NCBI RefSeq assembly: GCF_009601765.2
Contig: NZ_CP045699.1
Coordinates: 1,302,001 to 1,366,000 of the forward strand
Origin: Vibrio algicola
Lineage (GTDB): Bacteria > Pseudomonadota > Gammaproteobacteria > Enterobacterales > Vibrionaceae
Direction of reading: 5' to 3'
DNA: 64,000 bases
In this document: one piece after another, positions 1-64,000 of the stretch
Layout of the letters: each line of letters begins with the position of its first letter
Position numbering within the stretch: position 1 is the first letter of the stretch
The notes under the pieces: generated by a model
The model's database searches: none
The model's input: only the letters and a program-made list of their open reading frames with translations
What the model was told of the DNA's origin: nothing
Program-made: the position numbers and the translations under genes

Positions 1-72
1 AATAAAATCAGGTTCTGATTCGATCATCGCGACCACTTGCGCGGTTAAACGTGAGTACAACTTATTTGACAT
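1..72 (-). CDS. msrC: Probable free methionine-(R)-sulfoxide reductase, N-terminal fragment
   Basis: The window begins inside a gene read on the minus strand; only its first 24 codons are present. The ATG follows a GAAGTGAAG stretch that can act as ribosome binding site. The visible residues (MSNKLYSRLT start, then an acidic ESEPDF stretch) resemble the N-terminus of GAF-domain MsrC (YebR) proteins, which reduce free methionine-R-sulfoxide in the cytoplasm. In E. coli msrC lies directly beside the yebS-yebT-rsmF genes found here on the right, which supports the call. The catalytic cysteines lie outside the window, so the identification rests on a short match plus gene order. Confidence 0.5.
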   Translation of the reverse strand, partial: MSNKLYSRLTAQVVAMIESEPDFI

Positions 73-139
73 GCTTCACTTCCATATTTTAACTAATTCC
101 GTACAATGTCAATATTACAAATAGGAATTATTATCACTC

Positions 140-1972
140 ATGAATACTAATAATCAACCTATAATTAACCAGTCTTGGCTTATTACTCAAGTAAAACAGC
201 ACAAAAGAAAACTGATTGCTGCAAATTTAATCGCGATAGTCGCCACCATTCTCAGTGTCCCTATCCCGTTATTAATGCCATTAATGGTCGATGAAGTGCT
301 ATTAAATCATCCATCGACTGGCATTGAAGTGATGGATCATATTTTGCCAACATCATTGCACACCCCAGCAGGTTACATTGGGCTGGCCTTTGGATTGATC
401 ATTTTAATGCGCACTGGCAGTCAATTGTTGAATATTCTACAAAGCCGTCAATTCACTTTAGTGTCAAAGACCATTACTTACCAGATCCGCAGTAAAATGA
501 TTGATAAATTGGGCTTAATTAGCATTCAACAATACGAAACTCGTGGTAGTGGCAGTATCAATGCCCACTTAGTCACCGACATTGAAACTATTGATAAATT
601 TATTGGTTCCACCTTAAGTAAATTTGCCATTAGTTTCTTAACGGTATTGGGTACTGCCGTCGTTTTGTTATGGCTTGATTGGCGTTTGGGCTTGTTTATT
701 TTACTGGTGAATCCTTTGGTGATTTACTTTTCACGCAAACTGGGCAGTAAAGTTAAGCACCTAAAACAAAAAGAGAACCAGTCTTTCGAGCGTTTTCAAA
801 ATCGTTTAGTTGAAGTTTTAGATGGTATTTATCAGTTGCGCGCGGCCAATAAAGAATCGATTTACCTACAAGAATTAAAACAACAAGCCAATCACATTCG
901 TAATGACGCCGATCAATTTGCTTGGCAATCTGAAGCCGCAGGCAGACTCTCTTTTTTACTGTTTCTGCTCGGTTTTGAATTATTTCGTGTGGTTGCCATG
1001 CTAATGGTGGTGTTTAGCGATCTCACTATCGGGCAAATCTTTGCTGTATTTGGTTACTTGTGGTTTATGTTAGGTCCGGTACAAGAATTATTAGCGGTGC
1101 AGTTCTCTTGGTACAGTGCAAAAGCGGCCTTACAACGCATTAATAGCTTATTGCAAATGGAAGAAGAGTATCGACCTATCTCTACCACTAACCCTTTTGT
1201 CTCAAGCGCCAGTGTCGATGTTGAACTTCATAATGTTGACTTTGCTTACAATCTCGATCAAAAAGTTTTACGTCAACTAACATTAACCATACCAGCCGGC
1301 AAAAAAGTGGCGCTGGTTGGGGCTAGTGGTAGCGGTAAATCCACTTTAATCCAATTACTTATTGGCGTTTATCGCGCACAAAGTGGTACAATTTCATTCA
1401 ATCATACCGATTGCGAAAAAATAGGGTTTGAAATTATTCGAGATCAAATCGCAGTTGTGCTGCAAAACCCTGTTTTATTCAATGATACTTTGAGGCAAAA
1501 TCTGACTCTTGGTAGTAAGCACGATGATAATGCTTTATGGTATGCACTCAATCTGGCGCAACTCGATGATGTTATTAATCAATTGTCGGATGGGCTTGAT
1601 ACTCAAATCGGTCGTCAAGGGGTGCGATTATCCGGCGGACAGCGACAAAGACTGTCGATTGCCAGAATGTTATTAACCGATCCGAAATTTGTTATTCTCG
1701 ATGAAGCAACCTCGGCATTAGATACTGCCACCGAATCTCGGCTTCATCGCGCGATGAGTACATTTTTAGCTGGGCGTACCACCTTAATTGTCGCGCATCG
1801 ATTATCGGCCATAAAACAAGCCGACCTCATCTATGTACTCGAAGATGGGCAAGTGACACAAACCGGCACTCATGGGGAGTTGCTCAATCAACAAGGACTT
1901 TATCAAGCGCTTTATGGCACAAGTAATATTGAACGTGGTCAGTCAAATCCTGCCACTGAAATACAGTTCTGA
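140..1972 (+). CDS. Exporter-type ABC transporter, fused permease and ATPase
   Basis: This 610-residue half-transporter has an N-terminal six-helix membrane domain (about residues 20-330) and a C-terminal nucleotide-binding domain. Walker A GASGSGKST lies near residue 394, the ABC signature LSGGQRQR near 497 and Walker B FVILDEATSALD near 520, followed by the H-loop AHRLSA. This is the architecture of MsbA/HlyB-type exporters that act as dimers in the inner membrane; no peptidase or cyclase-like domain precedes the membrane region. The substrate cannot be read from the sequence. It sits between msrC and letAB, where E. coli has no such gene, and ends 35 bases before letA, so co-transcription with the lipid-transport genes is possible. 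A TTGACA at 66-71 could be a -35 element. Confidence 0.85.
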   Translation: MNTNNQPIINQSWLITQVKQHKRKLIAANLIAIVATILSVPIPLLMPLMVDEVLLNHPSTGIEVMDHILPTSLHTPAGYIGLAFGLIILMRTGSQLLNILQSRQFTLVSKTITYQIRSKMIDKLGLISIQQYETRGSGSINAHLVTDIETIDKFIGSTLSKFAISFLTVLGTAVVLLWLDWRLGLFILLVNPLVIYFSRKLGSKVKHLKQKENQSFERFQNRLVEVLDGIYQLRAANKESIYLQELKQQANHIRNDADQFAWQSEAAGRLSFLLFLLGFELFRVVAMLMVVFSDLTIGQIFAVFGYLWFMLGPVQELLAVQFSWYSAKAALQRINSLLQMEEEYRPISTTNPFVSSASVDVELHNVDFAYNLDQKVLRQLTLTIPAGKKVALVGASGSGKSTLIQLLIGVYRAQSGTISFNHTDCEKIGFEIIRDQIAVVLQNPVLFNDTLRQNLTLGSKHDDNALWYALNLAQLDDVINQLSDGLDTQIGRQGVRLSGGQRQRLSIARMLLTDPKFVILDEATSALDTATESRLHRAMSTFLAGRTTLIVAHRLSAIKQADLIYVLEDGQVTQTGTHGELLNQQGLYQALYGTSNIERGQSNPATEIQF

Positions 1973-2007
1973 TAAACACGCCTACGTTATTTCGCTAGGA
2001 TCGCTTT

Positions 2008-3330
2008 GTGACCTCTGAACCCTCCGGCCAGTTAGAGAATATAAAGGACAATAACAAGCAAGGTGCTGTTTTAGCGCCTTCCTCGTCAACCTCTGCTTTC
2101 AATATTAAGCAAGCACAGATTATTTGCCCTGTTTGTGAGATCAAAATTTCAACTCTCGAACTACCACAAGGCAAAAATGCACACTGTCCTCGCTGTGACA
2201 CTCAACTTTATCGTGGCAGTCATAAACCGTTAAGAGACAACTTATTTCTCGCATTGACGGGATTGTTGTTTCTGATCCCTTGCTTGTTTTTTCCCTTTGT
2301 GACCATTCGACTGTTTAATATTAATTTTTCCGCTAATTTAGTCAGTGGTTCATACGCGTTAATGAAAGAAAGCTCCGTTATTCTCGGCTTTATTGTGTTG
2401 TTTTGTAGTGTATTAACCCCGTTAATTGTCTTTGGAACCGTCATCACAGCCCATTGGGGACTCACCCGTCAACACTTTACAATATTCAAGTATTCTCTAC
2501 TGATTTTTCAACGCTTAAAACACTGGATGATGCTAGATGTGTTCCTGCTCGGGATTGCTATCGCCTTCTTTAAATTAAGCGAGTACGCCACGATCACACC
2601 AAAAATGGGCCTCGCCTGTATTTTCTTAACTCAAATTGTGACCATTTTTTTATTATCTCGTTTGAGTGTGAGCCGTTATTGGCAACGTTGGCAGTCATCC
2701 GAGCAGTTTCAATTTGATGATGTTCAAACTCATTGTCATCACTGCCACTTATCTCAACCAGAAAGCCAGTCATGTGTGCGTTGCGGTTTCATCATTCATA
2801 AACGTAAGCCCAATTCAATTCAAAAGACGTGGGCATTTTTGATCACCGCAGCGATTCTAATTTTACCGGCAAACTTGCTGTATATTTCGATTTTCTACAG
2901 TAATGGTAAACGCTATGAAGACACGATTTTTTCAGGCGTTATCTCGTTTGTGAAAAGTGGCATGCCAGAAATTGCCTTCATTATTTTTGTTGCTAGTATA
3001 GCGGTCCCTATCGCAAAAATTATTGGTTTGATTTACATTTTGATCGGCATTCAGTTTAAGCACGTCACAGATTACACTCGAAGGATGAAAATTTACTTAT
3101 TTGTAAAGTGGATAGGAAAATGGTCCATACTGGATTTATATGTTATCGCCATCACCATTGCTTTGGTTGACCGCGATCAAATTCTTGATTTTTTACCCGG
3201 CCCCGCTGCAATTGCGTTTGCCGGTGTTGTTATCCTAACCATGCTTGCCGCAGAAAGCTTAGATCCCCGCCTCATCTGGGATGATTCTGCTTCAAACACA
3301 CCACAAAAAGAATCACTACATGAAAAATGA
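2008..3330 (+). CDS. letA: LetA/PqiA-family integral membrane protein (YebS)
   Basis: A 440-residue inner-membrane protein of the paraquat-inducible protein A family. It has two tandem units, each opening with a zinc-ribbon-like cysteine cluster (CPVC and CPRC near residues 40-65; CHHC and CVRC near 245-260) followed by four predicted membrane helices. LetA works with the MCE protein LetB in lipid transport between inner and outer membranes. The GTG start is preceded by AGGAT at 1997-2001. The stop overlaps the letB start by 11 bases, the usual translational coupling for this pair. In E. coli the order letA(yebS)-letB(yebT)-rsmF(yebU) is the same as here. Confidence 0.9.
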   Translation: MTSEPSGQLENIKDNNKQGAVLAPSSSTSAFNIKQAQIICPVCEIKISTLELPQGKNAHCPRCDTQLYRGSHKPLRDNLFLALTGLLFLIPCLFFPFVTIRLFNINFSANLVSGSYALMKESSVILGFIVLFCSVLTPLIVFGTVITAHWGLTRQHFTIFKYSLLIFQRLKHWMMLDVFLLGIAIAFFKLSEYATITPKMGLACIFLTQIVTIFLLSRLSVSRYWQRWQSSEQFQFDDVQTHCHHCHLSQPESQSCVRCGFIIHKRKPNSIQKTWAFLITAAILILPANLLYISIFYSNGKRYEDTIFSGVISFVKSGMPEIAFIIFVASIAVPIAKIIGLIYILIGIQFKHVTDYTRRMKIYLFVKWIGKWSILDLYVIAITIALVDRDQILDFLPGPAAIAFAGVVILTMLAAESLDPRLIWDDSASNTPQKESLHEK

Positions 3331-5959
3331 GCAGCCCCCTATGAATAAAGTCACGGTCAAAAGTGAACGTAAAATATCACCATTATGGATCTTGCCATTA
3401 ATTGCCCTGTGTTTGGCAGGATGGCTTGGTTATAAGACTTACTCTCAAATGGGTGAACGCATACAAATCCACTTTTCTGATGCTCAAGGTTTAGTTGAAG
3501 GAAGGACCACGATCCGTTATCAAGGTTTAGAGGTCGGAATTGTTAAAAAAATCAGTTTATCGGATAATTTAAAAGATATTTATGTTTCTGCCGACATTTA
3601 TCCAAAAGCCAGCCAACTCCTTTCTAAACATACCCGTTTTTGGTTAGTCAAACCTCAAGCCAGCCTAAGTGGTATCACAGGTCTTGATGCTTTGGTGTCT
3701 GGTAATTATATTGCCATCGATCCTAATAATTCGGAAATAAACAAACCGTCGAAAAATTTCTCGACCAACTATACTGCCCAAGCCGAAGAGCCGATGGATA
3801 TTCGCGCTCAAAATGGTTTTAATCTCACCTTAACCTCGAAAGATTTAGGCTCCATCTCGGTAGGCTCTAAAATCATGTATCGCAAGATCCCGATTGGCGA
3901 AGTCACTAATTTCACTTTATCGAAAGATTCAAGTGAAGTTAAAATTAATGTCTCGATTCAAAAGAAGTACGCTCACATTATTAATTCTGACAGTCGTTTT
4001 TGGAATGTCAGTGGCATGAATACCAGCGTTGGTTTTAATGGTATCGACGTACAACTAGAAAGCTTAAATGCGCTACTCACTGGCGGCATTGCGGTCGATT
4101 CGCCCCAAGATGGCAAATCTATCTTGCCAGATAGCGTTTATCGTTTATACCCAGATATAAAAACCGCTGGGCGTGGTACTCGCATCAGCATGACATTACC
4201 CGATAAAAGTAAAGTCTCGGCCAATGCTCCTATCATGTACAAAGGTATCGAGATCGGTCAAATCACCAATGTGCGTTTATCTGACGATAAAGAATCGGTT
4301 AGAGCCTCTGCCGCCATCCAACCTGCTTTTAATGAAGTGTTAAACCAAGGCTCACAGTTTGTTTTAGAAGAGCCAAAACTGTCGTTAACCGATATGGAAA
4401 ATGTGTCGAATCTGATCACCGGAAACTTCTTAACTTTAGTCCCTGGCGTTGGACCAAAAATTCGCCATTTCGATGTTATTCGTAAAAATGATTTGTTACG
4501 CACCAAAAACCTCACCACGCCAATAAGGTTAACCTCGGATAATACTTATGGACTCGAAGCTGGCACCCAAATTCTTTACAAAGGGATCCCTGTCGGCAAT
4601 GTAAACAAAGTATTTTTACAAGACGATAAAGTGATCTTTGATGCCCAAGTCAATTCTCAATATGCCAAATTAGTTAAATCACAAAGTCGATTCTTTGTTA
4701 GCGGCAGTGTTGATGCTCAAATTAATGGTATGGGACTCAGTGTTTCAATGCCACCAATGAAACAATTATTAGCCGGTTCGATTAGCTTTGATAGCCGAGG
4801 CTCAGGCACTATCAATAATCAATACCACCTTTATTCAAGCAATGCTTTAGCCGATCTAGCAAAATATGAAACTTCTGGCACCACTAGCTTAACCTTGCTT
4901 GCACCGAAACTTCCCTCAGTATCCAAAGGCAGCCCTATCCTTTATCGCAACCTTCAAGTGGGTAAAGTATCAAGCTTTAAACTGGTCGACGGCGGAGTTA
5001 AAATTTATATACGTATCGAGAACCGTTATCAACACTTGATCACGCCTCATACTGTTTTTTGGAATTACTCAGGTATTAAAGTGGATGCCAATTTAAGCGG
5101 CGTTAGCGTGACCACGTCACCTTTAGCATCGTTAATCAAGGGCGGTATTGCATTCGATTCAGTAACTGGTGTCGAAAACAAATTAAATGCTAACTGGATA
5201 TTGTACGACGATTATAAATCCGCTCGTCAATTTGGCCGTCAAATCACCTTAACGACTAAACACAACAGCACGGTTAAGAAAGGCATGCCAATTAAATATC
5301 AAGGTGTTGCGATTGGTGAAGTCACCTTTGTCCGCCCTGACTTTAAGTTAAACAATGTTGATATTACCGCGCGTATCTTCCCTGAATATGTAGCAAATAT
5401 TGCCAAACAAGGCAGTCAGTTCTGGGTGGTATCCCCTGAAATTGGCCTTGATGGCGCTAAAAATATCGACACTTTATTAAGTCCTTATATTCAAGTGCAA
5501 CCGTCGACTAGCACAACGGCCAGTTATAAATTTAATTTAAATACCCATCCGCAATCACCAGCGGGTGTGACTTTTTACTTACAAAGCTTAAGCAAAAAGT
5601 CATTAAAGGTCGGTACTCCTTTGTTATATCGTGGTTTTGAAGTTGGCCGAGTGTCGGCTGTGGAGTTGGGACCATTAGCCGATCGCGTGATCACAACCTT
5701 AGAAGTTTCCCCTAAATATGCTTACCTTGTGCGTAAAAACTCGGTTTTTTGGGATATTTCCGGGGTCAATGTTAGCATTGGTTTATCAGGCGCCAATGTA
5801 AAAGCAGGCACTATGGACAGTATTTTGCACGGTGGCATAGCCTTTGCAACCCCAGAAGAAGATGAGTTAGCACCAAAAGCCGTTGCTAAAACCACCTTCT
5901 TATTACATAAAGAACCTCAACCAGAATGGTTAACGTGGCAAAAAGCGATACCTCATTAA
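3320..5959 (+). CDS. letB: LetB/PqiB-family MCE protein with seven MCE domains (YebT)
   Basis: About 879 residues from the ATG at 3320, chosen because it overlaps the letA stop and leaves a short cytoplasmic tail before a single membrane anchor (WILPLIALCLAGWLGY). Seven MCE domains follow, recognisable by repeated cores such as IRYQGLEVGIV, IMYRKIPIGEV, IMYKGIEIGQI, ILYKGIPVGNV, ILYRNLQVGKV, IKYQGVAIGEV and LLYRGFEVGRV. Seven is the number in E. coli LetB, whose stacked hexameric rings form a tunnel across the periplasm. Length is close to E. coli's 877. The gene is followed by an intrinsic terminator, so letAB probably ends the transcript. Confidence 0.93.
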   Translation: MKNEQPPMNKVTVKSERKISPLWILPLIALCLAGWLGYKTYSQMGERIQIHFSDAQGLVEGRTTIRYQGLEVGIVKKISLSDNLKDIYVSADIYPKASQLLSKHTRFWLVKPQASLSGITGLDALVSGNYIAIDPNNSEINKPSKNFSTNYTAQAEEPMDIRAQNGFNLTLTSKDLGSISVGSKIMYRKIPIGEVTNFTLSKDSSEVKINVSIQKKYAHIINSDSRFWNVSGMNTSVGFNGIDVQLESLNALLTGGIAVDSPQDGKSILPDSVYRLYPDIKTAGRGTRISMTLPDKSKVSANAPIMYKGIEIGQITNVRLSDDKESVRASAAIQPAFNEVLNQGSQFVLEEPKLSLTDMENVSNLITGNFLTLVPGVGPKIRHFDVIRKNDLLRTKNLTTPIRLTSDNTYGLEAGTQILYKGIPVGNVNKVFLQDDKVIFDAQVNSQYAKLVKSQSRFFVSGSVDAQINGMGLSVSMPPMKQLLAGSISFDSRGSGTINNQYHLYSSNALADLAKYETSGTTSLTLLAPKLPSVSKGSPILYRNLQVGKVSSFKLVDGGVKIYIRIENRYQHLITPHTVFWNYSGIKVDANLSGVSVTTSPLASLIKGGIAFDSVTGVENKLNANWILYDDYKSARQFGRQITLTTKHNSTVKKGMPIKYQGVAIGEVTFVRPDFKLNNVDITARIFPEYVANIAKQGSQFWVVSPEIGLDGAKNIDTLLSPYIQVQPSTSTTASYKFNLNTHPQSPAGVTFYLQSLSKKSLKVGTPLLYRGFEVGRVSAVELGPLADRVITTLEVSPKYAYLVRKNSVFWDISGVNVSIGLSGANVKAGTMDSILHGGIAFATPEEDELAPKAVAKTTFLLHKEPQPEWLTWQKAIPH

Positions 5960-5991
5960 TGGTCGCTAACTATAATCAATAACATAATTAC

Positions 5992-6020
5992 AATGCAGCC
6001 ATTTTTTGGCTGCATTTTTT
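5992..6020 (+). terminator. Intrinsic terminator after letB
   Basis: ATGCAGCC and GGCTGCAT form a GC-containing stem closed by a T-rich loop and followed by a run of T residues, immediately downstream of letB and ahead of rsmF. Confidence 0.85.
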
Positions 6021-6071
6021 CGTAATAAAGCATAAAATCGCTGCGTCATTTTCTAGTACTCCGAGGCTATT

Positions 6072-7511
6072 TTGCACCCTAACGTTAAGCTGCCATCTGA
6101 ATTTTTATCTTTAGTCGAATCCACCATGCCGTCTCATTTAAGCATGGAAGACTTTATTTCGGCCTGCCAACGTCCATTGCGCCGTAGCATTCGCGTCAAT
6201 ACCTTAAAAATCTCCGTTAGCGATTTTTTATCTTTAGCAGAAAAAAAACAGTGGACACTCGAGGCCGTGCCTTGGTGTGATTGCGGATTTTGGCTTGATC
6301 GCGCCGACGAAACCGTTCCACTGGGAAATACCGCTGAACATCTCTCCGGTTTATTTTATATTCAAGAAGCCAGTTCGATGTTACCGGTTACCGCGTTATT
6401 GGATAATAATCAGCAGCTTGATCTGGTTCTCGACATGGCCGCTGCTCCAGGTTCTAAAACCACTCAAATCGCCGCCGCAATGAAAAATGATGGCGCGTTG
6501 GTGGCAAACGAATACTCTGCTAGCCGAGTAAAGGTACTGAGTGCCAATGTGCAGCGTTGTGGCGTACATAACACCGCATTGACTAACTTTGATGCCCGTG
6601 TGTTTGGCGGATGGCTTTCTGAACAGTTTGATACCGTTTTACTCGACGCTCCCTGCTCAGGCGAAGGCACTGTCCGAAAAGATGCCGATGCGATGAGCAA
6701 TTGGAGTTTATCTTCGGTCAGCGAGATAGCCCTCACCCAAAAAGATTTAATTGAAAGTGGTTTTCATGCCTTAAAGCCCAATGGCACGCTGGTGTATTCA
6801 ACCTGCACATTAAACCTGCAAGAAAATCAACAAGTCTGTCAGCATTTAAAACAGACCTTTGGCGATGCGGTGGAGTTTCAGCCTCTAGGTGAATTATTTA
6901 GCGGCGCAGATCAAGCAATGACCGAAGAAGGCTTCTTGCATATTTACCCACAGATCTTTGACAGTGAAGGTTTTTTTGTTGCTAAAATCAAAAAACTTGC
7001 TTCTGTCACACCGCCACAAGTCAAAAAACGTTTGGGTCAGTTTCCATTTGAAAAAGCGCCTGAAAAATTAGTTTTAGATCTGCAAAACTCATTAGACGAT
7101 ACCCTCGCACTTTCTATTCCCAACAGCAGCGAAGTTTGGATCCGAGATAAAGAAGTGTGGTTATTCCCAAGTGCTATGACTCACATGATCGGAGAACTTC
7201 GCTTTGGTCGTATTGGGATAAAATTAGCTGAGATACTCAAGCCTTCCAAAAAGCCAAACCAATCACCGTTTCGCTGGCAACATGAAGCGATTATGGCATT
7301 AGCCAAGCCAGGTAATGTCACAATGGTTGAATTAAGCCAAGCAGAAGCACGTGAATGGTTTATGGGGCGCGATGTACGGCCTAACCAAACCGGTTCGGGT
7401 GAGGTTATTGTCAGTTTTGAACATCAAGTGATTGGACTAGGTAAATGGGTTAGCAACCGGATCAAGAATGGGCTGCCGAGAGAACTGGTGAGAGATAAAA
7501 ACTTATTCTGA
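6072..7511 (+). CDS. rsmF: 16S rRNA (cytosine(1407)-C(5))-methyltransferase RsmF
   Basis: 479 residues, the same length class as E. coli RsmF (YebU). The Fmu/NOL1 methyltransferase core has the SAM-binding motif DMAAAPGSKTTQ, the catalytic-cysteine loop LLDAPCSGEGTVRKD and the second conserved cysteine in STCTLN. The N-terminal QRPLRRSIRVNTLKIS and the C-terminal RNA-binding extension ending PRELVRDKNLF are also RsmF-specific. It methylates C1407 of 16S rRNA in the assembled small subunit. The reading frame begins at a TTG, preceded by CCGAGG; no ATG or GTG gives the conserved N-terminus, so the rare start is preferred. A curious in-frame repeat follows the TGA stop (see findings). Confidence 0.95.
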   Translation: MHPNVKLPSEFLSLVESTMPSHLSMEDFISACQRPLRRSIRVNTLKISVSDFLSLAEKKQWTLEAVPWCDCGFWLDRADETVPLGNTAEHLSGLFYIQEASSMLPVTALLDNNQQLDLVLDMAAAPGSKTTQIAAAMKNDGALVANEYSASRVKVLSANVQRCGVHNTALTNFDARVFGGWLSEQFDTVLLDAPCSGEGTVRKDADAMSNWSLSSVSEIALTQKDLIESGFHALKPNGTLVYSTCTLNLQENQQVCQHLKQTFGDAVEFQPLGELFSGADQAMTEEGFLHIYPQIFDSEGFFVAKIKKLASVTPPQVKKRLGQFPFEKAPEKLVLDLQNSLDDTLALSIPNSSEVWIRDKEVWLFPSAMTHMIGELRFGRIGIKLAEILKPSKKPNQSPFRWQHEAIMALAKPGNVTMVELSQAEAREWFMGRDVRPNQTGSGEVIVSFEHQVIGLGKWVSNRIKNGLPRELVRDKNLF

Positions 7512-7619
7512 TTTTTTAAGCCAATTAGCTTTGCACCAATTAGTTTTGCACCTATTCGCCTTGAATTAATTGATTTTAAAGCGATTGATTTTGAAACGAA
7601 TAATTCTTGCCGTTATTAA
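7512..7619 (+). repeat. Degenerate 15-bp tandem repeat after the rsmF stop
   Basis: Starting directly after rsmF, a 15-base unit of the form CCAATTAG(C/T)TTTGCA recurs, first almost perfectly twice and then in drifting copies, up to about 7607. Read in the rsmF frame the copies spell pentapeptide-like units (ISFAP, ISFAP, IRLEL, IDFKA, IDFET) before a TAA at 7617-7619. No start codon or ribosome binding site of its own is visible, so it is recorded as a repeat and not as a gene. Confidence 0.55.
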
Positions 7620-7626
7620 TTTTAAA

Positions 7627-7687
7627 CCAATATCGATTGATACCACTTTATGCCGTGTTAGGCATACACAAATTCAATCGATATTGG
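7627..7687. repeat. Long palindrome, 14-bp perfect arms with inner hairpin
   Basis: CCAATATCGATTGA at 7627-7640 is perfectly complementary to TCAATCGATATTGG at 7674-7687. Inside is a second stem TGCC/GGCA. No T tract follows on either side, so it is not a typical terminator. It lies between the convergent rsmF and the small gene at 7746-8003. Confidence 0.7.
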
Positions 7688-7745
7688 AATAATTAGAGCG
7701 CGAAGGTTAAAGCCACAACCCCATCATACTCATTATAATTTACGC

Positions 7746-8003
7746 TTATATTTCTTCCATAAAGTGCATTTCATTGGTTAACACACCCGCTTTTTCGCGA
7801 TGTTTTTCTGTTGCTGGTGATTTTATAAAAGCTTTGGCCACCTTTACATTTTCAACTTTAAAAATGATAAAGACGTTATTGGACTCTCCTTTCCATACGT
7901 TTTTTAGTATTAAGCCTGCTTCCTCATAAACTACTGTGCTGACGCGAAAAAAATCCTGCCAAACTTGATAGTCTTGTACTGATTGACGACAAAATAGATA
8001 CAT
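7746..8003 (-). CDS. Small dimeric alpha/beta-barrel-like protein, unknown function
   Basis: 85 residues, cytoplasmic, with no signal peptide. The pattern of strand (YLFCRQSV), helix (YQVWQDFF), strand (GLILKNVWKG), strand (NVFIIFKVEN), helix (KVAKAFIKSP) and final strand resembles small ferredoxin-like dimeric barrels of the antibiotic-monooxygenase/cyclase type. The family cannot be named from sequence alone. It is monocistronic, convergent with rsmF and followed by a 350-base gap before the porin gene. No partner or regulator is evident. Confidence 0.6.
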   Translation of the reverse strand: MYLFCRQSVQDYQVWQDFFRVSTVVYEEAGLILKNVWKGESNNVFIIFKVENVKVAKAFIKSPATEKHREKAGVLTNEMHFMEEI

Positions 8004-8353
8004 AGAGAACCCTTACTTCAAAAAAATACTGCCCCGTATATGGTGCAGCGGTGTGCATTAAAATCCAATCGCACACAGGTTTCAACCCTAAATGAAAAAA
8101 GATTGATGTAAAACAATTTACCGTTATTCACATGTCCACAAAACAATCTATTTATCATGAAGATACAATCGAACAACGTTTTAATTTAAAAATAAAAACA
8201 CAGTTAAACATGATAATTTACCCTTAGCCTCTAGATTTAAAGTTGGCTTACCTGTCACTGGTCGATTCAATATCTTATAAAGAGAAAAAACGCATAACAT
8301 TGACTGCTATGCGCTTCATTTAGGATAATGTATTTAAATCTAGCTTGTGAAAC
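8004..8353. other. Intergenic region with the porin terminator only
   Basis: 350 AT-rich bases between the small protein gene and the end of the porin gene. Apart from the porin terminator at its right end, I see no gene, repeat or recognisable operator. The left part holds the promoter of the small gene. Confidence 0.5.
8283..8314 (-). terminator. Intrinsic terminator of the porin gene
   Basis: Read on the minus strand, CGCATA and TATGCG form a stem around a 11-base loop and are followed by TTTTTT, 40 bases after the porin stop codon. Confidence 0.75.
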
Positions 8354-9421
8354 TTAGATTTCGAAACGAATACCAACACTGTAGAAGTTTTCGTCAGCAT
8401 CGCCGCCGAAGTTAGTGCTTTTATTCGCTAAATCAACACCATTGTCGCCATCACGGATTTCGTAAGTAGTGTAAATAGAAGACATTGCCGTTAGTTTGTA
8501 TTGAACTTCGAAAGTAGTATCGTTTAGCTCTAAACCATCACCGTCGTCATTTTGTAGGTTACGGTAACCGGCACGGAATGCCCAATCATCGTTTAAGTCG
8601 TAAACCGCGGTGAATTCCATTACTTTATCAGTACTCTTATCAGCGTAGATACCGTCAACTTCATCTTGAGAATACAATGCACCTAACATTAATTTGTTTA
8701 GGTAGTAACGTGTGCCCACGCCCCAGAATTGGTAATCTGCATTTGGATTATCATTTGAATCGTCAGCTTCAGTTTTTTGATATGCCACAACAGGAGCTAA
8801 TGTACCTGCAGCGCCCATATCAATGGTGTAACGAAGCGCGGCATTGTAACCATAATCCAGTGCTGAAGTGTCATTACCGAAAATATAACCGGCAGAAACG
8901 TCTAAGTTACCAATGGTGTTTTGGTATTGCAGAGTGCCGTCTTGACGGAAAACTTGTACTGCTGTTTTATCAACCATACCTGCCTGACGCGCCATAGACA
9001 CATCTGATGTTGCGAACACATCACCAATGTCAGTAAACATGATCAAACCAGAATCAACACGACCGCCTTTAATTTTACCGTATTCATGTCCATCGATACC
9101 GGCCCATACATAACGAGCGGTTAAATCAGAAGATTTTGGATCTAATGAGTTAGCGTATTCCGCTGCCCCAACTTGATATTGTGCTTGACCGATAACGTCA
9201 GCATGTTCATTAATAGTTTGAGAACCACTAAGGCCGATACGTCCATCAAACACACCACGAGTATCTTGATCGTTGGTACCTTTGTTTGTGATGTTGTAAC
9301 CCAAACGGCTGTATAAGTTTACATGAGAACCGTCTTCTGCTTTATAGATATCAGCAGCGCTGGCTGCAGTGGAGAGAAGTAATGCAGGGATTAATGTAGA
9401 CAGTAGTAACTTTTTCATCAT
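8354..9421 (-). CDS. General outer-membrane porin (OmpU/OmpC-type)
   Basis: 355 residues with a clear signal peptide (MMKKLLLSTLIPALLLSTA, cleavage after AASA) and a beta-barrel body with alternating aromatic/hydrophobic strands. It starts DIYKAEDGSHVNLYSRLGYN and ends in the aromatic-residue C-terminal strand YSVGIRFEI that the Bam machinery recognises. Length and the N-terminal K-D/E-G pattern match trimeric general diffusion porins of Vibrionaceae such as OmpU. Either of two adjacent ATGs could be used. The gene is monocistronic with its own terminator and a long upstream region, as expected for a heavily regulated porin. The exact ortholog cannot be fixed by eye. Confidence 0.88.
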   Translation of the reverse strand: MMKKLLLSTLIPALLLSTAASAADIYKAEDGSHVNLYSRLGYNITNKGTNDQDTRGVFDGRIGLSGSQTINEHADVIGQAQYQVGAAEYANSLDPKSSDLTARYVWAGIDGHEYGKIKGGRVDSGLIMFTDIGDVFATSDVSMARQAGMVDKTAVQVFRQDGTLQYQNTIGNLDVSAGYIFGNDTSALDYGYNAALRYTIDMGAAGTLAPVVAYQKTEADDSNDNPNADYQFWGVGTRYYLNKLMLGALYSQDEVDGIYADKSTDKVMEFTAVYDLNDDWAFRAGYRNLQNDDGDGLELNDTTFEVQYKLTAMSSIYTTYEIRDGDNGVDLANKSTNFGGDADENFYSVGIRFEI

Positions 9422-9969
9422 AAAACCTTTAATTATTATACTGTTTTAACCAGCGGCATGCTGATTAAAATCGAATGACTTATCCAAACCTTGTTCTATT
9501 TTTTGACATGAATTAAGTTCAAAAAATGAATGCGCTTCCATGCAACCATTTGATACTAATAGAATTATCAATTCCAGCCATAATTTATTCGCCTTTCAAA
9601 AGAGACGCTATGAACTGGAATGGCTACAATTTAGGATAAAGTTCCCCTCCCTGCCAAATTTTTTTATTGAAAAGTGTCATAAAAGTGACCACTAACCAAT
9701 AAAACATCGTGCATAACCGGTGAATGGCACATATTACGATCAATTAATTAACAATTTATCTACCTGTTTATTTTTGTCACGAATTAATTGATTTAAGGTC
9801 AATATCAATGTTTGAGTAAGATATGGATGATTATTTAGGAGCTAGTTAACAATCCATCCTATCGTAGGAGCTTTATTGCACTGGATAAGATTGTTTATAA
9901 TTCAAATAATTTACAATGCGAATAATGAAACTAAGTAATTATACTCAGTGCATTTCTCAATTTTTAGGC
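9422..9969. other. Long regulatory region upstream of the porin gene
   Basis: About 550 bases without a convincing gene. It holds the porin promoter region, very AT-rich, with direct repeats of AATTAATTGATTTAAGG-like text near 9780-9800. Regulators such as ToxR, OmpR or CRP act on porins in vibrios, but I could not assign a specific operator. Confidence 0.4.
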
Positions 9970-9993
9970 ACAAAAAAACCTCCGAAGAGGCTT
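9970..9993 (-). terminator. Intrinsic terminator downstream of cvfB
   Basis: Minus-strand CCTC-TTCG-GAGG tetraloop hairpin followed by TTTTTTT, about 40 bases past the cvfB stop. Confidence 0.85.
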
Positions 9994-10030
9994 TTGTACA
10001 AGAACGTCATGCTTAACTCTGCACTTGAGA

Positions 10031-10867
10031 TTAATCGTTCAAGTAGATACCATCTTTTTCGATACGAATTTTACCGTCTTTATACAAACCGCCGATGGTC
10101 TTTTTAAAGGTGCCTTTACTGGTTCTGAATACGGTAAAGATCGCTTCTGGGGTCGACTTATCACTTAATGGTAGGAAGCCGCCTTTGGTTTGTAGCACAT
10201 GCATCACCTTTTCACTCAGGTCATCCATTTTTGCTACACCAATTTTTTGCAACGATAAGTTAATGCGGCCATCTTCTCGGATCGCTTTGATATAGCCTTT
10301 TAATCGCTTACCAACAAATAACTTACCAAACACATCCGATTTAAAGATCACTCCCCAATGCTCGCCATGAATAATAGCTTTAAAACCAAGGTCGGTACGC
10401 TCGGCAATCAACAATTCAACTTGCTGATTAATCTCATAATTGGCGGGGGTTTTATCTAACAGTTTATTGAATTTAGTGGTACCCACAATGCGGCCCGATG
10501 CCGAATCCGAATAAACATACACCAGAATATTTTGTTCTTCGTTTAGAGGTACACGCTGGTTACTAAATGGGATCAACAAATCTTTTTTATCAATTCCCCA
10601 ATCAACAAATGCGCCAATATTATTGACCCCGACCACATGCATCATGCCCCATTGCCCTACTTGAGCGATCGGAGTTTCTGTGGTGGCTGACAATTGATTA
10701 TCTGAATCAAAATACAACATCACATCGACATCACTACCCACCTCAATACCATCGGGTGCGAACTTGTTTGGCAGTAATACTGAACCGAAATCATCGGCAT
10801 CAAGGAAGTAACCAAAATCGGTTTTTTTAGTGACATTAAGGGTGTTGATTTGACCAATATTAATCAT
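10031..10867 (-). CDS. cvfB: CvfB-family S1-domain RNA-binding protein
   Basis: 278 residues. It has several S1-like RNA-binding modules: an N-terminal one (INIGQINTLNVTKKTDFGYFL), a second around GQWGMMHVVGVNNIGAFVDWG (split here in mind at VGVNN), a third around YEINQQVELLIAERTDLGFKA, and a C-terminal winged-helix segment (VLQTKGGFLPLSDKSTPEAIF). This is the CvfB/YitL arrangement. The family binds RNA and has been linked to virulence-gene expression in staphylococci; its role in gammaproteobacteria is not settled. Start ATG is preceded by GAGCCTCC. It is monocistronic with its own terminator. Confidence 0.88.
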   Translation of the reverse strand: MINIGQINTLNVTKKTDFGYFLDADDFGSVLLPNKFAPDGIEVGSDVDVMLYFDSDNQLSATTETPIAQVGQWGMMHVVGVNNIGAFVDWGIDKKDLLIPFSNQRVPLNEEQNILVYVYSDSASGRIVGTTKFNKLLDKTPANYEINQQVELLIAERTDLGFKAIIHGEHWGVIFKSDVFGKLFVGKRLKGYIKAIREDGRINLSLQKIGVAKMDDLSEKVMHVLQTKGGFLPLSDKSTPEAIFTVFRTSKGTFKKTIGGLYKDGKIRIEKDGIYLND

Positions 10868-11016
10868 GGAGGCTCTTTTTGTTTTTACGGATAGTGATAA
10901 TGTCGTCCTTTATGCTCATACTGAAATAAAGGGCGACTAAAAATGACCATCCAATTATACGTGATTTACTCATGATTACGTAAAGTAAATCCGATTATTT
11001 TATCTTGTTAACCTTT

Positions 11017-11496
11017 CTAGTTTGCCGCTAGTGCCTTTACCGACAAAGTCAGTTCAAAAATAGCCACGGGATCCTCCCCATTTAAGGTAGGACACAGCGC
11101 GGTAATGGTGACAGGTTGATTGACTCGCCCCCCCGTTTTCACTGTTTCGGCTAACATTTGATCAATCAGTTTGCCGTCGTGACACACAAACACCACGTCA
11201 TCTTCTGGCCGAGCTAAAAACTCAGCTTTCACTGCTTTAAATGCGAGTGAGATTTTTTTCCCCATCTGCTCAGATTTACTAATGGCTAAAAATCCCCCTG
11301 CGGCATCTGCGCCCACCGCCAATGCGCCAAAATACATACTATTAAGATGATTTTTAGTCGGTTTATTTAACGGGATTTTTATTTCAACCGTTTCTTGGGT
11401 GATCTTAATGATCTCAGGTTTGCAATAGCCGATCATCGGTACAAGTTGCTCTCCAAAATAACTAAGATGCTGATTTGCGGTTGTTAGAATATCCAT
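11017..11496 (-). CDS. DUF4442-family hot-dog fold protein, possible thioesterase
   Basis: 159 residues with the hot-dog thioesterase layout: a long N-terminal region, the central-helix segment HLNSMYFGALAVGADAAGGFLAI, then strands ISLAFKAVKAEFLARPEDDVVF. It resembles the DUF4442/PaaI-like group. Substrate is unknown, and members of this group often lack proven thioesterase activity. The start follows AGAGGGATAGAA, a good ribosome binding site. It lies downstream of the PEP-domain gene on the same strand but past that gene's terminator, so it is probably separately transcribed. Confidence 0.75.
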   Translation of the reverse strand: MDILTTANQHLSYFGEQLVPMIGYCKPEIIKITQETVEIKIPLNKPTKNHLNSMYFGALAVGADAAGGFLAISKSEQMGKKISLAFKAVKAEFLARPEDDVVFVCHDGKLIDQMLAETVKTGGRVNQPVTITALCPTLNGEDPVAIFELTLSVKALAAN

Positions 11497-11602
11497 TTCT
11501 ATCCCTCTTATTTTTATTCGATTTAAGATCTCACCATGTCGGACCAGTTAACGTTTAATTAACATCCAAGTCAACGGACAAAGTTCTAAGTTGTTAAGCG
11601 CA

Positions 11603-11633
11603 TAAAAAAACCGACCTAATAAATGGTCGGTTT
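11603..11633 (-). terminator. Intrinsic terminator after the PEP-synthase-like domain gene
   Basis: Minus-strand AAACCGACC and GGTCGGTTT arms around an AT loop, followed by a T run, 34 bases past the stop codon. Confidence 0.88.
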
Positions 11634-11666
11634 GTGATAGCGCTTTCATTCAAATTGGAACGGTAT

Positions 11667-12575
11667 TTATAAACCGGCCAGCACTTGCAAGCTTTCATGC
11701 TCGAGTAAAACATCTCGAATTTTTGGGTATTGGGCTAATTTCTGGCAATACACCACACAAGGTTTATTGGCTTGTTGAGCCGATTTTAGCGCCTGATGGA
11801 TCAATATCACCACCGCTTCATGCTCTGGGTTAAATAATGACCCTAATGCCGCACTGGTTTGATCTGCGCCAATGGTTAATTGAGTCAGATTATTGGTATT
11901 AACCACCATGCCATCAAAATATTGCAATAAGCGATCAGCCAATAAAACAGACGCGGGTGCATCACAACAAAACAATACTTTTAAGCCATTTAATCCGCGA
12001 GGTAGACCTTGTACGGCAAGACGGTCGATAATAGTTGCAGCATCACTTAACGCTCGAACAAAGGGCACCACAATGTCAATATCCAGTCCCTTTTCTCTCA
12101 ACTGTTTGATAACCCGACATTCGAGTTCAAAAGAGTGGGTATGCTGATTCGATGCAAAACGTGCGACTCCGCGCAAACCAATGGCAGGGTTAACTTCTTG
12201 ATCTTCAATCTGACCACCTAATAAAGCGCTATAACGGTGGCTGTCGGTATCGGATAAACAAATTCGTATATCTTGATGCGAAGGTTGGATCGCCGAGTTG
12301 ATCACCTTGACTAAGGTTTCGACAAAATGCTTATCAATGACATCGGCGCTTAATGTGTCTTCACCCACGATAGCAGACAGTTGCGCTTTGTCTGATACGC
12401 TTAACGTCTCAAGCTGTAAACCAATTTCAGGATGATAACCAATACGCTCGCAAATCAAATCACTCAACGACACAAATAAATGCTGTGCGTCTGGCAGAAC
12501 GCTATCGGTGTGAGATGACAATACATCACCCAACTGTAAATTATTTGGGATCTTCCCATCGTTTGTTTGAGACAT
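11667..12575 (-). CDS. Stand-alone PEP-utiliser C-terminal domain (PEP synthase-like), probably non-catalytic
   Basis: 302 residues from the ATG at 12575, chosen for its upstream GGAGTAGTT. The whole protein corresponds to the C-terminal PEP/pyruvate-binding TIM barrel of PEP synthase (PpsA): NPAIGLRGVARF matches NPMIGFRGASRY, IVVPFVRALSDA matches IMVPFVRTLGEA, FDGMVVNTNNLTQLTIGADQTS matches the GSNDLTQLTLGLDRDS region (shown only in part here). The nucleotide-binding and phosphohistidine domains are absent. Residues that bind the metal in the family are altered: Glu in MCELPS is Asp (CCDAPA) and Asp in SNDLTQ is Asn (TNNLTQ). A Cys is kept near VVYCQKL. It diverges from a DAHP synthase gene that consumes PEP, so a PEP-sensing role is conceivable; this is inference. 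Confidence 0.8.
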   Translation of the reverse strand: MSQTNDGKIPNNLQLGDVLSSHTDSVLPDAQHLFVSLSDLICERIGYHPEIGLQLETLSVSDKAQLSAIVGEDTLSADVIDKHFVETLVKVINSAIQPSHQDIRICLSDTDSHRYSALLGGQIEDQEVNPAIGLRGVARFASNQHTHSFELECRVIKQLREKGLDIDIVVPFVRALSDAATIIDRLAVQGLPRGLNGLKVLFCCDAPASVLLADRLLQYFDGMVVNTNNLTQLTIGADQTSAALGSLFNPEHEAVVILIHQALKSAQQANKPCVVYCQKLAQYPKIRDVLLEHESLQVLAGL

Positions 12576-12695
12576 AACTACTCCATTAAATACATCTGTA
12601 TACAAAGAAAATACTGATCAAACCATCACAAAACAAGCGAAAAAATCAATAGATTGGAGTAAATAGAAAAAAATAGCCTGAATTCACTCATTCTT

Positions 12696-12770
12696 ATGGA
12701 GAAAAACCTGATTGGACGTTTATTCCCTTGGCCATTTCCGTTATCTTTAGCGGGTGTATTTTATCAATAA
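12696..12770 (+). CDS. Possible aromatic leader peptide ahead of the DAHP synthase gene
   Basis: A 24-codon reading frame whose TAA lies nine bases before the DAHP synthase ATG and in the same frame. Five of its 24 residues are aromatic: FPWPFP occupies residues 10-15 and FY residues 22-23. Such enrichment just upstream of an aromatic-pathway gene is what an attenuation or arrest peptide would look like. Against this, no good ribosome binding site precedes its ATG and no clear terminator/antiterminator pair is visible. The DAHP synthase also lacks a strong site of its own, so translation of the small frame could couple to it. Confidence 0.35.
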   Translation: MEKNLIGRLFPWPFPLSLAGVFYQ

Positions 12771-12779
12771 GACAGTCGA

Positions 12780-13841
12780 ATGACACAAGTACAAACAGAC
12801 GAACTAAGAACTCAAGCACTCGGCCCAATGCCGACCCCATTAGAATTAACTCAAGCACACCCATTGTGCGACTCTGTTGCCGAGCATATCGATAATTCTC
12901 GCCGTCAGATCGAAGCGATCCTTGCGGGGAATGACCCTCGTTTATTAGTGGTCGTGGGCCCATGCTCAGTACACGACACTGAAGCTGCGCTGGATTACGG
13001 GCAACGCTTAAATGAGCTGCAAGCACAATATAAAGATCAATTGTTGATTGTCATGCGTACCTATTTTGAAAAGCCACGCACTATCATTGGCTGGAAAGGT
13101 TTAATTTCTGATCCCAATCTTGATGGCAGTTACGCTTTAGAAGCGGGTTTAAATAAAGCGCGTAAATTGCTATTGGATATCAATACTCTTGGCCTTGCTA
13201 CCGCGACTGAATTTTTAGATATGGTCACCGGTCAATATATCTCTGATTTGATATCTTGGGGAGCCATTGGCGCTCGCACGACTGAATCGCAAATTCACCG
13301 TGAAATGGCCTCAGCGTTATCTTGCCCTGTTGGGTTTAAAAACGGTACTAACGGTAATGTGAAAATTTCAACCGATGCCATTCGCGCCGCGCAATCCTCA
13401 CATTATTTTTGCTCACCCGATAAAAATGGTCGTATGACAGTTTACCGCACCGCGGGCAACCCACATGGTCATGCCATTTTACGCGGAGGTGATACCGGCC
13501 CTAACTTTGATGCCGAGTCGGTAGCACAAGCTTGTCAGCAATTGGCCGATGTTGAATTAACGCCGCGTTTGATTGTCGATTTTAGCCATGCCAACTGTCA
13601 AAAACAGCATCGTAAACAATTGGATGTTGCCCAAGATATTTGCCAACAAATTGAAAGTGGTTCGACTTACATTGCCGGTATTATGGCGGAAAGCTTTATT
13701 GAAGAAGGCAATCAACCAATGACGGATCTCGATAACCTCACTTATGGTCAATCGATTACCGATCCATGCTTAAGCTGGGATGACACGGTAACCATGTTAG
13801 ATATGCTCGCCGCTTCAATCAAAAAGACAGTTGTAAAATAA
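12780..13841 (+). CDS. aroH: 3-deoxy-7-phosphoheptulonate (DAHP) synthase, AroH-like
   Basis: 353 residues, class I-alpha DAHP synthase, condensing PEP and erythrose-4-phosphate in the first step of the shikimate pathway. Conserved motifs: VVGPCSVHD (active-site Cys loop), RTYFEKPRT, GWKGLISDP, the long IGARTTESQIHREMAS segment, PVGFKNGTNGN and DFSHANCQKQH. The N-terminal TDELRT and the EFLDMVTGQYISDLISWG stretch are much closer to the Trp-type isozyme AroH than to AroF or AroG as remembered, but feedback specificity cannot be proven by eye. It is preceded by a possible aromatic leader peptide and diverges from the PEP-domain gene. Confidence 0.92.
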   Translation: MTQVQTDELRTQALGPMPTPLELTQAHPLCDSVAEHIDNSRRQIEAILAGNDPRLLVVVGPCSVHDTEAALDYGQRLNELQAQYKDQLLIVMRTYFEKPRTIIGWKGLISDPNLDGSYALEAGLNKARKLLLDINTLGLATATEFLDMVTGQYISDLISWGAIGARTTESQIHREMASALSCPVGFKNGTNGNVKISTDAIRAAQSSHYFCSPDKNGRMTVYRTAGNPHGHAILRGGDTGPNFDAESVAQACQQLADVELTPRLIVDFSHANCQKQHRKQLDVAQDICQQIESGSTYIAGIMAESFIEEGNQPMTDLDNLTYGQSITDPCLSWDDTVTMLDMLAASIKKTVVK

Positions 13842-13846
13842 CCAAC

Positions 13847-13872
13847 CTATACCCAAAGTAAAACCGGTATAG
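13847..13872. repeat. Short palindrome resembling an end of the 128-bp dispersed element
   Basis: CTATACC at 13847-13853 pairs with GGTATAG at 13866-13872. The left half, TATACCCAAAGTA, is the same as the end (minus strand) of the repeat at 18317-18444. It may be an internally deleted copy. It lies between the DAHP synthase gene and yajQ. Confidence 0.45.
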
Positions 13873-13901
13873 CAACCAACAAATTAAGAAAGGATAAACC
13901 C

Positions 13902-14384
13902 ATGCCTTCATTTGATATTATTTCTGAAGTAGATAGCGTTGAAGTACGTAACGCTGCGGAAAATGCCAACCGTGAACTTGATACTCGCTTTGATTTTCGT
14001 AATGTAGAAGCAAAATTTGAGTTTAAAAACGACATCGTGAAGCTTTCTGCTGAAAACGATTACCAACTGGGTCAGATGATGACTATGTTGCGCGGTCAAT
14101 TGGCGAAGCGTGGTGTCGATGCTAATGCGGTCGATTTAAAAAAAGCAGAACAGACCGGTAAAATGCACACTCAAGAAGCCAGTTTTAAACAAGGCATCGA
14201 AACCGATGTAGCCAAGAAAGTGGTTAAGCTTATCAAAGAAGCGAAGCTTAAAGTTCAAGCGTCAATCCAAGGTGACAAAGTACGGGTAACGGGCAAAAAA
14301 CGTGATGATTTGCAACAAGCTATGAGCGCGATTCGCCAGTCGGAACTAGAGCAACCTTTCCAGTTTAATAACTTTAAAGATTAA
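13902..14384 (+). CDS. yajQ: YajQ-family cyclic-di-GMP-binding protein
   Basis: 160 residues, the standard YajQ length, with the typical opening [11 protein letters not shown] and the motif [20 protein letters not shown] followed by two ferredoxin-like lobes and a C-terminal [10 protein letters not shown]. YajQ proteins bind nucleotides; members in Xanthomonas bind cyclic di-GMP and act with a transcription factor. AGAAAGGA upstream gives a strong ribosome binding site. A strong terminator follows. Confidence 0.95.
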
Positions 14385-14410
14385 GCTTTCTAGTTAACAT
14401 TTACGGACCT

Positions 14411-14453
14411 AAAAAGCCTGACTTCATTTTATTTTGAAGTCAGGCTTTTTTTA
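14411..14453 (+). terminator. Intrinsic terminator after yajQ
   Basis: AAAAAGCCTGACTTCA and TGAAGTCAGGCTTTTTTT form a long perfect stem with a T tail. The flanking A and T runs make it usable in both directions, so it may also stop prpD transcription. Confidence 0.93.
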
Positions 14454-14531
14454 TCTCTATGCTCAATATTGATAGATCTTTAAACTTGTTGAATTAGATT
14501 GCTTCAACTAAAAACAAAAACCTGTCACAGG

Positions 14532-15992
14532 CTAACACGCCACAAATAAATCCATAAATTCATTCACTGGCATGGCTTCTAATGTTTTCTGATCGGTACA
14601 CGCTTCTACAATCTGTTGCGCTTTACTTGGTACAAAACGGGTTTTGAGGTTGCGCTCAAACTTACTTTCAAGCACAGGGATCCCCTCTTCGCGGCGACGA
14701 CGGTGGCCAATAGGATACTCAACTTCAATCTTATCGGTAGAGGTACCATCTTTAAAGAACACTTGCAGCGCATTGGCAATTGAGCGCTTGTCCGGATCAA
14801 GGTAATCGGTGGTGTATTGGCTATTTTCTTGGATCACCATTTTATCGCGTAATACATCAATACGATGATCGGCTTGATGGAAGCTATCTTCATAATGCTC
14901 TGCCTCTAAATCACCATGGATTAATGGCACCGCGATCATATATTGCAAACAATGGTCACGATCAGCTGGGTTGGCCAAATCGCCAGTTTTTGAAATGATC
15001 CGCACTGCCGATTCATGGGTGGTGACTTCGATTCGTGCGATATCATCAAAACGATCTTTGACGCTATTATGCAATGTTACCGCACATTCAACCGCGGTTT
15101 GTGCATGGAATTCGGCTGGGAACGATAACTTAAATAAAATATTATCCATCACATAGCTCTCAAAGCCTTGGCTCATCTTAAACGCTTCACCGTTAAACAA
15201 TACATCGTTAAAGCCCCAAGTTGGTGCGGATAATACCGAGGGTAACCCCATTTCGCCTTTCATGGTGATCATGGCTAAACGCACAGCGCGCGAGGTGGCA
15301 TCCCCTGCTGCCCACGATTTACGCGAACCCGCATTTGGCGCATGACGATATGTACGCAACGCACATCCATCAACCCAAGCTTGTGATACCGCATCAACAA
15401 TTTGATCACGACTGCCGCCAAGCATTTTAGTAACGACCGCCGTTGAAGCCACCCGCACCAGTAATACATGATCAAGTCCTACGCGGTTGTAGCTATTTTC
15501 CAGAGCTAATACTCCTTGAATTTCATGGGCTTTGATCATCGCCACCAGCACATCTTTCATGTTTAGTGGCGCTTTGCCTTGAGAAACCGCCACTCGGCTT
15601 AAATAATCAGCGGTGGCTAAAATGCCGCCTAAGTTATCTGAAGGATGCCCCCATTCTGCCGCCAGCCAAGTGTCATTAAAATCTAACCAACGGATCATAC
15701 AGCCAATATTAAACGCACCGGCCACCGGATCAAGCTCATAAGCGGTACCTGGTACTTTTACCCCATTACGCACTGTTGTGCCGGGTACAATTGGGCCTAA
15801 ATGCTTAGTACACTCAGGAAATTTTAATGCCAGTAAGCCGCAACCTAGTGTATCGATTAAGCAGTTGCGCGCGGTGTTTAAAGTTTCGGGTGAAGTGATT
15901 TCTGCCTCTGTTACATAATCGGCAATTTGCAGTAATAACGCATCCGGTTGTGGGCGATGGTTGACTTCAGCTTGATTGATTTGATTTGTCAT
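14532..15992 (-). CDS. prpD: 2-methylcitrate dehydratase PrpD
   Basis: 486 residues, close to E. coli PrpD (483). MmgE/PrpD fold with conserved stretches [42 protein letters not shown] and [20 protein letters not shown]. It dehydrates 2-methylcitrate to 2-methyl-cis-aconitate in the methylcitrate cycle, which turns propionyl-CoA into pyruvate and succinate. Last gene of the prpB-prpC-prpD cluster on the minus strand. This is the PrpD version of the pathway; the AcnD/PrpF pair used by many vibrios and shewanellas is not present here. Confidence 0.95.
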
Positions 15993-16065
15993 TATGTTGA
16001 ATTCCTTTCGATTTTTTAACTGTGATATGCGTAAGCTCGATTTTTATAAATAATCTCGAAAACCG

Positions 16066-17268
16066 TTATGGCCGTTGCTCTATTGGCAACCATTGTTGAT
16101 GCTCTGGGCCTACATAATCGGCACTTGGGCGAATAATTCGGTTATTAGCACGCTGTTCAAACACATGCGCCGCCCACCCAGTTAAGCGACTCATAACAAA
16201 TATTGGAGTGAATAGCTTGGTTGGAATATCTAAGAAGTGATACGCAGAGGCATGGAAGAAATCGGCATTACAAAACAGGTTTTTCTCCCGCTTCATCACT
16301 GCTTCAACTCTTTCAGATACCGCATACAAATGGCTATCTCCAACCGATTCCGATAACACTTTTGACCAATGCTTGATCAATGCATTACGCGGATCCGATT
16401 CACGATAAATCGCGTGACCAAAGCCCATCACTTTTTCTTTATTCGCCAACATGTTCATCAATTCATGCTCGGCTTGCTGAGTTGAATGCCATTGCTCGAT
16501 CATCGCCATCGCTGCTTCATTCGCCCCGCCATGTAACGGCCCACGCAAAGTGCCAATTGCGGCGGTAATACAAGAATGAATGTCCGATAAAGTAGATGCG
16601 CATACTCGCGCGGTAAAGGTCGAGGCATTAAATTCATGCTCGGCGTATAGCACCAATGAACAATGCATCACTTGACGTTGTAATTCGGTGCTAGGTTTAT
16701 CGGTCAGCATTTTAAGAAAATAACCACCAATACTGTCTTCAGTTTGATCATCCGTTTCAATACGAACACCGTCATGGCTAAAGCGATACCAATAACAAAT
16801 GATGGCTGGAAATAACGCTAACATTCGCTCGGTAGCATCTAATTGCTGCGAAAAATCCTCTTCCATTTCAAGATTACCCAATATAGAACAACCAGTGCGC
16901 ATCACATCCATTGGGTGAGCATTCGCTGGGATCAACTCTAATGCCGCAATTAACGCTTGAGGTAAACCGCGCAATGATTTGAGTTGTTGAAGATAGTTTT
17001 CAAGCTCAAGGCTATTTGGAAGGTGACCGCGTAACAATAAATGCGCCACTTCTTCAAACTGAGCATGCTGAGCCAGATCGGTAATATCATAACCGCGATA
17101 AGTTAAACCGGTCCCTGTTTTCCCCACGGTACATAAGGCTGTTTCCCCAGCACTTTGGCCGCGTAAACCGGCTCCAGATAAAGCCGTTTTGCTTGACTGT
17201 GTGTTTTGTTGTATTGGATCGGAAGCCGCGAGCGATTCTTGCAAATTTGAAACGTTAGCAGTAGACAT
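16066..17268 (-). CDS. prpC: 2-methylcitrate synthase PrpC
   Basis: 400 residues, citrate-synthase fold. It joins propionyl-CoA and oxaloacetate. Visible family features: the opening GLRGQSAGETALCTVGKTGTG (here split as GLRGQSAGET and ALCTVGKTG), the active-site His region RGPLHGGANEAAM, the second His GFGHAIYRESDPR and the Asp-containing segment SRLTGWAAHVFEQ. These are the methylcitrate-synthase forms of the citrate-synthase catalytic H-H-D set. The N-terminal 25 residues are Ser/Gln-rich and poorly conserved. It lies between prpB and prpD with gaps of 73 and 102 bases, consistent with one operon. Confidence 0.94.
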   Translation of the reverse strand: MSTANVSNLQESLAASDPIQQNTQSSKTALSGAGLRGQSAGETALCTVGKTGTGLTYRGYDITDLAQHAQFEEVAHLLLRGHLPNSLELENYLQQLKSLRGLPQALIAALELIPANAHPMDVMRTGCSILGNLEMEEDFSQQLDATERMLALFPAIICYWYRFSHDGVRIETDDQTEDSIGGYFLKMLTDKPSTELQRQVMHCSLVLYAEHEFNASTFTARVCASTLSDIHSCITAAIGTLRGPLHGGANEAAMAMIEQWHSTQQAEHELMNMLANKEKVMGFGHAIYRESDPRNALIKHWSKVLSESVGDSHLYAVSERVEAVMKREKNLFCNADFFHASAYHFLDIPTKLFTPIFVMSRLTGWAAHVFEQRANNRIIRPSADYVGPEHQQWLPIEQRP

Positions 17269-17370
17269 ACAAACATCCTTTTAGCGTTATTGGTTCAAAG
17301 TATGACAGTGAAGATCTTTGCCTTCTGTTTATCGTCATTGTTGTTGTTATTTTTTCATTTCTTTAATACA

Positions 17371-18237
17371 TTACGATTTAAACAGTTGATCTAATTTATC
17401 TTCATAATGATGGTAGTTAAGGTATTGGTACAGTTCGTCGCGAGTTTGCATTTTCTCAAGCACTGCACTTTGATCGCCATTTTGGCTGATTGACTGATAG
17501 ACAGTTTCAGCCGCTTGATTCATGGCTCGAAAAGCACTTAATGGATATAACACCATTTCAACCCCATGCTCGCCTAACTCTTGTTGATTAAATAAAGGGG
17601 TTTGGCCGAATTCGGTAATGTTGGCTAAGATCGGCACCTTTACTGCGCGGGAAAATTGCTGATATTGTTCTAACGTTAAAATCGCTTCAGGAAAAATCAT
17701 ATCTGCTCCGGCTTCAACACAAGCCACCGCACGCTCAATTGCTGCGTCCATCCCTTCAACGGCTAACGCATCGGTACGCGCCATGATCACAAACTGAGGA
17801 TCAATACGCGCATCGACCGCTGACTTAATTCGGTCAACCATTTCAGCCTGTGACACAATCGCTTTATTCGGACGATGTCCACAACGTTTTTGCGCCACTT
17901 GATCTTCAATATGAACCGCAGCCACACCCGCTTTTTCCATCGCTTTAATAGTTCTGGCAATTGAGAATGTGCCCCCAAAACCGGTATCGATATCCACCAG
18001 CAAAGGCAAATCACAGGCATTAGTAATACGTTCGGCGTCAATTAACACATCGTTTAAGGTGGTGACACCCAAATCTGGCAGTCCATAAGAGGCATTCGCC
18101 ACCCCCGCGCCAGACAGATAAATGGCTTGGTGCCCTGCTTGTTTGGCCATCATGGCGCTGTAGGCATTGATGGCTCCAACAATCGCTAATGGTTGAGCTT
18201 GCTTGACTGCCGCTCGAAATTTTGCACCATGACTCAT
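17371..18237 (-). CDS. prpB: 2-methylisocitrate lyase PrpB
   Basis: 288 residues from the ATG at 18237, which gives the family N-terminus [11 protein letters not shown] and is preceded by GGGAAAC; longer upstream frames would run through a repeat element. Isocitrate-lyase/PEP-mutase TIM barrel with [28 protein letters not shown] (catalytic KKCGH-type loop, here KRCGH) and [12 protein letters not shown]. It cleaves 2-methylisocitrate to pyruvate and succinate. First enzyme gene of the prpBCD cluster, directly downstream of the GntR regulator gene. Confidence 0.95.
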
Positions 18238-18316
18238 AATGTTTCCCTTATTAATTAGTAGATGTGCCGCTGTTAATCGTTGTGCCGTGTATATTGACGC
18301 TAACGCGAATAAGATA

Positions 18317-18444
18317 TATACCCGTCTTACTTGAAGCTGCAGCTTTTTTGGCTGCGCTAACTCACCCCAATCACTTAGGCAAGCTAAGCTCATGGGGCTT
18401 CGTTTACTTGCCGCCTCACTGCAACTTCAATTACTTTGGGTATA
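18317..18444. repeat. 128-bp palindromic dispersed-type repeat with imperfect inverted ends
   Basis: The ends TATACCCGTCTTACTTGAAG and, read on the minus strand, TATACCCAAAGTAATTGAAG are near-identical inverted copies of about 26 bases. The middle holds paired segments such as AGCTGCAGC. This looks like a MITE-like intergenic repeat of the kind scattered in Vibrionaceae genomes. It occupies most of the spacer between the GntR regulator gene and prpB, so it lies in the prpB promoter/leader. Confidence 0.7.
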
Positions 18445-18452
18445 AACGGATA

Positions 18453-19148
18453 TTATTGCTCAAGTTGCGCTTCTATTATCTTGCGGCTGGCAGCGATATG
18501 GCGTCGCATTAACATCTCAGCCAACTCTTCATCTTTATTTCGCAGTGCTTGTAAAATGAAGTAATGCTCATCTAATGCGCGTTTCGGCCGCGCAGTTCGA
18601 GTGGCTGACTGCAAACGATACATACGAACAAGATGATAAAGCTCACCGCATAACATATTGATTAATTGTTTATTTTTACTGGCAAGAATAATTTGATAAT
18701 GGAAATCAAAGTCGCCATTTTGTTGGAAGTAGGTTTCGCCATCGACTTGCTCAATATGCTCGGCATGTGCTTCTAATACTTGCTTAAGCTGCTGCCAAGT
18801 TTCTTCTGTCATAAAACGCGCCGCTAATCGCGCCGCCATGCCTTCTAACGCTTCACGCACTTGATACAACTCAATCAATTTTTCTGGCGTCAGTGTGATC
18901 ACTCGAGCGCCAACATGGGGAATACGTTCAATAAGCCCTAATCCCTCGACTCGCATCATGGCTTCACGCAACGGGCCTCGACTGACTTGTAAGCGTCGCG
19001 CCACTTCTGGCTCTGAAATTTTGTATCCTTGAGCAATGGTGCCATCAACAATATTTTCAATCAGGTATTCCGTTAGGCTAAATGATTTGGTTTCATCTTT
19101 TTCACCCGTTTCATTAGGGCGTATTGCATCAGGGGTTGGCATATTCAT
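18453..19148 (-). CDS. GntR-family (FadR/FCD subfamily) transcriptional regulator of the prp genes
   Basis: 231 residues. The N-terminal winged helix-turn-helix of GntR proteins covers about residues 25-90 (ISEPEVARRLQVSRGPLREAMMRVEGLGLIERIPHVG, quoted here as two pieces: ISEPEVARRLQVSRGPLREA and MMRVEGLGLIERIPHVG). An all-helical FCD ligand domain follows, with the metal-binding-type residues D and H (GDFDFHYQI). It is the first gene upstream of prpBCD on the same strand, as in vibrios and pseudomonads, where this GntR protein is the likely propionate/methylcitrate-responsive regulator. The autoregulated promoter should lie at 19150-19290. Confidence 0.87.
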   Translation of the reverse strand: MNMPTPDAIRPNETGEKDETKSFSLTEYLIENIVDGTIAQGYKISEPEVARRLQVSRGPLREAMMRVEGLGLIERIPHVGARVITLTPEKLIELYQVREALEGMAARLAARFMTEETWQQLKQVLEAHAEHIEQVDGETYFQQNGDFDFHYQIILASKNKQLINMLCGELYHLVRMYRLQSATRTARPKRALDEHYFILQALRNKDEELAEMLMRRHIAASRKIIEAQLEQ

Positions 19149-19293
19149 TTAGCTACTCTATCTATTGTTTGAATGACCGTTATAAATTCAATGACTGTCA
19201 ACAATCTATCGGATTAACCCCTTTATATGTTACGAAATAGTTAATATCAATCTGGCATTGTTGACAATATGATAACGATCACTAATTTTTCGC

Positions 19294-19326
19294 ATAAAAA
19301 AACACCAGCCGCATGACTGGTGTTTA
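19294..19326 (-). terminator. Intrinsic terminator of the coiled-coil protein gene
   Basis: On the minus strand AACACCAG and CTGGTGTT arms around GCCGCATGA-type loop are followed by TTTTTTAT, 30 bases after the stop codon at 19357. Confidence 0.85.
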
Positions 19327-19356
19327 TTGGTTATTAGCATCGTTCTTGGTGAAGAA

Positions 19357-20064
19357 TTACTCTTTTATGCTAGGCGCTGCTTCTGGTTTGACCCCCAACT
19401 TCTTGATCAATGCATTGAGTTCATCTAATTGTTTCTGCTTGTTATTCAAGCTATTAGTCAATTTTATAGTTTGCTCTTTGGCTAACTTTTCTTTGGCACA
19501 AGAATCTGATTTAGGATCCCAACTGGTACCATCTTTAAATAACTTACATTGTTCAGTGAAGTTTTTAGTCTGGGCGATTAACTTCTCACGAGTTGTCGAC
19601 AATTTCGTAATATCAGTTTGTAGCGCGCCTTGTTTAACAAACAATTCATGTGACTGCTCGTACATATCCGATTGCAGTTCTGTGGTTTTGGCTAATTCTT
19701 TATTTTCTGTTTTTAGCACTGCTGCTTTTTTCTTTTGCACCACTAAGGTTTTTTTAACCTTTTGTTGTGTTTGCTTTAGTTTTTCTAATTCAGCCGTTAA
19801 GTCTGCTATCTTTTGCTTATCATCTTTACTTTCCGATTTATAGGTTTGAAACGCTTCCACTTCTTTTGATAGATCCGCTTGCAAATCTTGGGCTTTTTGT
19901 TGCCATTGCTTTACTTGTTGCAACTGTTTTTGTTGAACTTGTTGGTTTTGTTGTAAAGACGCATCTTGGGTTGAAGATACAATAGAATATGTCACTGCCG
20001 AGCCGACTATCACACCCAACAGGCCTACCAAACTAATGTGTTTTTTATTGATCATTGCCGACAC
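19357..20064 (-). CDS. Membrane-anchored coiled-coil protein, unknown function
   Basis: 235 residues starting at a GTG preceded by AGGATGTAC. One N-terminal membrane helix (ISLVGLLGVIVGSAVTYSIV) is followed by a long Gln/Lys-rich coiled coil (about residues 35-130, many QQVQQKQLQQ-type heptads), a middle segment with two cysteines (TEQCKLFKDGT and SDSCAKEK), which could form a disulfide in the periplasm, and a C-terminal coil. No enzymatic motif is visible. It resembles uncharacterised vibrio envelope proteins. The 52-residue membrane protein gene at 20128-20286 lies immediately upstream on the same strand, so the two may be transcribed together. Confidence 0.7.
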   Translation of the reverse strand: MSAMINKKHISLVGLLGVIVGSAVTYSIVSSTQDASLQQNQQVQQKQLQQVKQWQQKAQDLQADLSKEVEAFQTYKSESKDDKQKIADLTAELEKLKQTQQKVKKTLVVQKKKAAVLKTENKELAKTTELQSDMYEQSHELFVKQGALQTDITKLSTTREKLIAQTKNFTEQCKLFKDGTSWDPKSDSCAKEKLAKEQTIKLTNSLNNKQKQLDELNALIKKLGVKPEAAPSIKE

Positions 20065-20127
20065 CGTACATCCTATCTATTGATTACTTACATATTCAGT
20101 AAAAATAACAATACTCAAACTTGAACA

Positions 20128-20286
20128 TTATCGAATTAATTCACTTATCACCACAATGGAGATATACACCCCAAAGCAGCCTAATAAGCCGTAAATGATC
20201 CACTGCTGCACTTTCGCATTAGCACGATAGCGGATCAATAAATACGCAAGAGCAGCAAAAACAGCGATAAAAATAAGTCTGATCAT
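20128..20286 (-). CDS. Small membrane protein, 52 residues
   Basis: A short reading frame starting at an ATG preceded by GAGGGGTAACC, an excellent ribosome binding site. It encodes two hydrophobic helices (LIFIAVFAALAYLLI and IYGLLGCFGVYISIVVI) joined by a short basic, polar turn (RYRANAKVQQW). The strong initiation signal, clean hydrophobic pattern and position upstream of the coiled-coil membrane protein suggest a genuine small gene. I do not recognise a family and give no function. Confidence 0.65.
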   Translation of the reverse strand: MIRLIFIAVFAALAYLLIRYRANAKVQQWIIYGLLGCFGVYISIVVISELIR

Positions 20287-20423
20287 GGTTACCCCTCTTA
20301 CTTAATTATTATGAAGTGTTGGTATAACATTCTGATAGTATTATTACTTTATCTCAACGCAAGTTTTTCAGATTGTTTGCTTTTTTGTTCACATTTTACG
20401 CTTTTATTTTTACTTCAACTTAA

Positions 20424-21065
20424 TTATTGGCTATCTAACGCAAGCTTTATCCCTAATGATACCAGCACCACCCCAGTCACGCCTTCCATCCATTTCATCG
20501 CCGATGAGTTTTGTACCCAATTTTTAGCTGAATGGATCATAGTGGCAATTCCACATTGCCATACCATCGCGATCACAAAGTGGATCGATGCCATTAATAA
20601 TGATTGTAGCAGTGGAGAGTATTCTGGATTGATAAACTGCGGTAAAAAAGCGAGATAAAACACCGCTGTTTTCGGGTTCAATACGTTGGACAATAACCCT
20701 TCGCGGAACGAACGCTTGATACTGGCGCTTTGTTTGGTAGTGACATTTCCAATCTCAAGCTTGCCTTGCCCTTTCCAAACACCAATCAAGCTGGTGATGC
20801 CTAAATATACCAAATAAGCCGCGCCAATCCATTTCATAATATGAAACAGTTGCGCCGATTGCAGCAAAATAGCCGAGATCCCAATCGCCGATAACGTCGC
20901 ATGCACAAACAAGCCACAACAGATACCTAAGCTGGTTATGCAACCATGCACACTGCCGTTACGAGTAGTATTACGAATCACAATGGCAGTATCTAAACCT
21001 GGGGTTAACGTCAATATGGTAATAGTAATTAAAAAAGCACTGGCATTGATGATGTAGAGATCCAT
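20424..21065 (-). CDS. LysE/RhtB-family amino-acid exporter
   Basis: 213 residues with six predicted membrane helices and the family signature LTPGLDTAIVIRNTTRNGS near the N-terminus, followed by SLGICCGLFVHATLSAIG. The segment LNPKTAVFYLAFLPQFIN is the second hallmark of RhtB proteins. Members export amino acids or their analogues across the inner membrane; substrate cannot be told. Monocistronic, divergent from the M32 carboxypeptidase gene. Confidence 0.88.
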   Translation of the reverse strand: MDLYIINASAFLITITILTLTPGLDTAIVIRNTTRNGSVHGCITSLGICCGLFVHATLSAIGISAILLQSAQLFHIMKWIGAAYLVYLGITSLIGVWKGQGKLEIGNVTTKQSASIKRSFREGLLSNVLNPKTAVFYLAFLPQFINPEYSPLLQSLLMASIHFVIAMVWQCGIATMIHSAKNWVQNSSAMKWMEGVTGVVLVSLGIKLALDSQ

Positions 21066-21279
21066 GAAGATGTCACGTCCTTTAAGTTGAATATTGAAAA
21101 AGTTGTAGGATGAATAAGATTTATATCAGCCAGCAAGAGAGATTGAAATCTTTTTTAACTGAATCATCAATAACATTTCAACAAAGATACATAGCGGTTC
21201 GACTGCCGCTTCGCTAAGATACGCAGAGACAATAGAATAACGAAACCGTCAATGTCATTTCCGAGACTATAGGGATATT

Positions 21280-22785
21280 ATGAGCCATTATCAAAAACTG
21301 GTGCAACACACTCTCAAGATCGCAAATTTTAACCATTTAGCCGCTATTTCTGGCTGGGATCAAGCTGCCGTTATGCCAAGTGGTGGCAATCAAGCTCGCT
21401 CGAACGCGATGGCAGAACTTTCGGTGTTATTGCATCAACTCAATACCGAGCCGCAACTTGGTGACTGGTTTGCTCAAGCTGAACAAGAAAGCTTAAATCA
21501 CCGCGAGCAAGCCAGTTTGCGCGAAATGAAACAACGCTGGCAACAAGCCAATGTTCTGCCGCAAGATCTGGTACAAGCGAAATCACTGGCAGGTTCTAAA
21601 TGTGAACATGCTTGGCGCACTCAACGTAAAAATAATGATTGGCAAGGTTATGCTAAAAACTGGCAAGAAGTGGTCAATCTTTCACAACAAGAAGCGCAGA
21701 TCCGCGCTGAAGCCAATAATAGTAATAATAAAGATACAAACTGCACACCTTATGATGCAATGCTGTCTTTGTATGAACCTGGCACCACCACTCAATCGTT
21801 AGATGTGGTATTTAACAATGTCAAAACCTGGTTGCCAAACTTGATTGATAGTGTGATTGACCAACAAGCACAGCAAACGATCATTCAACCGCAAGGACCA
21901 TTTTCGACTGCCAAGCAAAAAGAGCTCGGCTTAGAGATCATGACATTGTTACAGTTCGATTTTAATCACGGGCGATTAGATGAAAGCGTGCATCCATTTT
22001 GCGGTGGTGTACCAACAGATGTCCGCATTACCACTCGTTATGATGAAGCCGATTTTATGCAAGCCTTAATGGGGGTGGTACATGAAACTGGTCATGCGCG
22101 ATATGAGCAAGGTTTGCCAAAACAATTTGCCGGACTGCCTGTTGGTGAAGCCCGTTCAATGGGGATCCACGAATCTCAATCGCTATTTTTTGAAATGCAG
22201 CTAGGCCGCAGCCCTGAATTTATTCAACATCTATCCAATATGGCGGCATCGTCGTTCAGTGGTCACAACGATGCCGCCTTTAGTCAACAGAACTTCCAAA
22301 AGCTCTACACTCGGGTAGAAAAAGGCTTTATTCGAGTTGATGCCGATGAACTGACCTATCCTGCTCATGTGATCTTACGCTATGAGATTGAGCGTGACTT
22401 AATCAATGGTAAAATCGGCTATCAAGACATCCCTGAATTATGGGATCAAAAAATGCAAGACTACCTTGGCATTAGCACCAAAGACAATTATCAAAATGGT
22501 TGTATGCAAGATATCCACTGGACCGATGGCGCATTTGGTTACTTCCCGTCATACACTCTTGGTGCAATGTACGCGGCGCAATTTATGGCCAGCATGAAAC
22601 AAAGCGTAGATGTGAGCGCCGCGATCCAATCCAGCAACCTGGCCCCTATCTTTAATTGGTTGGAAAGTAATATTTGGAGCCAAGGAAGTTTGTATAATAC
22701 TGATGATTTAGTGACGAAAGCGACCGGTGAGGTACTCAATGCCGAGCACTTTAAACGACATTTAGAAACGCGCTATTTACGATAA
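21280..22785 (+). CDS. M32-family metallo-carboxypeptidase
   Basis: 501 residues. Zinc-binding HEXXH motif HETGH at residues 268-272, with the downstream GIHESQSLFFE segment supplying the third ligand, as in Thermus and Pyrococcus carboxypeptidase Taq. The conserved DVRITTRYDEADF and GYFPSYTLGAMYAAQ stretches are also typical of M32. It removes C-terminal residues from peptides in the cytoplasm. Start ATG is preceded by ATAGGGATAT. The stop is 14 bases before ppiB, so the pair is probably co-transcribed. Confidence 0.92.
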   Translation: MSHYQKLVQHTLKIANFNHLAAISGWDQAAVMPSGGNQARSNAMAELSVLLHQLNTEPQLGDWFAQAEQESLNHREQASLREMKQRWQQANVLPQDLVQAKSLAGSKCEHAWRTQRKNNDWQGYAKNWQEVVNLSQQEAQIRAEANNSNNKDTNCTPYDAMLSLYEPGTTTQSLDVVFNNVKTWLPNLIDSVIDQQAQQTIIQPQGPFSTAKQKELGLEIMTLLQFDFNHGRLDESVHPFCGGVPTDVRITTRYDEADFMQALMGVVHETGHARYEQGLPKQFAGLPVGEARSMGIHESQSLFFEMQLGRSPEFIQHLSNMAASSFSGHNDAAFSQQNFQKLYTRVEKGFIRVDADELTYPAHVILRYEIERDLINGKIGYQDIPELWDQKMQDYLGISTKDNYQNGCMQDIHWTDGAFGYFPSYTLGAMYAAQFMASMKQSVDVSAAIQSSNLAPIFNWLESNIWSQGSLYNTDDLVTKATGEVLNAEHFKRHLETRYLR

Positions 22786-22799
22786 CTAGGATAAATAAT

Positions 22800-23294
22800 A
22801 TGATCACTTTCTCAACCAATTTCGGCGAGATTGAAATTGAATTAAACCGTGCGAAAGCCCCCGTCAGTGCGCGTAATTTCTTACAGTATTGTCAGGATGG
22901 GTTTTACGATGGCACTATTTTTCACCGAGTGATTGATGGTTTTATGATACAAGGTGGCGGTTTCACACCGGATATGCAAGAAAAGACCACTCGCGATCCG
23001 ATCACCAATGAAGCCAATCGTGGCCTGAAAAATGTGATTGGCAGTATTGCGATGGCAAGAACCGAAGCGCCGCATTCTGCTACTGCGCAGTTTTTTATCA
23101 ATTTAGATAATAACGACTTCTTAGATCACACCGCCACCACCAATTTAGGTTGGGGTTATGCGGTATTTGGGCAAGTCAGTGCCGGAATGGAAGTGGTAAA
23201 CGCGATCGCTAAAGCGAAAACCACCAGTCAACGAGAGCATGATGATGTGCCATGTGAGCCCATCATCATACAAAAAGTAACGGTTCAGCTTTAG
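22800..23294 (+). CDS. ppiB: Peptidyl-prolyl cis-trans isomerase B (cyclophilin)
   Basis: 164 residues with the full cyclophilin core: FHRVIDGFMIQGGGF (catalytic Arg), the Gln/Phe pocket segment TAQFFINLDNNDFLDH and the final GYAVFGQVSAGMEVV. There is no signal peptide, which identifies the cytoplasmic PpiB type rather than periplasmic PpiA. It accelerates proline isomerisation during protein folding. AGGATAA precedes the start. Follows the M32 carboxypeptidase gene on the same strand. Confidence 0.95.
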   Translation: MITFSTNFGEIEIELNRAKAPVSARNFLQYCQDGFYDGTIFHRVIDGFMIQGGGFTPDMQEKTTRDPITNEANRGLKNVIGSIAMARTEAPHSATAQFFINLDNNDFLDHTATTNLGWGYAVFGQVSAGMEVVNAIAKAKTTSQREHDDVPCEPIIIQKVTVQL

Positions 23295-23328
23295 TTTTAG
23301 TTTTAAGCTTAGAGTTCGTTTCTAACCA

Positions 23329-23760
23329 TTAAGAAATCGACGCAAAATACGCTTCAATCTGTGCTTGCGTCATTTCTTGAGTTTGATTTGAAAAACAATA
23401 GTGCTCTGGGCGTTGGTCGCTGAAATATTGCATCGTCATAGCCAGGTTTTCAATATCGGAAAATAACCCAACTGGCATATTATAGCTTTTCGTTTTATTG
23501 AAACGATAAAAAAGATGGGTGCCACATTGGCGGCAAAAGCCTCGGGTTGCCCACGCTGATGATGCGTATTGTTGAATATTGTCAGCACCCTCAAACTTAA
23601 CCTCAGTGCCACATTGAACCGCAAGCAATGGTCCGCCGCCCCACGTTCGGCACATATTGCAATGGCAAACGGTAAACTTAGGATCAAGCTCGCTAACCTC
23701 GACTTTCACTGCGCCACATAAACATTGTCCTACATTGTTATTCAAATCTGACATTTTCAT
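23329..23760 (-). CDS. GFA-family (CENP-V/GFA domain) zinc protein
   Basis: 143 residues. Zinc-binding cysteine pattern of the glutathione-dependent formaldehyde-activating enzyme family: GQCLCGAVKVE, then CHCNMCRTWGGG, then GFCRQCGTHLFYRF. Members have a compact beta fold; most relatives are not proven formaldehyde enzymes, so the substrate is left open. It is convergent with ppiB. Next upstream on the same strand are the MmcQ-like and YkgJ-like genes with short gaps (28 and 21 bases), suggesting a three-gene transcript. Confidence 0.85.
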   Translation of the reverse strand: MKMSDLNNNVGQCLCGAVKVEVSELDPKFTVCHCNMCRTWGGGPLLAVQCGTEVKFEGADNIQQYASSAWATRGFCRQCGTHLFYRFNKTKSYNMPVGLFSDIENLAMTMQYFSDQRPEHYCFSNQTQEMTQAQIEAYFASIS

Positions 23761-23788
23761 TTTATCCTTAAAGTATGTACCTAGTGGC

Positions 23789-24166
23789 TTATTGATTAAG
23801 ACCGAGTTCTTGTTGTATCCGCTTGGTTAAACCCAGAGACACTAAGCGATATGATTCTGTAATGTAATATTTTAGTTCTTCGTCTAACTCGCCGGTGGTA
23901 TCGGTTTGTTGTATCCACTTCATACCGCGACTAGCAAAATATGGCGCAGGTCGATAACCTTCATGATCACGCAAAAATAGAAAGTTTTGCTCGGACGTTT
24001 TAAAAGTATAAGCCGGATTATCATCTGACCCCCACCCGCCAATCGCAAACACTTTTCCGCCTACTTTCCAAACATGGGCATTATGCCATTGCATCACATA
24101 GGTGGTTGCCGGAAACGCCCCACAAAACTGATTGAATTTATTGTCATCCATACACTTTGATTCCAT
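23789..24166 (-). CDS. MmcQ/YjbR-family protein
   Basis: About 120-125 residues. Cores FPATTYVMQWHNAHVWKVGGK, quoted in part as ATTYVMQWHNAHVWKVGGK, and MKWIQQTDTTGELDEELKYY match MmcQ/YjbR, a CyaY-like fold sometimes described as DNA-binding. Two in-frame ATGs (24166 and 24151) are possible; the second gives the more usual short N-terminus but neither has a clear ribosome binding site. It lies between the YkgJ-like and GFA genes on the same strand. Confidence 0.8.
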   Translation of the reverse strand: MESKCMDDNKFNQFCGAFPATTYVMQWHNAHVWKVGGKVFAIGGWGSDDNPAYTFKTSEQNFLFLRDHEGYRPAPYFASRGMKWIQQTDTTGELDEELKYYITESYRLVSLGLTKRIQQELGLNQ

Positions 24167-24187
24167 GTTTAATGATAACTCAGTAAA

Positions 24188-24541
24188 TCACACTAAAACT
24201 TGACGAGTATTCTTGATGTAATGATGGATCTGCCGTTCGGTTTTTGGATCGATCATTTCATCGGGTCGGCAATTATTTGGGCATGCCATTCTCGGTGTCG
24301 TGCCAAATAATCGGCAGATCAACGGGCGCTCTTCATACACCGTACAACCATTCGGGCCTAAATGAACACAATTATAGTCATCTAATGCGGCATCATGTTC
24401 GGCCTCCGTTTTCACCGGCAGACGAGACATTTCTTCAGAAGACGTTGTCACCGGACCACAGCAGTCGTGACAACCGGGTTTACACTCAAACGATGGAATA
24501 CGTTCACGCAAATACGCAATCACTTCTCGGTTGTTATTCAT
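24188..24541 (-). CDS. YkgJ-family cysteine-cluster protein
   Basis: 117 residues with the CxxCxxCC-type cluster CKPGCHDCCGP at about residues 19-29 and later CTVYEERPLICRLFG and CPNNCRP. The spaced cysteines suit binding of zinc or an iron-sulfur centre (UPF0153/Fliw-type annotation varies). Function is not established. Start preceded by AAGGTAAGCC. First gene of the small cluster with MmcQ and GFA. A second, shorter relative lies at 25063-25353. Confidence 0.82.
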   Translation of the reverse strand: MNNNREVIAYLRERIPSFECKPGCHDCCGPVTTSSEEMSRLPVKTEAEHDAALDDYNCVHLGPNGCTVYEERPLICRLFGTTPRMACPNNCRPDEMIDPKTERQIHHYIKNTRQVLV

Positions 24542-24632
24542 AAGGCTTACCTTTTTCGTTTGTATTCTATTTGCTTATTTCGCCTAATTGTACGCTGCTG
24601 ACGTATAAGTATAGTCATCGATTTTAGCGCAA

Positions 24633-24665
24633 CAAAAAAGGAGCTAAATTTCTCTAGCTCCTTTG
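24633..24665 (-). terminator. Intrinsic terminator of the DUF3297 gene
   Basis: Minus-strand AAAGGAGCTA and TAGCTCCTTT arms followed by a T run, 30 bases after the stop at 24696. Confidence 0.9.
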
Positions 24666-24695
24666 GGTAACCATTAACGATTTAAGCAATACGGT

Positions 24696-24944
24696 TTACT
24701 TATAAAAAGCTTCAACCGTGCCTTTTAGTGTTATCAACATTGGTTGACCACGACGATCAAGCGCTTTAGGTGAAGGGATTTTAACCCAACCTTCACTAAT
24801 GCAATATTCTTCAACATCGAAACGCTCTTTACCATTAAGTGTAATACCAATGATATGCTCGAAGCATTCAGCCACATGGTGTGGGCTGCGTGGATTACCA
24901 GAAAGATGATCAGGTAAAGCTGGTTGTGATGTAGTGTCGTTCAT
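24696..24944 (-). CDS. DUF3297 family protein
   Basis: 82 residues with the family sequence SGNPRSPHHVAECFEHIIGI, LNGKERFDVEEYCISEGWVK and RRGQPMLITLKGTVEAFY. The family is widespread in proteobacteria and has no assigned function. It appears cytoplasmic, with no membrane segment. Monocistronic, with its own terminator; start preceded by GAACATG without a strong Shine-Dalgarno sequence. Confidence 0.85.
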   Translation of the reverse strand: MNDTTSQPALPDHLSGNPRSPHHVAECFEHIIGITLNGKERFDVEEYCISEGWVKIPSPKALDRRGQPMLITLKGTVEAFYK

Positions 24945-25062
24945 GTTCGTGACCTGTGTAAGATAGAAAGTGCGTCATTGTAGTCAATATCAGCCTTACG
25001 CTCAAGGAATGTATCTCATCACAAGTAATAGCTTACGACAATACCGATGTGAGGTAATTAGG

Positions 25063-25353
25063 TTAGAGCATTAACTTTCGCTCATTAAGACATTCATGTG
25101 AGCCCATTTCGAATTCACGACAAATCCATGGACGGTTTTCATAAATAGTGCACATGTAATTATCTCGATCCATTGCCGAGCACCAACCATCATCTAAGCG
25201 TAGCATGGTTTCACCGCCCCATTGATCATAAGCAATATGCTCTTCAGGCACGCCAGTGTCGGTAATGATCATGACTTCTAATCGGCAGCAACAGGCTTGG
25301 CAATTAGAACAAGCAACTTGGTCATCTGGAATATTTTTAACATTGATGGTCAT
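25063..25353 (-). CDS. YkgJ-family cysteine-cluster protein (short form)
   Basis: 96 residues. CSNCQACCCRLE near residue 16 gives the CxxCxxCC cluster, followed by GWCSAMDRDNYMCTIYENRPWICREFEMG (here the key piece is CTIYENRPWICREF), matching the YkgJ pattern and the neighbour at 24188-24541. A metal-binding role is likely; the biological role is unknown. Monocistronic. Confidence 0.8.
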   Translation of the reverse strand: MTINVKNIPDDQVACSNCQACCCRLEVMIITDTGVPEEHIAYDQWGGETMLRLDDGWCSAMDRDNYMCTIYENRPWICREFEMGSHECLNERKLML

Positions 25354-25437
25354 GATTCACTTCATTTTTAAATTCGATTTGTATCCCTCTATATTACGCT
25401 AAAAACCAATCTTTATCGTAAAAGTCTCTTTTATAGG

Positions 25438-25471
25438 CAAAAAAAAGCGCCACCCTAAAGTCGCGCTTTGA
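25438..25471 (-). terminator. Intrinsic terminator of the outer-membrane barrel gene
   Basis: Minus-strand AAAGCGCGAC and GTGGCGCTTT arms followed by TTTTTT, 70 bases past the stop at 25542. Confidence 0.8.
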
Positions 25472-25541
25472 TTGTATCTTTTAACCAACAAGTTTTATAA
25501 CCAACTCATTTGATCGCCAGTCCGCTTATAAGTCAGTTAAC

Positions 25542-26033
25542 TTATAAGAAATGGAAAGTGGCACTAACGGTATAGGTGTTGGCTTTAAATTTATCGAAAC
25601 CAAAACTGTTGTAAGCCGCACCTATTGATAATGAACCACCTGGAATGCTATCAAAGATGGTGTATTCGACACCCGCACCATACATCATGTCGTAGCCGTC
25701 ATCACTGCCAAGCATTCCACCACTGATATCGTATTTATTGGCACCAAGTTTGCCATAAAACTCAAATGGCCCAAGATTAATACTCGGTTTAATGCCAAGA
25801 TAAAGTGCACTTAAATCGGAACCTTGAGCTTCACCCAAATCCCAATAACCAGCCTCTAACCCAATGAAAGGAAGAATACCAGTACCGACATTTAAACCGT
25901 ATACGTTATGGTTGTCTGCACCATTTTGGGTGTAATCAGCCACACCATAGTTTGCCCCCGCGTATAACCAAGAATCAGCAGAAGCTGAGGTGGCAACCGT
26001 TGCAAGAGCTAAGGCTAATAATGTTCTTTTCAT
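25542..26033 (-). CDS. Small outer-membrane beta-barrel protein
   Basis: 163 residues from the ATG at 26033, chosen because GAAGGAATCGAT precedes it and it begins a classic signal peptide (MKRTLLALALATVATSASA). The mature part consists of short amphipathic strands (WLYAGANYGVADY, GLNVGTGILPFIGLEAGYW, FEFYGKLGANKYDI) and ends in an aromatic strand TYTVSATFHFL, typical of eight-stranded OmpA/OmpX/OmpW-like barrels. Vibrios often carry such YfaZ/OmpW-type proteins, but the subfamily cannot be settled here. Confidence 0.82.
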   Translation of the reverse strand: MKRTLLALALATVATSASADSWLYAGANYGVADYTQNGADNHNVYGLNVGTGILPFIGLEAGYWDLGEAQGSDLSALYLGIKPSINLGPFEFYGKLGANKYDISGGMLGSDDGYDMMYGAGVEYTIFDSIPGGSLSIGAAYNSFGFDKFKANTYTVSATFHFL

Positions 26034-26162
26034 ATCGATTCCTTCGAAATTTATGCGAGCTGCCTCGCGCTTTGTTATTTTCACATATAATTCAGGACTT
26101 ACTTATTGAAATCAAGTAAAAACACCAACAATTACATTACTTTTACTTTTATCCCTTTAAAC

Positions 26163-29100
26163 TTAACAAGCATCAATGGCAATTTTAACCCGTTTATCGG
26201 ACACCGGATACGGCGTGCCGAGCTGTTGGGCAAAGAAACTGACTCGTAACTCTTCGAGCATCCAGCGAATTTCTTTAACGTTCTCAGGGACTTCTACCCC
26301 TTTCGGGATCTTGCTTAATAGCTGTTTATAATCTTTTACTGCCGATTCGACTTTTAACATATGCAAGCGATCTCGGTTTGGATCGATCGGCAGTTTTTCC
26401 ATCCTACGTTCTATTGCTTTCATATAACGCAAAATATCCGGCAGACGCTTCCAACCGCATTCGGTGGCAAAACCTTTAAAAATGAGCCCTTCCACTTGCG
26501 CTTTAATATCAGATAATGCAAACGCCATAGTGAAATCCACTTTACCTTTGAGCTTTTTATTAATACTAAATGCGGTGGTTAAAATCGTTTCAACTTGTTC
26601 GGCAATATCCACCACGGTATCGCCCAGTTCCGCTCTAACATGTTCTTTTAAAGCTTCGAATTGCTCTGGTTGCCACACCAAACCACCTTTTTGTTCGATC
26701 AGCTTATCAATACCACAGGCAATGCAATCATCAATCAAATCCAGCACTCGGCCATAAGGGTTAAAGTACAAACCCAATTTCGATTTATTCGGCAAGTTAC
26801 TGTGCAGATATTTAATGGGTGATGGCACATTAAGCAAAATAAGGCGGCGCTGTCCTGCCTTCATTGCTTGTTGTTGCTCTTGTTCAGTTTCAAACAGTTT
26901 GATCTCGACACTGTCTTTGCTGTCCACCAGCGCTGGGTACGCTTTGACTTCAAAGCCACCGCGTTTTTGCTGATAAACCGTTGGCAGCTCACCAAAACTC
27001 CAAGTATGTAAACCTTGCTGCTCGATATCGTCATCAGCAACTTTAGATAAAGTCTGCTGTACTTTCTCTTTAAGACTTTCTTTTAGTTCATATAAATCAG
27101 AATGTTCTTTCAATTTACGCTTACGGTGATCGACCGCGCGGAACGTCACTTTTAGATGATCAGGAATTTGTTCTAACTGCCAGTTTTCTCGTTTGATCTC
27201 AACACCAGTAATACGGCGCAATTCTTTTTCTAACGCATCTAACAGTGGTAATTCCATTGCCTTTTCTTGAGATGACACCCTTGATAGAAAAGCATCGGCA
27301 TAGTTTGGTGCTGGCACAAAGTTACGGCGTAGCGTTTTTGGTAGCGACTTAATCAAGCTCACCACTAACTCATGTCGTAGCCCTGGGATCTGCCAATCAA
27401 AACCTTCTTGGCTAATCTGATTTAAGATCGGCAATGGGATATGCACGGTGACACCATCTCGGTCTTGATCAATAGCCGCTTGCCCTGGTTCAAATTGATA
27501 GCTTAATTTAAGCTTTAAACCATTTTGATGCCAAAAGTTCGGATAATCGAGATCGGTCACATGACTGGCATCATTTCTAAACAGCATCGCTTTTTCAAAA
27601 TTCAGCAGTTCAGCTTCGGTTTGACGCGCCTTCTTCCACCACGCATCAAAATGACGGCCGGACACCACTTCGGTATCCACTCGCTGATCGTAAAAATCAA
27701 ACAACTCGTCATCATCGACCAAAATATCGCGGCGACGAGATTTATGTTCAAGCTCTTCAACTTCTTTTAATAACTGACGGTTTTGTTTAAAGAAATGATG
27801 CTTGGTTTCCCAATCGCCTTCTACTAACGCGCTACGAATGAAAATTTCTCGACATAACGTGGGATCAATCGGGCCATAATTAATGGTGCGTTTTGGCACG
27901 ATTGGAATGCCGTACAACATCACTTTCTCATGCGCCATCACCGCAGCTTGTTTCTTCGACCAATGCGGTTCGCTGTAACTGCGTTTGATTAAATGCGGCG
28001 CCAGCGGTTCAATCCATTCTGGTTGGATTTTGGCAATGATCCGTCCCCAAAGTTTGGAGGTTTCAACCAGCTCGGCCGACATAATCCATTTGGGTTGTTT
28101 CTTAAATAAGCCAGAAGCTGGGAAGATATGAAAACGAGCATTACGCGCGCCTTGATATTCGCTCTTTTCTGCATCTTTCATACCAATATGCGATAACAAG
28201 CCCACCAATAAAGCGCTGTGCACCGCTTCGTAATTAGCTGGTTCACTGTTTAACTTGGTGTCCATTTCACGCATCGCTTGATGGATTTGGAAATACACAT
28301 CCTGCCATTCACGCACTCGTAGATAGTTAAGGTAATCTTGCTTACATTGCTTGCGGAACTGATTACTCGATAGTGCTTGTTGCTGCTCTTTAAGATAATC
28401 CCACACATTAACAAAGGTTAAGAAATCGGAATCTTCATGGAAGAAACGTTTATGCTTTTCATCTGAAGCTTGTTGCTTATCCGATGGGCGTTCACGCGGA
28501 TCTTGGATAGACAACGCCGCCGCAATGATCATCACTTCTTTTAAGCAATTGTATTTCACCGCTTCTAGCACCATACGAGCTAAACGAGGATCAATCGGCA
28601 AGCGCGCCAATTTTCGCCCCGTTGCGGTTAACCGTTTTTTAGGATCGCTCGAATTGGGGTTAATTGCGCCCAACTCTTCCAGTAAACGTACCCCATCTTG
28701 AATATTGCGTTTATCGGGCGCTTCTACAAATGGGAAGGCATCAATATCGCCTAACCCCAATGAGGTCATCTGCAAAATAACCGATGCTAAGTTGGTGCGA
28801 ATAATTTCAGGATCGGTAAATTCATCACGCGTATTGAAATCATCTTCCGAATACAGGCGAATACAAATACCATCACTGACACGCCCACAACGCCCTTTAC
28901 GCTGATTGGCGCTGGCTTGTGAGATCGCCTCGATTGGCAGACGTTGTACCTTGGTGCGATAACTATAACGACTGATACGCGCGGTACCCGGATCGATCAC
29001 ATATTTGATCCCAGGAACCGTCAGCGAGGTTTCGGCCACGTTAGTCGCCAGTACAATACGGCGACCAGTATGGGATTGGAAAATCTTGTTTTGCTCGGCT

Positions 29101-30185
29101 GAAGATAAACGCGCATACAGCGGCACGACTTCGGTATCACGCATGCTGCGATTGCCAACCGCGCGTTTGGTTAAGGCGTCGGCGGTATCACGAATTTCAC
29201 GCTCACCATTCATAAAGATCAAAATGTCGCCCAAACCTGGTTCGTCACACAATTCATCGACCGCTTGGAATATGCCTTCTAGCTGGTCGTGATCTTCTCT
29301 CTTTTCATCAGAGCCAGCGTCATCTGGATTAAGCGGACGGTAACGAACATCCACCGGATAAGTACGGCCTGACACTTCAATGATTGGCGCTTGATTAAAA
29401 TGGTTCGAAAAGCGTTCTGGATCGATGGTTGCCGAGGTGATGATAATTTTAAGATCAGGGCGTTTTGGCAATAATTCTTTCAAATAGCCCATAATAAAAT
29501 CGATGTTAAGGCTACGTTCGTGCGCTTCATCGATAATTATGGTGTCGTATTGGTTTAAAAAACGGTCGTGCTGAATTTCCGCCAGTAAAATACCGTCGGT
29601 CATTAATTTGATTTGAGTGTTATCGGAGATCTGATCGTTAAAGCGAACTTTATAGCCGACATATTCACCCAATGGCGTTTGCATTTCTTCGGCAATACGA
29701 TTGGCAACCGAGCGCGCCGCTAATCGACGTGGCTGAGTGTGACCAATTAAACCAGTGCGACCTCGGCCAAGCTCACTACAAATTTTAGGGATTTGAGTGG
29801 TTTTACCCGAGCCCGTCTCACCGGCAATGATCACCACTTGGTTATTGGCGATCGCATCGGCGATATCATCACGCTTTTGGCTGACTGGCAGAATATCTGG
29901 GTATTCGATATGCGGTTTTTGTAAACTGCGATTTTGCACTACCATCATCGACTTGGCGATATCCATGGCGATTTCATCAAACACTTTGGCTTTTGCGTCT
30001 GGATTTTTAATCTTGTTAGCACCGTGAATACGCTTACTTAAACGAAAACGATCGCGGATCATGCAGTCTTTCAGTGCGCAGCGCAGACTATGTGCGCTAT
30101 TCCCTTGTTGGGAAGACGTGCCTTTCTGTGAAGATGGGCTTTGCTGAGAAGAAGAATTTGGTTGATGAGGCTGAGACTGGGTCAA
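26163..30185 (-). CDS. hrpA: ATP-dependent RNA helicase HrpA
   Basis: 1340 residues, slightly longer than E. coli HrpA (1300). The N-terminus has a Ser/Gln-rich tail of about 30 residues, then the DEAH helicase core: Walker A GETGSGKTT at 122-130, DEAH at 219-222, SATIDPERF, TNVAETSLTVPGI and the QRKGRCGRVSDG arginine-finger motif. HA2 and OB-fold regions follow, then the long HrpA-specific C-terminal half with DUF3418. HrpA takes part in RNA processing and ribosome-collision rescue in E. coli. The gene stands alone, with no clear intrinsic terminator at its 3' end. Confidence 0.95.
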   Translation of the reverse strand: MTQSQPHQPNSSSQQSPSSQKGTSSQQGNSAHSLRCALKDCMIRDRFRLSKRIHGANKIKNPDAKAKVFDEIAMDIAKSMMVVQNRSLQKPHIEYPDILPVSQKRDDIADAIANNQVVIIAGETGSGKTTQIPKICSELGRGRTGLIGHTQPRRLAARSVANRIAEEMQTPLGEYVGYKVRFNDQISDNTQIKLMTDGILLAEIQHDRFLNQYDTIIIDEAHERSLNIDFIMGYLKELLPKRPDLKIIITSATIDPERFSNHFNQAPIIEVSGRTYPVDVRYRPLNPDDAGSDEKREDHDQLEGIFQAVDELCDEPGLGDILIFMNGEREIRDTADALTKRAVGNRSMRDTEVVPLYARLSSAEQNKIFQSHTGRRIVLATNVAETSLTVPGIKYVIDPGTARISRYSYRTKVQRLPIEAISQASANQRKGRCGRVSDGICIRLYSEDDFNTRDEFTDPEIIRTNLASVILQMTSLGLGDIDAFPFVEAPDKRNIQDGVRLLEELGAINPNSSDPKKRLTATGRKLARLPIDPRLARMVLEAVKYNCLKEVMIIAAALSIQDPRERPSDKQQASDEKHKRFFHEDSDFLTFVNVWDYLKEQQQALSSNQFRKQCKQDYLNYLRVREWQDVYFQIHQAMREMDTKLNSEPANYEAVHSALLVGLLSHIGMKDAEKSEYQGARNARFHIFPASGLFKKQPKWIMSAELVETSKLWGRIIAKIQPEWIEPLAPHLIKRSYSEPHWSKKQAAVMAHEKVMLYGIPIVPKRTINYGPIDPTLCREIFIRSALVEGDWETKHHFFKQNRQLLKEVEELEHKSRRRDILVDDDELFDFYDQRVDTEVVSGRHFDAWWKKARQTEAELLNFEKAMLFRNDASHVTDLDYPNFWHQNGLKLKLSYQFEPGQAAIDQDRDGVTVHIPLPILNQISQEGFDWQIPGLRHELVVSLIKSLPKTLRRNFVPAPNYADAFLSRVSSQEKAMELPLLDALEKELRRITGVEIKRENWQLEQIPDHLKVTFRAVDHRKRKLKEHSDLYELKESLKEKVQQTLSKVADDDIEQQGLHTWSFGELPTVYQQKRGGFEVKAYPALVDSKDSVEIKLFETEQEQQQAMKAGQRRLILLNVPSPIKYLHSNLPNKSKLGLYFNPYGRVLDLIDDCIACGIDKLIEQKGGLVWQPEQFEALKEHVRAELGDTVVDIAEQVETILTTAFSINKKLKGKVDFTMAFALSDIKAQVEGLIFKGFATECGWKRLPDILRYMKAIERRMEKLPIDPNRDRLHMLKVESAVKDYKQLLSKIPKGVEVPENVKEIRWMLEELRVSFFAQQLGTPYPVSDKRVKIAIDAC

Positions 30186-30339
30186 AGCAATTCCTATTGA
30201 GACTTAAAAGTTTGAAAGCACGTAACAATATCGCCCTATCGATTCAATCAAATGAATCGATAGATTGTGGCTTTAAAAGCGAAGGATATTGGAACGGAAA
30301 TTAGAGCTATGATAACACAGCCCTAAATCGATAAGAAAG

Positions 30340-31062
30340 TTAAGATAAGCCGCGAACAATCGCCGTAACACCGCTAGTCAAACAAATCACTAAGGTAAAA
30401 ATACGGATCCATTCTTTCGACACATATTTCACCACCACTTGCGCGGCTACATAACCCAGCCAACCCATTGGTAATAAAGGTAGTGTCATGATCACATGTT
30501 GCCAATGAAAACTTCCAACAAAATAAAGCACAAATAAAGAGATAAATGAACTCAGCACAAAGAATGCCGCCAAGTTACCCCGTAACGATGAAGCGTCTTG
30601 GTGTTGTAAAATCAGCGCCATTGGCGGGCCACCAATACTCGAACTGGTACCCATAAAGCCTGAACAGAAACCTGCTATCGCCATACGGTTTGCAGTGGGT
30701 TCAAAACGTATCGGTAATAAACTGATCAATACCGCCAGTAATACCATTCCGCCCAACCATAACGACAATATTGAGCTGGACACATACAACAGCAGTATTC
30801 CACCGGCAATAGAGCCTGGAATTCGACCGTAAATCGCCATTTTTAAACCACCGATGGCAATGCTATTGCGGTATTTATACGCGTTAAATATCGAGTTAAA
30901 GAAAGCGACAATGATAACCGGAGCAGGAACGTATTCAGGAGAAACGAGAAATAATAATGGCGCAGCAACCACGGCTAAACCAAAACCAATCGCACTTTGT
31001 ACAAACGCGCCAAGGAAGATGATCGCCATAGCGATCAATACGGTGCTGTTAAAATCGAACAT
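30340..31062 (-). CDS. TauE/SafE-family membrane permease
   Basis: 240 residues with about seven to eight hydrophobic helices and the duplicated TauE/SafE motif: GAFVQSAIGFGLAVVAAPLLF near the N-terminus (key part QSAIGFGLAVVAAPLL) and AGFCSGFMGTSSSIGGPPMAL in the second half. Members move sulfite, sulfoacetate or related anions across the inner membrane. Substrate unknown. Monocistronic, between hrpA and the divergently read TerB-like gene. Confidence 0.87.
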   Translation of the reverse strand: MFDFNSTVLIAMAIIFLGAFVQSAIGFGLAVVAAPLLFLVSPEYVPAPVIIVAFFNSIFNAYKYRNSIAIGGLKMAIYGRIPGSIAGGILLLYVSSSILSLWLGGMVLLAVLISLLPIRFEPTANRMAIAGFCSGFMGTSSSIGGPPMALILQHQDASSLRGNLAAFFVLSSFISLFVLYFVGSFHWQHVIMTLPLLPMGWLGYVAAQVVVKYVSKEWIRIFTLVICLTSGVTAIVRGLS

Positions 31063-31270
31063 GTTAACTCAAAAGGTAATGTTAAAAATGCATGATAAAC
31101 CAGAGTAAGTCATTGTATACATACCTAGATCAAAATAATTCTACTGAATGGTGATAAAAAATGAGTAATAAATTTCATCTTAAATATCAATTTATTTGTT
31201 TATAAACTTGAACTTTATGAGCAAAAAACTAACTATACCTTTAGTTCCTTTAAATAAATTGAAGATTGTT

Positions 31271-31720
31271 ATGTTTAAATCTATAAAAACTCTATTTAAT
31301 CAACTTGTTGAAGAATCTGCTTACGCTTCAAACACCACAGGTAACAGTGAATTGGCGATGGCGGCGTTGTTATGCCAAGTCTCTCAAGCCGATCATTTGG
31401 TCGATGAACAAGAAATTATCGCCCAAACTAATATGTTAATGAAGTTAACTGGCAGCAGCGAAAGTGAAGTCCAAGAACTGCTAAGCCAAGCCAGCATTCG
31501 CTCTGAGCATTCCGCTTCGGTCTATGATTTTACCGACCAACTGCGAGATTTAGATCAATCACAACGCTTTGAATTAATCCAAGCCATGTGGCAAGTGGCT
31601 TATGCTGATGGTTACCTTGACCCGATAGAAGAAGCGGTGATCCGACGCGTTGCTGAACTGCTTTACGTCAACCATAATGAGTTTATCCGCGCTAAATTAT
31701 CGGTTGCTCCCTCACCTTAA
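31271..31720 (+). CDS. TerB-like / DUF533-type tellurite-resistance domain protein
   Basis: 149 residues from the ATG at 31271 (MFKSIKTLFNQL). The all-helical TerB fold has paired acidic motifs SQADHLVDEQEI and AYADGYLDPIEEAVIRRVA, expected to bind metal. Stand-alone TerB proteins are common in vibrios and have no firm function; the name does not imply tellurite resistance here. An upstream in-frame ATG at 31196 exists but gives an unusual hydrophobic leader. Its stop, CCTTAAC, lies just outside the end of the decayed integron array. Confidence 0.78.
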   Translation: MFKSIKTLFNQLVEESAYASNTTGNSELAMAALLCQVSQADHLVDEQEIIAQTNMLMKLTGSSESEVQELLSQASIRSEHSASVYDFTDQLRDLDQSQRFELIQAMWQVAYADGYLDPIEEAVIRRVAELLYVNHNEFIRAKLSVAPSP

Positions 31721-31732
31721 CTTGACGTGATT

Positions 31733-31792
31733 TGAATATGAAAAAATAAAAAGAGGTGTCGGCTGCGCGACACCTATCCTTATTTGTTATAT
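31733..31792 (-). repeat. Decayed attC-like site / terminator at the end of cassette 2
   Basis: On the minus strand R'' ATATAAC (31792-31786) overlaps the stop codon of the cassette gene and is exactly complementary to GTTATAT at that cassette's other boundary. After an AAA spacer comes TAAGGATAGGTGTCG, which pairs with CGACACCTCTTTTTA over 15 positions with one mismatch and two wobbles, around a CGCAG loop. The expected right-hand R' is degraded (TTTCATAT), and the T-rich right arm makes the site look like an intrinsic terminator. Confidence 0.55.
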
Positions 31793-32506
31793 TTTTTTGA
31801 TCACGTAATTCTCAGCTTGCTTATATGTTTTTTGAAGGTCTTTTGGTAAGAAACTAAGAAATGTATTTTTTAGCAAACTTTTCGCTATGTCTAATCCTTG
31901 GGTATCACTAAAAGTCCAAGCATCCGCGGATTCAGTTGTTGCACAATAGCGTATAAGTTTTTCAAACAAAGATCGAACAGATGAAAATGCTTCATCTTTT
32001 TTCATTTGTTCAAGATTACAGACAATAGCATTGTTTATATTTAAATTACCGTTATCTACTGATGGACTCACATCTAATAAAAGAAGCTCATTTTCCCCAC
32101 TATATTTCCAATTTGTTTTATCTTCAAATTCGTTAATCACGGAAACAAAGGCATTGTCACTATACAACCAATCAGTGCCATCAATTTTTGTCACAGGTTC
32201 TAGATCTGGATATTTCCCATGTGGCCAGTATGCACCGTAACCGCAACAAAAAATATTTATAGCCTTACCTGAGCGATGATGCAAATAACTTAAAGATTCA
32301 AGAATCTCTTTTTTACAAAACTCAGTTCTAGGGTTACAAAATAGTACCGCAACTAAGCTGTGTTTTTGGGTTTTCTCATTAATACTCGTAGCAAGCCTTT
32401 CTGATGCGGGTTCAACTGAATCAAAGAACATCATCCTTTTAGGCATTGAGGTCAAATCTCTATTTACAGCTTCTACAATGTTTAAGTAACTTATTGCATC
32501 GATCAT
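31787..32506 (-). CDS. Integron cassette 2 gene, protein of unknown function
   Basis: 239 residues, predicted cytoplasmic, with no signal peptide or membrane helix. I do not recognise the family. A central alternating strand-helix part (SLVAVLFCNP, then a helix EILESLSYLHH, then INIFCCGYGAYW, then NELLLLDVS) suggests an alpha/beta fold; a C-terminal helical part (LFEKLIRYCATTESADAW, LLKNTFLSFLPKDLQKTYK) follows. Cysteines are present but not in a clear metal pattern. The gene fills a cassette bounded by GTTATAT at 32531-32525 and ATATAAC at 31792-31786, and its stop codon lies inside R''. Codon use is AT-rich relative to neighbours. An effector or defence role is possible only by analogy with other integron cassettes. 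Confidence 0.75.
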   Translation of the reverse strand: MIDAISYLNIVEAVNRDLTSMPKRMMFFDSVEPASERLATSINEKTQKHSLVAVLFCNPRTEFCKKEILESLSYLHHRSGKAINIFCCGYGAYWPHGKYPDLEPVTKIDGTDWLYSDNAFVSVINEFEDKTNWKYSGENELLLLDVSPSVDNGNLNINNAIVCNLEQMKKDEAFSSVRSLFEKLIRYCATTESADAWTFSDTQGLDIAKSLLKNTFLSFLPKDLQKTYKQAENYVIKKI

Positions 32507-32524
32507 TCAATTCAACCTCGAAAA

Positions 32525-32624
32525 ATATAACGCTTTGCTAAGCGGCAATAAAATAGCTGGCTAAAATGAGCGAGGAACGAGCAAAAGCCAGCTGTTTTTT
32601 GTCCGTTTAAGCAACTTGTTAGCT
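32525..32624 (-). repeat. attC recombination site of integron cassette 1
   Basis: Minus strand: R'' AGCTAAC, spacer AAG, L'' TTGCTTAAACGG; then a variable part with AGCTGGCT/AGCCAGCT inner stem; then L' CCGCTTAGCAA, spacer AGC, R' GTTATAT. L'' pairs with L' with one extra base in L'' (the extrahelical-base feature of attC sites) and the spacers do not pair. R'' contains the stop codon TAA of the cassette gene, as is common in integron cassettes. At about 100 bases it is within the attC size range. Confidence 0.88.
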
Positions 32625-33536
32625 AGCTTTTCTCTCTGCTAGTTGCCACTTTATTATTTCTTGAGCTTTAATAAAACTCTTGCCATGCCACTTCTCATAG
32701 TTTTCCGCTATTGGGTAACCATGATTTATATCTGTTAAATCATCCCACCAAGGATCTTCCGAAAAGCCATTATCTAAATGCGAGCCCGGAAAAACATTAC
32801 CATTTAAGAGAGCTGAAAACTCTTTTTTATCTAATGTTAATCCCCAGCATTTAGTGTGCAGGTGTAGCTTATCTCTCAGTTCTTTAACTAGCTTATAAAA
32901 ACTATAAAGTTGACGTTGGCCTCCTGCTCCAACTTCATCACTTATATGCCACGTTCTATCAAAAATAACGTACTTCCACTTAGTTAGTTTTAATAAAATG
33001 AATGCTGCTGCTGTATCTGTATTATCCCTAATAAAATATATTCCCTCTGGGGTTAATTCAGTTATTTCTGATAAGTAATCCATTGGATCACTGTGTGAAC
33101 GAAAGTTGTTGGAATATGGAGAACTCTTCCCTTCAATTAACCACTGTTTGTTTACACCAAAAGTATTTGAATAGTGCTCGATAAAATCAAACGTAGGCTC
33201 TTCTTGACCAGTAAATACATTTTCAAGTTCACTAATTTTGTGAAGCTTCATAATCTGAGCTAATTGAGGAATGGTAAACTTAGAATACTCTCGGCCTTCG
33301 TTCATAAGCTCTAACGTTTCTTTAAATCTCTTGGCGACTTTTTCCACCTCGGTGTCTTCTTTTATTTCTTTTACCTGAGGAGGGCTTTGAGATGGAATAG
33401 TTGAAACATCAGAAGAGTCGCTCTTTTTGTCTTGGGTCTTACTTTTAAATAAAGTGGACAATATAAATGTGGCTATAACCACACCTACTCCAGAAAATAA
33501 CCACTCTTTGTTCTCAATAATATAATCTAGCATCAA
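32619..33536 (-). CDS. Integron cassette 1 gene, membrane-anchored protein with a possible HTH-like segment
   Basis: 305 residues, start ATG preceded by AAAGGAGTATTG. An N-terminal membrane helix (WLFSGVGVVIATFILSTLF, residues 13-31) is followed by a Ser/Lys-rich linker, then a helical segment at about 75-145 (FTIPQLAQIMKLHKISELE ... NTFGVNKQWLIEGK) that resembles an XRE-type helix-turn-helix repressor domain such as those ending in 'WL..G'. The C-terminal part has ILLKLTKWKYVIFDRTWH and GGQRQLYSFYKLVKELRDKL. I do not recognise the C-terminal domain. First cassette next to the attI side of the relic integron; bounded by GTTAGCT/AGCTAAC. A sensor or repressor anchored to the membrane is conceivable, but this is inference. 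Confidence 0.78.
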   Translation of the reverse strand: MMLDYIIENKEWLFSGVGVVIATFILSTLFKSKTQDKKSDSSDVSTIPSQSPPQVKEIKEDTEVEKVAKRFKETLELMNEGREYSKFTIPQLAQIMKLHKISELENVFTGQEEPTFDFIEHYSNTFGVNKQWLIEGKSSPYSNNFRSHSDPMDYLSEITELTPEGIYFIRDNTDTAAAFILLKLTKWKYVIFDRTWHISDEVGAGGQRQLYSFYKLVKELRDKLHLHTKCWGLTLDKKEFSALLNGNVFPGSHLDNGFSEDPWWDDLTDINHGYPIAENYEKWHGKSFIKAQEIIKWQLAERKAS

Positions 33537-33683
33537 TACTCCTTTGGCTAGCTAACAGTGTATTAGCAAGAAACACGGATAAACCCGAAGATTATTTCAA
33601 CACGTTCACTGCTAATCAATTCATTGATCATCATAAGATACTCTAATGATGAATTTTTTACAGCATTTAGCCGATTTTATGCG

Positions 33684-33824
33684 ATGGAGAAAGCGAGAAC
33701 TGGGTTTAACAAGCCAATTGTAACAATCCCAAACTTAAGGTTATTACATACTTTAATTTTAAATCAGTGAGTTAGATTAAAATCACAATACTGAACCGTT
33801 CTTTTTTGTTCTCGCTTTCTCCAT
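33684..33824. repeat. 17-bp perfect inverted repeat flanking 107 bases
   Basis: ATGGAGAAAGCGAGAAC at 33684-33700 and its exact complement GTTCTCGCTTTCTCCAT at 33808-33824. The enclosed segment is AT-rich and codes for nothing visible. It could be a small MITE or the remnant of an insertion inside the attI region. Confidence 0.75.
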
Positions 33825-33857
33825 TTTAATGGCAGTTTGGTCAAAACACCATTATAA

Positions 33858-33873
33858 CTGTATATAAACACAG
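33858..33873. promoter_or_regulatory. LexA (SOS) box ahead of the intI pseudogene
   Basis: CTGTATATAAACACAG fits CTGT-N8-ACAG exactly and is flanked by AA and TT, extending the palindrome. It lies 15 bases upstream of the intI start, where SOS control of integrases is known from other integrons. Confidence 0.87.
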
Positions 33874-33888
33874 TTAAGAGGTTGTATA

Positions 33889-34407
33889 ATGTCTTCACCA
33901 TTTATTGAGTCTATTCGACAACAAATTAAAGTGCGCCATTACAGCTTAAAAACGGAGAAATCCTATCTATTTTGGATTAGACAATTCATTCGTTTTAACA
34001 AAATGAAACCCCCTAAAAACACCGAGACATGTCAAATTCTCACATTGAAACTTTTCTTTCTTACTTAGCAAACGAGAGGAAAGTATCCAGTGCGACACAA
34101 AACCAAGCATTATGTGCCATCATTTTTATGTATCGACACGTTCTAAAAGTTGAGACACCGGATTTAAGCTATTAATTTACAAAGAAACCGAAGCGAATAC
34201 CTACCGTATTAACTCATCAAGAAGCCAATGTAGTTTTAAGCCATCTTAATGGGCAAAACTGGTTAATATGCGCCCTTTTGTATGGCTGTGGGCTCAGAAT
34301 CAAGAACGATTCAAGAGCTCTTAGGTCACAGCGATGTAAGAACCACGGAATTATATACACATATCATTGGAAGTCAGTTTTGCTTCAGAAAAGGCCCTTT
34401 AGATTAA
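33889..34407 (+). pseudogene. Integron integrase (IntI) pseudogene
   Basis: ATG at 33889 after AAGAGG. The first frame gives MSSPFIESIRQQIKVRHYSL, KTEKSYLFWIRQFIRFNK and so on for 59 codons, typical of the IntI core-binding domain, then stops at TAG (34066). The reading continues in another frame (IETFLSYLANERKVSSATQN, QALCAIIFMYRHV), is cut by TAA at 34173, resumes (KKPKRIPTVLTHQEANVVL ... LLYGCGLR), then jumps at about 34298-34302 to RTIQELLGHSDVRTTELYTH before ending at 34407. About 150 catalytic-domain codons, including the HxLRH segment, are deleted. A frameshift, a nonsense codon and a deletion make it non-functional. Confidence 0.9.
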
Positions 34408-34682
34408 TACCCTGACTCATAGCTAATACTACTGTTTTAATATGCAGCCTTTGATTATTATCGCTGCAAATATCGTCCTTATTTACGCCGATCGGGCATT
34501 AATTTATTGATTCACCTTGCCTAGTTAAGGCTTATTGTTGGATACTTACTTATCTTCGTGGGTTGATTTTTTAATGACATCAACCATGATATTGATTACA
34601 ACACGACACAATGCGGATAAGGCCTAATACCCCATGGTTCATAAGGCGTTAGAAAGAAATTCATTCCAAACGGGTGACATCA
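34408..34682. other. Intergenic region between intI pseudogene and sbcB
   Basis: About 275 bases with no gene. I find no convincing attC remnant; GGCGTTAG near 34645-34652 is only a partial R' look-alike. It presumably carries the sbcB promoter. Confidence 0.4.
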
Positions 34683-36107
34683 ATGCAAAACAATGAGCAA
34701 CCAACTTTTTTCTTCTTCGATTATGAAACATGGGGCGTGAGTCCGGCTAAAGACAGACCTAGCCAATTTGCTGGGGTGCGCACCGATGCCGATTTCAATA
34801 TTATTGGCGAGCCTTTGGTGATTTACTGCAAGCCGCCTGCCGATTACCTACCTAATCCAGAAGCGGCATTAGTGACTGGAATTAAACCGCAACTCACCGT
34901 GCAAAAAGGACTGCCTGAGCCTGAATTCATTCGCCTTATCCATGAACAATTCGCTCAGCCCAATACCACGTCATTAGGCTATAACAATGTGCGTTTTGAC
35001 GATGAAGTCACCCGCTACACTCTCTATCGTAATTTCTACGATCCGTATGCATGGTCATGGCAAAACGGCAATTCGCGTTGGGATTTATTAGATGTGATGC
35101 GGACTTGTTACGCGCTGCGCCCAGATGGCATCAATTGGCCAGAAAACGACGATGGACTGCCAAGTTTTAAACTCGATCGACTGTCGGTTGCCAACGGTAT
35201 CGAACACAGTAATGCTCATGATGCGATGGCGGATGTGATCGCCACCATCGAACTGGCGAAAAAATTAAAAGCTGCGCAACCTAAGCTATTCAATTACCTG
35301 CTCAATATGCGCCATAAAAACAAATTAAAAGCACAAATTGATATTGTGAACATGACGCCCTTAATGCATGTCTCTGGCATGTTTGGTGTGCAGCGTTCTA
35401 ATACCAGTTGGATTGTGCCAATGGCGTGGCACCCAACTAACGCTAATGCGGTGATTGTGGTCGATCTGGCTAAAGATCCTAGCCCATTACTGGAATTAGA
35501 CGCCGAACAGCTGCAAAAACGTTTATATACCAAGCGAGATGATTTAGCGCCCGATGAACTGCCGGTTCCGATAAAACTGGTGCATCTCAATAAGTGCCCA
35601 ATCCTAGCGCCTGCAAAAACCTTAACCGCAGAAAATGCCGCCAACATAGGGATCGATCGCGCCCAGTGCTTGGCTAATTTGGCCATATTAAAAGCCAATC
35701 CTGAGATCCGCGAAAAATTAATCGGTTTGTACAGTATTGAGCGTGAATATCCGCAAGATGATAATGTGGATACCCAGCTTTATTCAGGCTTTTTCTCACC
35801 TGCCGATAAATCAACAATGGATATTATCCGTGAAACAAAACCGGAGAATCTAGCCGGTTTAGAGCTTTCGGTTAAAGACTCCCGGATCGCCCCCTTATTA
35901 TTCCGTTACCGCGCTCGAAATTACCCTGCGACACTCAATGAGCAAGAACAAGACCAATGGCGCGCACATTGCCGAGAATACTTTGAAGCTAACCTTGAAG
36001 ATTACCTCCTAAATCTTGAGAATCTTGCACACGAACATGAAAGTGATAGCGCGAAAATGGACGTTCTGAAAGCGGTGTATCAATATGTTGAATCGATCGC
36101 TTCTTAA
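34683..36107 (+). CDS. sbcB: Exodeoxyribonuclease I
   Basis: 474 residues from the ATG at 34683, which has GGGTG at a suitable distance; a GTG three codons earlier is the alternative. The DEDDh exonuclease motif appears as FFFFDYETWG (Asp and Glu) near the start, then YNNVRFDDEVTRY, and the His/Asp of AHDAMADVIAT. The C-terminal SH3-like and helical domains of ExoI follow (FSPADKSTMDIIRETKPEN). It digests single-stranded DNA 3' to 5' in recombination and repair. Length matches E. coli SbcB (475). It is the first intact gene right of the relic integron. Confidence 0.94.
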   Translation: MQNNEQPTFFFFDYETWGVSPAKDRPSQFAGVRTDADFNIIGEPLVIYCKPPADYLPNPEAALVTGIKPQLTVQKGLPEPEFIRLIHEQFAQPNTTSLGYNNVRFDDEVTRYTLYRNFYDPYAWSWQNGNSRWDLLDVMRTCYALRPDGINWPENDDGLPSFKLDRLSVANGIEHSNAHDAMADVIATIELAKKLKAAQPKLFNYLLNMRHKNKLKAQIDIVNMTPLMHVSGMFGVQRSNTSWIVPMAWHPTNANAVIVVDLAKDPSPLLELDAEQLQKRLYTKRDDLAPDELPVPIKLVHLNKCPILAPAKTLTAENAANIGIDRAQCLANLAILKANPEIREKLIGLYSIEREYPQDDNVDTQLYSGFFSPADKSTMDIIRETKPENLAGLELSVKDSRIAPLLFRYRARNYPATLNEQEQDQWRAHCREYFEANLEDYLLNLENLAHEHESDSAKMDVLKAVYQYVESIAS

Positions 36108-36129
36108 ACAAGCACTATAAGGATGTAAA

Positions 36130-36525
36130 GTGTTTAAAAAGGTTATGGGGTATATTATTTCTTTTGCCATTATCATGGGCTGTCTATGGCTCGGTAATGG
36201 CATCCAAGCTTTGCTGTCACTGTCGATCCCTGGCAGTATTTTTGGCATGTTGATTTTGTTTGCACTTTTGGCATCAGGGCTGATAAAAGTGGAATGGATA
36301 AGCCCTAGTGCGCATGCTTTTATTCGCTATATGATCATTCTATTTGTGCCGATCAGTGTCGGCTTAATGGATCACTTCCCGATGCTGATTGACAATGCGC
36401 TGTCTATTTTTGCCAGCAGCGTGGGGGCAACAACCATTGTTTTAGTGGTGCTCGCACTGAGCTTACAAAAAATACTCAGCTCTCACGATAAAGTAGAAAA
36501 AACAAGCAAAAGTAAGGAGTCATAA
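36130..36525 (+). CDS. yohJ: LrgA/CidA-family membrane protein (YohJ)
   Basis: 131 residues, start GTG after AAGGATG. Four hydrophobic helices and the family sequence LSIPGSIFGMLILFALLASG. LrgA/CidA proteins resemble phage holins and pair with LrgB; in gram-negatives the pair (YohJK) has no proven lysis role and may export small molecules or peptides. It is followed one base later by yohK. Confidence 0.9.
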   Translation: MFKKVMGYIISFAIIMGCLWLGNGIQALLSLSIPGSIFGMLILFALLASGLIKVEWISPSAHAFIRYMIILFVPISVGLMDHFPMLIDNALSIFASSVGATTIVLVVLALSLQKILSSHDKVEKTSKSKES

Positions 36526-36526
36526 T

Positions 36527-37213
36527 ATGTGGTTACTACTAACGTTTGTGGTTTTCTTTGCGGTGCGATGGCTGGCGATAAAAATCAACAATCCACTCGC
36601 CAATCCTTTGTTGTTGAGCATCATCATTATTATTCCGATTTTAATGGCGCTTGATGTGCCATATAAAGTCTATTACGCTCAAAACGACTGGATGACCTAT
36701 CTACTGCAACCTGCCGTTGTGGCGCTTGCCTACCCACTTTATGAACAACTGCCCCAAATAAAACAAAATTGGAAAATCATCTTTCTTGCTTGCGGTGTTG
36801 GCAGTTGCATGTCGATGCTCACCGCCGGATTAATTGCCGTATCCTTGCATACCGACCCGACGTTAGTCGCCAGCCTTATGGGTAAATCAGTCACTACCCC
36901 GATAGCGATGGAAATAGGCAAAAGCTTAGGTGGCGAACCCGCTATCGCGGCCATTTTAGTGTTAATTGTTGGTGTATTTGGTTCGGTATTTGCCTACCCA
37001 ATTTATACATTACTCGGCGTGACCCACCCAATTGCACGCGGTTTGACTATGGGGACAGTATCGCACGCGTTAGGTACCGCTACTTGCGCCGGTAAAAATG
37101 CGGAAGATGCTGCTTTTAGCTCTTTGGCACTCGTTAGTTGCGGCATTATAACGTCTATACTTGCGCCAGTATTCTTCGCTTTTTGTTTGTGGGTAGGTGG
37201 CTTTATTGGTTAA
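36527..37213 (+). CDS. yohK: LrgB-family membrane protein (YohK)
   Basis: 228 residues with about seven membrane helices. Family motifs: LLQPAVVALAYPLYEQLP, LMGKSVTTPIAMEIGKSLGG and GTVSHALGTATCAGKNAEDA. LrgB is the partner of LrgA; both lie in the inner membrane. ATG follows AAGGAGTCATAAT. Together with yohJ it forms a two-gene operon ended by an intrinsic terminator. Confidence 0.93.
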   Translation: MWLLLTFVVFFAVRWLAIKINNPLANPLLLSIIIIIPILMALDVPYKVYYAQNDWMTYLLQPAVVALAYPLYEQLPQIKQNWKIIFLACGVGSCMSMLTAGLIAVSLHTDPTLVASLMGKSVTTPIAMEIGKSLGGEPAIAAILVLIVGVFGSVFAYPIYTLLGVTHPIARGLTMGTVSHALGTATCAGKNAEDAAFSSLALVSCGIITSILAPVFFAFCLWVGGFIG

Positions 37214-37292
37214 AGTTAAAGCTTGATTTAAAAAGGGCTTGGCTCGGCAAGTTGCTAGTGTTAAATGTTCAGTCAATCTGCCCCCAAAAACA

Positions 37293-37324
37293 ACAGGAAG
37301 CTTATTATGCTTCCTGTTTTTCTC
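37293..37324 (+). terminator. Intrinsic terminator after yohJK
   Basis: ACAGGAAGC and GCTTCCTGT form a stem around TTATTAT and are followed by TTTT, 80 bases past the yohK stop. Confidence 0.9.
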
Positions 37325-37361
37325 TCCAATCTTTGAACATCAATAGCAATACCACTTTAAA

Positions 37362-37377
37362 TGAGATCTAGCTCACT
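37362..37377. promoter_or_regulatory. CRP-like operator upstream of cdd
   Basis: TGAGATCTAGCTCACT closely resembles the CRP palindrome TGTGA-N6-TCACA, with AAA and TAA flanks. It lies about 180 bases before cdd. A weaker half-site (CGTGATCAACCCC) occurs near 37466-37478. In E. coli cdd is controlled by CRP and CytR through paired sites. Confidence 0.6.
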
Positions 37378-37555
37378 TAATAAAGCAATAAATTGTCGAC
37401 TCCGCCTCATTATTTGACGCATGTAACTCTTTAATGAAACTTGAATGTATATACTTTAAAAAAAACGTGATCAACCCCATATTGTTAATTATCGAATCAT
37501 TTGCACAAATTTCTTAAGTGCCCATTCGGTATCGAAAAATTAAAAGGAACATCCC

Positions 37556-38446
37556 ATGACGATTCAGCACAACATTGAGCTTTTTGGATCTTTACCATCA
37601 CATGTCCAAGCCAAGGCTACCCAGTATTTTAATCATCCAGACTTTAGTGGTCACCTTGATGCAAGCCAATATCAAGATCTTTTGGCCGATTCTGGCTTAA
37701 ACGATACGCAACTTAAACTGGCTTTACTTCCGCTTGCCGCTTCACATTCCTATTGCCCTATTTCTGATTTTCATGTTGGCGCGATTGCTGAAGGTTTATC
37801 TGGTGCAATCTATTTTGGTGGCAACCTTGAGTTTTCAGGCACGCAATTAGGACAAACGGTTCATGCAGAGCAATCTTCGATCAGCCATGCTTGGATGAAA
37901 GGTGAAACGGGAATTAAAAATATCACCATCAATCATTCTCCGTGTGGTCACTGCCGTCAGTTTATGAATGAGTTAACCAGTGCCAACGATCTGATTATTC
38001 AATTACCACAGCGCCCTGCAATGTCACTGGCACAATTATTACCTGATTCTTTTGGCCCTGGTGATTTAGAAGAGCCTCGCCGTTTAATGGATCAAAACAA
38101 GCAATCCCATAGCGCTCCAGAAGTCACACCATTAATGCAAGCGGCAGTGGATGCTTTAAATATGAGTCACGCACCTTACTCTAACAATTACAGCGGCGTT
38201 TCATTACAAGTGACAAGCGGCGCGATTTTTAATGGCAGCTACGCCGAGAACGCGGCATTCAATCCAAGTTTGCCACCACTGCAAGTGGCGATTAATTTAT
38301 TACTATTAGCCGGTCATTCACTCGATACTATTGAAGCCGCTTGTTTAGCTGAGATCGCTGATGGATCCATTAGTCATTTAGCGGATACCCAAGCCACTTT
38401 AGAAGCGATTAATCCTGATATTACGCTGGAATACGCAGCGCTTTAA
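37556..38446 (+). CDS. cdd: Cytidine deaminase
   Basis: 296 residues, the two-domain dimeric form of enterobacteria and vibrios. The catalytic zinc site is seen as VHAEQSSISHA (His and catalytic Glu) and SPCGHCRQFM (two Cys). The second half repeats the fold without the zinc ligands. It deaminates cytidine and deoxycytidine in pyrimidine salvage. Start follows AAAGGAACATCCC. A strong terminator follows. The CRP-like site upstream suits catabolite control. Confidence 0.95.
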   Translation: MTIQHNIELFGSLPSHVQAKATQYFNHPDFSGHLDASQYQDLLADSGLNDTQLKLALLPLAASHSYCPISDFHVGAIAEGLSGAIYFGGNLEFSGTQLGQTVHAEQSSISHAWMKGETGIKNITINHSPCGHCRQFMNELTSANDLIIQLPQRPAMSLAQLLPDSFGPGDLEEPRRLMDQNKQSHSAPEVTPLMQAAVDALNMSHAPYSNNYSGVSLQVTSGAIFNGSYAENAAFNPSLPPLQVAINLLLLAGHSLDTIEAACLAEIADGSISHLADTQATLEAINPDITLEYAAL

Positions 38447-38467
38447 GATAGAGTTCAAAAATAATAA

Positions 38468-38515
38468 TGCCCAATCTGTTGTTGGTTACTACAACCACAG
38501 ATTGGGCGTTTTTTA
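38468..38515 (+). terminator. Intrinsic terminator after cdd
   Basis: TGCCCAATCTGT and ACAGATTGGGCG form an 11-bp perfect stem with inner GGTTGT-like complement, followed by TTTTTT. Confidence 0.92.
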
Positions 38516-38545
38516 TGCATTTAATTTTTTATTGCCGAACTTATT

Positions 38546-38561
38546 GCGCAAACGATTGCTT
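38546..38561. promoter_or_regulatory. PurR operator upstream of purT
   Basis: GCGCAAACGATTGCTT matches 13 of 16 positions of the PurR box ACGCAAACGTTTGCGT, including the central CAAACG. It lies about 70 bases before purT, with a TATGAT -10-like hexamer at 38578-38583. Purine-repressor control of purT would be expected. Confidence 0.78.
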
Positions 38562-38617
38562 GGGTGAGAAAAATCAGTATGATCTGAGCCAATTTCATTT
38601 TGTAGAGAATCTTTATC

Positions 38618-39793
38618 ATGTTTGGAACGGCGACGACAACGAGCGCAACGAAAGTTTTATTATTAGGTTCAGGCGAACTCGGTAAAGAAGTGGCGATTGA
38701 ATGCCAACGTTTGGGATTAGAAGTGATCGCGCTTGATCGCTACCCTAATGCTCCTGCCATGCAAGTTGCTCATCGCAGTTATACGGTGGATATGCTCGAT
38801 GGTGATGCGATTGAAGCCATTATCGCCAAAGAAAAACCAGACTATGTCGTCCCCGAGATCGAAGCGATTGCGACCGACAAATTGGTGGAACTTGAGGCAA
38901 AAGGCTTAAATGTTGTCCCGACTGCGAAAGCCACACAATTGACGATGAACCGTGAAGGTATTCGCTGTTTAGCGGCTGAAGATCTTAATATTCAAACCTC
39001 ACCATATCGCTTCTGTGATACTTATCAAGAGTTTGAACAAGCGGTTGAATTTGTCTCCATGCCATGTGTGGTTAAACCTATCATGAGCTCATCAGGCAAG
39101 GGACAGAGCGTAATAAAAACCAAGGCTGATATGCAAACCGCTTGGCAATACGCTCAAGAAGGTGGCCGCGCGGGTGCGGGTCGGGTCATTGTGGAAGGCT
39201 TTGTTGATTTTGATTATGAAATAACGCTACTGACTGTTCGCGCGGTCGATGGTGTGCATTTTTGTGCTCCGATTGGACACCGACAAGAAGATGGCGATTA
39301 CCGTGAATCTTGGCAACCACAAGTTATGTCGGCGAGTGCGATCCAAGCGGCGCAGCACATGGCAGAGAAAGTCGTCAATGCACTGGGCGGTTATGGTTTA
39401 TTTGGCGTGGAATTATTTGTTAAAGGCGATCAAGTGATCTTTAGTGAGGTATCCCCTCGCCCGCACGATACCGGCATGGTGACTTTGATATCACAAGAGT
39501 TATCCGAGTTTGCCTTACATGTGCGCGCTTTTATCGGCTTGCCAATTAACTCTATCATCCAATATGGGCCATCGGCATCTGCGGTTATTTTAGGCGAAGG
39601 AACATCAAACAATATTGGCTTTGATGGCTTGGCAAACGCGGTCGCGCAGCCTCAAACTCAAATCCGTTTATTTGGTAAACCCGACATTGATGGTCGCCGC
39701 CGTTTAGGGATAGCATTAACTCGCAGAGACAGTGTTGAGCAGGCAATAGAAGAGGCCGTTGAAAGTGCCAGCAAAATAGAGATCCGCTACTAA
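38618..39793 (+). CDS. purT: Formate-dependent phosphoribosylglycinamide formyltransferase
   Basis: 391 residues, ATP-grasp enzyme of de novo purine synthesis that uses formate and ATP to formylate GAR in place of PurN. Conserved parts: [20 protein letters not shown], the [14 protein letters not shown] segment, [17 protein letters not shown] (ATP binding), [21 protein letters not shown] and [15 protein letters not shown]. These are characteristic of PurT and separate it from PurK. Start is an ATG at 38618. A PurR-like box is present upstream. Confidence 0.95.
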
Positions 39794-39807
39794 TCGCTTA
39801 TCATCAT

Positions 39808-39830
39808 CGTGGCTCGGAATGTGAGCCACG
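39808..39830. other. Perfect hairpin between purT and tpm stops
   Basis: CGTGGCTC and GAGCCACG are perfect 8-base arms between the two convergent genes. T runs are missing on the purT side and weak on the other, so it may be a poor terminator or an mRNA 3'-end stabiliser. Confidence 0.5.
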
Positions 39831-39841
39831 AAAAAGGTACA

Positions 39842-40486
39842 TTAGTTTTCAATTAACCACACTTCTTCAGCAAAGCGTGATAATCCATTTTCTATTTTGG
39901 GATGATTGGCACTGGCTTCATCACGTTGTAAACGCGTCACTTTCATACCCGCATACATGGCGCGGATCTCATCTTCCGGCACGCTAAACGGTGGGCCTTG
40001 CATTTCATTTTGATCGTAATCCAATCCAATCAATAAAATTTTACCGTTTGGTTTCATTAACGACTTAATTCTTGCTACATAGTCAACACGCAACGCTGGT
40101 GGTAGCGCTATCATCGCGGCGCGATCATAAATTAAGTCATAACTTTCTAATGGCGCAGTAAAAAAATCACCGCTGTAGATCGACAACTCATCAAATTGAT
40201 AAAGCTCATGCAGGTTATTAAGCGATGTTACGGTTGGTGTGTAGAGATGCTCGGCAAAAAAAGCACGTACCGCAATATTACTGAGCTCAACCCCAGTGAC
40301 CGATTGATGTTGAGTGGCAAGCCAAATCAAATCTTCGCTTTTACCACATAAGGGCACTAAAACATTGTGTTCTTGTTTCGGTTGTAAGTGTGACCAAAAC
40401 TGCGGCAGTAAGGGGTTCACATCAGCCAGATGAAAACCAATTTTATTTGCTGCCCATTTACTGTGCCAAAATTCTTGATCTTGCAT
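39842..40486 (-). CDS. tpm: Thiopurine S-methyltransferase
   Basis: 214 residues from the ATG at 40486, which follows AAGGATAAAA and gives the family start [19 protein letters not shown]. Other hallmarks are [16 protein letters not shown] (SAM-binding loop), [18 protein letters not shown] and [14 protein letters not shown]. The enzyme transfers methyl from SAM to thiopurines; in bacteria it also handles selenium and tellurium compounds. The upstream extension to 40519 is not expected. Convergent with purT and read from between tpm and ihfA. Confidence 0.93.
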
Positions 40487-40506
40487 TTTTATCCTTACTC
40501 CAGATA

Positions 40507-40535
40507 ACAAAAAGGCCACCTAAGTGACCTTTATT
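40507..40535 (-). terminator. Intrinsic terminator after ihfA
   Basis: Minus-strand AAAGGTCAC and GGTGGCCTTT arms (one mismatch) followed by TTTGT, just past the ihfA stop and before the tpm start. Confidence 0.75.
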
Positions 40536-40551
40536 GGTTAAATACTCAATG

Positions 40552-40848
40552 TTATTTTTCTATCTTGATATTTTCAACACGAGCTTTAAGCTTCTGACCC
40601 GGGCGGAATGTCACCACTCGACGTGCAGAAATTGGAATGTCTTCGCCAGTTTTAGGATTACGTCCTGGACGTTCACTTTTATCACGAAGATCAAAGTTAC
40701 CAAAACCAGACAATTTTACCTGTTCACCGTTCTCTAATGCTTTTCGAACTTCTTCAAAAAACACTTCTACGGTTTCCTTAGCATCACGTTTACTGTAGCC
40801 AAGTTTTTCAAACAGGTTTTCAGCCAAATCGGCCTTAGTGAGCGCCAT
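40552..40848 (-). CDS. ihfA: Integration host factor subunit alpha
   Basis: 98 residues from the ATG at 40848 ([17 protein letters not shown]), the usual start for IHF-alpha. The DNA-bending arm is clear as [21 protein letters not shown] and the end as [20 protein letters not shown]. With IhfB it bends DNA at specific sites in replication, transcription and recombination. In E. coli and V. cholerae it follows pheST; here 11.5 kb separates them (see findings). It is monocistronic with a terminator. AGGGATAG precedes the start. Confidence 0.96.
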
Positions 40849-40863
40849 AAAACTATCCCTCAT

Positions 40864-41208
40864 TTGTAACCACAGTATTTGTGGAATATGTTGTATTTAC
40901 ATGTCAGCAAGCTAAAAGCTAACGATAACTACGAAAGTGTAAGCCAACCTTATGATTTTCGCCAAATTTTTTAATTCAATATTTAGCTTTCTAGCCATTT
41001 ACAGCACTGAGCATAGTATAAATAGTGGAAGTTATTGGTTTTATTCTCTGCAAATTAGTGATTTTTGAAAATTAATATCTATTTAAATAATATAATTAGT
41101 GTTTAACTTTGTTTTTGAAATTACGCGATCTGGCAATAAAAAGATGCATTTAAAGTGTCATTTACATAATAATTACTGTTATAACATAAAGTTAAAAATT
41201 ATCTAAAC
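40864..41208. other. AT-rich intergenic region upstream of ihfA
   Basis: About 345 bases, very AT-rich, with no gene. It should contain the ihfA promoter. I see no clear terminator for the nrf operon, which ends at 41209. Confidence 0.4.
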
Positions 41209-41688
41209 TCATTTATTTAACGCTGATTTTTTTCTTGTATAAGATCTCGCCGCCACTATCAACATAAGCAACAGCATTAATGGCGTTAACCATAGCACAT
41301 AGGTTGAGGCTTCAAATTTTGGTTTATAGAGTACGAACTCACCAAAACGATCGGTCATAAAGTTAAGAATATCTTCGTTGCTGTGCCCTTGATCGACCAT
41401 CTTATACACTTGCAGTCTCATATCTCGCGCAATCGACGCATTTGACTCGGTCAAGTTTTGATTTTGGCAGCGAGGACAGCGAAGTTGGCGGGCTAAATAA
41501 TCGGCTCGATGCTGATCTTGGGCATTTTTAAACGCAAACACATCCACCAACTGAGCGTTATCGCTATTTTGCGTTTCGGTAGCAGCTTGAATACTCACCG
41601 ATCCACTGGCTACTGCCACGTTTTGCCACACTAATACACTCAATAACATCACACCGCTGATTTTTAATCCACTCCACAATCTAAGCAT
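41209..41688 (-). CDS. nrfF: NrfF, heme lyase accessory (CcmH-family)
   Basis: 159 residues from the ATG at 41688, which follows GGAGAGTC and overlaps the end of nrfE by 8 bases. A signal-type N-terminal helix is followed by the CcmH/NrfF signature LRCPRCQNQNL with the redox CxxC, then GEFVLYKPKF, a C-terminal membrane helix and a Lys-rich end. NrfF with NrfE and NrfG attaches heme to the unusual CxxCK site of NrfA. Last gene of nrfBCDEF. Confidence 0.9.
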   Translation of the reverse strand: MLRLWSGLKISGVMLLSVLVWQNVAVASGSVSIQAATETQNSDNAQLVDVFAFKNAQDQHRADYLARQLRCPRCQNQNLTESNASIARDMRLQVYKMVDQGHSNEDILNFMTDRFGEFVLYKPKFEASTYVLWLTPLMLLLMLIVAARSYTRKKSALNK

Positions 41689-43690
41689 AGTGACTCTCCA
41701 ATAGGCATCGAGGTTTTTGTAACATATAACGCGTAACAGATAGGCCTCCACCTAACACCATTAATAATCCGCCAAGCCATAACCAGCCAACGAACGGTTT
41801 ATATTGGATCCGCACTGCGTAATGGGTTTTATCTATTTTATCGCCCATTGTGATATACCAGTCTCCTAACGCGGTATTATAAACACCCGGTTCAGTCATA
41901 TTCATGGTTCGAACGGTGTAATGACGACGTTCTGGATAAATGGTGGTGATATATTGCCCTTGAGGGTCATACAGTGCCACTACCCCTTTCTCCGCAGTAT
42001 AGTTTGGTCCTAGTACCAGTTTGGTTTTTTGATATTCTAATTGATGACCATTTAATGTCACTTGTGAACCCGGCGCGAGCTTTTGATTGGTTTCCACCGC
42101 GCAATAACTGACTAAAGTTGCCCCAATAATCGTCACCGCCACGCCGCAGTGAGCGAGTACCATCGCAAGTTGCTTGAGTCGCGCCCCCGATGATTTAAAC
42201 CAAGCTTGTAACGCCGATACTATCACCCAACAAGACAAAATCAGGCTCAATACGACCAAAGCGTAACTTTGCTCATACCATTGATATTCAGGTCGATACA
42301 ATCCGTAACTGGCCGCACCGCCAATCACAATCGCCAATAAAAAGCCCATTCTGGTATTTTCTAACAAAGCTTTCATATTGGTTTTATGCCATTTTAAAGC
42401 CGGCATGATCCCCATCACAATGCACATCACAAACACAATCGGCACAAAAATACTGTTGAAATAAGGCGCGCCGACCGAAATATTACCCAAATCAAAAATT
42501 TGGAAAATCATTGGGTATAGCGTGCCGAGCAACACCGAAAATGTCGCTAGAACCAATAAGCCGTTGGTCATAAAGTACGCCATTGAGCGCGACAACCACG
42601 AGAATTGTACTGGTTGAATATAACGATTGGCTCGCCAAGCAAATAAACTCAATGACGAGATCAATACCAGTGACAATATCACCAGCAACACCACGCCACG
42701 AGTCGGATCGGCGGCAAACGCATGCACCGAGGTTAGCACCCCAGAGCGCACAATAAAGGTGCCGAGTAAGCTGAGTGAAAAGCTAAAGATGGCCAGCAAT
42801 AAACTCCAGCCTACCAGTTGCTTTTTATGCTGAGAAATAGACAAAGAATGCAGCAATGCCGTGCCGGTTAACCATGGCATTAAAGAGGCATTTTCAACAG
42901 GATCCCAAAACCACCAGCCGCCCCAACCTAGCTCGTAATAAGCCCACCAAGCGCCTAATACAATTCCGCCAGTTAAAAACGCCCACGAAGCCACCGCCCA
43001 CGGCCGCATCCACTTAGCCCAATCCAATTCAATCTTAGGTGAAATAAGGGTGGCGATAGCGAAAGCAAAACTGACCGAAAAACCCACATACCCGAGATAT
43101 AACATCGGTGGATGAATGATGAGTCCAATATCTTGCAACATAGGATTTAAGTCGCGCCCTTCAAATGGCACAGGAAATGCCCGCAAAAAAGGATTAGAAG
43201 CAAAAATAATGTAACCACCAATCGCGATTGCAATTAAGGCCAACACCAAAATAACAATCGTCATAAATTGTTGATCTCGTTTACGACCAACATAGGCGGC
43301 CAGCGCCGACCAACCGGTGAGCGACAACAACCAAAATAAGAATGAACCTTCATGTCCGCCCCAAACGGCAGCCACTTTATAAAAAATAGGCAAATGAGTA
43401 TTAGAATGCAGAGCCACATATTGAACCGAGAAATCATCTTGCGCAAAACACACCGCTAAGATAACAGTACTGATCGCCACTAAAATAAATGTGGCGTAGC
43501 TTAACTCTCTTGCGGCTTTAGCATAAAAGTCAGCTCGATGGTTTGTATCCGAGAGGCCAACGTGATTAGCTTGAATAAATTTAGGGTCCATAATCGATGT
43601 TTTATATAAGCATAGACTTGCCAAGCACGCGGTTAACACTGCGCACATTACCGCAAGAATAAGAATAAAATGACCGACTTCTGGAAGCAT
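41681..43690 (-). CDS. nrfE: NrfE, cytochrome c heme lyase (CcmF-family)
   Basis: 669 residues from the ATG at 43690 (MLPEVGHFIL). It is a polytopic membrane protein with the CcmF/NrfE heme-handling WWD motif GWGGWWFWDPVENASLMPW and conserved His segments (AVWGGHEGSFLFWLL, DIGLIIHPPMLYLG). It attaches heme to NrfA's atypical CxxCK motif together with NrfF and NrfG. Its start codon has only a weak ribosome site. A hairpin with T tract separates it from nrfD upstream. Confidence 0.9.
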   Translation of the reverse strand: MLPEVGHFILILAVMCAVLTACLASLCLYKTSIMDPKFIQANHVGLSDTNHRADFYAKAARELSYATFILVAISTVILAVCFAQDDFSVQYVALHSNTHLPIFYKVAAVWGGHEGSFLFWLLSLTGWSALAAYVGRKRDQQFMTIVILVLALIAIAIGGYIIFASNPFLRAFPVPFEGRDLNPMLQDIGLIIHPPMLYLGYVGFSVSFAFAIATLISPKIELDWAKWMRPWAVASWAFLTGGIVLGAWWAYYELGWGGWWFWDPVENASLMPWLTGTALLHSLSISQHKKQLVGWSLLLAIFSFSLSLLGTFIVRSGVLTSVHAFAADPTRGVVLLVILSLVLISSLSLFAWRANRYIQPVQFSWLSRSMAYFMTNGLLVLATFSVLLGTLYPMIFQIFDLGNISVGAPYFNSIFVPIVFVMCIVMGIMPALKWHKTNMKALLENTRMGFLLAIVIGGAASYGLYRPEYQWYEQSYALVVLSLILSCWVIVSALQAWFKSSGARLKQLAMVLAHCGVAVTIIGATLVSYCAVETNQKLAPGSQVTLNGHQLEYQKTKLVLGPNYTAEKGVVALYDPQGQYITTIYPERRHYTVRTMNMTEPGVYNTALGDWYITMGDKIDKTHYAVRIQYKPFVGWLWLGGLLMVLGGGLSVTRYMLQKPRCLLESHYA

Positions 43691-43701
43691 AGAGTTACCA
43701 A

Positions 43702-43747
43702 TTAAAAAAATAAAAACCAAAGGCAGAACTTAAATAGCGCTGCCTTT
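43702..43747 (-). terminator. Terminator-like hairpin between nrfD and nrfE
   Basis: Minus-strand AAAGGCAG and CTGCCTTT arms around a 13-base loop, followed by GGTTTTTATTTTTTT. It sits inside the otherwise collinear nrfBCDEF genes and could reduce nrfEF expression relative to nrfBCD. Confidence 0.7.
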
Positions 43748-43816
43748 ATTAACTTGGAGAGCAATAGACCTATATCGCTTAAAGATTTGTATTCTCCAAG
43801 CAATATAGGAATCCAA

Positions 43817-44797
43817 TCACACCACCGTCATTTGTCCTGCATACAAAATAAAGGTACGCAGCATTAACACGCCGAGTAAACTCAATCCGGTTACCACGAT
43901 AACAAAGGTTTTCTTATGTTGGGTTTGCGCCGAACTAAAGTGATTTAACGCTAAAGGTAACAACATACCTATACCGACAACACCAATCCAGAACCACGTT
44001 GCCCAAAAACCACTGCCGATTGCCGTTGCCACCGCCACTTCTTTTTGTCCACCGCCAAAATACAGGCCAACAAAAAAAGCACACAATACAAACAGTTCGA
44101 CCAAAACCACCGGACGCTCAAATCCGTGGATCCATTTTATACTTGGGCTATCGGTTGGCTCTTTAAAGCCTGCGACCCCAAACAAAATACACGCGGCTGC
44201 GCCAGAGGATAAACTTGAGAACAAGAATAATACCGGCAAAACAGGGTTATTAAGTAATGGATAGGTTTTGAGCGCTGAAAGTAAGAAACCAGTATACGCA
44301 GCCAGTAGCACCGCTAATACCACCAGAAATATTTCAATTCCATTCTCAAACTTTTTACACGCGGTTAAAACCGTATTAATCAGGTTGCGAATGGCCGATA
44401 ATCCCGACAAATACTTGCTCATAAAGTCGTAGATTTCTTGTTTGAACATCACGCCCAACCAAATAAACAACACCACCATGTAGATTTGGAACAACATTAC
44501 CCCCATCGACATCACGGATGTTGGGTTGTAATGCAGCATGATTTTCCAAAAGGTCCAAGGACGTTGTAAATGGTAAACCAAAATACTGAGACCAAAGATG
44601 ATCCCAAGTGGCGCAAAAATGGCATTTGCTCTTAAAATACCGTTTAAATTTGCAGGGCCTTCAATCACTTTACGCTTTAAGTAAATTGAAATCATCACCC
44701 CACCCGCCGACATGCCTGTCAAAAACAAGTACAGCGCAATGATCCAATCCCAAACTAAAGAATCGAAATGAAACGCATTGGTTAAGATATCACTCAT
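43817..44797 (-). CDS. nrfD: NrfD, membrane subunit of formate-dependent nitrite reductase
   Basis: 326 residues, polysulphide-reductase-like NrfD fold with eight to nine membrane helices. Conserved opening DSLVWDWIIALYLFLTGMSAGGVMISIYLKRK (key part ALYLFLTGMSAGGVM). It oxidises quinol and passes electrons through NrfC to NrfB and NrfA. The ATG overlaps the nrfC stop by four bases. Its stop is 127 bases before nrfE, with a terminator-like hairpin between. Confidence 0.92.
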   Translation of the reverse strand: MSDILTNAFHFDSLVWDWIIALYLFLTGMSAGGVMISIYLKRKVIEGPANLNGILRANAIFAPLGIIFGLSILVYHLQRPWTFWKIMLHYNPTSVMSMGVMLFQIYMVVLFIWLGVMFKQEIYDFMSKYLSGLSAIRNLINTVLTACKKFENGIEIFLVVLAVLLAAYTGFLLSALKTYPLLNNPVLPVLFLFSSLSSGAAACILFGVAGFKEPTDSPSIKWIHGFERPVVLVELFVLCAFFVGLYFGGGQKEVAVATAIGSGFWATWFWIGVVGIGMLLPLALNHFSSAQTQHKKTFVIVVTGLSLLGVLMLRTFILYAGQMTVV

Positions 44798-45486
44798 CCT
44801 AAGATCTCCCCTTTACTGTTCGGCACTTTATACATCTTAGGCTCGGTACCGAGTTCAGATTTCATGCGATACACAGGGTGAGAATGAATCACTTTGCTTA
44901 TCTCACTACTTGGATCATTTAAGTCACCAAATACCAATGCATTGGTTGGACACGATTCAACACAAGCTGGTTGCTTACCATTTTTAAGGTTGGTATCACG
45001 GCAGAAATTACACTTATCAGCTACATGGGTTTCTGGATTAAAGAAACGAACCTGATAAGGACAAGCTGCAAGGCAATAACCACAACCGACACATAAATCA
45101 TGATGGACATCGACAATGCCCGTTTTAGGATCTTTGTAAGAAGCTCCCGTTGGGCATACATGCACACAAGGCGCATTATCACAATGTTGGCAAGAAATAC
45201 GCTCAAAGGTATAACCCGCATTTGGGTATTCGCCAATTGCTTCACTGCGCTTGATTTTTAAACGCGTTACGCCTTCAGGTACTTTATTCACTTCACGACA
45301 AGCATCGGTACAGGCCGTACAGCCGATGCAAAGATTTTCATCATGCACCATGCCGTAACGGATCTTGCCATCTTTCATGCTCGCGATCAGTTTTTTGCCC
45401 GAAGCCACTGCGGTATTGGAGATCACACCAGTGGTAAAAATTACCGCACCAGTACCAAGTAAAAAGTTACGTCTTGAACACGACAT
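44794..45486 (-). CDS. nrfC: NrfC, 4x[4Fe-4S] electron-transfer protein
   Basis: 230 residues from the ATG at 45486, one base after the nrfB stop. The N-terminus SRRNFLLGTGAVIF is a Tat (twin-arginine) signal, so the protein is exported folded. Four ferredoxin-type cysteine clusters follow (CIGCTACTDACREVNK, CQHCDNAPCVHVCPTGA, CVGCGYCLAACPYQVRFF, CNFCRDTNLK...ACVESCPTNA). It relays electrons from membrane NrfD to NrfB. Confidence 0.93.
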   Translation of the reverse strand: MSCSRRNFLLGTGAVIFTTGVISNTAVASGKKLIASMKDGKIRYGMVHDENLCIGCTACTDACREVNKVPEGVTRLKIKRSEAIGEYPNAGYTFERISCQHCDNAPCVHVCPTGASYKDPKTGIVDVHHDLCVGCGYCLAACPYQVRFFNPETHVADKCNFCRDTNLKNGKQPACVESCPTNALVFGDLNDPSSEISKVIHSHPVYRMKSELGTEPKMYKVPNSKGEILG

Positions 45487-45487
45487 A

Positions 45488-46102
45488 CTAGTCACCTCGT
45501 TTATGGTTAGCTTCAAAAGCTGAATGGCAATCAACACACATCTGAATGCGCTGCTTACTTTCAATATTTTTTATCGGATCAGTCGTTGGGTGAACCTTAT
45601 GACAAGAAGCACAAGATAGTTTTAATGCATGTACATCATGGGTCCAGTCAGCTTTACGCAGTTCTGCAGGGGCATGACAATCAACACATTGTGCATTTTG
45701 TTTGGATATGTTTTTTGCATCATCAACTGGCATAACTAAACTTGCCGCCACTTGACCACGGTGAAATTTAATCACTTTGTCAGCGCGATCACGGTGATGA
45801 GGTCCAATATTACTATGACAATCGATACAACCGACATTACGGCCAGTTTTTTCATTAATAGCGGTCGCATGAGCACCTTTTAAAGCGTCATGATCGTCCT
45901 TATGACATTGAGTACACGCGTAATTTTTATCACGCACAAATTGAACCTCATACTTCCCATCAGAAGAGATTTTTTGTGTTTGATTTAGTTGTGCTATCTC
46001 AGTGTTGGCGGACGCTCCTATTGAAAAAACCAACCCGATCAATAAGGTAAGTCCTACCCCTATTGATTTTAAGGCTTTCTTTTTACAGTCCATTTTCTGC
46101 AC
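45488..46102 (-). CDS. nrfB: NrfB, pentaheme cytochrome c
   Basis: 204 residues, an N-terminal signal sequence (GVGLTLLIGLVFSIGASA) and five CxxCH heme sites: CTQCH, CIDCH, CVDCH, CASCH and CVDCH. It delivers electrons to NrfA in the periplasm. First gene of the nrfBCDEF operon, divergent from nrfA. A weak FNR-like half-site (TTGATTCTAATTAT, minus strand 46242-46229) lies upstream; the perfect FNR box at 46424-46437 is nearer nrfA. Confidence 0.92.
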   Translation of the reverse strand: MQKMDCKKKALKSIGVGLTLLIGLVFSIGASANTEIAQLNQTQKISSDGKYEVQFVRDKNYACTQCHKDDHDALKGAHATAINEKTGRNVGCIDCHSNIGPHHRDRADKVIKFHRGQVAASLVMPVDDAKNISKQNAQCVDCHAPAELRKADWTHDVHALKLSCASCHKVHPTTDPIKNIESKQRIQMCVDCHSAFEANHKRGD

Positions 46103-46423
46103 CTTTTTCTTAACAAAATGATCGATTACCGATCTGTTTTGCTCATATTAACTATGCGAGAAACTGTTCAACCCACGATTTTTGTATGATTATTGAACCC
46201 ATTTATAACAATTGCGTTACCAAGTGTAATAATTAGAATCAACAATCTATATTCGTTCTGGGATCACAATCGCTCTCAGATGCAACTCAAATCCTTTGAA
46301 TCAAAGGGTACTTAAAAATGTATTAGCCACAACGCTTAACACCGACATTGAAACCTATTTTCAGCAAAAATAAATGGAGCTGATCGGCACTATTTTAAAC
46401 CCACATTTTTAATATATCTTCTA

Positions 46424-46437
46424 TTGATTTTGATCAA
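46424..46437. promoter_or_regulatory. FNR box of the nrfA promoter
   Basis: TTGATTTTGATCAA is a perfect TTGAT-N4-ATCAA site. A TATGAA -10-like element at 46460-46465 places it near -41 of a start at about 46472, the class II activation position. Anaerobic induction of nrfA is therefore expected. Confidence 0.88.
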
Positions 46438-46565
46438 TAACCTTACAATTCATACTGCCTATGAATCAAACTTGTTGCTATTATTTATCAGCACTCTACT
46501 GCTTATTAATCATTTGCCGCATTCACAACGCTTGGCTTTTTGAAATAATGACTGGAGTAATCACT

Positions 46566-48047
46566 GTGAATATAAAATGGATGAAAAAAAACGCTGTGAA
46601 TGCGACCCTTTTGTCTCTGTTGAGCGTAACTACTTTTGCGTTAACCACCTCAGCTCAAGCGACCGAAGCAAAGCAAACCCAAGCGACGACTCAATCCGCG
46701 AATCAGAAAATGCGTTTTGATCCTCGAAATGAAAAATTTGAATCTGACCACCCAGAGCAATATCAAAGCTGGAAAGATACCTCTAAAAGCAAACACATTA
46801 CCGATGCACTCAAAAACGATCCTAATATGGTGGTTTTATGGGCAGGTTATGGCTTTGCTAAAGACTACAATGCCCCACGCGGCCACTTCTATGCGGTTAC
46901 CGATGTGCGTGAAACTCTGCGTACTGGCGGCCCTAAAGATGCGAAATCTGGCCCGATGCCAATGGCATGTTGGAGCTGTAAAGGCCCTGACGTACCGCGT
47001 GTGATTGATGAGCGTGGTGAAGACGGTTACTTTGAAGGCAAGTGGGCTCGCTTAGGAGCACAAATTGTTAACCCGATTGGTTGCGCCGATTGTCATGATA
47101 CTCAAAGTGATGATTTCAAAAAAGGCAAACCTGCGCTACGTGTTGCCCGTCCTTACGGCAAGCGCGCAATGGATACTATCGGTCGCCCATTTGAGAAACA
47201 AGATCGTTTTGGTCAACAGTCTCAAGTGTGTGGTCAATGTCACGTTGAATACTACTTCCAGAAAGACAAGAAAAACGCGGTTAAATTCCCATGGGATAAC
47301 GGAGTAACCGTTGACGAAATGGAAGCATACTACGACAAAATTGGCTTTAGTGATTGGACTCATGCCGTTTCAAAAACACCAATGCTAAAAGCGCAGCATC
47401 CAGAGTATGAAACTTGGCAGCTTGGCATCCACGGTAAAAACAACGTTGCTTGTGTTGATTGTCATATGCCTAAAGTGAAAAACAAAGATGGCAAAGTGTA
47501 TACCGACCATAAAGTAGGTAACCCTTTCGACCGCTTTGACGACACCTGTGCGCAATGTCATACCCAAGACAAGAAAACCATGATGAACATTGTTAAGTCT
47601 CGTAAAGACAAAGTTCAAGAGATGAAACTTCTGGCTGAGAAACAAATTGTGGCAGCACACTTTGAAGCTAAAGCCGCTTGGGATGCGGGTGCTACCCCAG
47701 CAGAAATGAAAGACATCTTACTTGATATTCGACATGCACAATGGCGTTGGGATTACGCAATCGCCTCACACGGTGTTCACATGCACGCACCAGAAGTCGC
47801 GCTACGCGTTCTTGGTACTGCGGTAGACCGTGCGACAGATGCTCGTACCAAACTTATCCGCCTACTTGCGAAGAAAGGCATCACGGATCCAGTCAAGATC
47901 CCTGATATCTCAACCAAAGAAGCGGCGCAAAAAGCACTGGGTATGGATATGAAAGGCATGAATCAAGAGAAACAAGACTTCTTGAAGACGGTTGTACCTG
48001 AGTGGGATAAAGAAGCGAAGAAACGAGAAGCAAGCTATCCTCAATAA
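46566..48047 (+). CDS. nrfA: NrfA, cytochrome c552 nitrite reductase
   Basis: 493 residues from the GTG at 46566, which has TGGAGTAATC in front; ATG at 46581 is the alternative. Signal peptide [20 protein letters not shown] lies just after. Heme sites: the catalytic CWSCK (lysine-ligated), then [24 protein letters not shown] and CAQCHT, five in all as in E. coli NrfA. It reduces nitrite to ammonium in the periplasm during anaerobic respiration. Perfect FNR box upstream; terminator downstream. Confidence 0.95.
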
Positions 48048-48090
48048 TAGCGGGCCTCAATAACACCGATAACGTGTTAGTGTGAACTTA

Positions 48091-48124
48091 AAAGCTTGGT
48101 CATGATTGTGACCAAGCTTTTTAT
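48091..48124 (+). terminator. Intrinsic terminator after nrfA
   Basis: AAAGCTTGGTCA and TGACCAAGCTTT arms around TGATTG, followed by TTATTGT. Confidence 0.93.
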
Positions 48125-48135
48125 TGTCTAATAAC

Positions 48136-48402
48136 TAGGGGCTGTTGATCTTTCGTGGTTGTTTTTGCTGCGAATTGTTGGGTTTTTATACAAGGAAAAG
48201 GCTTTGTGGTGTAGCTGGCTACACGAAAAGCCGATGACGAAGTAGAAAAGACCAACAAACGCAGCCCGAAGGGTTCGGCTAAAAGCCTTTTACTCTTCGT
48301 TAAGTCTCATTTACTTAGAATAACTAGGCTTCAATCGACTTGCCTCGATTAAAAGGCTTTTATCTCGAACAAAATTTAATCACGAAAGATCAACAGCCCC
48401 TA
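48136..48402. mobile_element. 267-bp MITE-like element with 22-bp perfect terminal inverted repeats
   Basis: The left end begins TAGGGGCTGTTGATCTTTCG and its exact complement closes the right end (22 bp each). AAC flanks both ends and could be a 3-bp target duplication. The interior has shorter hairpins (GTAGC/GCTAC; CCGAAGGGTTCGG) but no transposase gene. This matches a non-autonomous insertion element. Confidence 0.85.
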
Positions 48403-48545
48403 AACTGTCTTGAGATGCTAACACTATAGATTACGTTCTTTCCTCATCATTTAAACGCACTAAAGACCATTTGATATTTATTCTGACAAGAGAATTCGCT
48501 ATACGTTAAAATCAGACTATTGATCAATGAAATGGGGACTTTTAT

Positions 48546-48698
48546 ATGGATAAGAATTTAAAACATTCAAATAAGCCGACCGAAAAATTCACTCCCGATT
48601 TAAAAAACTTTGAGACCAGTTTATCTTATGAAGGTATGGAATTAAAAGCCCATAAATCTCGATCAATAAAAGATCTTAAACAACAATATGCGCGATAA
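48546..48698 (+). CDS. yhfG: YhfG-family antitoxin of Fic
   Basis: 50 residues. The segment KNFETSLSYEGMEL has the Fic inhibitor motif (S/T)xxxE(G/N), here S25-LSY-E29-G30, and the C-terminal LKQQYAR resembles the end of E. coli YhfG. Class I Fic antitoxins place this glutamate in the toxin's ATP pocket and block AMP transfer. The gene overlaps the fic start by 11 bases, the expected order antitoxin first. A weak Shine-Dalgarno (GGGGAC) precedes it. Confidence 0.82.
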   Translation: MDKNLKHSNKPTEKFTPDLKNFETSLSYEGMELKAHKSRSIKDLKQQYAR

Positions 48699-49287
48699 AT
48701 ATGGGGTTAATCACTACCGGTATTGCTACTCCGGATCTGACGTCCTCATAAATAAACTCAATATAAAAGATAGTCTTGATCTGGAGGAAGCTGAGGTTGC
48801 ATTTTCCAAAGAAAGATACCTTTCCTACCAAAGTAACAAGACCCAACTGGATCACTTCAATTTTGGACATTTAAAACATTTACACTTTGTTTTATTTCAA
48901 GATCTTTATCGTTGGGCTGGTCAGCTCAGAGACGTAGATATATCTAAAGGTAACACTCGCTTTTGTACTTATTCACGTATTGAACCTGAAGCAAACAAGT
49001 TATTCTCTCAAATAGCATCTTTATCAACTGCAAATAATAAAGAGCACCTTATAACTCAAGCTGCTGATTTATTTTGTGAAATGAACTTACTTCATCCTTT
49101 TAGAGAAGGTAATGGGAGAACACTACGTTTCTTTTTCGAAGAAATGTTGTTTGTAGCAGGATATGATGTTGTATGGCCTGTAATAACTCCAGAGTGTTGG
49201 ATTGAAGCTAACATTGCAGGTGTGCATTTTGACCTAGCACCATTAAAGAATATTTTTCATCAAGCCATCACTCTGCATAAAAATTAA
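48688..49287 (+). CDS. fic: Fic-domain AMPylator (toxin)
   Basis: 199 residues. The complete active-site motif HPFREGNGRTLRFF is present with H136, E140 and R144, as needed for AMP transfer. The flap region RDVDISKGNTRFCTYS precedes it. Fic toxins of this type modify target proteins (for example DNA gyrase or topoisomerase IV) and are kept in check by a YhfG-like antitoxin, encoded immediately upstream with overlap. The intact motif implies an active toxin. The pair is placed between nrfA and nrfG, flanked by a MITE, consistent with acquisition. Confidence 0.93.
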   Translation: MRDKYGVNHYRYCYSGSDVLINKLNIKDSLDLEEAEVAFSKERYLSYQSNKTQLDHFNFGHLKHLHFVLFQDLYRWAGQLRDVDISKGNTRFCTYSRIEPEANKLFSQIASLSTANNKEHLITQAADLFCEMNLLHPFREGNGRTLRFFFEEMLFVAGYDVVWPVITPECWIEANIAGVHFDLAPLKNIFHQAITLHKN

Positions 49288-49294
49288 TCCGCTA

Positions 49295-49990
49295 TCAATG
49301 CATCAACTCTTTGGCTTGGTTAATTGCTTTAATAATGGTGACGCGATCAACATCGTCATGATTGGTGTCGAGTGCATGCTGCCAAAGATCAATCGCATCT
49401 TGGTATTCAGCATTTAAGAAATGATCCGATGCCAATAACATCAATGTAGGCACATTGTCTTTATCGACCGCAAGCGCCTTATCTAACAAGGCTTGTGTTT
49501 GTGGGGTAATCCTTTGATTATTTTCATAATATAACGCAGTCGCATGGGCGGAATAAATATTGGCTTGTGGCTCTTTAGCTAAACGTTCGGCGTAACTAAA
49601 AGCGGTAGCGGCATTTTCAAACTGATTGGCGTACATATAAGCATTGCCCAACGCGTACCAACTCTCCCCTTTTTGTTTGTCTTTCATTACTAACGCTTGC
49701 ATCGCTTCAATTTGTTGTTGATTAACTTGTGAGCCGGTTTGGATCAAACCTTGTTGATTTGATTGGGGATCGCTGTGTTGCTGTCGGCTATTTTGAGTCG
49801 AGGCTTGCTTTTGCTGCCAATCAGGTTGGCCAATATAATGATAAATAGTTAATGACGCCGAGGCTAAGAACGTGACTAGCAAGATTGGAAACCACCCATT
49901 AGGGCTATTTTGAGTGTTCTTTTTACTGCGCCAATAAGCTAAATACACCACCACGGCAAGCACCAATACCACACCAAAAATCCCAATCAT
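49295..49990 (-). CDS. nrfG: NrfG/CcmI-like TPR protein
   Basis: 231 residues. An N-terminal membrane helix (IGIFGVVLVLAVVVYLAYW) and a second one (WFPILLVTFLASASLTIY) are followed by a periplasmic Gln-rich linker and several TPR helical pairs (GESWYALGNAYMYANQFENA, VPTLMLLASDHFLNAEYQDA). This is the C-type cytochrome biogenesis NrfG/CcmI arrangement. NrfG works with NrfE/NrfF on the NrfA heme. It stands apart from nrfF, separated by nrfA and fic. Confidence 0.8.
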   Translation of the reverse strand: MIGIFGVVLVLAVVVYLAYWRSKKNTQNSPNGWFPILLVTFLASASLTIYHYIGQPDWQQKQASTQNSRQQHSDPQSNQQGLIQTGSQVNQQQIEAMQALVMKDKQKGESWYALGNAYMYANQFENAATAFSYAERLAKEPQANIYSAHATALYYENNQRITPQTQALLDKALAVDKDNVPTLMLLASDHFLNAEYQDAIDLWQHALDTNHDDVDRVTIIKAINQAKELMH

Positions 49991-50145
49991 TAACGCTTCC
50001 TATTGTTATCTATTACGAGGTTTTATGAGTTTCTAAAGCTTATTTTTATTGAACACTCATATTAACTGAATCCCTCTGAAACTAATTTGATCCCACACAT
50101 TACTCGTCATTTTATTTGCCTTTCTCATCAAAAAACAGTCACTAG

Positions 50146-50200
50146 CAAAAAAACCAGCCCAACCTCTAAAGCATCCGCTTAGTGATTGGACTGGTTTTTG
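50146..50200 (-). terminator. Intrinsic terminator (bidirectional) after the oligopeptide-binding protein gene
   Basis: AAACCAGCCCAA and TTGGACTGGTTT form a long, slightly imperfect stem, with T/A runs on both sides. It lies between the oppA-like gene and nrfG, both on the minus strand. Confidence 0.8.
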
Positions 50201-50268
50201 GATTATAAAATAGCTTGTGTCTTATAAAGTCGCTTGTGGCTTAAATTAACAGCAATAAGCAAACGCTA

Positions 50269-51885
50269 TTATTTCTTCATCATGTACATATCACGAGTAT
50301 AACGTCGGTCTGACGCATTGGTGGCGCTAAATCCGCCAAGTGCCTCATTTTTTAGCACAGAACGAGTGTAGAAATACACCGGAATAGCAGGCATATCATT
50401 AGCAAAGATCTGCTCGGCATGTTGATAGTAGCTTAAACGTTTGGCTTCATCTTGCGCTTGGCTAGCATCTGCCATGGCTTTATCGTAATCCGCATCATGC
50501 CAACCGCCATAATTCATACCTGCTGAATCAAAGTACGATAAGAAGGTTGACGCTTCGTTGTAATCCCCCATCCATGCGTAACGCGCGACAGAGAAGTTTT
50601 TATCGGCCAAGGCTTGAATAAAGGTTTTCCATTCTTGGTTTGCAATGGTTACATCCGCGCCTAAATTCTTTTTCCACATTGATCCCATCACAATCGCCAG
50701 TTTTTTATGTGCTTCACTAGTGTTGTATTCAAGCTCAAATTTTAGTGGGTTACTTTTATTGTAGCCTGCCTCTTCCAATAACTGCTTAGCTTTAGCAATA
50801 CGATCTTTTTGCGACATTTTCGCCCAATCAAGATCCGGTACTTTAAAGCCAGCAACGGCCGGTGGTGTATTAGTGTAAGCTGGAATTTGCCCCTGCCCTA
50901 AAATACGCTCGGCGATCACGTCGCGATCAATAGAATACGCCAGCGCTTTACGTACCCGCGGATCATCAAATGGTTTTTTATCAAGATTGAACAAGTAATA
51001 ATAGGTGCCGAGTGATGGCATGGTTAATAACTGATCTGGACGCTCTTTTTTGATGGTTTGATACAATTCCAGTGGCACCACTGAAGTGATGTCCATTTCG
51101 CCAGTACGGAAGCGGTTATACTCTGCATTCACATCCGAAATCGGCAGATAGGTCACCTTGTTGATCACGGTATCTTTATCATTCCAATAGGCTTTATTAC
51201 GAACTAGCTCAACTTTTTCATTGATCACCCAATCGGATAATATGTAGGCGCTGCTGGTAACAATGTTGCCCGGCTTGGTCCACGCTTGACCAAATTTTTT
51301 CACTGCTGCTTCGGGTACCGCAAAAGTACTTTCATGCGCCAGCATTTTGGTGAAATACGGCACTGAACGTTCAAGTTCAATTTGGAAGGTATGATCATCT
51401 AGCGCTTTCACGCCTAAGGTATCAATATTCTTACTGCCTTTGGTAATGTCTTTGGCGTTTTTGATGCCGGCCATTTCTAAATACCAAGAATATGGCGCAC
51501 CCGTAATTGGGTTAACGACACGTTTAAACGCAAACACAAAATCACTGGCTTTGATTGGCGAGCCATCCGACCAATTGGCATCACGCAAATGGAAGGTATA
51601 GGTTTTTCCATCGTCCGAGACTTCCCATTTAGTAGCCAGCGCTGGAATGATATTGCCTTGTTGATCTTCGGTTACAAGACCTTCAAACATATCGCTGATC
51701 ACGCGAGAGCTGGCAGTATCGGAAGACATGGATGGATCAAGGGTTGGCACTTCATCGCCATTACCGCGCACCACTTCTTGTTTTTGAGCCAGTTCAACAC
51801 CAGCGGGCACTTGCGCAGCAAAAGAGGGATTTATAAGCAGCAAAGAAATGGCGGTCGCCACCCCTGTTTTTATCAATTTTTGCAT
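50269..51885 (-). CDS. oppA: Oligopeptide ABC transporter substrate-binding protein
   Basis: 538 residues from the ATG at 51885 (MQKLIKTGVATAISLLLINPSFA, signal peptide part MQKLIKTGVATAISLLLI), preceded by AAAGGAATTACC. Periplasmic binding-protein family 5 features: EVPTLDPSMSSDTASSRVIS, ASDFVFAFKRVVNP and FDDPRVRKALAYSIDRD. The rest matches OppA of gammaproteobacteria. No permease or ATPase gene is adjacent, so it may share the transporter encoded elsewhere. Monocistronic with its own terminator. Confidence 0.88.
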   Translation of the reverse strand: MQKLIKTGVATAISLLLINPSFAAQVPAGVELAQKQEVVRGNGDEVPTLDPSMSSDTASSRVISDMFEGLVTEDQQGNIIPALATKWEVSDDGKTYTFHLRDANWSDGSPIKASDFVFAFKRVVNPITGAPYSWYLEMAGIKNAKDITKGSKNIDTLGVKALDDHTFQIELERSVPYFTKMLAHESTFAVPEAAVKKFGQAWTKPGNIVTSSAYILSDWVINEKVELVRNKAYWNDKDTVINKVTYLPISDVNAEYNRFRTGEMDITSVVPLELYQTIKKERPDQLLTMPSLGTYYYLFNLDKKPFDDPRVRKALAYSIDRDVIAERILGQGQIPAYTNTPPAVAGFKVPDLDWAKMSQKDRIAKAKQLLEEAGYNKSNPLKFELEYNTSEAHKKLAIVMGSMWKKNLGADVTIANQEWKTFIQALADKNFSVARYAWMGDYNEASTFLSYFDSAGMNYGGWHDADYDKAMADASQAQDEAKRLSYYQHAEQIFANDMPAIPVYFYTRSVLKNEALGGFSATNASDRRYTRDMYMMKK

Positions 51886-52235
51886 CTGGTAATTCCTTTT
51901 ATAATGTTTGTGCATCCTGCAGATATGATCGCTTTTGTCTCATCTTGAGTGACACTATCTGTGTGTCTTATTCAAAGCTATTCATTTCAAACCGCAAATT
52001 CAAAATAGTCATTTCAAACTCACTGTAAATATCATATCAATTACACCAATAATGTAGCCTTCCTGATAGAAAGCATAATTATTTTTACCAGACTTTTAAC
52101 AAAAATTCATTACCTTAAATCAAAAACAACCAATCTCGTTACACTTATCTTACTTAATACTTCCTATAGAAACCTTCTGATCATCGAATACGTAAAATTA
52201 GAAGAATAAAGTAATATTATGAGCAAGTTTTAGAC
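51886..52235. other. Regulatory region upstream of the oppA-like gene
   Basis: AT-rich 350 bases, no gene. It should hold the oppA-like promoter; I can name no operator. Confidence 0.35.
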
Positions 52236-52289
52236 AAAAAAAATCCGCTTCCAGAGCTATTGCAGATGAATAGTCTTGAAACGGATTTT
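52236..52289 (-). terminator. Intrinsic terminator after pheT
   Basis: Minus-strand AAATCCGTTTC and GAAGCGGATTT arms (one mismatch) with a long loop, followed by a T run. It shows that pheT ends its transcript here, with no read-through to ihfA as in E. coli. Confidence 0.85.
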
Positions 52290-52343
52290 ACACACTCTTT
52301 TGCGAGTGAGGTTACAACTTATTAATCCAACATATTACGAGAA

Positions 52344-54746
52344 TTAGTCGCGTAAGCTGGCATTAAATTTATCGCTTAATGTGGCAACAATCGCCTCTAC
52401 AGAAGCGGCAATGTCTGCATCTTCTAAGGTACGTTCGATTGATTGAAGGCTTAATGCGATAGCTAGGCTCTTCTTGCCTTCTTCCACGCCTTGACCTTGA
52501 TACACATCAAACAGTTTCGCGCCCGTTAATAGCTCGCCACCAGAAGCAAGACAAGCTGCAACGATATCGCCACTGGCTACGGTTTCATCGACGACTACCG
52601 CAATATCACGGCGGTTAGCTGGGAATTTAGATACCGCTACCGCTTCTGGCAATACACGTTGATTAATCGCTGCCCATTCGATTTCAAACACGATAGTGCG
52701 GCCGTTAAGACCAAACTTACGTTCGAGTTCTGGGTGAACCGTACCAATAATACCGACTTCTTTTTCAGTCTCTAAACCGGCATTGATCACGATAGCAGCC
52801 GTTTGACCTGGGTGCAATGCTGGGTGTTTCGACGATTTAAAGCTGTAAGCAAGCTCGTTTGAAGTCAGCTCAAGTACCGCCTCTAAGTCGCCTTTCAGAT
52901 CAAAGAAATCAACGCTGTTAGTGGCGATATCCCAATGTTCTTCACCGCGAGTTCCAGCGATCACACCGGCTAGCATTTCTTCTTGGCGCATGCCGTTTTC
53001 AGCAGATTGATCAGGAATGAAACGCATACCGTATTCAAACATACGTACGCGAGATTGTTGACGTTTCTGGTTATGTACTACGGTGTTGAGCAAACCTTGG
53101 ATTAAACCAAGACGCATCGCTGACATATCGGCAGAAATTGGGAATGGCAAAATCAATGGCTCAATATCTGGCACGATCAATTTTTGCTGTTCAGGTTCAA
53201 CAAAGCTGTATGTGATCGCTTCAAAGTAACCACGGTCAACCAGTAAATCACGTACGCGTTTTAGCGGTTGATTAACTTCTTTATGCAAGTTCATGCTAAG
53301 CGCGGCAACAGGTGCTTGGTTTGGAATGTTGTCGTAGCCGTAAATGCGGCCTACTTCTTCAATCAAATCTTGCTCAATCGCGATATCAAAACGCCATGAA
53401 GGAGATGTTGCCGTCCAACCTTCTGTTGTTTCTTTAACATCACAGCCTAGACGAGTTAAGATCTCAACTACATCGGTTGATGGAATTTCATGGCCTAACA
53501 AGCTGTCTAGTTTTGCACGGCGTAAAGCCACCGTGTTAGCAGTTGGAAGATCGGCTTTTGATTCAGCGGTAACGATTGGGGCAACCTCACCACCACAAAT
53601 CTCAACCAATAATGCAGTCGCACGTTCCATTGCAGAAACTTGTAAACACCAATCCACACCACGTTCAAAACGCATGGATGAATCTGTGTGTAGACCGTAG
53701 CTACGAGCACGGCCACGGATCGCATCGGGTCCGAAGAATGCACACTCTAACAATACGTCTTGAGTATCGGTGCTTACGCCTGATGCTTCGCCACCAAAGA
53801 TGCCGGCAATTGCCAAGGCTTTTGATTTGTCTGCGATCACTAATGTATCGCTGTTTAGCTCCGCTTCGTTGCCATCAAGCAGCGTCAGTTTTTCGCCTTG
53901 CTCAGCCATACGAACCACAATGCCACTGTCGATTTTAGCTAAATCAAACGCGTGCATTGGTTGACCTTGCTCAAGCATCACAAAGTTGGTGATATCAACG
54001 ATTGGATCAATAGAGCGAATACCACAGCGACGCAGTTTTTCTTGCATCCAAACCGGGCTTTCGGCTTTTACGTTCACATTGCGGACAATACGTCCAAGGT
54101 AACGAGGACAAGCGTCAGCAGCGTTAATATCAATCGTGATGGTATCGTCAATGCTTGCCGCAACGGCTTCAACACTTGGTTGCTTCACTTCAAGGCGATT
54201 CAATACACCAACTTCACGCGCAAGACCGCGTAAACTAAAGCAATCGGCGCGGTTAGCGGTTAAATCAACATCAATAGTGACATCATTAAGATCAAGGTAT
54301 TCACGGAAACAGGTTCCTAATACCGCATCTTGAGACAGCTCTAAAATACCATCAGATTCCACATCAATACCAAGCTCGGTGAACGAACACAGCATGCCGT
54401 GAGATGGCTGACCACGTAATTTCGCTTTTTTGATTTTGAAATCGCCTGGCAGTACTGCGCCAACGGTCGCAACAGCCACTTTAATGCCTAAACGACAGTT
54501 AGAAGCACCACAAACAATATCTAATAATTCTTCTGCGCCAACATCGACTTTGGTAACACGCAGTTTGTCGGCATCTGGGTGTTGTTCACACGACACCACT
54601 TGACCTACTTTGACACCAGTAAATGTGCCTGCAACCGGCAGTACATCATCCACTTCTAAACCAGCCATAGTAATTTGATGTGCTAGTTCTTCACTATTGA
54701 CGGCTGGGTTTACCCACTCACGTAGCCAAGATTCAGAAAATTTCAT
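52344..54746 (-). CDS. pheT: Phenylalanyl-tRNA synthetase beta subunit
   Basis: 800 residues, close to E. coli PheT (795). The N-terminal EMAP-like tRNA-binding domain ([18 protein letters not shown]), the B3/B4 editing region ([19 protein letters not shown]), the B5 domain and the C-terminal FDX-ACB domain ([18 protein letters not shown]) are all recognisable. With PheS it charges tRNA-Phe. Its stop is followed by an intrinsic terminator, and its start lies 13 bases after pheS. Confidence 0.96.
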
Positions 54747-54759
54747 TATGCTCTAGCCC

Positions 54760-56041
<1,282 letters not shown>

Positions 56042-56581
56042 CTATATCAACCCTTTTAACTTCGCCAATCCATAGGCATTGACACTGGTGGCATCTTTAA
56101 TCTCACCCGACAAAATCATCGCTTCAAATTCAGATAGTGAAAATGATTTCGACACCAAACCTTCTTCTTCCGCATCGAGTTGTGTGGCAGTGTGTTTAAA
56201 GTCAGACGCCAGATAAATATGATAGCCTTGGGTAGAATAACCATAAGCGAGGTACTGAAAGCCAACGTATTGCATATTGCTTGCGATTAAACCGGTTTCT
56301 TCGCGTAACTCTCCGGCAGCCAGCTCCAGCGGATCCGCATTAGGATTATCTTCCCATGCACCCTGTGGCAATTCCCACAAACGTTGCTCTACCGCATAAC
56401 GGTATTGCTGCACTAAATGCACACATCCATTCTCAATCGGTAGAATGACCACAAAATCCGGTTTTTCTACTACCCCAAAGATCCCTTCCGCTCCGCTAGC
56501 TCGCTCGATCTTATCTTCACGAACTGTCATCCATTTATTTTGATAAACCACTGTAGAATCGAGGGTTTTTATTTCTTTCAT
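56042..56581 (-). CDS. Nudix hydrolase, ADP-ribose pyrophosphatase-like
   Basis: 179 residues. The complete Nudix box appears as GAWEDNPNADPLELAAGELREETGL, i.e. G-x5-E-x7-REuxEExGu with the key REETGL. The surrounding LPIENGCVHLVQQYRYAVEQRLWELPQG pattern fits the ADP-ribose/GDP-sugar pyrophosphatase group. It hydrolyses a nucleoside diphosphate linked to another moiety. Substrate uncertain. Monocistronic. Confidence 0.85.
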   Translation of the reverse strand: MKEIKTLDSTVVYQNKWMTVREDKIERASGAEGIFGVVEKPDFVVILPIENGCVHLVQQYRYAVEQRLWELPQGAWEDNPNADPLELAAGELREETGLIASNMQYVGFQYLAYGYSTQGYHIYLASDFKHTATQLDAEEEGLVSKSFSLSEFEAMILSGEIKDATSVNAYGLAKLKGLI

Positions 56582-56643
56582 TGATTCGATACCTATAAAA
56601 ATTGAGGGCCACTAAGGCTTAAAAGACTTTAACTGAAGTTAAT

Positions 56644-57174
56644 TTACTCTTTCGATAAGCCATAAACAGCATGATTGATAATTCGACCATTTAGATTTTC
56701 ACAATTAGAAATCACTCCTTCTAACTTCATGCCTAAACGTTCACAAACCTTTCTACTCGGTATATTATTTTCGCCCGCGGATATTTGAATTTTCTCGAGA
56801 TTTAAATCAGAAAATGCGATGTTGATAAATTTAGAGACAGAGCGAGTGATGATGCCTTTACCTTGGTACGATTCCCGTAACCAGTATCCGATTTCAGCCA
56901 TTTTAAGGTTATGATTAATCGAATTAAAACTGATATTACCTACCAATTCATCTTGATAAATAATACCGCATGTCATTGCTTTACCTTCGGCGTAATCCAG
57001 TAACGATTTACTTACAAACCGTAAGAAAAAATCTTCCGATTTAGCATGAGAGGGCCATGCAAGCCATTGAGATAAATATTTTTCTTCCTTGGAGACTATC
57101 TCAAAGTATTTGTGGGCAAAAGATCGCTCAATAAGGGCTAATTTCAATTCGCTATCAATCTCTATCGTAAACAT
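56644..57174 (-). CDS. GNAT acetyltransferase, RimJ/RimL/SpeG-type
   Basis: 176 residues. GNAT fold with acetyl-CoA motif A in YWLRESYQGKGIITRSVSKF (Q/RxxGxG-like QGKGII) and motif B KVCERLGMKLEGV. The RimJ/RimL subgroup is suggested by the hydrophobic opening and the LRESYQGKG motif. It probably acetylates a protein N-terminus or small molecule. Substrate unknown. Confidence 0.83.
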   Translation of the reverse strand: MFTIEIDSELKLALIERSFAHKYFEIVSKEEKYLSQWLAWPSHAKSEDFFLRFVSKSLLDYAEGKAMTCGIIYQDELVGNISFNSINHNLKMAEIGYWLRESYQGKGIITRSVSKFINIAFSDLNLEKIQISAGENNIPSRKVCERLGMKLEGVISNCENLNGRIINHAVYGLSKE

Positions 57175-57258
57175 AAATGTCCTCTACAATAAAATGTCGT
57201 ATTTGGCACTTTACCTAAAGCATGTCGGTGTGAACAGTTCATCCACAGAAAATAGCAG

Positions 57259-57738
57259 TTAGCTTACCAAAATTGGCTTTTTGCCATAAATTCTATAATA
57301 GCCCACCGCACAACTCACTATAAATACAATATAGATAAGTACCGCTACTGGCGATCCGACAATATAATCATGCACACACCAAACTGTCATGGCAATCGTC
57401 ATTAACAAGCGCATCAATTTATCATTATGGCTAAACGATGCTTTGGTATTTAGCAACGAAGCCATGCAACTTAACACACTGGTTAATCCACTGAATGTCA
57501 CCACAGTGGCGAGCATTGTCACAAAATAAAATAGCCATTTCATTCTAGGGTCGAAAAAGAAAATTCCAGCTAAATAACGACAAGCCCCAATCAAAAGCAA
57601 ACATGCAGCGGTCCATTGCCCGAGCAGTGCAAAATGTGCGGCAATTAAAAGCGCTGAAATACATAATGCAGTCAACAATGAAGTACGGTTTTTAAACTGA
57701 AATGAGGCAATATCAAATAAAGCTGCTACGCCTACCAT
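57259..57738 (-). CDS. YgjV-family inner-membrane protein
   Basis: 159 residues with five or six hydrophobic segments and the pattern ALFDIASFQFKNRTSLLTAL ... LIGACRYLAGIFF that resembles E. coli YgjV. Function unknown. Start at ATG 57738, no strong ribosome site. Between the GNAT gene and rplT. Confidence 0.7.
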   Translation of the reverse strand: MVGVAALFDIASFQFKNRTSLLTALCISALLIAAHFALLGQWTAACLLLIGACRYLAGIFFFDPRMKWLFYFVTMLATVVTFSGLTSVLSCMASLLNTKASFSHNDKLMRLLMTIAMTVWCVHDYIVGSPVAVLIYIVFIVSCAVGYYRIYGKKPILVS

Positions 57739-58153
57739 ATTTGTGATGCAATAAAAAAGGACATCAGCCCTCCACTAACAATAACAACGATAAAAAGAAT
57801 GTAGGATGCTCATTATTCACCCGAAATGGCTTATAGCAAGCTGCAAAATTGCGTTCTATTTTGACGTGCTAGTTATATGTCGAATCTTTTGAGCAAGGTT
57901 TTGAAGTGCTAATTACAGGGGAGGTAATCGCCACCGCTTGAGTTGGAATCGAAGAGTCAAGAGCATGAGAACACGAGGATCTTGTGCTAAATGTGGTCAT
58001 TGTACAATCCTCATATCGGTGAGCGGTTAAATTTAGTAGGACTCACTGTACTTTAATTGCGCACAGCTGTCACTGTTGCGTCCATTAAAAATCATTCGTG
58101 TCAATATTGATATACCTTTAATACTTATATGGATTAACGCCATATTTCAGGTA
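57739..58153. other. Intergenic region downstream of rplT
   Basis: About 415 bases without a gene. In several vibrios the chromosomal integron integrase intIA begins near this position. Here I find no intI, attI or attC sequence. The decayed integron instead lies 24 kb away. Confidence 0.5.
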
Positions 58154-58185
58154 TAAAAAAAGAGAGCCGAGGCTCTCTTTTTATT
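58154..58185 (-). terminator. Intrinsic terminator after rplT (bidirectional)
   Basis: AAGAGAGCC and GGCTCTCTT arms around TC, with a T run on the minus strand and A-rich flank on the other. It closes the infC-rpmI-rplT operon. Confidence 0.92.
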
Positions 58186-58205
58186 ATTCTAATAACTGGT
58201 TCTAA

Positions 58206-58559
58206 TTAAAGAGCAGCTTTCGCTTTTTCAACTAGTACTGCAAATGCAGATTTGTCGAATACAGCGATATCAGCAAGGATCTTACGATCGATCTCGATAG
58301 ATGCTTTCTTAAGACCGTTAATGAAACGGCTGTAAGATAGACCATTTTGACGAGAAGCAGCGTTAATACGAGCGATCCATAGTTGACGGAACGTACGCTT
58401 TTTATTGCGACGGTCACGGTATGCGTATTGACCAGCTTTTGTAACTGCTTGGAAAGCTACGCGGTAAACACGTGAACGTGCTCCGTAGTAACCTTTAGCT
58501 TGCTTTAGAACTTTCTTATGACGTGCACGAGCTTGTACACCACGTTTTACGCGAGGCAT
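58206..58559 (-). CDS. rplT: Ribosomal protein L20
   Basis: 117 residues, [20 protein letters not shown] start, basic, closely matching L20 of the large subunit. L20 also binds rpmI-rplT mRNA and represses its own operon in E. coli. It follows rpmI by 43 bases. Confidence 0.98.
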
Positions 58560-58602
58560 TATGTCTCTCCTAAACTATTAAAATTAACTAACTAACAAAA
58601 AA

Positions 58603-58797
58603 TTAAGCGTATGGAAGCATACGTACAACACCAGCAACTTCACATTTAGGAAGAATGGCGTTTGGACGAAGCTGACGCTTGTTTTTAGTAGTACGTTTAG
58701 TCAGGATATGACGTTTTGTCGCGTGCTTAAATTTAAAGCCGCCACCAGTTTTTTTGAAACGCTTCGCAGCGCCTCGGTTTGTTTTCATCTTAGGCAT
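58603..58797 (-). CDS. rpmI: Ribosomal protein L35
   Basis: 64 residues, [20 protein letters not shown] start; a basic small-protein match to L35. Middle gene of infC-rpmI-rplT. Confidence 0.97.
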
Positions 58798-58881
58798 TGG
58801 ATGAATAACTCCGCATTGTATGTATTAATCACTCTATGTGTTAATAGACATATCGGTTAATAATATGTAATTAGGGCGAAC

Positions 58882-58921
58882 AAAACCTCGCACCTTACCG
58901 TTAAGTTTGGCGTGAGGTTTT
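58882..58921 (-). other. Hairpin between infC and rpmI
   Basis: Minus-strand AAAACCTC and GAGGTTTT arms around CGCACC-AAGTTTGG-type inner pairings. It sits in the leader of rpmI-rplT and could belong to L20-type translational control or be an attenuator. Confidence 0.55.
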
Positions 58922-58941
58922 ATTACTTGTAAGGCCGTTAA

Positions 58942-59493
58942 TTACTTCTTTTTAGGGGCCAACACCATGATCATTTGGCGACCTTCTATACGCGTTGGGA
59001 AAGATTCAACCACTGCTAACTCTTCAGTGTCCACTCTCAAACGCTTAAGAACGTCTACGCCAATCTCTTGGTGAGCCATTTCACGGCCACGGAAGCGAAT
59101 AGTTACTTTCACTTTGTTGCCGTCTTCAAGGAAACGCGTCAGGTTGCGTAGTTTTACCTGATAGTCTCCGATATCAGTTCCAGGACGGAATTTAATTTCC
59201 TTAGTCTGGACCTGTTTTTGCTTCTTCTTTTGCTCTTTAGTCGCTTTGCTCTTTTCAAAGAGGAATTTACCATAGTCCATCACACGACAGACTGGTGGTT
59301 CAGCGTTTGGACTGATTTCTACCAGATCCATACCAGCTTCAAGAGCCGTTTCGAGGGCTTCATCAATGGTGACAACACCAACTGGTTCACCGTCAGCACC
59401 TGTTAAGCGCACTTCGGTCACGCCACGAATTTCATCGTTTAAACGATGCTGGTTTTGCTTGGCCGGTTGTTGGCCTTTTCTTCCGCCTTTAAT
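58942..59493 (-). CDS. infC: Translation initiation factor IF-3
   Basis: 183 residues starting at an ATT codon (59493), found because GGAGGAATAACCT sits in front and the preceding codons continue the conserved N-terminus ([20 protein letters not shown]). The rare AUU start is the basis of IF-3 autoregulation in E. coli. Core: [20 protein letters not shown] and [14 protein letters not shown]. Begins 3 bases after the thrS stop. Confidence 0.96.
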
Positions 59494-59496
59494 AGG

Positions 59497-61422
59497 TTAT
59501 TCCTCCAGATTGAGCTTACGGCTTGAAACTTCGGTTTGAAGATATGAAATTAAATCTTCAATTTTGAATTTACCGAGGTCTGTGCCTTTTCGAGTACGTA
59601 CTGCGACTTCGCCAGCTTCCATTTCTTGGTCACCACAAACGAGGATGTACGGTACACGCTTTAATGTGTGTTCGCGGATTTTAAAGCCTATCTTCTCATT
59701 TCTCAAGTCCGCTTTCACTTTAAAGCCAGATTTTTGCAATTTTTGTGCAACTTGTTGCACATAATCGGCTTGTTTATCGGTAATTCCCGTGATCACAGCC
59801 TGTTCTGGCGCTAACCAAGTTGGGAAGAAACCGGCATATTCTTCGATCAAAATACCGATGAAACGCTCAAGTGACCCTAAAATCGCACGGTGAATCATAA
59901 CAGGAACGAGACGTTCGTTACTTTCACCAACGTAAGTGGCACCTAAACGGCCTGGTAAATTGAAATCGAGCTGTACTGTACCACATTGCCATGCACGATC
60001 TAAACAATCATGTAAGGTAAATTCAATTTTCGGTCCGTAGAATGCACCCTCACCTTCTTGAATTTCGTATGGAATTTCCATTGATTCTAAGGCAAGTTTT
60101 AAATCGCTTTCAGATTTATCCCAGATCTCATCACTGCCTACACGCTGTTCAGGGCGAGTAGATAATTTCACTTCGATATTTTCAAAACCGAAAGTGTTAT
60201 AGACATCGTAAACCATCTTAATACACTGGATCACTTCATCTTGGATCTGCTCTTCAGTACAGAAGATATGGGCATCATCTTGAGTAAAACCACGCACACG
60301 CATAATGCCGTGTAATGCGCCAGACGGTTCATTACGGTGACAAGAGCCAAACTCTGCCATGCGTAGTGGTAAATCACGGTAAGATTTCAGACCTTGGTTG
60401 AAGATCTGTACATGACCTGGGCAGTTCATTGGTTTGATCGCGTATTCACGGTTCTCTGAAGAAGTGGTGAACATCGCATCAGCGTACTTATCCCAGTGGC
60501 CAGAACGTTCCCAAAGCACACGATCCATCATTAATGGACCTTTTACTTCTTGGTAGTCGTATTCAGTCAGTTTTTCACGCACAAAGACTTCTAGCTCACG
60601 GAAGATTGACCAACCATTGTGATGCCAGAACACCATACCCGGCGCTTCTTGCTGCATGTGGAATAAATCTAAGTGCTTACCAATTTTACGGTGATCACGC
60701 TTAGCGGCTTCTTCTAGACGAACAAGATGCTCTTTTAATTGTTTTTTATCAGCAAATGCAGTGCCGTAAATACGTTGCAGCATTTTATTGTCGCTGTTAC
60801 CACGCCAGTAAGCCCCTGCTACGTTAAGTAGTGTGAAGTTTTGGCAGAAGCTCATATTTGGCACATGAGGGCCACGACACATGTCGATATATTCTTCATG
60901 GTGGTATAAGCCTGGACGGTCGTCACGAGCAACGTTTTCGTCCAAGATTGCAATTTTGTATTCTTCGCCGCGAGACTCAAACGTATCGCGCGCTTGTTGC
61001 CAACTAACATTCTTTTTCACGACTTGATATTTGGTTTTGGCTAACGCTTTCATGCGCTTTTCGATCGCATCAAGATCGTCTTGAGTTAATGAGTGCTCAA
61101 GATCGATGTCGTAATAAAAGCCACGGTCGATAGTTGGACCAATCGCCATTTTTGCTTCTGGGAACAATTGCTTAATTGCATGTCCAAGCAAGTGAGCACA
61201 AGAGTGACGAATGATTTCTAAACCATCCTCATCTTTAGCAGTAATGATTTGTAAGCTCGCATCGTTTTCAATTAAGTCACACGCATCCACACGGTTACCG
61301 TCTACACGACCAGCAATCGTAGCCTTTGCAAGACCAGGACCGATAGAAAGTGCAACATCCATAGTAGATACAGCGTTGTCGAATTGGCGAGTACTGCCAT
61401 CAGGAAGAGTAATTACAGGCAT
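59497..61422 (-). CDS. thrS: Threonyl-tRNA synthetase
   Basis: 641 residues from the ATG at 61422 ([19 protein letters not shown]), one short of E. coli's 642. Class II motifs with [11 protein letters not shown] editing site, [20 protein letters not shown] and the anticodon-binding [20 protein letters not shown]. It charges tRNA-Thr. First gene of the thrS-infC-rpmI-rplT block, probably with its own mRNA-tRNA-like operator upstream, not verified. Confidence 0.97.
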
Positions 61423-61878
61423 GATTTGTCCTATTACAGTGGTGCCACATACCAAGTAGCACATGATTTATTGAAGCTCACTCGTTAATGAGTAAGTTAA
61501 TGTTTTCAACCTCGACTATGGATACTATGTTTTAAACCCATTAGTAGCCACACAAAAGTTAAGCGACATATTGTAAGGAAATTGCTCAAAATTGAAAGTG
61601 TTCTCGCGCAATAAAAATAATTACTCACTATTAATCATCTTCCTAGGAGGCTATTACATCCACTTATTGAGTTTGGTAAATGATTTGGCTACTTTTTACC
61701 TCTACGACAACTCTAATTAGTTTGATTATAAACTGGTGAATTAAGATATTTTTGTCTAAAGTTGTTAATGATTAGTTAGTAAATCACACATTTTTCCTAA
61801 ACGAAATAATACAACGAAAAAGTGATAATAAATAAAACCGATTAATTTTAGAATGTTCATTGTGACAAGGAAGAATCT
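61423..61878. other. Upstream region of thrS and of the 100-residue gene
   Basis: About 455 AT-rich bases between divergent genes, no coding sequence. It should hold the thrS leader, which in E. coli folds like the tRNA-Thr anticodon arm. I could not identify that fold here. Confidence 0.4.
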
Positions 61879-62181
61879 ATGGTCAGTGCAAAAGAGTTTG
61901 CATCATGGTTAAAAAATAAATTCCTACAAGAAAAACAAGGGGTGACTCTCAGTCGCGAGGACATTATGCATTTGACTGGTCGCCAATCCTTTAACTTGGA
62001 TTTTGTACACGATACTCATTATGAACTTATGCGCTTTAATATCGCTTTCGTTACTGATACTGCCCGAGAACATTTTATCTTGATCCCTCTCACCGATGCA
62101 AAAAACTGGCGTGAAACATTGGAACGTCAATTTGAAAAAGAGCTGTACTGCAATATTTATCCTATCGAGCGTTCTGGCTAA
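61879..62181 (+). CDS. Small protein of unknown function
   Basis: 100 residues, cytoplasmic, helical start (KEFASWLKNKFLQEKQG), then a strand-rich middle (NLDFVHDTHYELMRFNIAF) and Ile/Leu-rich end (EHFILIPLTDAKNWRETLERQF). I do not recognise it. AAGGAAGAATCT precedes the ATG, a good ribosome site. Confidence 0.7.
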   Translation: MVSAKEFASWLKNKFLQEKQGVTLSREDIMHLTGRQSFNLDFVHDTHYELMRFNIAFVTDTAREHFILIPLTDAKNWRETLERQFEKELYCNIYPIERSG

Positions 62182-62461
62182 TTTAATACCGTGAATTCAT
62201 TACACTCTTTCCAGTATGCCTTTTTAGCAGAATATCTTTTTCGTACCATACCCTTACACAAAGTGTTTCCTCTTTCCCGATTAAGCTTAAGTTTCAGGGC
62301 TGCATAAACGCCAAAATGCCTGAGATTTTCTGCCTAAACCTCGTAACGCTCCAAAATCCCGCTTAGATGACCTGTTTTTTCACATTTATTTTCACTGGAA
62401 TGACCATTTATATTGAATAGTCATATATAATCGCGGCTGTTTTTATTACCAGTAGTGATTT
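62182..62461. other. Intergenic region upstream of the DUF3581 gene
   Basis: 280 bases with no gene. A TATAAT at 62426-62431 is the likely -10 of the DUF3581 gene. Confidence 0.35.
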
Positions 62462-63175
62462 ATGTTCTTAAAACCTTATGTATCCACGGAAGGCAATACC
62501 TTCGAGTTTACTCGTGATCAAGCGAGCAAGTTTGCCAAAAGAGTAGCTGGCGATTTCAATCCTATTCACGATGAAGATAGTAAGCGCTTCTGTATTCCTG
62601 GCGATCTATTATTTGCCGTATTATTACAGAAAAAAGGCATCAGCGAAAAAATGAGTTTTCGCTTTTCAGGAATGGTTGCAGATGGTGTCCCTCTACATAT
62701 AGAGGAAACTACGGCTAACGAGATTGCACTTTTAGATGATAAAGGCAAAGAGTACTTACACATGCACCATGAAGGTAAGGTTTGTAACAATGATGTTTTT
62801 ATCGAACATGTTGTCACTAATTACGTTCAATTTTCTGGTCGAAACTTCCCGCACATTATGGTGCCATTAATGGAAGAGCAACAGCAGATGTTTAACTGCA
62901 AGCGCCCATTAGTGATCTATGAAAGCATGGATATTGAATTTTCTCGTTTAGATTTGACCCATCCTGAAGTTGAATTTTCAGGCGCCAGTTTTGATGTTTC
63001 CGGCAAACGAGGAATTGTAACGTTAAATTTCGCCTTTAAAGAACAAGGTGAAGTCGTTGGTCGAGGGGTGAAACGCATGATTGCGAGTGGCTTAAAACCT
63101 TTTTGTAGTGAAGAACTCAACTATTTTGTCGACATTTTCAATAAACGCAAAGAAGCTTATTTAGCGGCACAGTAA
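62462..63175 (+). CDS. DUF3581 family protein
   Basis: 237 residues, recalling uncharacterised gammaproteobacterial DUF3581 proteins with a MaoC/hot-dog-like N-terminus (TRDQASKFAKRVAGDFNPIHDEDSKRFCIPGD, key RVAGDFNPIHDED). The NPIHD element resembles the catalytic dyad region of hydratases, but no activity is known. Monocistronic with terminator. Confidence 0.82.
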   Translation: MFLKPYVSTEGNTFEFTRDQASKFAKRVAGDFNPIHDEDSKRFCIPGDLLFAVLLQKKGISEKMSFRFSGMVADGVPLHIEETTANEIALLDDKGKEYLHMHHEGKVCNNDVFIEHVVTNYVQFSGRNFPHIMVPLMEEQQQMFNCKRPLVIYESMDIEFSRLDLTHPEVEFSGASFDVSGKRGIVTLNFAFKEQGEVVGRGVKRMIASGLKPFCSEELNYFVDIFNKRKEAYLAAQ

Positions 63176-63254
63176 TTACATGATCAAATGTATCAATGAC
63201 GTCTGACGCTATTCATAGCTTAGATCTTATGTTAACTGCCAGTAGCATTCAAAA

Positions 63255-63290
63255 TAAAAGCCAAAGAGTTAAAGCTCTTTGGCTTTTTTT
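63255..63290 (+). terminator. Intrinsic terminator after the DUF3581 gene
   Basis: AAAAGCCAAAGAG and CTCTTTGGCTTTT arms around TTAAAG, followed by a T run. Confidence 0.94.
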
Positions 63291-63512
63291 ATTCATTGCC
63301 TTTTCTTTTTTCAATTCTAAAACTTCACTCAATAAGCATCAATATAAAAACAACCCTGAAACATCAGCATAACAAATGTCGTATAATCGGGCTGTTTATT
63401 CGCCAATTTTAGGGTGTTCGTCTTGACTCTTTATTTTAAACAATTTTTTCTTGCATAATATGGCGTACTGATTAGTATATCTAGCTAGTGACAATTAATG
63501 CAGTATGAGAGC
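63291..63512. promoter_or_regulatory. Promoter region of artP
   Basis: Contains TATAAT at about 63382-63387 and an AT-rich stretch. An ArgR box could be expected but I could not confirm one. Confidence 0.35.
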
Positions 63513-64000
63513 ATGACTATTCAAATTAACGCAATCAACAAATTCTATGGCTCGACTCAAGTCTTGCACGATGTGAGCTTCGAATGTCAATCCGGTGATA
63601 CCTTAGTATTGCTAGGGCCAAGTGGCGCGGGTAAAAGCTCCCTACTTCGGATCTTGAATTTATTAGAATTACCCGACAGCGGTTCACTTAATGTTGCTGG
63701 CACCACTTATGACTTTAACCATAATATTTCTGAGAAAGACGGCTTAAGCTTACGCAAAAAAGTCGGCATGGTTTTTCAGCAATACAATTTATGGCCTCAC
63801 ATGAGTGTGCTCGATAATTTAATTGAAGCGCCAATTAAAGTGCTTGGTATAACGAAAGAGATGGCCAAACAAGAAGCAATTGCCATTTTGACTCAACTTC
63901 AATTAGAAGATAAAGCCGATGCTTGGCCGCTGCAACTCTCTGGTGGTCAACAACAACGTGTCGCCATTGCTCGAGCATTAATGATGAAACCGGATGTATT
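63513..64000 (+). CDS. artP: Arginine ABC transporter ATP-binding protein, 5' part
   Basis: 162 codons before the window ends. Opening [20 protein letters not shown], Walker [11 protein letters not shown]-loop [11 protein letters not shown] and ABC signature [17 protein letters not shown] match ArtP. Walker B lies outside. It energises arginine import with ArtI/J, ArtQ, ArtM, which presumably follow. Confidence 0.9.

Follow-up and report, generated by a model that had tools for sequence, protein, structure and literature searches.

The window, by which we mean the whole 64,000-nucleotide stretch of Vibrio algicola analysed here (assembly GCF_009601765.2, contig NZ_CP045699.1, positions 1,302,001 to 1,366,000), contains a small integron between terB and sbcB on the 2.5-Mb contig C1 (Table 1). 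The first-pass annotation had described a decayed chromosomal integron with two cassettes and a broken integrase, the latter an intI pseudogene on the plus strand with a LexA box at its promoter. This description has held up: the pieces of intI, the box, an attC and the closure of the first cassette on the attI are all present. The locus thus has what defines an integron platform, namely an intI family gene (here a pseudogene), an attI adjoining it, G|TT joins and an attC. It is not carried on a transposon or plasmid, as the mobile classes 1-5 are; two cassettes do not make the long array of a superintegron; and the pseudogene sets it apart from a CALIN. Across the whole genome (G000), no integron integrase match reached the curated cut-off, so that a functional integrase is not recognized. 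No tRNA was found as a target in the window, nor any Rfam match at the gathering threshold. We also considered the attI block as a known RNA and dropped this reading, the sole nearby match falling outside the block.

Table 1. Features of the integron and its flanks (positions within the window).
Feature	Position	Strand	Basis or remark
terB, flanking gene	31196..31720	+	PF05099
IS91-type hairpin end (~32 bp), fused to R'' of cassette 2	31754..31785	-	identical end adjoins R'' in further arrays
R'' half-site ATATAAC, attC of cassette 2	31786..31792	-	complement of cassette 2 start, by eye
Cassette 2 gene, 239 aa	31787..32506	-	no assigned function
attC of cassette 1	32525..32624	-	model R1, 112.7 bits, E 1.7e-26
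Cassette 1 gene, 304-305 aa	32619..33533	-	hydrophobic-looking N-terminal segment, HTH-like region, C-terminal part without assignment
Conserved attI block	33549..33726	-	7 places in genome, 8/227 genus genomes
attI core TTTCTTGCTAATACACTGTTA	33553-33573	-	within conserved attI block
Inverted repeat, inner arm	33684..33700		sequence; similar arms in two sister copies
Inverted repeat, outer arm (partner of 33684..33700)	33808..33824		sequence; similar arms in two sister copies
TATAAT hexamer facing cassettes, candidate -10 of Pc	33851..33856	-	TATACAGTTATAAT in 13/25 sites
LexA box CTGTATATAAACACAG	33858-33873		sequence
intI pseudogene	33889..34407	+	profile TIGR02249, tblastn with intact G225 IntI, blastp of pieces
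sbcB (exonuclease I), flanking gene	34674..36107	+	PF08411, PF00929

Pieces of the pseudogene match the integron integrase profile TIGR02249 at 96, 39.6 and 37.7 bits and cover model stretches 1-46, 26-137 and 234-312; the gene is damaged by frameshifts, stops and the loss of ~130 codons, from about model position ~137 to ~268. The profile is not specific alone, as other tyrosine recombinases also match it in 14 of 14 control genomes. When three pieces were searched separately, with the C-terminal piece left out, the best match was each time the intact IntI of genome G225 (79, 94 and 70 bits), against 20 bits or less for each of seven other recombinases, two of them IS91-linked. For this reason the pseudogene is, judged by its matches, a member of the integron integrase family, and its reading as XerC/XerD, an IS91-linked or another tyrosine recombinase was dropped. 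The first-pass annotation had itself named the outcome that would speak against it, failure of an attC model together with a better fit to another recombinase; the searches were run and gave neither. G225, probably V. litoralis, carries its intact cognate IntI adjoining its attI (396.5 bits; TIGR02249 cut-off 265). The group into which the window IntI falls holds IntIs from six further families of the order and a single one from the genus (G016); eleven other IntIs of the genus stand apart from it.

The full attC claimed for cassette 1 scores 112.7 bits against a model based on 13 attCs taken from other genomes; most of these attCs were picked up through their likeness to the window attC, so that this is not a blind test. 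It is the sole attC place in the 64 kb, a 30.9-bit match being the same place on the opposite strand. Independently of the model, the attI-side junction, noted in the first pass as GTTAGCT, reads GTTAGCTAG and is answered by CTAGCTAAC ending the 305-aa open reading frame, attI junction and cassette 1 closing on each other across 9 nt. At the far end, ATATAAC is a genuine R'', matching the start of cassette 2, but it does not belong to a full attC: the remainder is missing, and the half-site runs straight into the hairpin that terminates an IS91-type element. The segment 31754-31792 was at one point taken for a complete short attC, a candidate dropped once longer sequences showed the same piece to be the end of such an element. 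Cassette 1 has a homologue on V. parahaemolyticus pVPTW011 (56% identical), and a homologue of cassette 2 occupies the first cassette position next to the mog-locus attI in G219 (dN 0.34, dS 2.73). For the functions of both genes, Pfam and PADLOC gave weak hints and NCBIfam none; a search of solved structures returned one weak match for cassette 1 (E 0.003) and none for cassette 2, and the predicted structures (mean pLDDT 46.9 and 38.1) were too poor for a fold search.

The attI of the window has close relatives elsewhere in the same genome. Its block of ~175 bp occurs, whole or partial, at seven places (partial at 689k), and the core is exact at six of these and has three mismatches at the seventh; a reversed-pattern control gave 0. 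With three candidates scored per genome, eight of 227 genus genomes contain the block. From 27 matches, 25 sites were aligned, two short ones (61 and 30 bp) being left out. Of the platforms of the window type, the one that the largest number of species have in common is at the mog locus, on the other large contig (C2); window and mog-locus platforms share 99% identity across 177 bp of attI and 92% across ~510 bp, and the window platform therefore looks like a copy of the mog-locus one. An intI or its remnant lies within 2.3 kb upstream at six of the 25 sites, namely five mog-locus sites and the window; at 18 of 25 no intI trace was found over this distance, and one further site has only a match to another recombinase. 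A LexA-like box is present at 12 of 25 aligned sites by a relaxed pattern and at 10 by a strict one. The TATAAT hexamer is, from its sequence, a candidate -10 of a Pc promoter for the cassettes; its region is absent from nine of the 19 sites without intI, and a promoter scan of one sister attI copy found no promoter.

Cassettes at these sites can be matched to their own attI. At 11 of 19 readable junctions (five of six sites in V. algicola), the site's own junction 8-mer returns as its reverse complement no more than 25 nt from where the first gene ends, compared with 1 of 330 in a swapped control; eight of the 19 fail to close, and six of the 25 sites, having no readable junction, were left out of the count. 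Among the 150 of 1721 candidates that were scored in V. algicola, at least nine are strong attCs, and nine of the ten independent attC places found lie downstream of an attI copy on the same strand. Two places have no attI copy nearby, an attC-like one on C3 (31.8 bits) and a partial one at C1:762915. Several attCs but no intI trace were found at the sites at 1217k and 860k, and a single attC at 142k.

Sister species were compared, as the first-pass annotation had proposed in order to check for an intact intI and a longer array. The intact gene exists in G225. The terB-sbcB gap of G014 and G057 carries an attI but lacks intI, and its cassettes are not those of the window. These two sites are 84% identical over 2.5 kb up to the junction, and their cassettes differ. 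V. hibernica, nearer to V. algicola by sbcB (92%), has no element in this gap, which makes it uncertain whether the window site shares its origin with its counterparts in G014 and G057. No clear target duplication was seen at the gap. At the ppsA-speA site, speA was not found adjacent to ppsA in the relatives.

Taken as a whole, the integron in the window is genuine but broken. Its docking site is one of several closely similar ones, most of which have captured genes but no adjacent integrase gene, a pattern suggestive of a single integrase for many sites. Our preferred reading, which we consider probable, is a distributed integron: its integrase worked in trans before decaying, and the window has one of its docking sites. 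In this Vibrio clade the platform, made up of intI, a promoter region with its LexA box, and attI, is at the mog locus. The attI part recurs, in many cases together with the promoter region though lacking intI, at several other places on the two large contigs. The integrase from the mog locus would have put cassettes in trans into these scattered attI sites, giving each its own small array. In V. algicola the terB-sbcB gap likewise has an intI-bearing platform, and the decay of both intI copies would afterwards have frozen the arrays. The earlier claim that the cassettes are frozen fits in that they are probably immobile, no IntI match above the cut-off being present in the genome; the window array, for its part, makes up only a portion of the integron in V. 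algicola. The attI copies, their junctions, the closure of cassettes, the positions of the attCs, the lack of intI and the intact relative are all observed; action in trans, the sequence of events and a Pc function are inferred. Whole arrays, attI included, could also have been copied after capturing their cassettes beside an intI.

Ordinary decay is the strongest alternative, although we regard it as unlikely: each locus would once have held a complete integron, with intI mostly deleted later. The large deletions in both intI copies of V. algicola are in keeping with this, as are the mog loci of G014, G057 and G219, where only a short 3' intI remnant adjoins the attI. It fits poorly with the 18 sites that lack any intI trace, and with ten intI-less copies, at six or more locations by their flanks, that share the stretch from TATAAT to the junction (287-299 nt), which makes independent deletions improbable for these ten; the other nine intI-less copies diverge earlier and are compatible with deletion. 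Less likely still is that promoter, attI and cassettes were carried as a unit by an IS91-type element, with no action in trans needed. The full element, found in L181, encodes an IS91 transposase (NF033538, 359.9 bits) and a tyrosine recombinase. Its identical hairpin end follows the cassette R'' at the window, 447k, 1217k and 689k of V. algicola and at loci of G225, G219 and G199, and the left ends of the attI copies vary, both of which such carriage would explain. However, Photobacterium plasmids and the IntIA array of G219 also have this end behind R'', so that the element may simply target attC; none was found at the 142k and 860k sites, and the differing cassettes of G014 and G057 at one site would be left to be accounted for. 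The first-pass picture of one sedentary Vibrio integron reduced to two cassettes accommodates every feature inside the window. It is contradicted by the occurrence of the attI at seven places, by the second platform found on C2 and by an IntI that does not group with most IntIs of the genus, and we give it hardly any credence.

A standard integron has one attI, beside intI, and it has been proposed that arrays lacking intI are integrons in decay. Cassette insertion at attG sites was reportedly described by Loot and colleagues in 2024. The V. cholerae superintegron, which is sedentary, shares with the window a divergent intI, a LexA box before it, an attI and attC-bearing cassettes; here, in contrast, there are two cassettes, several attI copies per genome, mostly without intI, an IntI of another group, and a TATAAT abutting the LexA box that faces the cassettes. 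Like CALINs, the arrays are scattered and lack intI, and one would expect IntegronFinder 2 to class those with at least two attCs among the CALINs; in contrast, they begin with their own attI, often with an upstream promoter region, and so look like docking sites and more than mere leftovers, and some have a single attC, under that program's default of two. According to the sections of PMC9024848 on the program, attI is not detected outside class 1, where it is poorly described, and the usual annotation tool accordingly does not seek attI ahead of intI-less arrays. Insertion at attG, as portrayed in passages of PMC12444791 and PMC12901181, likewise places cassettes outside a main array, but at a loose consensus rather than a ~175-bp homologous attI copy. 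The delta-attI cassettes of class 1 and 2 integrons also have attI away from its usual place (PMC12901181); there, by the account in that section, the attI piece replaces the attC behind a gene, whereas here attI units precede separate arrays. Xanthomonas CALINs away from ilvD are intI-less arrays at conserved chromosomal positions too, although the passage describing them does not mention attI (PMC12444791). Our literature search found no report of attI copies scattered ahead of intI-less arrays as a distributed integron.

More generally, and only tentatively, one integrase may serve many promoter-attI docking sites, LexA-boxed at many of them, with the docking unit spreading in the genome. 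If so, DNA damage could both free the integrase and turn on the small arrays of several sites together, each cell would have several first positions for new genes instead of one, and many arrays filed as CALINs would be true docking sites with an unrecognized attI, not ruins. A second lineage, with an attI of the IntIA type, has copies ahead of intI-less cassettes in G219, G199, G094, G014 and G178, and two such lineages in one Vibrio clade offer a testable origin for CALINs at fixed places. Closure in this second set was seen at seven of 11 junctions, one of them beside intI (control 0 of 108), and four do not close. These four, the eight of 19 above, and the absence today of any match above the IntI cut-off in G014 and G057 weigh against service in trans. 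Also on this side are four of the 25 attI sites that the same foreign end cuts, the two attC places away from any attI copy, the negative promoter scan, the intI-less sites without the TATAAT region and the empty gap of V. hibernica. On C2 of G199 (L315), the attI copy has three weaker attCs upstream of it and therefore does not head that array.

Between terB and sbcB in the window (bases 1302001–1366000 of contig C1 in a 3.5-Mb genome of three contigs), an intI pseudogene, a LexA box, attI, two cassette genes and one attC are all present, as the first-pass annotation had listed them. A covariance model built from 13 attCs, drawn from Aliivibrio, Pseudoalteromonas, Vibrio and Paraglaciecola plasmids and two other Vibrio genomes (G030 and G014), with none from this genome, recovered the proposed attC at its exact coordinates as the sole such place in the 64 kb; the score of 112.7 bits (E 1.7e-26) is not a blind test, because likeness to the window attC first brought up most of the model attCs. 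The 13 adjoin different genes, one of them lying near an annotated integron integrase. Independently of the model, 9 nt at the attI junction reappear, reverse-complemented, where the 305-aa ORF ends, which is what a cassette requires. On a plasmid of Pseudoalteromonas sp. HL-AS1 (L188), an attC of the same type adjoins an annotated integron integrase.

The pseudogene pieces match TIGR02249, a model that also matches other tyrosine recombinases (the IS91-linked recombinase reaches 162.6 bits), and it is direct comparison of three pieces other than the C-terminal one that settles the identity. Searched separately, each has the intact IntI of the Vibrio genome G225 as its best match (82%, 91% and 74% identity; 79, 94 and 70 bits), and the same three reach at most 20 bits against seven other recombinases. 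The pseudogene is an integron integrase, as had been claimed. A 27-row tree places the G225 IntI in a supported group (98/93) of eight, whose other members are one further Vibrio IntI (G016) and six from different families within the order; the remaining eleven IntIs of the genus, which we take to be of the IntIA type, are placed outside it. Because the V. algicola genome contains no integrase match above cut-off, its cassettes are probably frozen, in keeping with the first-pass annotation. Further intI remnants occur at L182 (G199, contig C25), L323 (G178), L035 and L099 (both G011), and L009, and several remnants with an internal deletion rejoin near model positions 268–280 (both V. algicola copies, G011 and G199).

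The attI of the window is one of several in this genome. A second platform lies at 447 kb on contig C2, adjoining mog (NF006932, molybdopterin adenylyltransferase); its attI is 99% identical to that of the window over 177 bp, identity over the roughly 510 bp of attI, leader and intI start is 92%, and its intI is damaged differently. The conserved attI block recurs at further places (see table), and its 21-base core is found exactly at six places and with three mismatches at a seventh; a genome-wide control with the reversed core pattern found none. A scan for attCs that scored 150 of its 1721 candidates gave 12 matches at E 0.01 or below: nine strong (at least 68 bits), two opposite-strand echoes, and a weak one on C3 (31.8 bits) that is not downstream of any attI copy. 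The nine strong attCs are spread over five sites, and every one of them has an attI copy upstream of it on its strand. A 32-bp attC end on C1 is near no attI copy found, and the gene after it resembles a TPR protein. A TwoAYGGAY RNA sits immediately upstream of the 860-kb attI unit on the opposite strand, and similar repeats were seen by eye upstream of the 142- and 565-kb units.

Features and their coordinates
Feature	Location	Remark
attC of the window	window 32525-32624	
Further attI block places	C1 1217 kb; C2 142 kb; C2 860 kb; C1 565 kb; C2 689 kb	689 kb partial
32-bp attC end	C1:762915-762946 (L095:5916-5947)	
TwoAYGGAY RNA	L094:7075-7236 (C2, + strand)	48.8 bits, cut-off 43
Hairpin end / IS91-type element	window 31754-31792; L181:8153-10110; L045:1867-4045; L317, L314, L173, L175, L192, L092, L009	

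The block is present in eight of 227 Vibrio genomes (three candidates scored per genome), and a fuller search of these eight yielded 27 matches, 25 of which were aligned. At 17 of the 25 sites the block ends in TGTTA, with unrelated sequence beyond. The junction could be read at 19 sites, and at 11 of these its 8-mer is found again, reverse-complemented, no more than 25 nt from the end of the first gene, compared with 1 of 330 when junctions were swapped between sites. Six sites (five mog loci and the one in the window) have an intact or remnant intI in the 2.3 kb upstream, and 18 have none there; an upstream match in G198 (contig C43, 27% identity) is another recombinase. At four sites, L126 (G014, C2 at 578 kb) and L127, L128 and L129 (G225), the block breaks off at CACT or CACTG, where one shared foreign end (TATGTAGACTCCCTCATG or ATGTAGACTCCCTCATG) takes over; it may belong to an insertion sequence with attI as its target.

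An intact intI, which the first-pass annotation proposed to look for in sister species, is found in G225, where it adjoins the mog-locus attI; in this genome five more places match the block or the part upstream of it, one over just 61 bp. At the terB–sbcB site, G014 and G057 have a 2.5-kb flank in common (84%) up to the junction, carry different cassettes (131, 160 and 116 aa versus 478 aa) and have no intI. V. hibernica and V. rumoiensis have nothing in this gap, which measures about 0.1 kb in both. Ranked by sbcB, the named genomes of the collection closest to this one are Vibrio sp. S17_S38 and V. hibernica (92%), a comparison that may omit the species itself, followed by Vibrio sp. CK2-1, V. 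litoralis and V. rumoiensis (79%–81%). The intact IntIs of G094, G198 and G219 are not adjacent to any copy of the window-type block.

A second attI lineage, of the IntIA type, accompanies cassette arrays lacking intI in G219, G199, G094 and G014; conservation with the intI-adjacent attI of G219, G094/G199 and G198 stops at AAGCGTTA or TTGTTA. Of the loci checked, four (L314, L316, L317 and L318) have all the attCs found downstream of the attI copy, L321 has one attC downstream, and L315 has three weaker ones also upstream. With the G219 attI as query, 15 of 227 genomes matched. G219 and G178 have three copies each, of which one adjoins intI in G219 and one adjoins an intI piece in G178; the matches in the other 13 genomes are shorter. 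The junction 8-mer recurred at seven of 11 tested sites, one having intI, against 0 of 108 swapped controls.

The best explanation for cassette capture at attI sites with no adjacent integrase gene is that an integrase acted in trans. The steps described are sequence facts, from which we infer the trans action and the order of events. The attI units have variable left ends, with small intergenic repeats upstream. The literature searched, with subscription papers mostly outside its coverage, yielded no account of genomes with several natural attI sites; for Xanthomonas, CALINs at conserved loci are reported (PMC12444791).

Thirteen of the 25 sites retain TATACAGTTATAAT, 287–299 nt ahead of the junction, with a far less conserved leader between; 12 of the 25 have a LexA-like box by the relaxed pattern and 10 by the strict one. 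Because it is retained where intI is absent (10 of 19 such sites, besides three with intI), the region may serve the cassettes. Against this, nine of the 19 lack it, a promoter scan of one copy detected no promoter, and the Pc of V. cholerae is not SOS controlled (PMC3948777).

Cassette 2 is a cassette because its start (GTTATATTT) and its R'' (AAATATAAC) are both present. The boundary proposed at the far end is genuine as far as this R''; the remainder of its attC is missing, and R'' passes straight into a hairpin of 32 bp. This hairpin also adjoins R'' at 447, 1217 and 689 kb in this genome, at loci of G225, G219 and G199, and on Photobacterium plasmids. In G219 it is followed by genes for an IS91 transposase (NF033538, 359.9 bits, cut-off 125) and a tyrosine recombinase, and P. 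damselae pdp3 has a related gene pair. The far-end boundary is thus an attC interrupted by the end of an IS91-type element. Such an element may target attC; its hairpin end is joined to the attC R'' (TAAC) in many arrays.

Relatives of the 239-aa protein occur in Pseudoalteromonas (66%) and G219 (59%; the first cassette at mog), and the protein looks to be under purifying selection from the comparison with G219 (dN 0.34, dS 2.73), the other two of three gene comparisons being saturated. The 305-aa protein has a helix-turn-helix-like region slightly under the Pfam cut-off and a weak PADLOC candidate match; that both proteins act in anti-phage defence is a guess. A 56% relative of the 305-aa protein is encoded on V. 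parahaemolyticus pVPTW011 (L041), within a run of small same-strand genes that resembles a cassette array.
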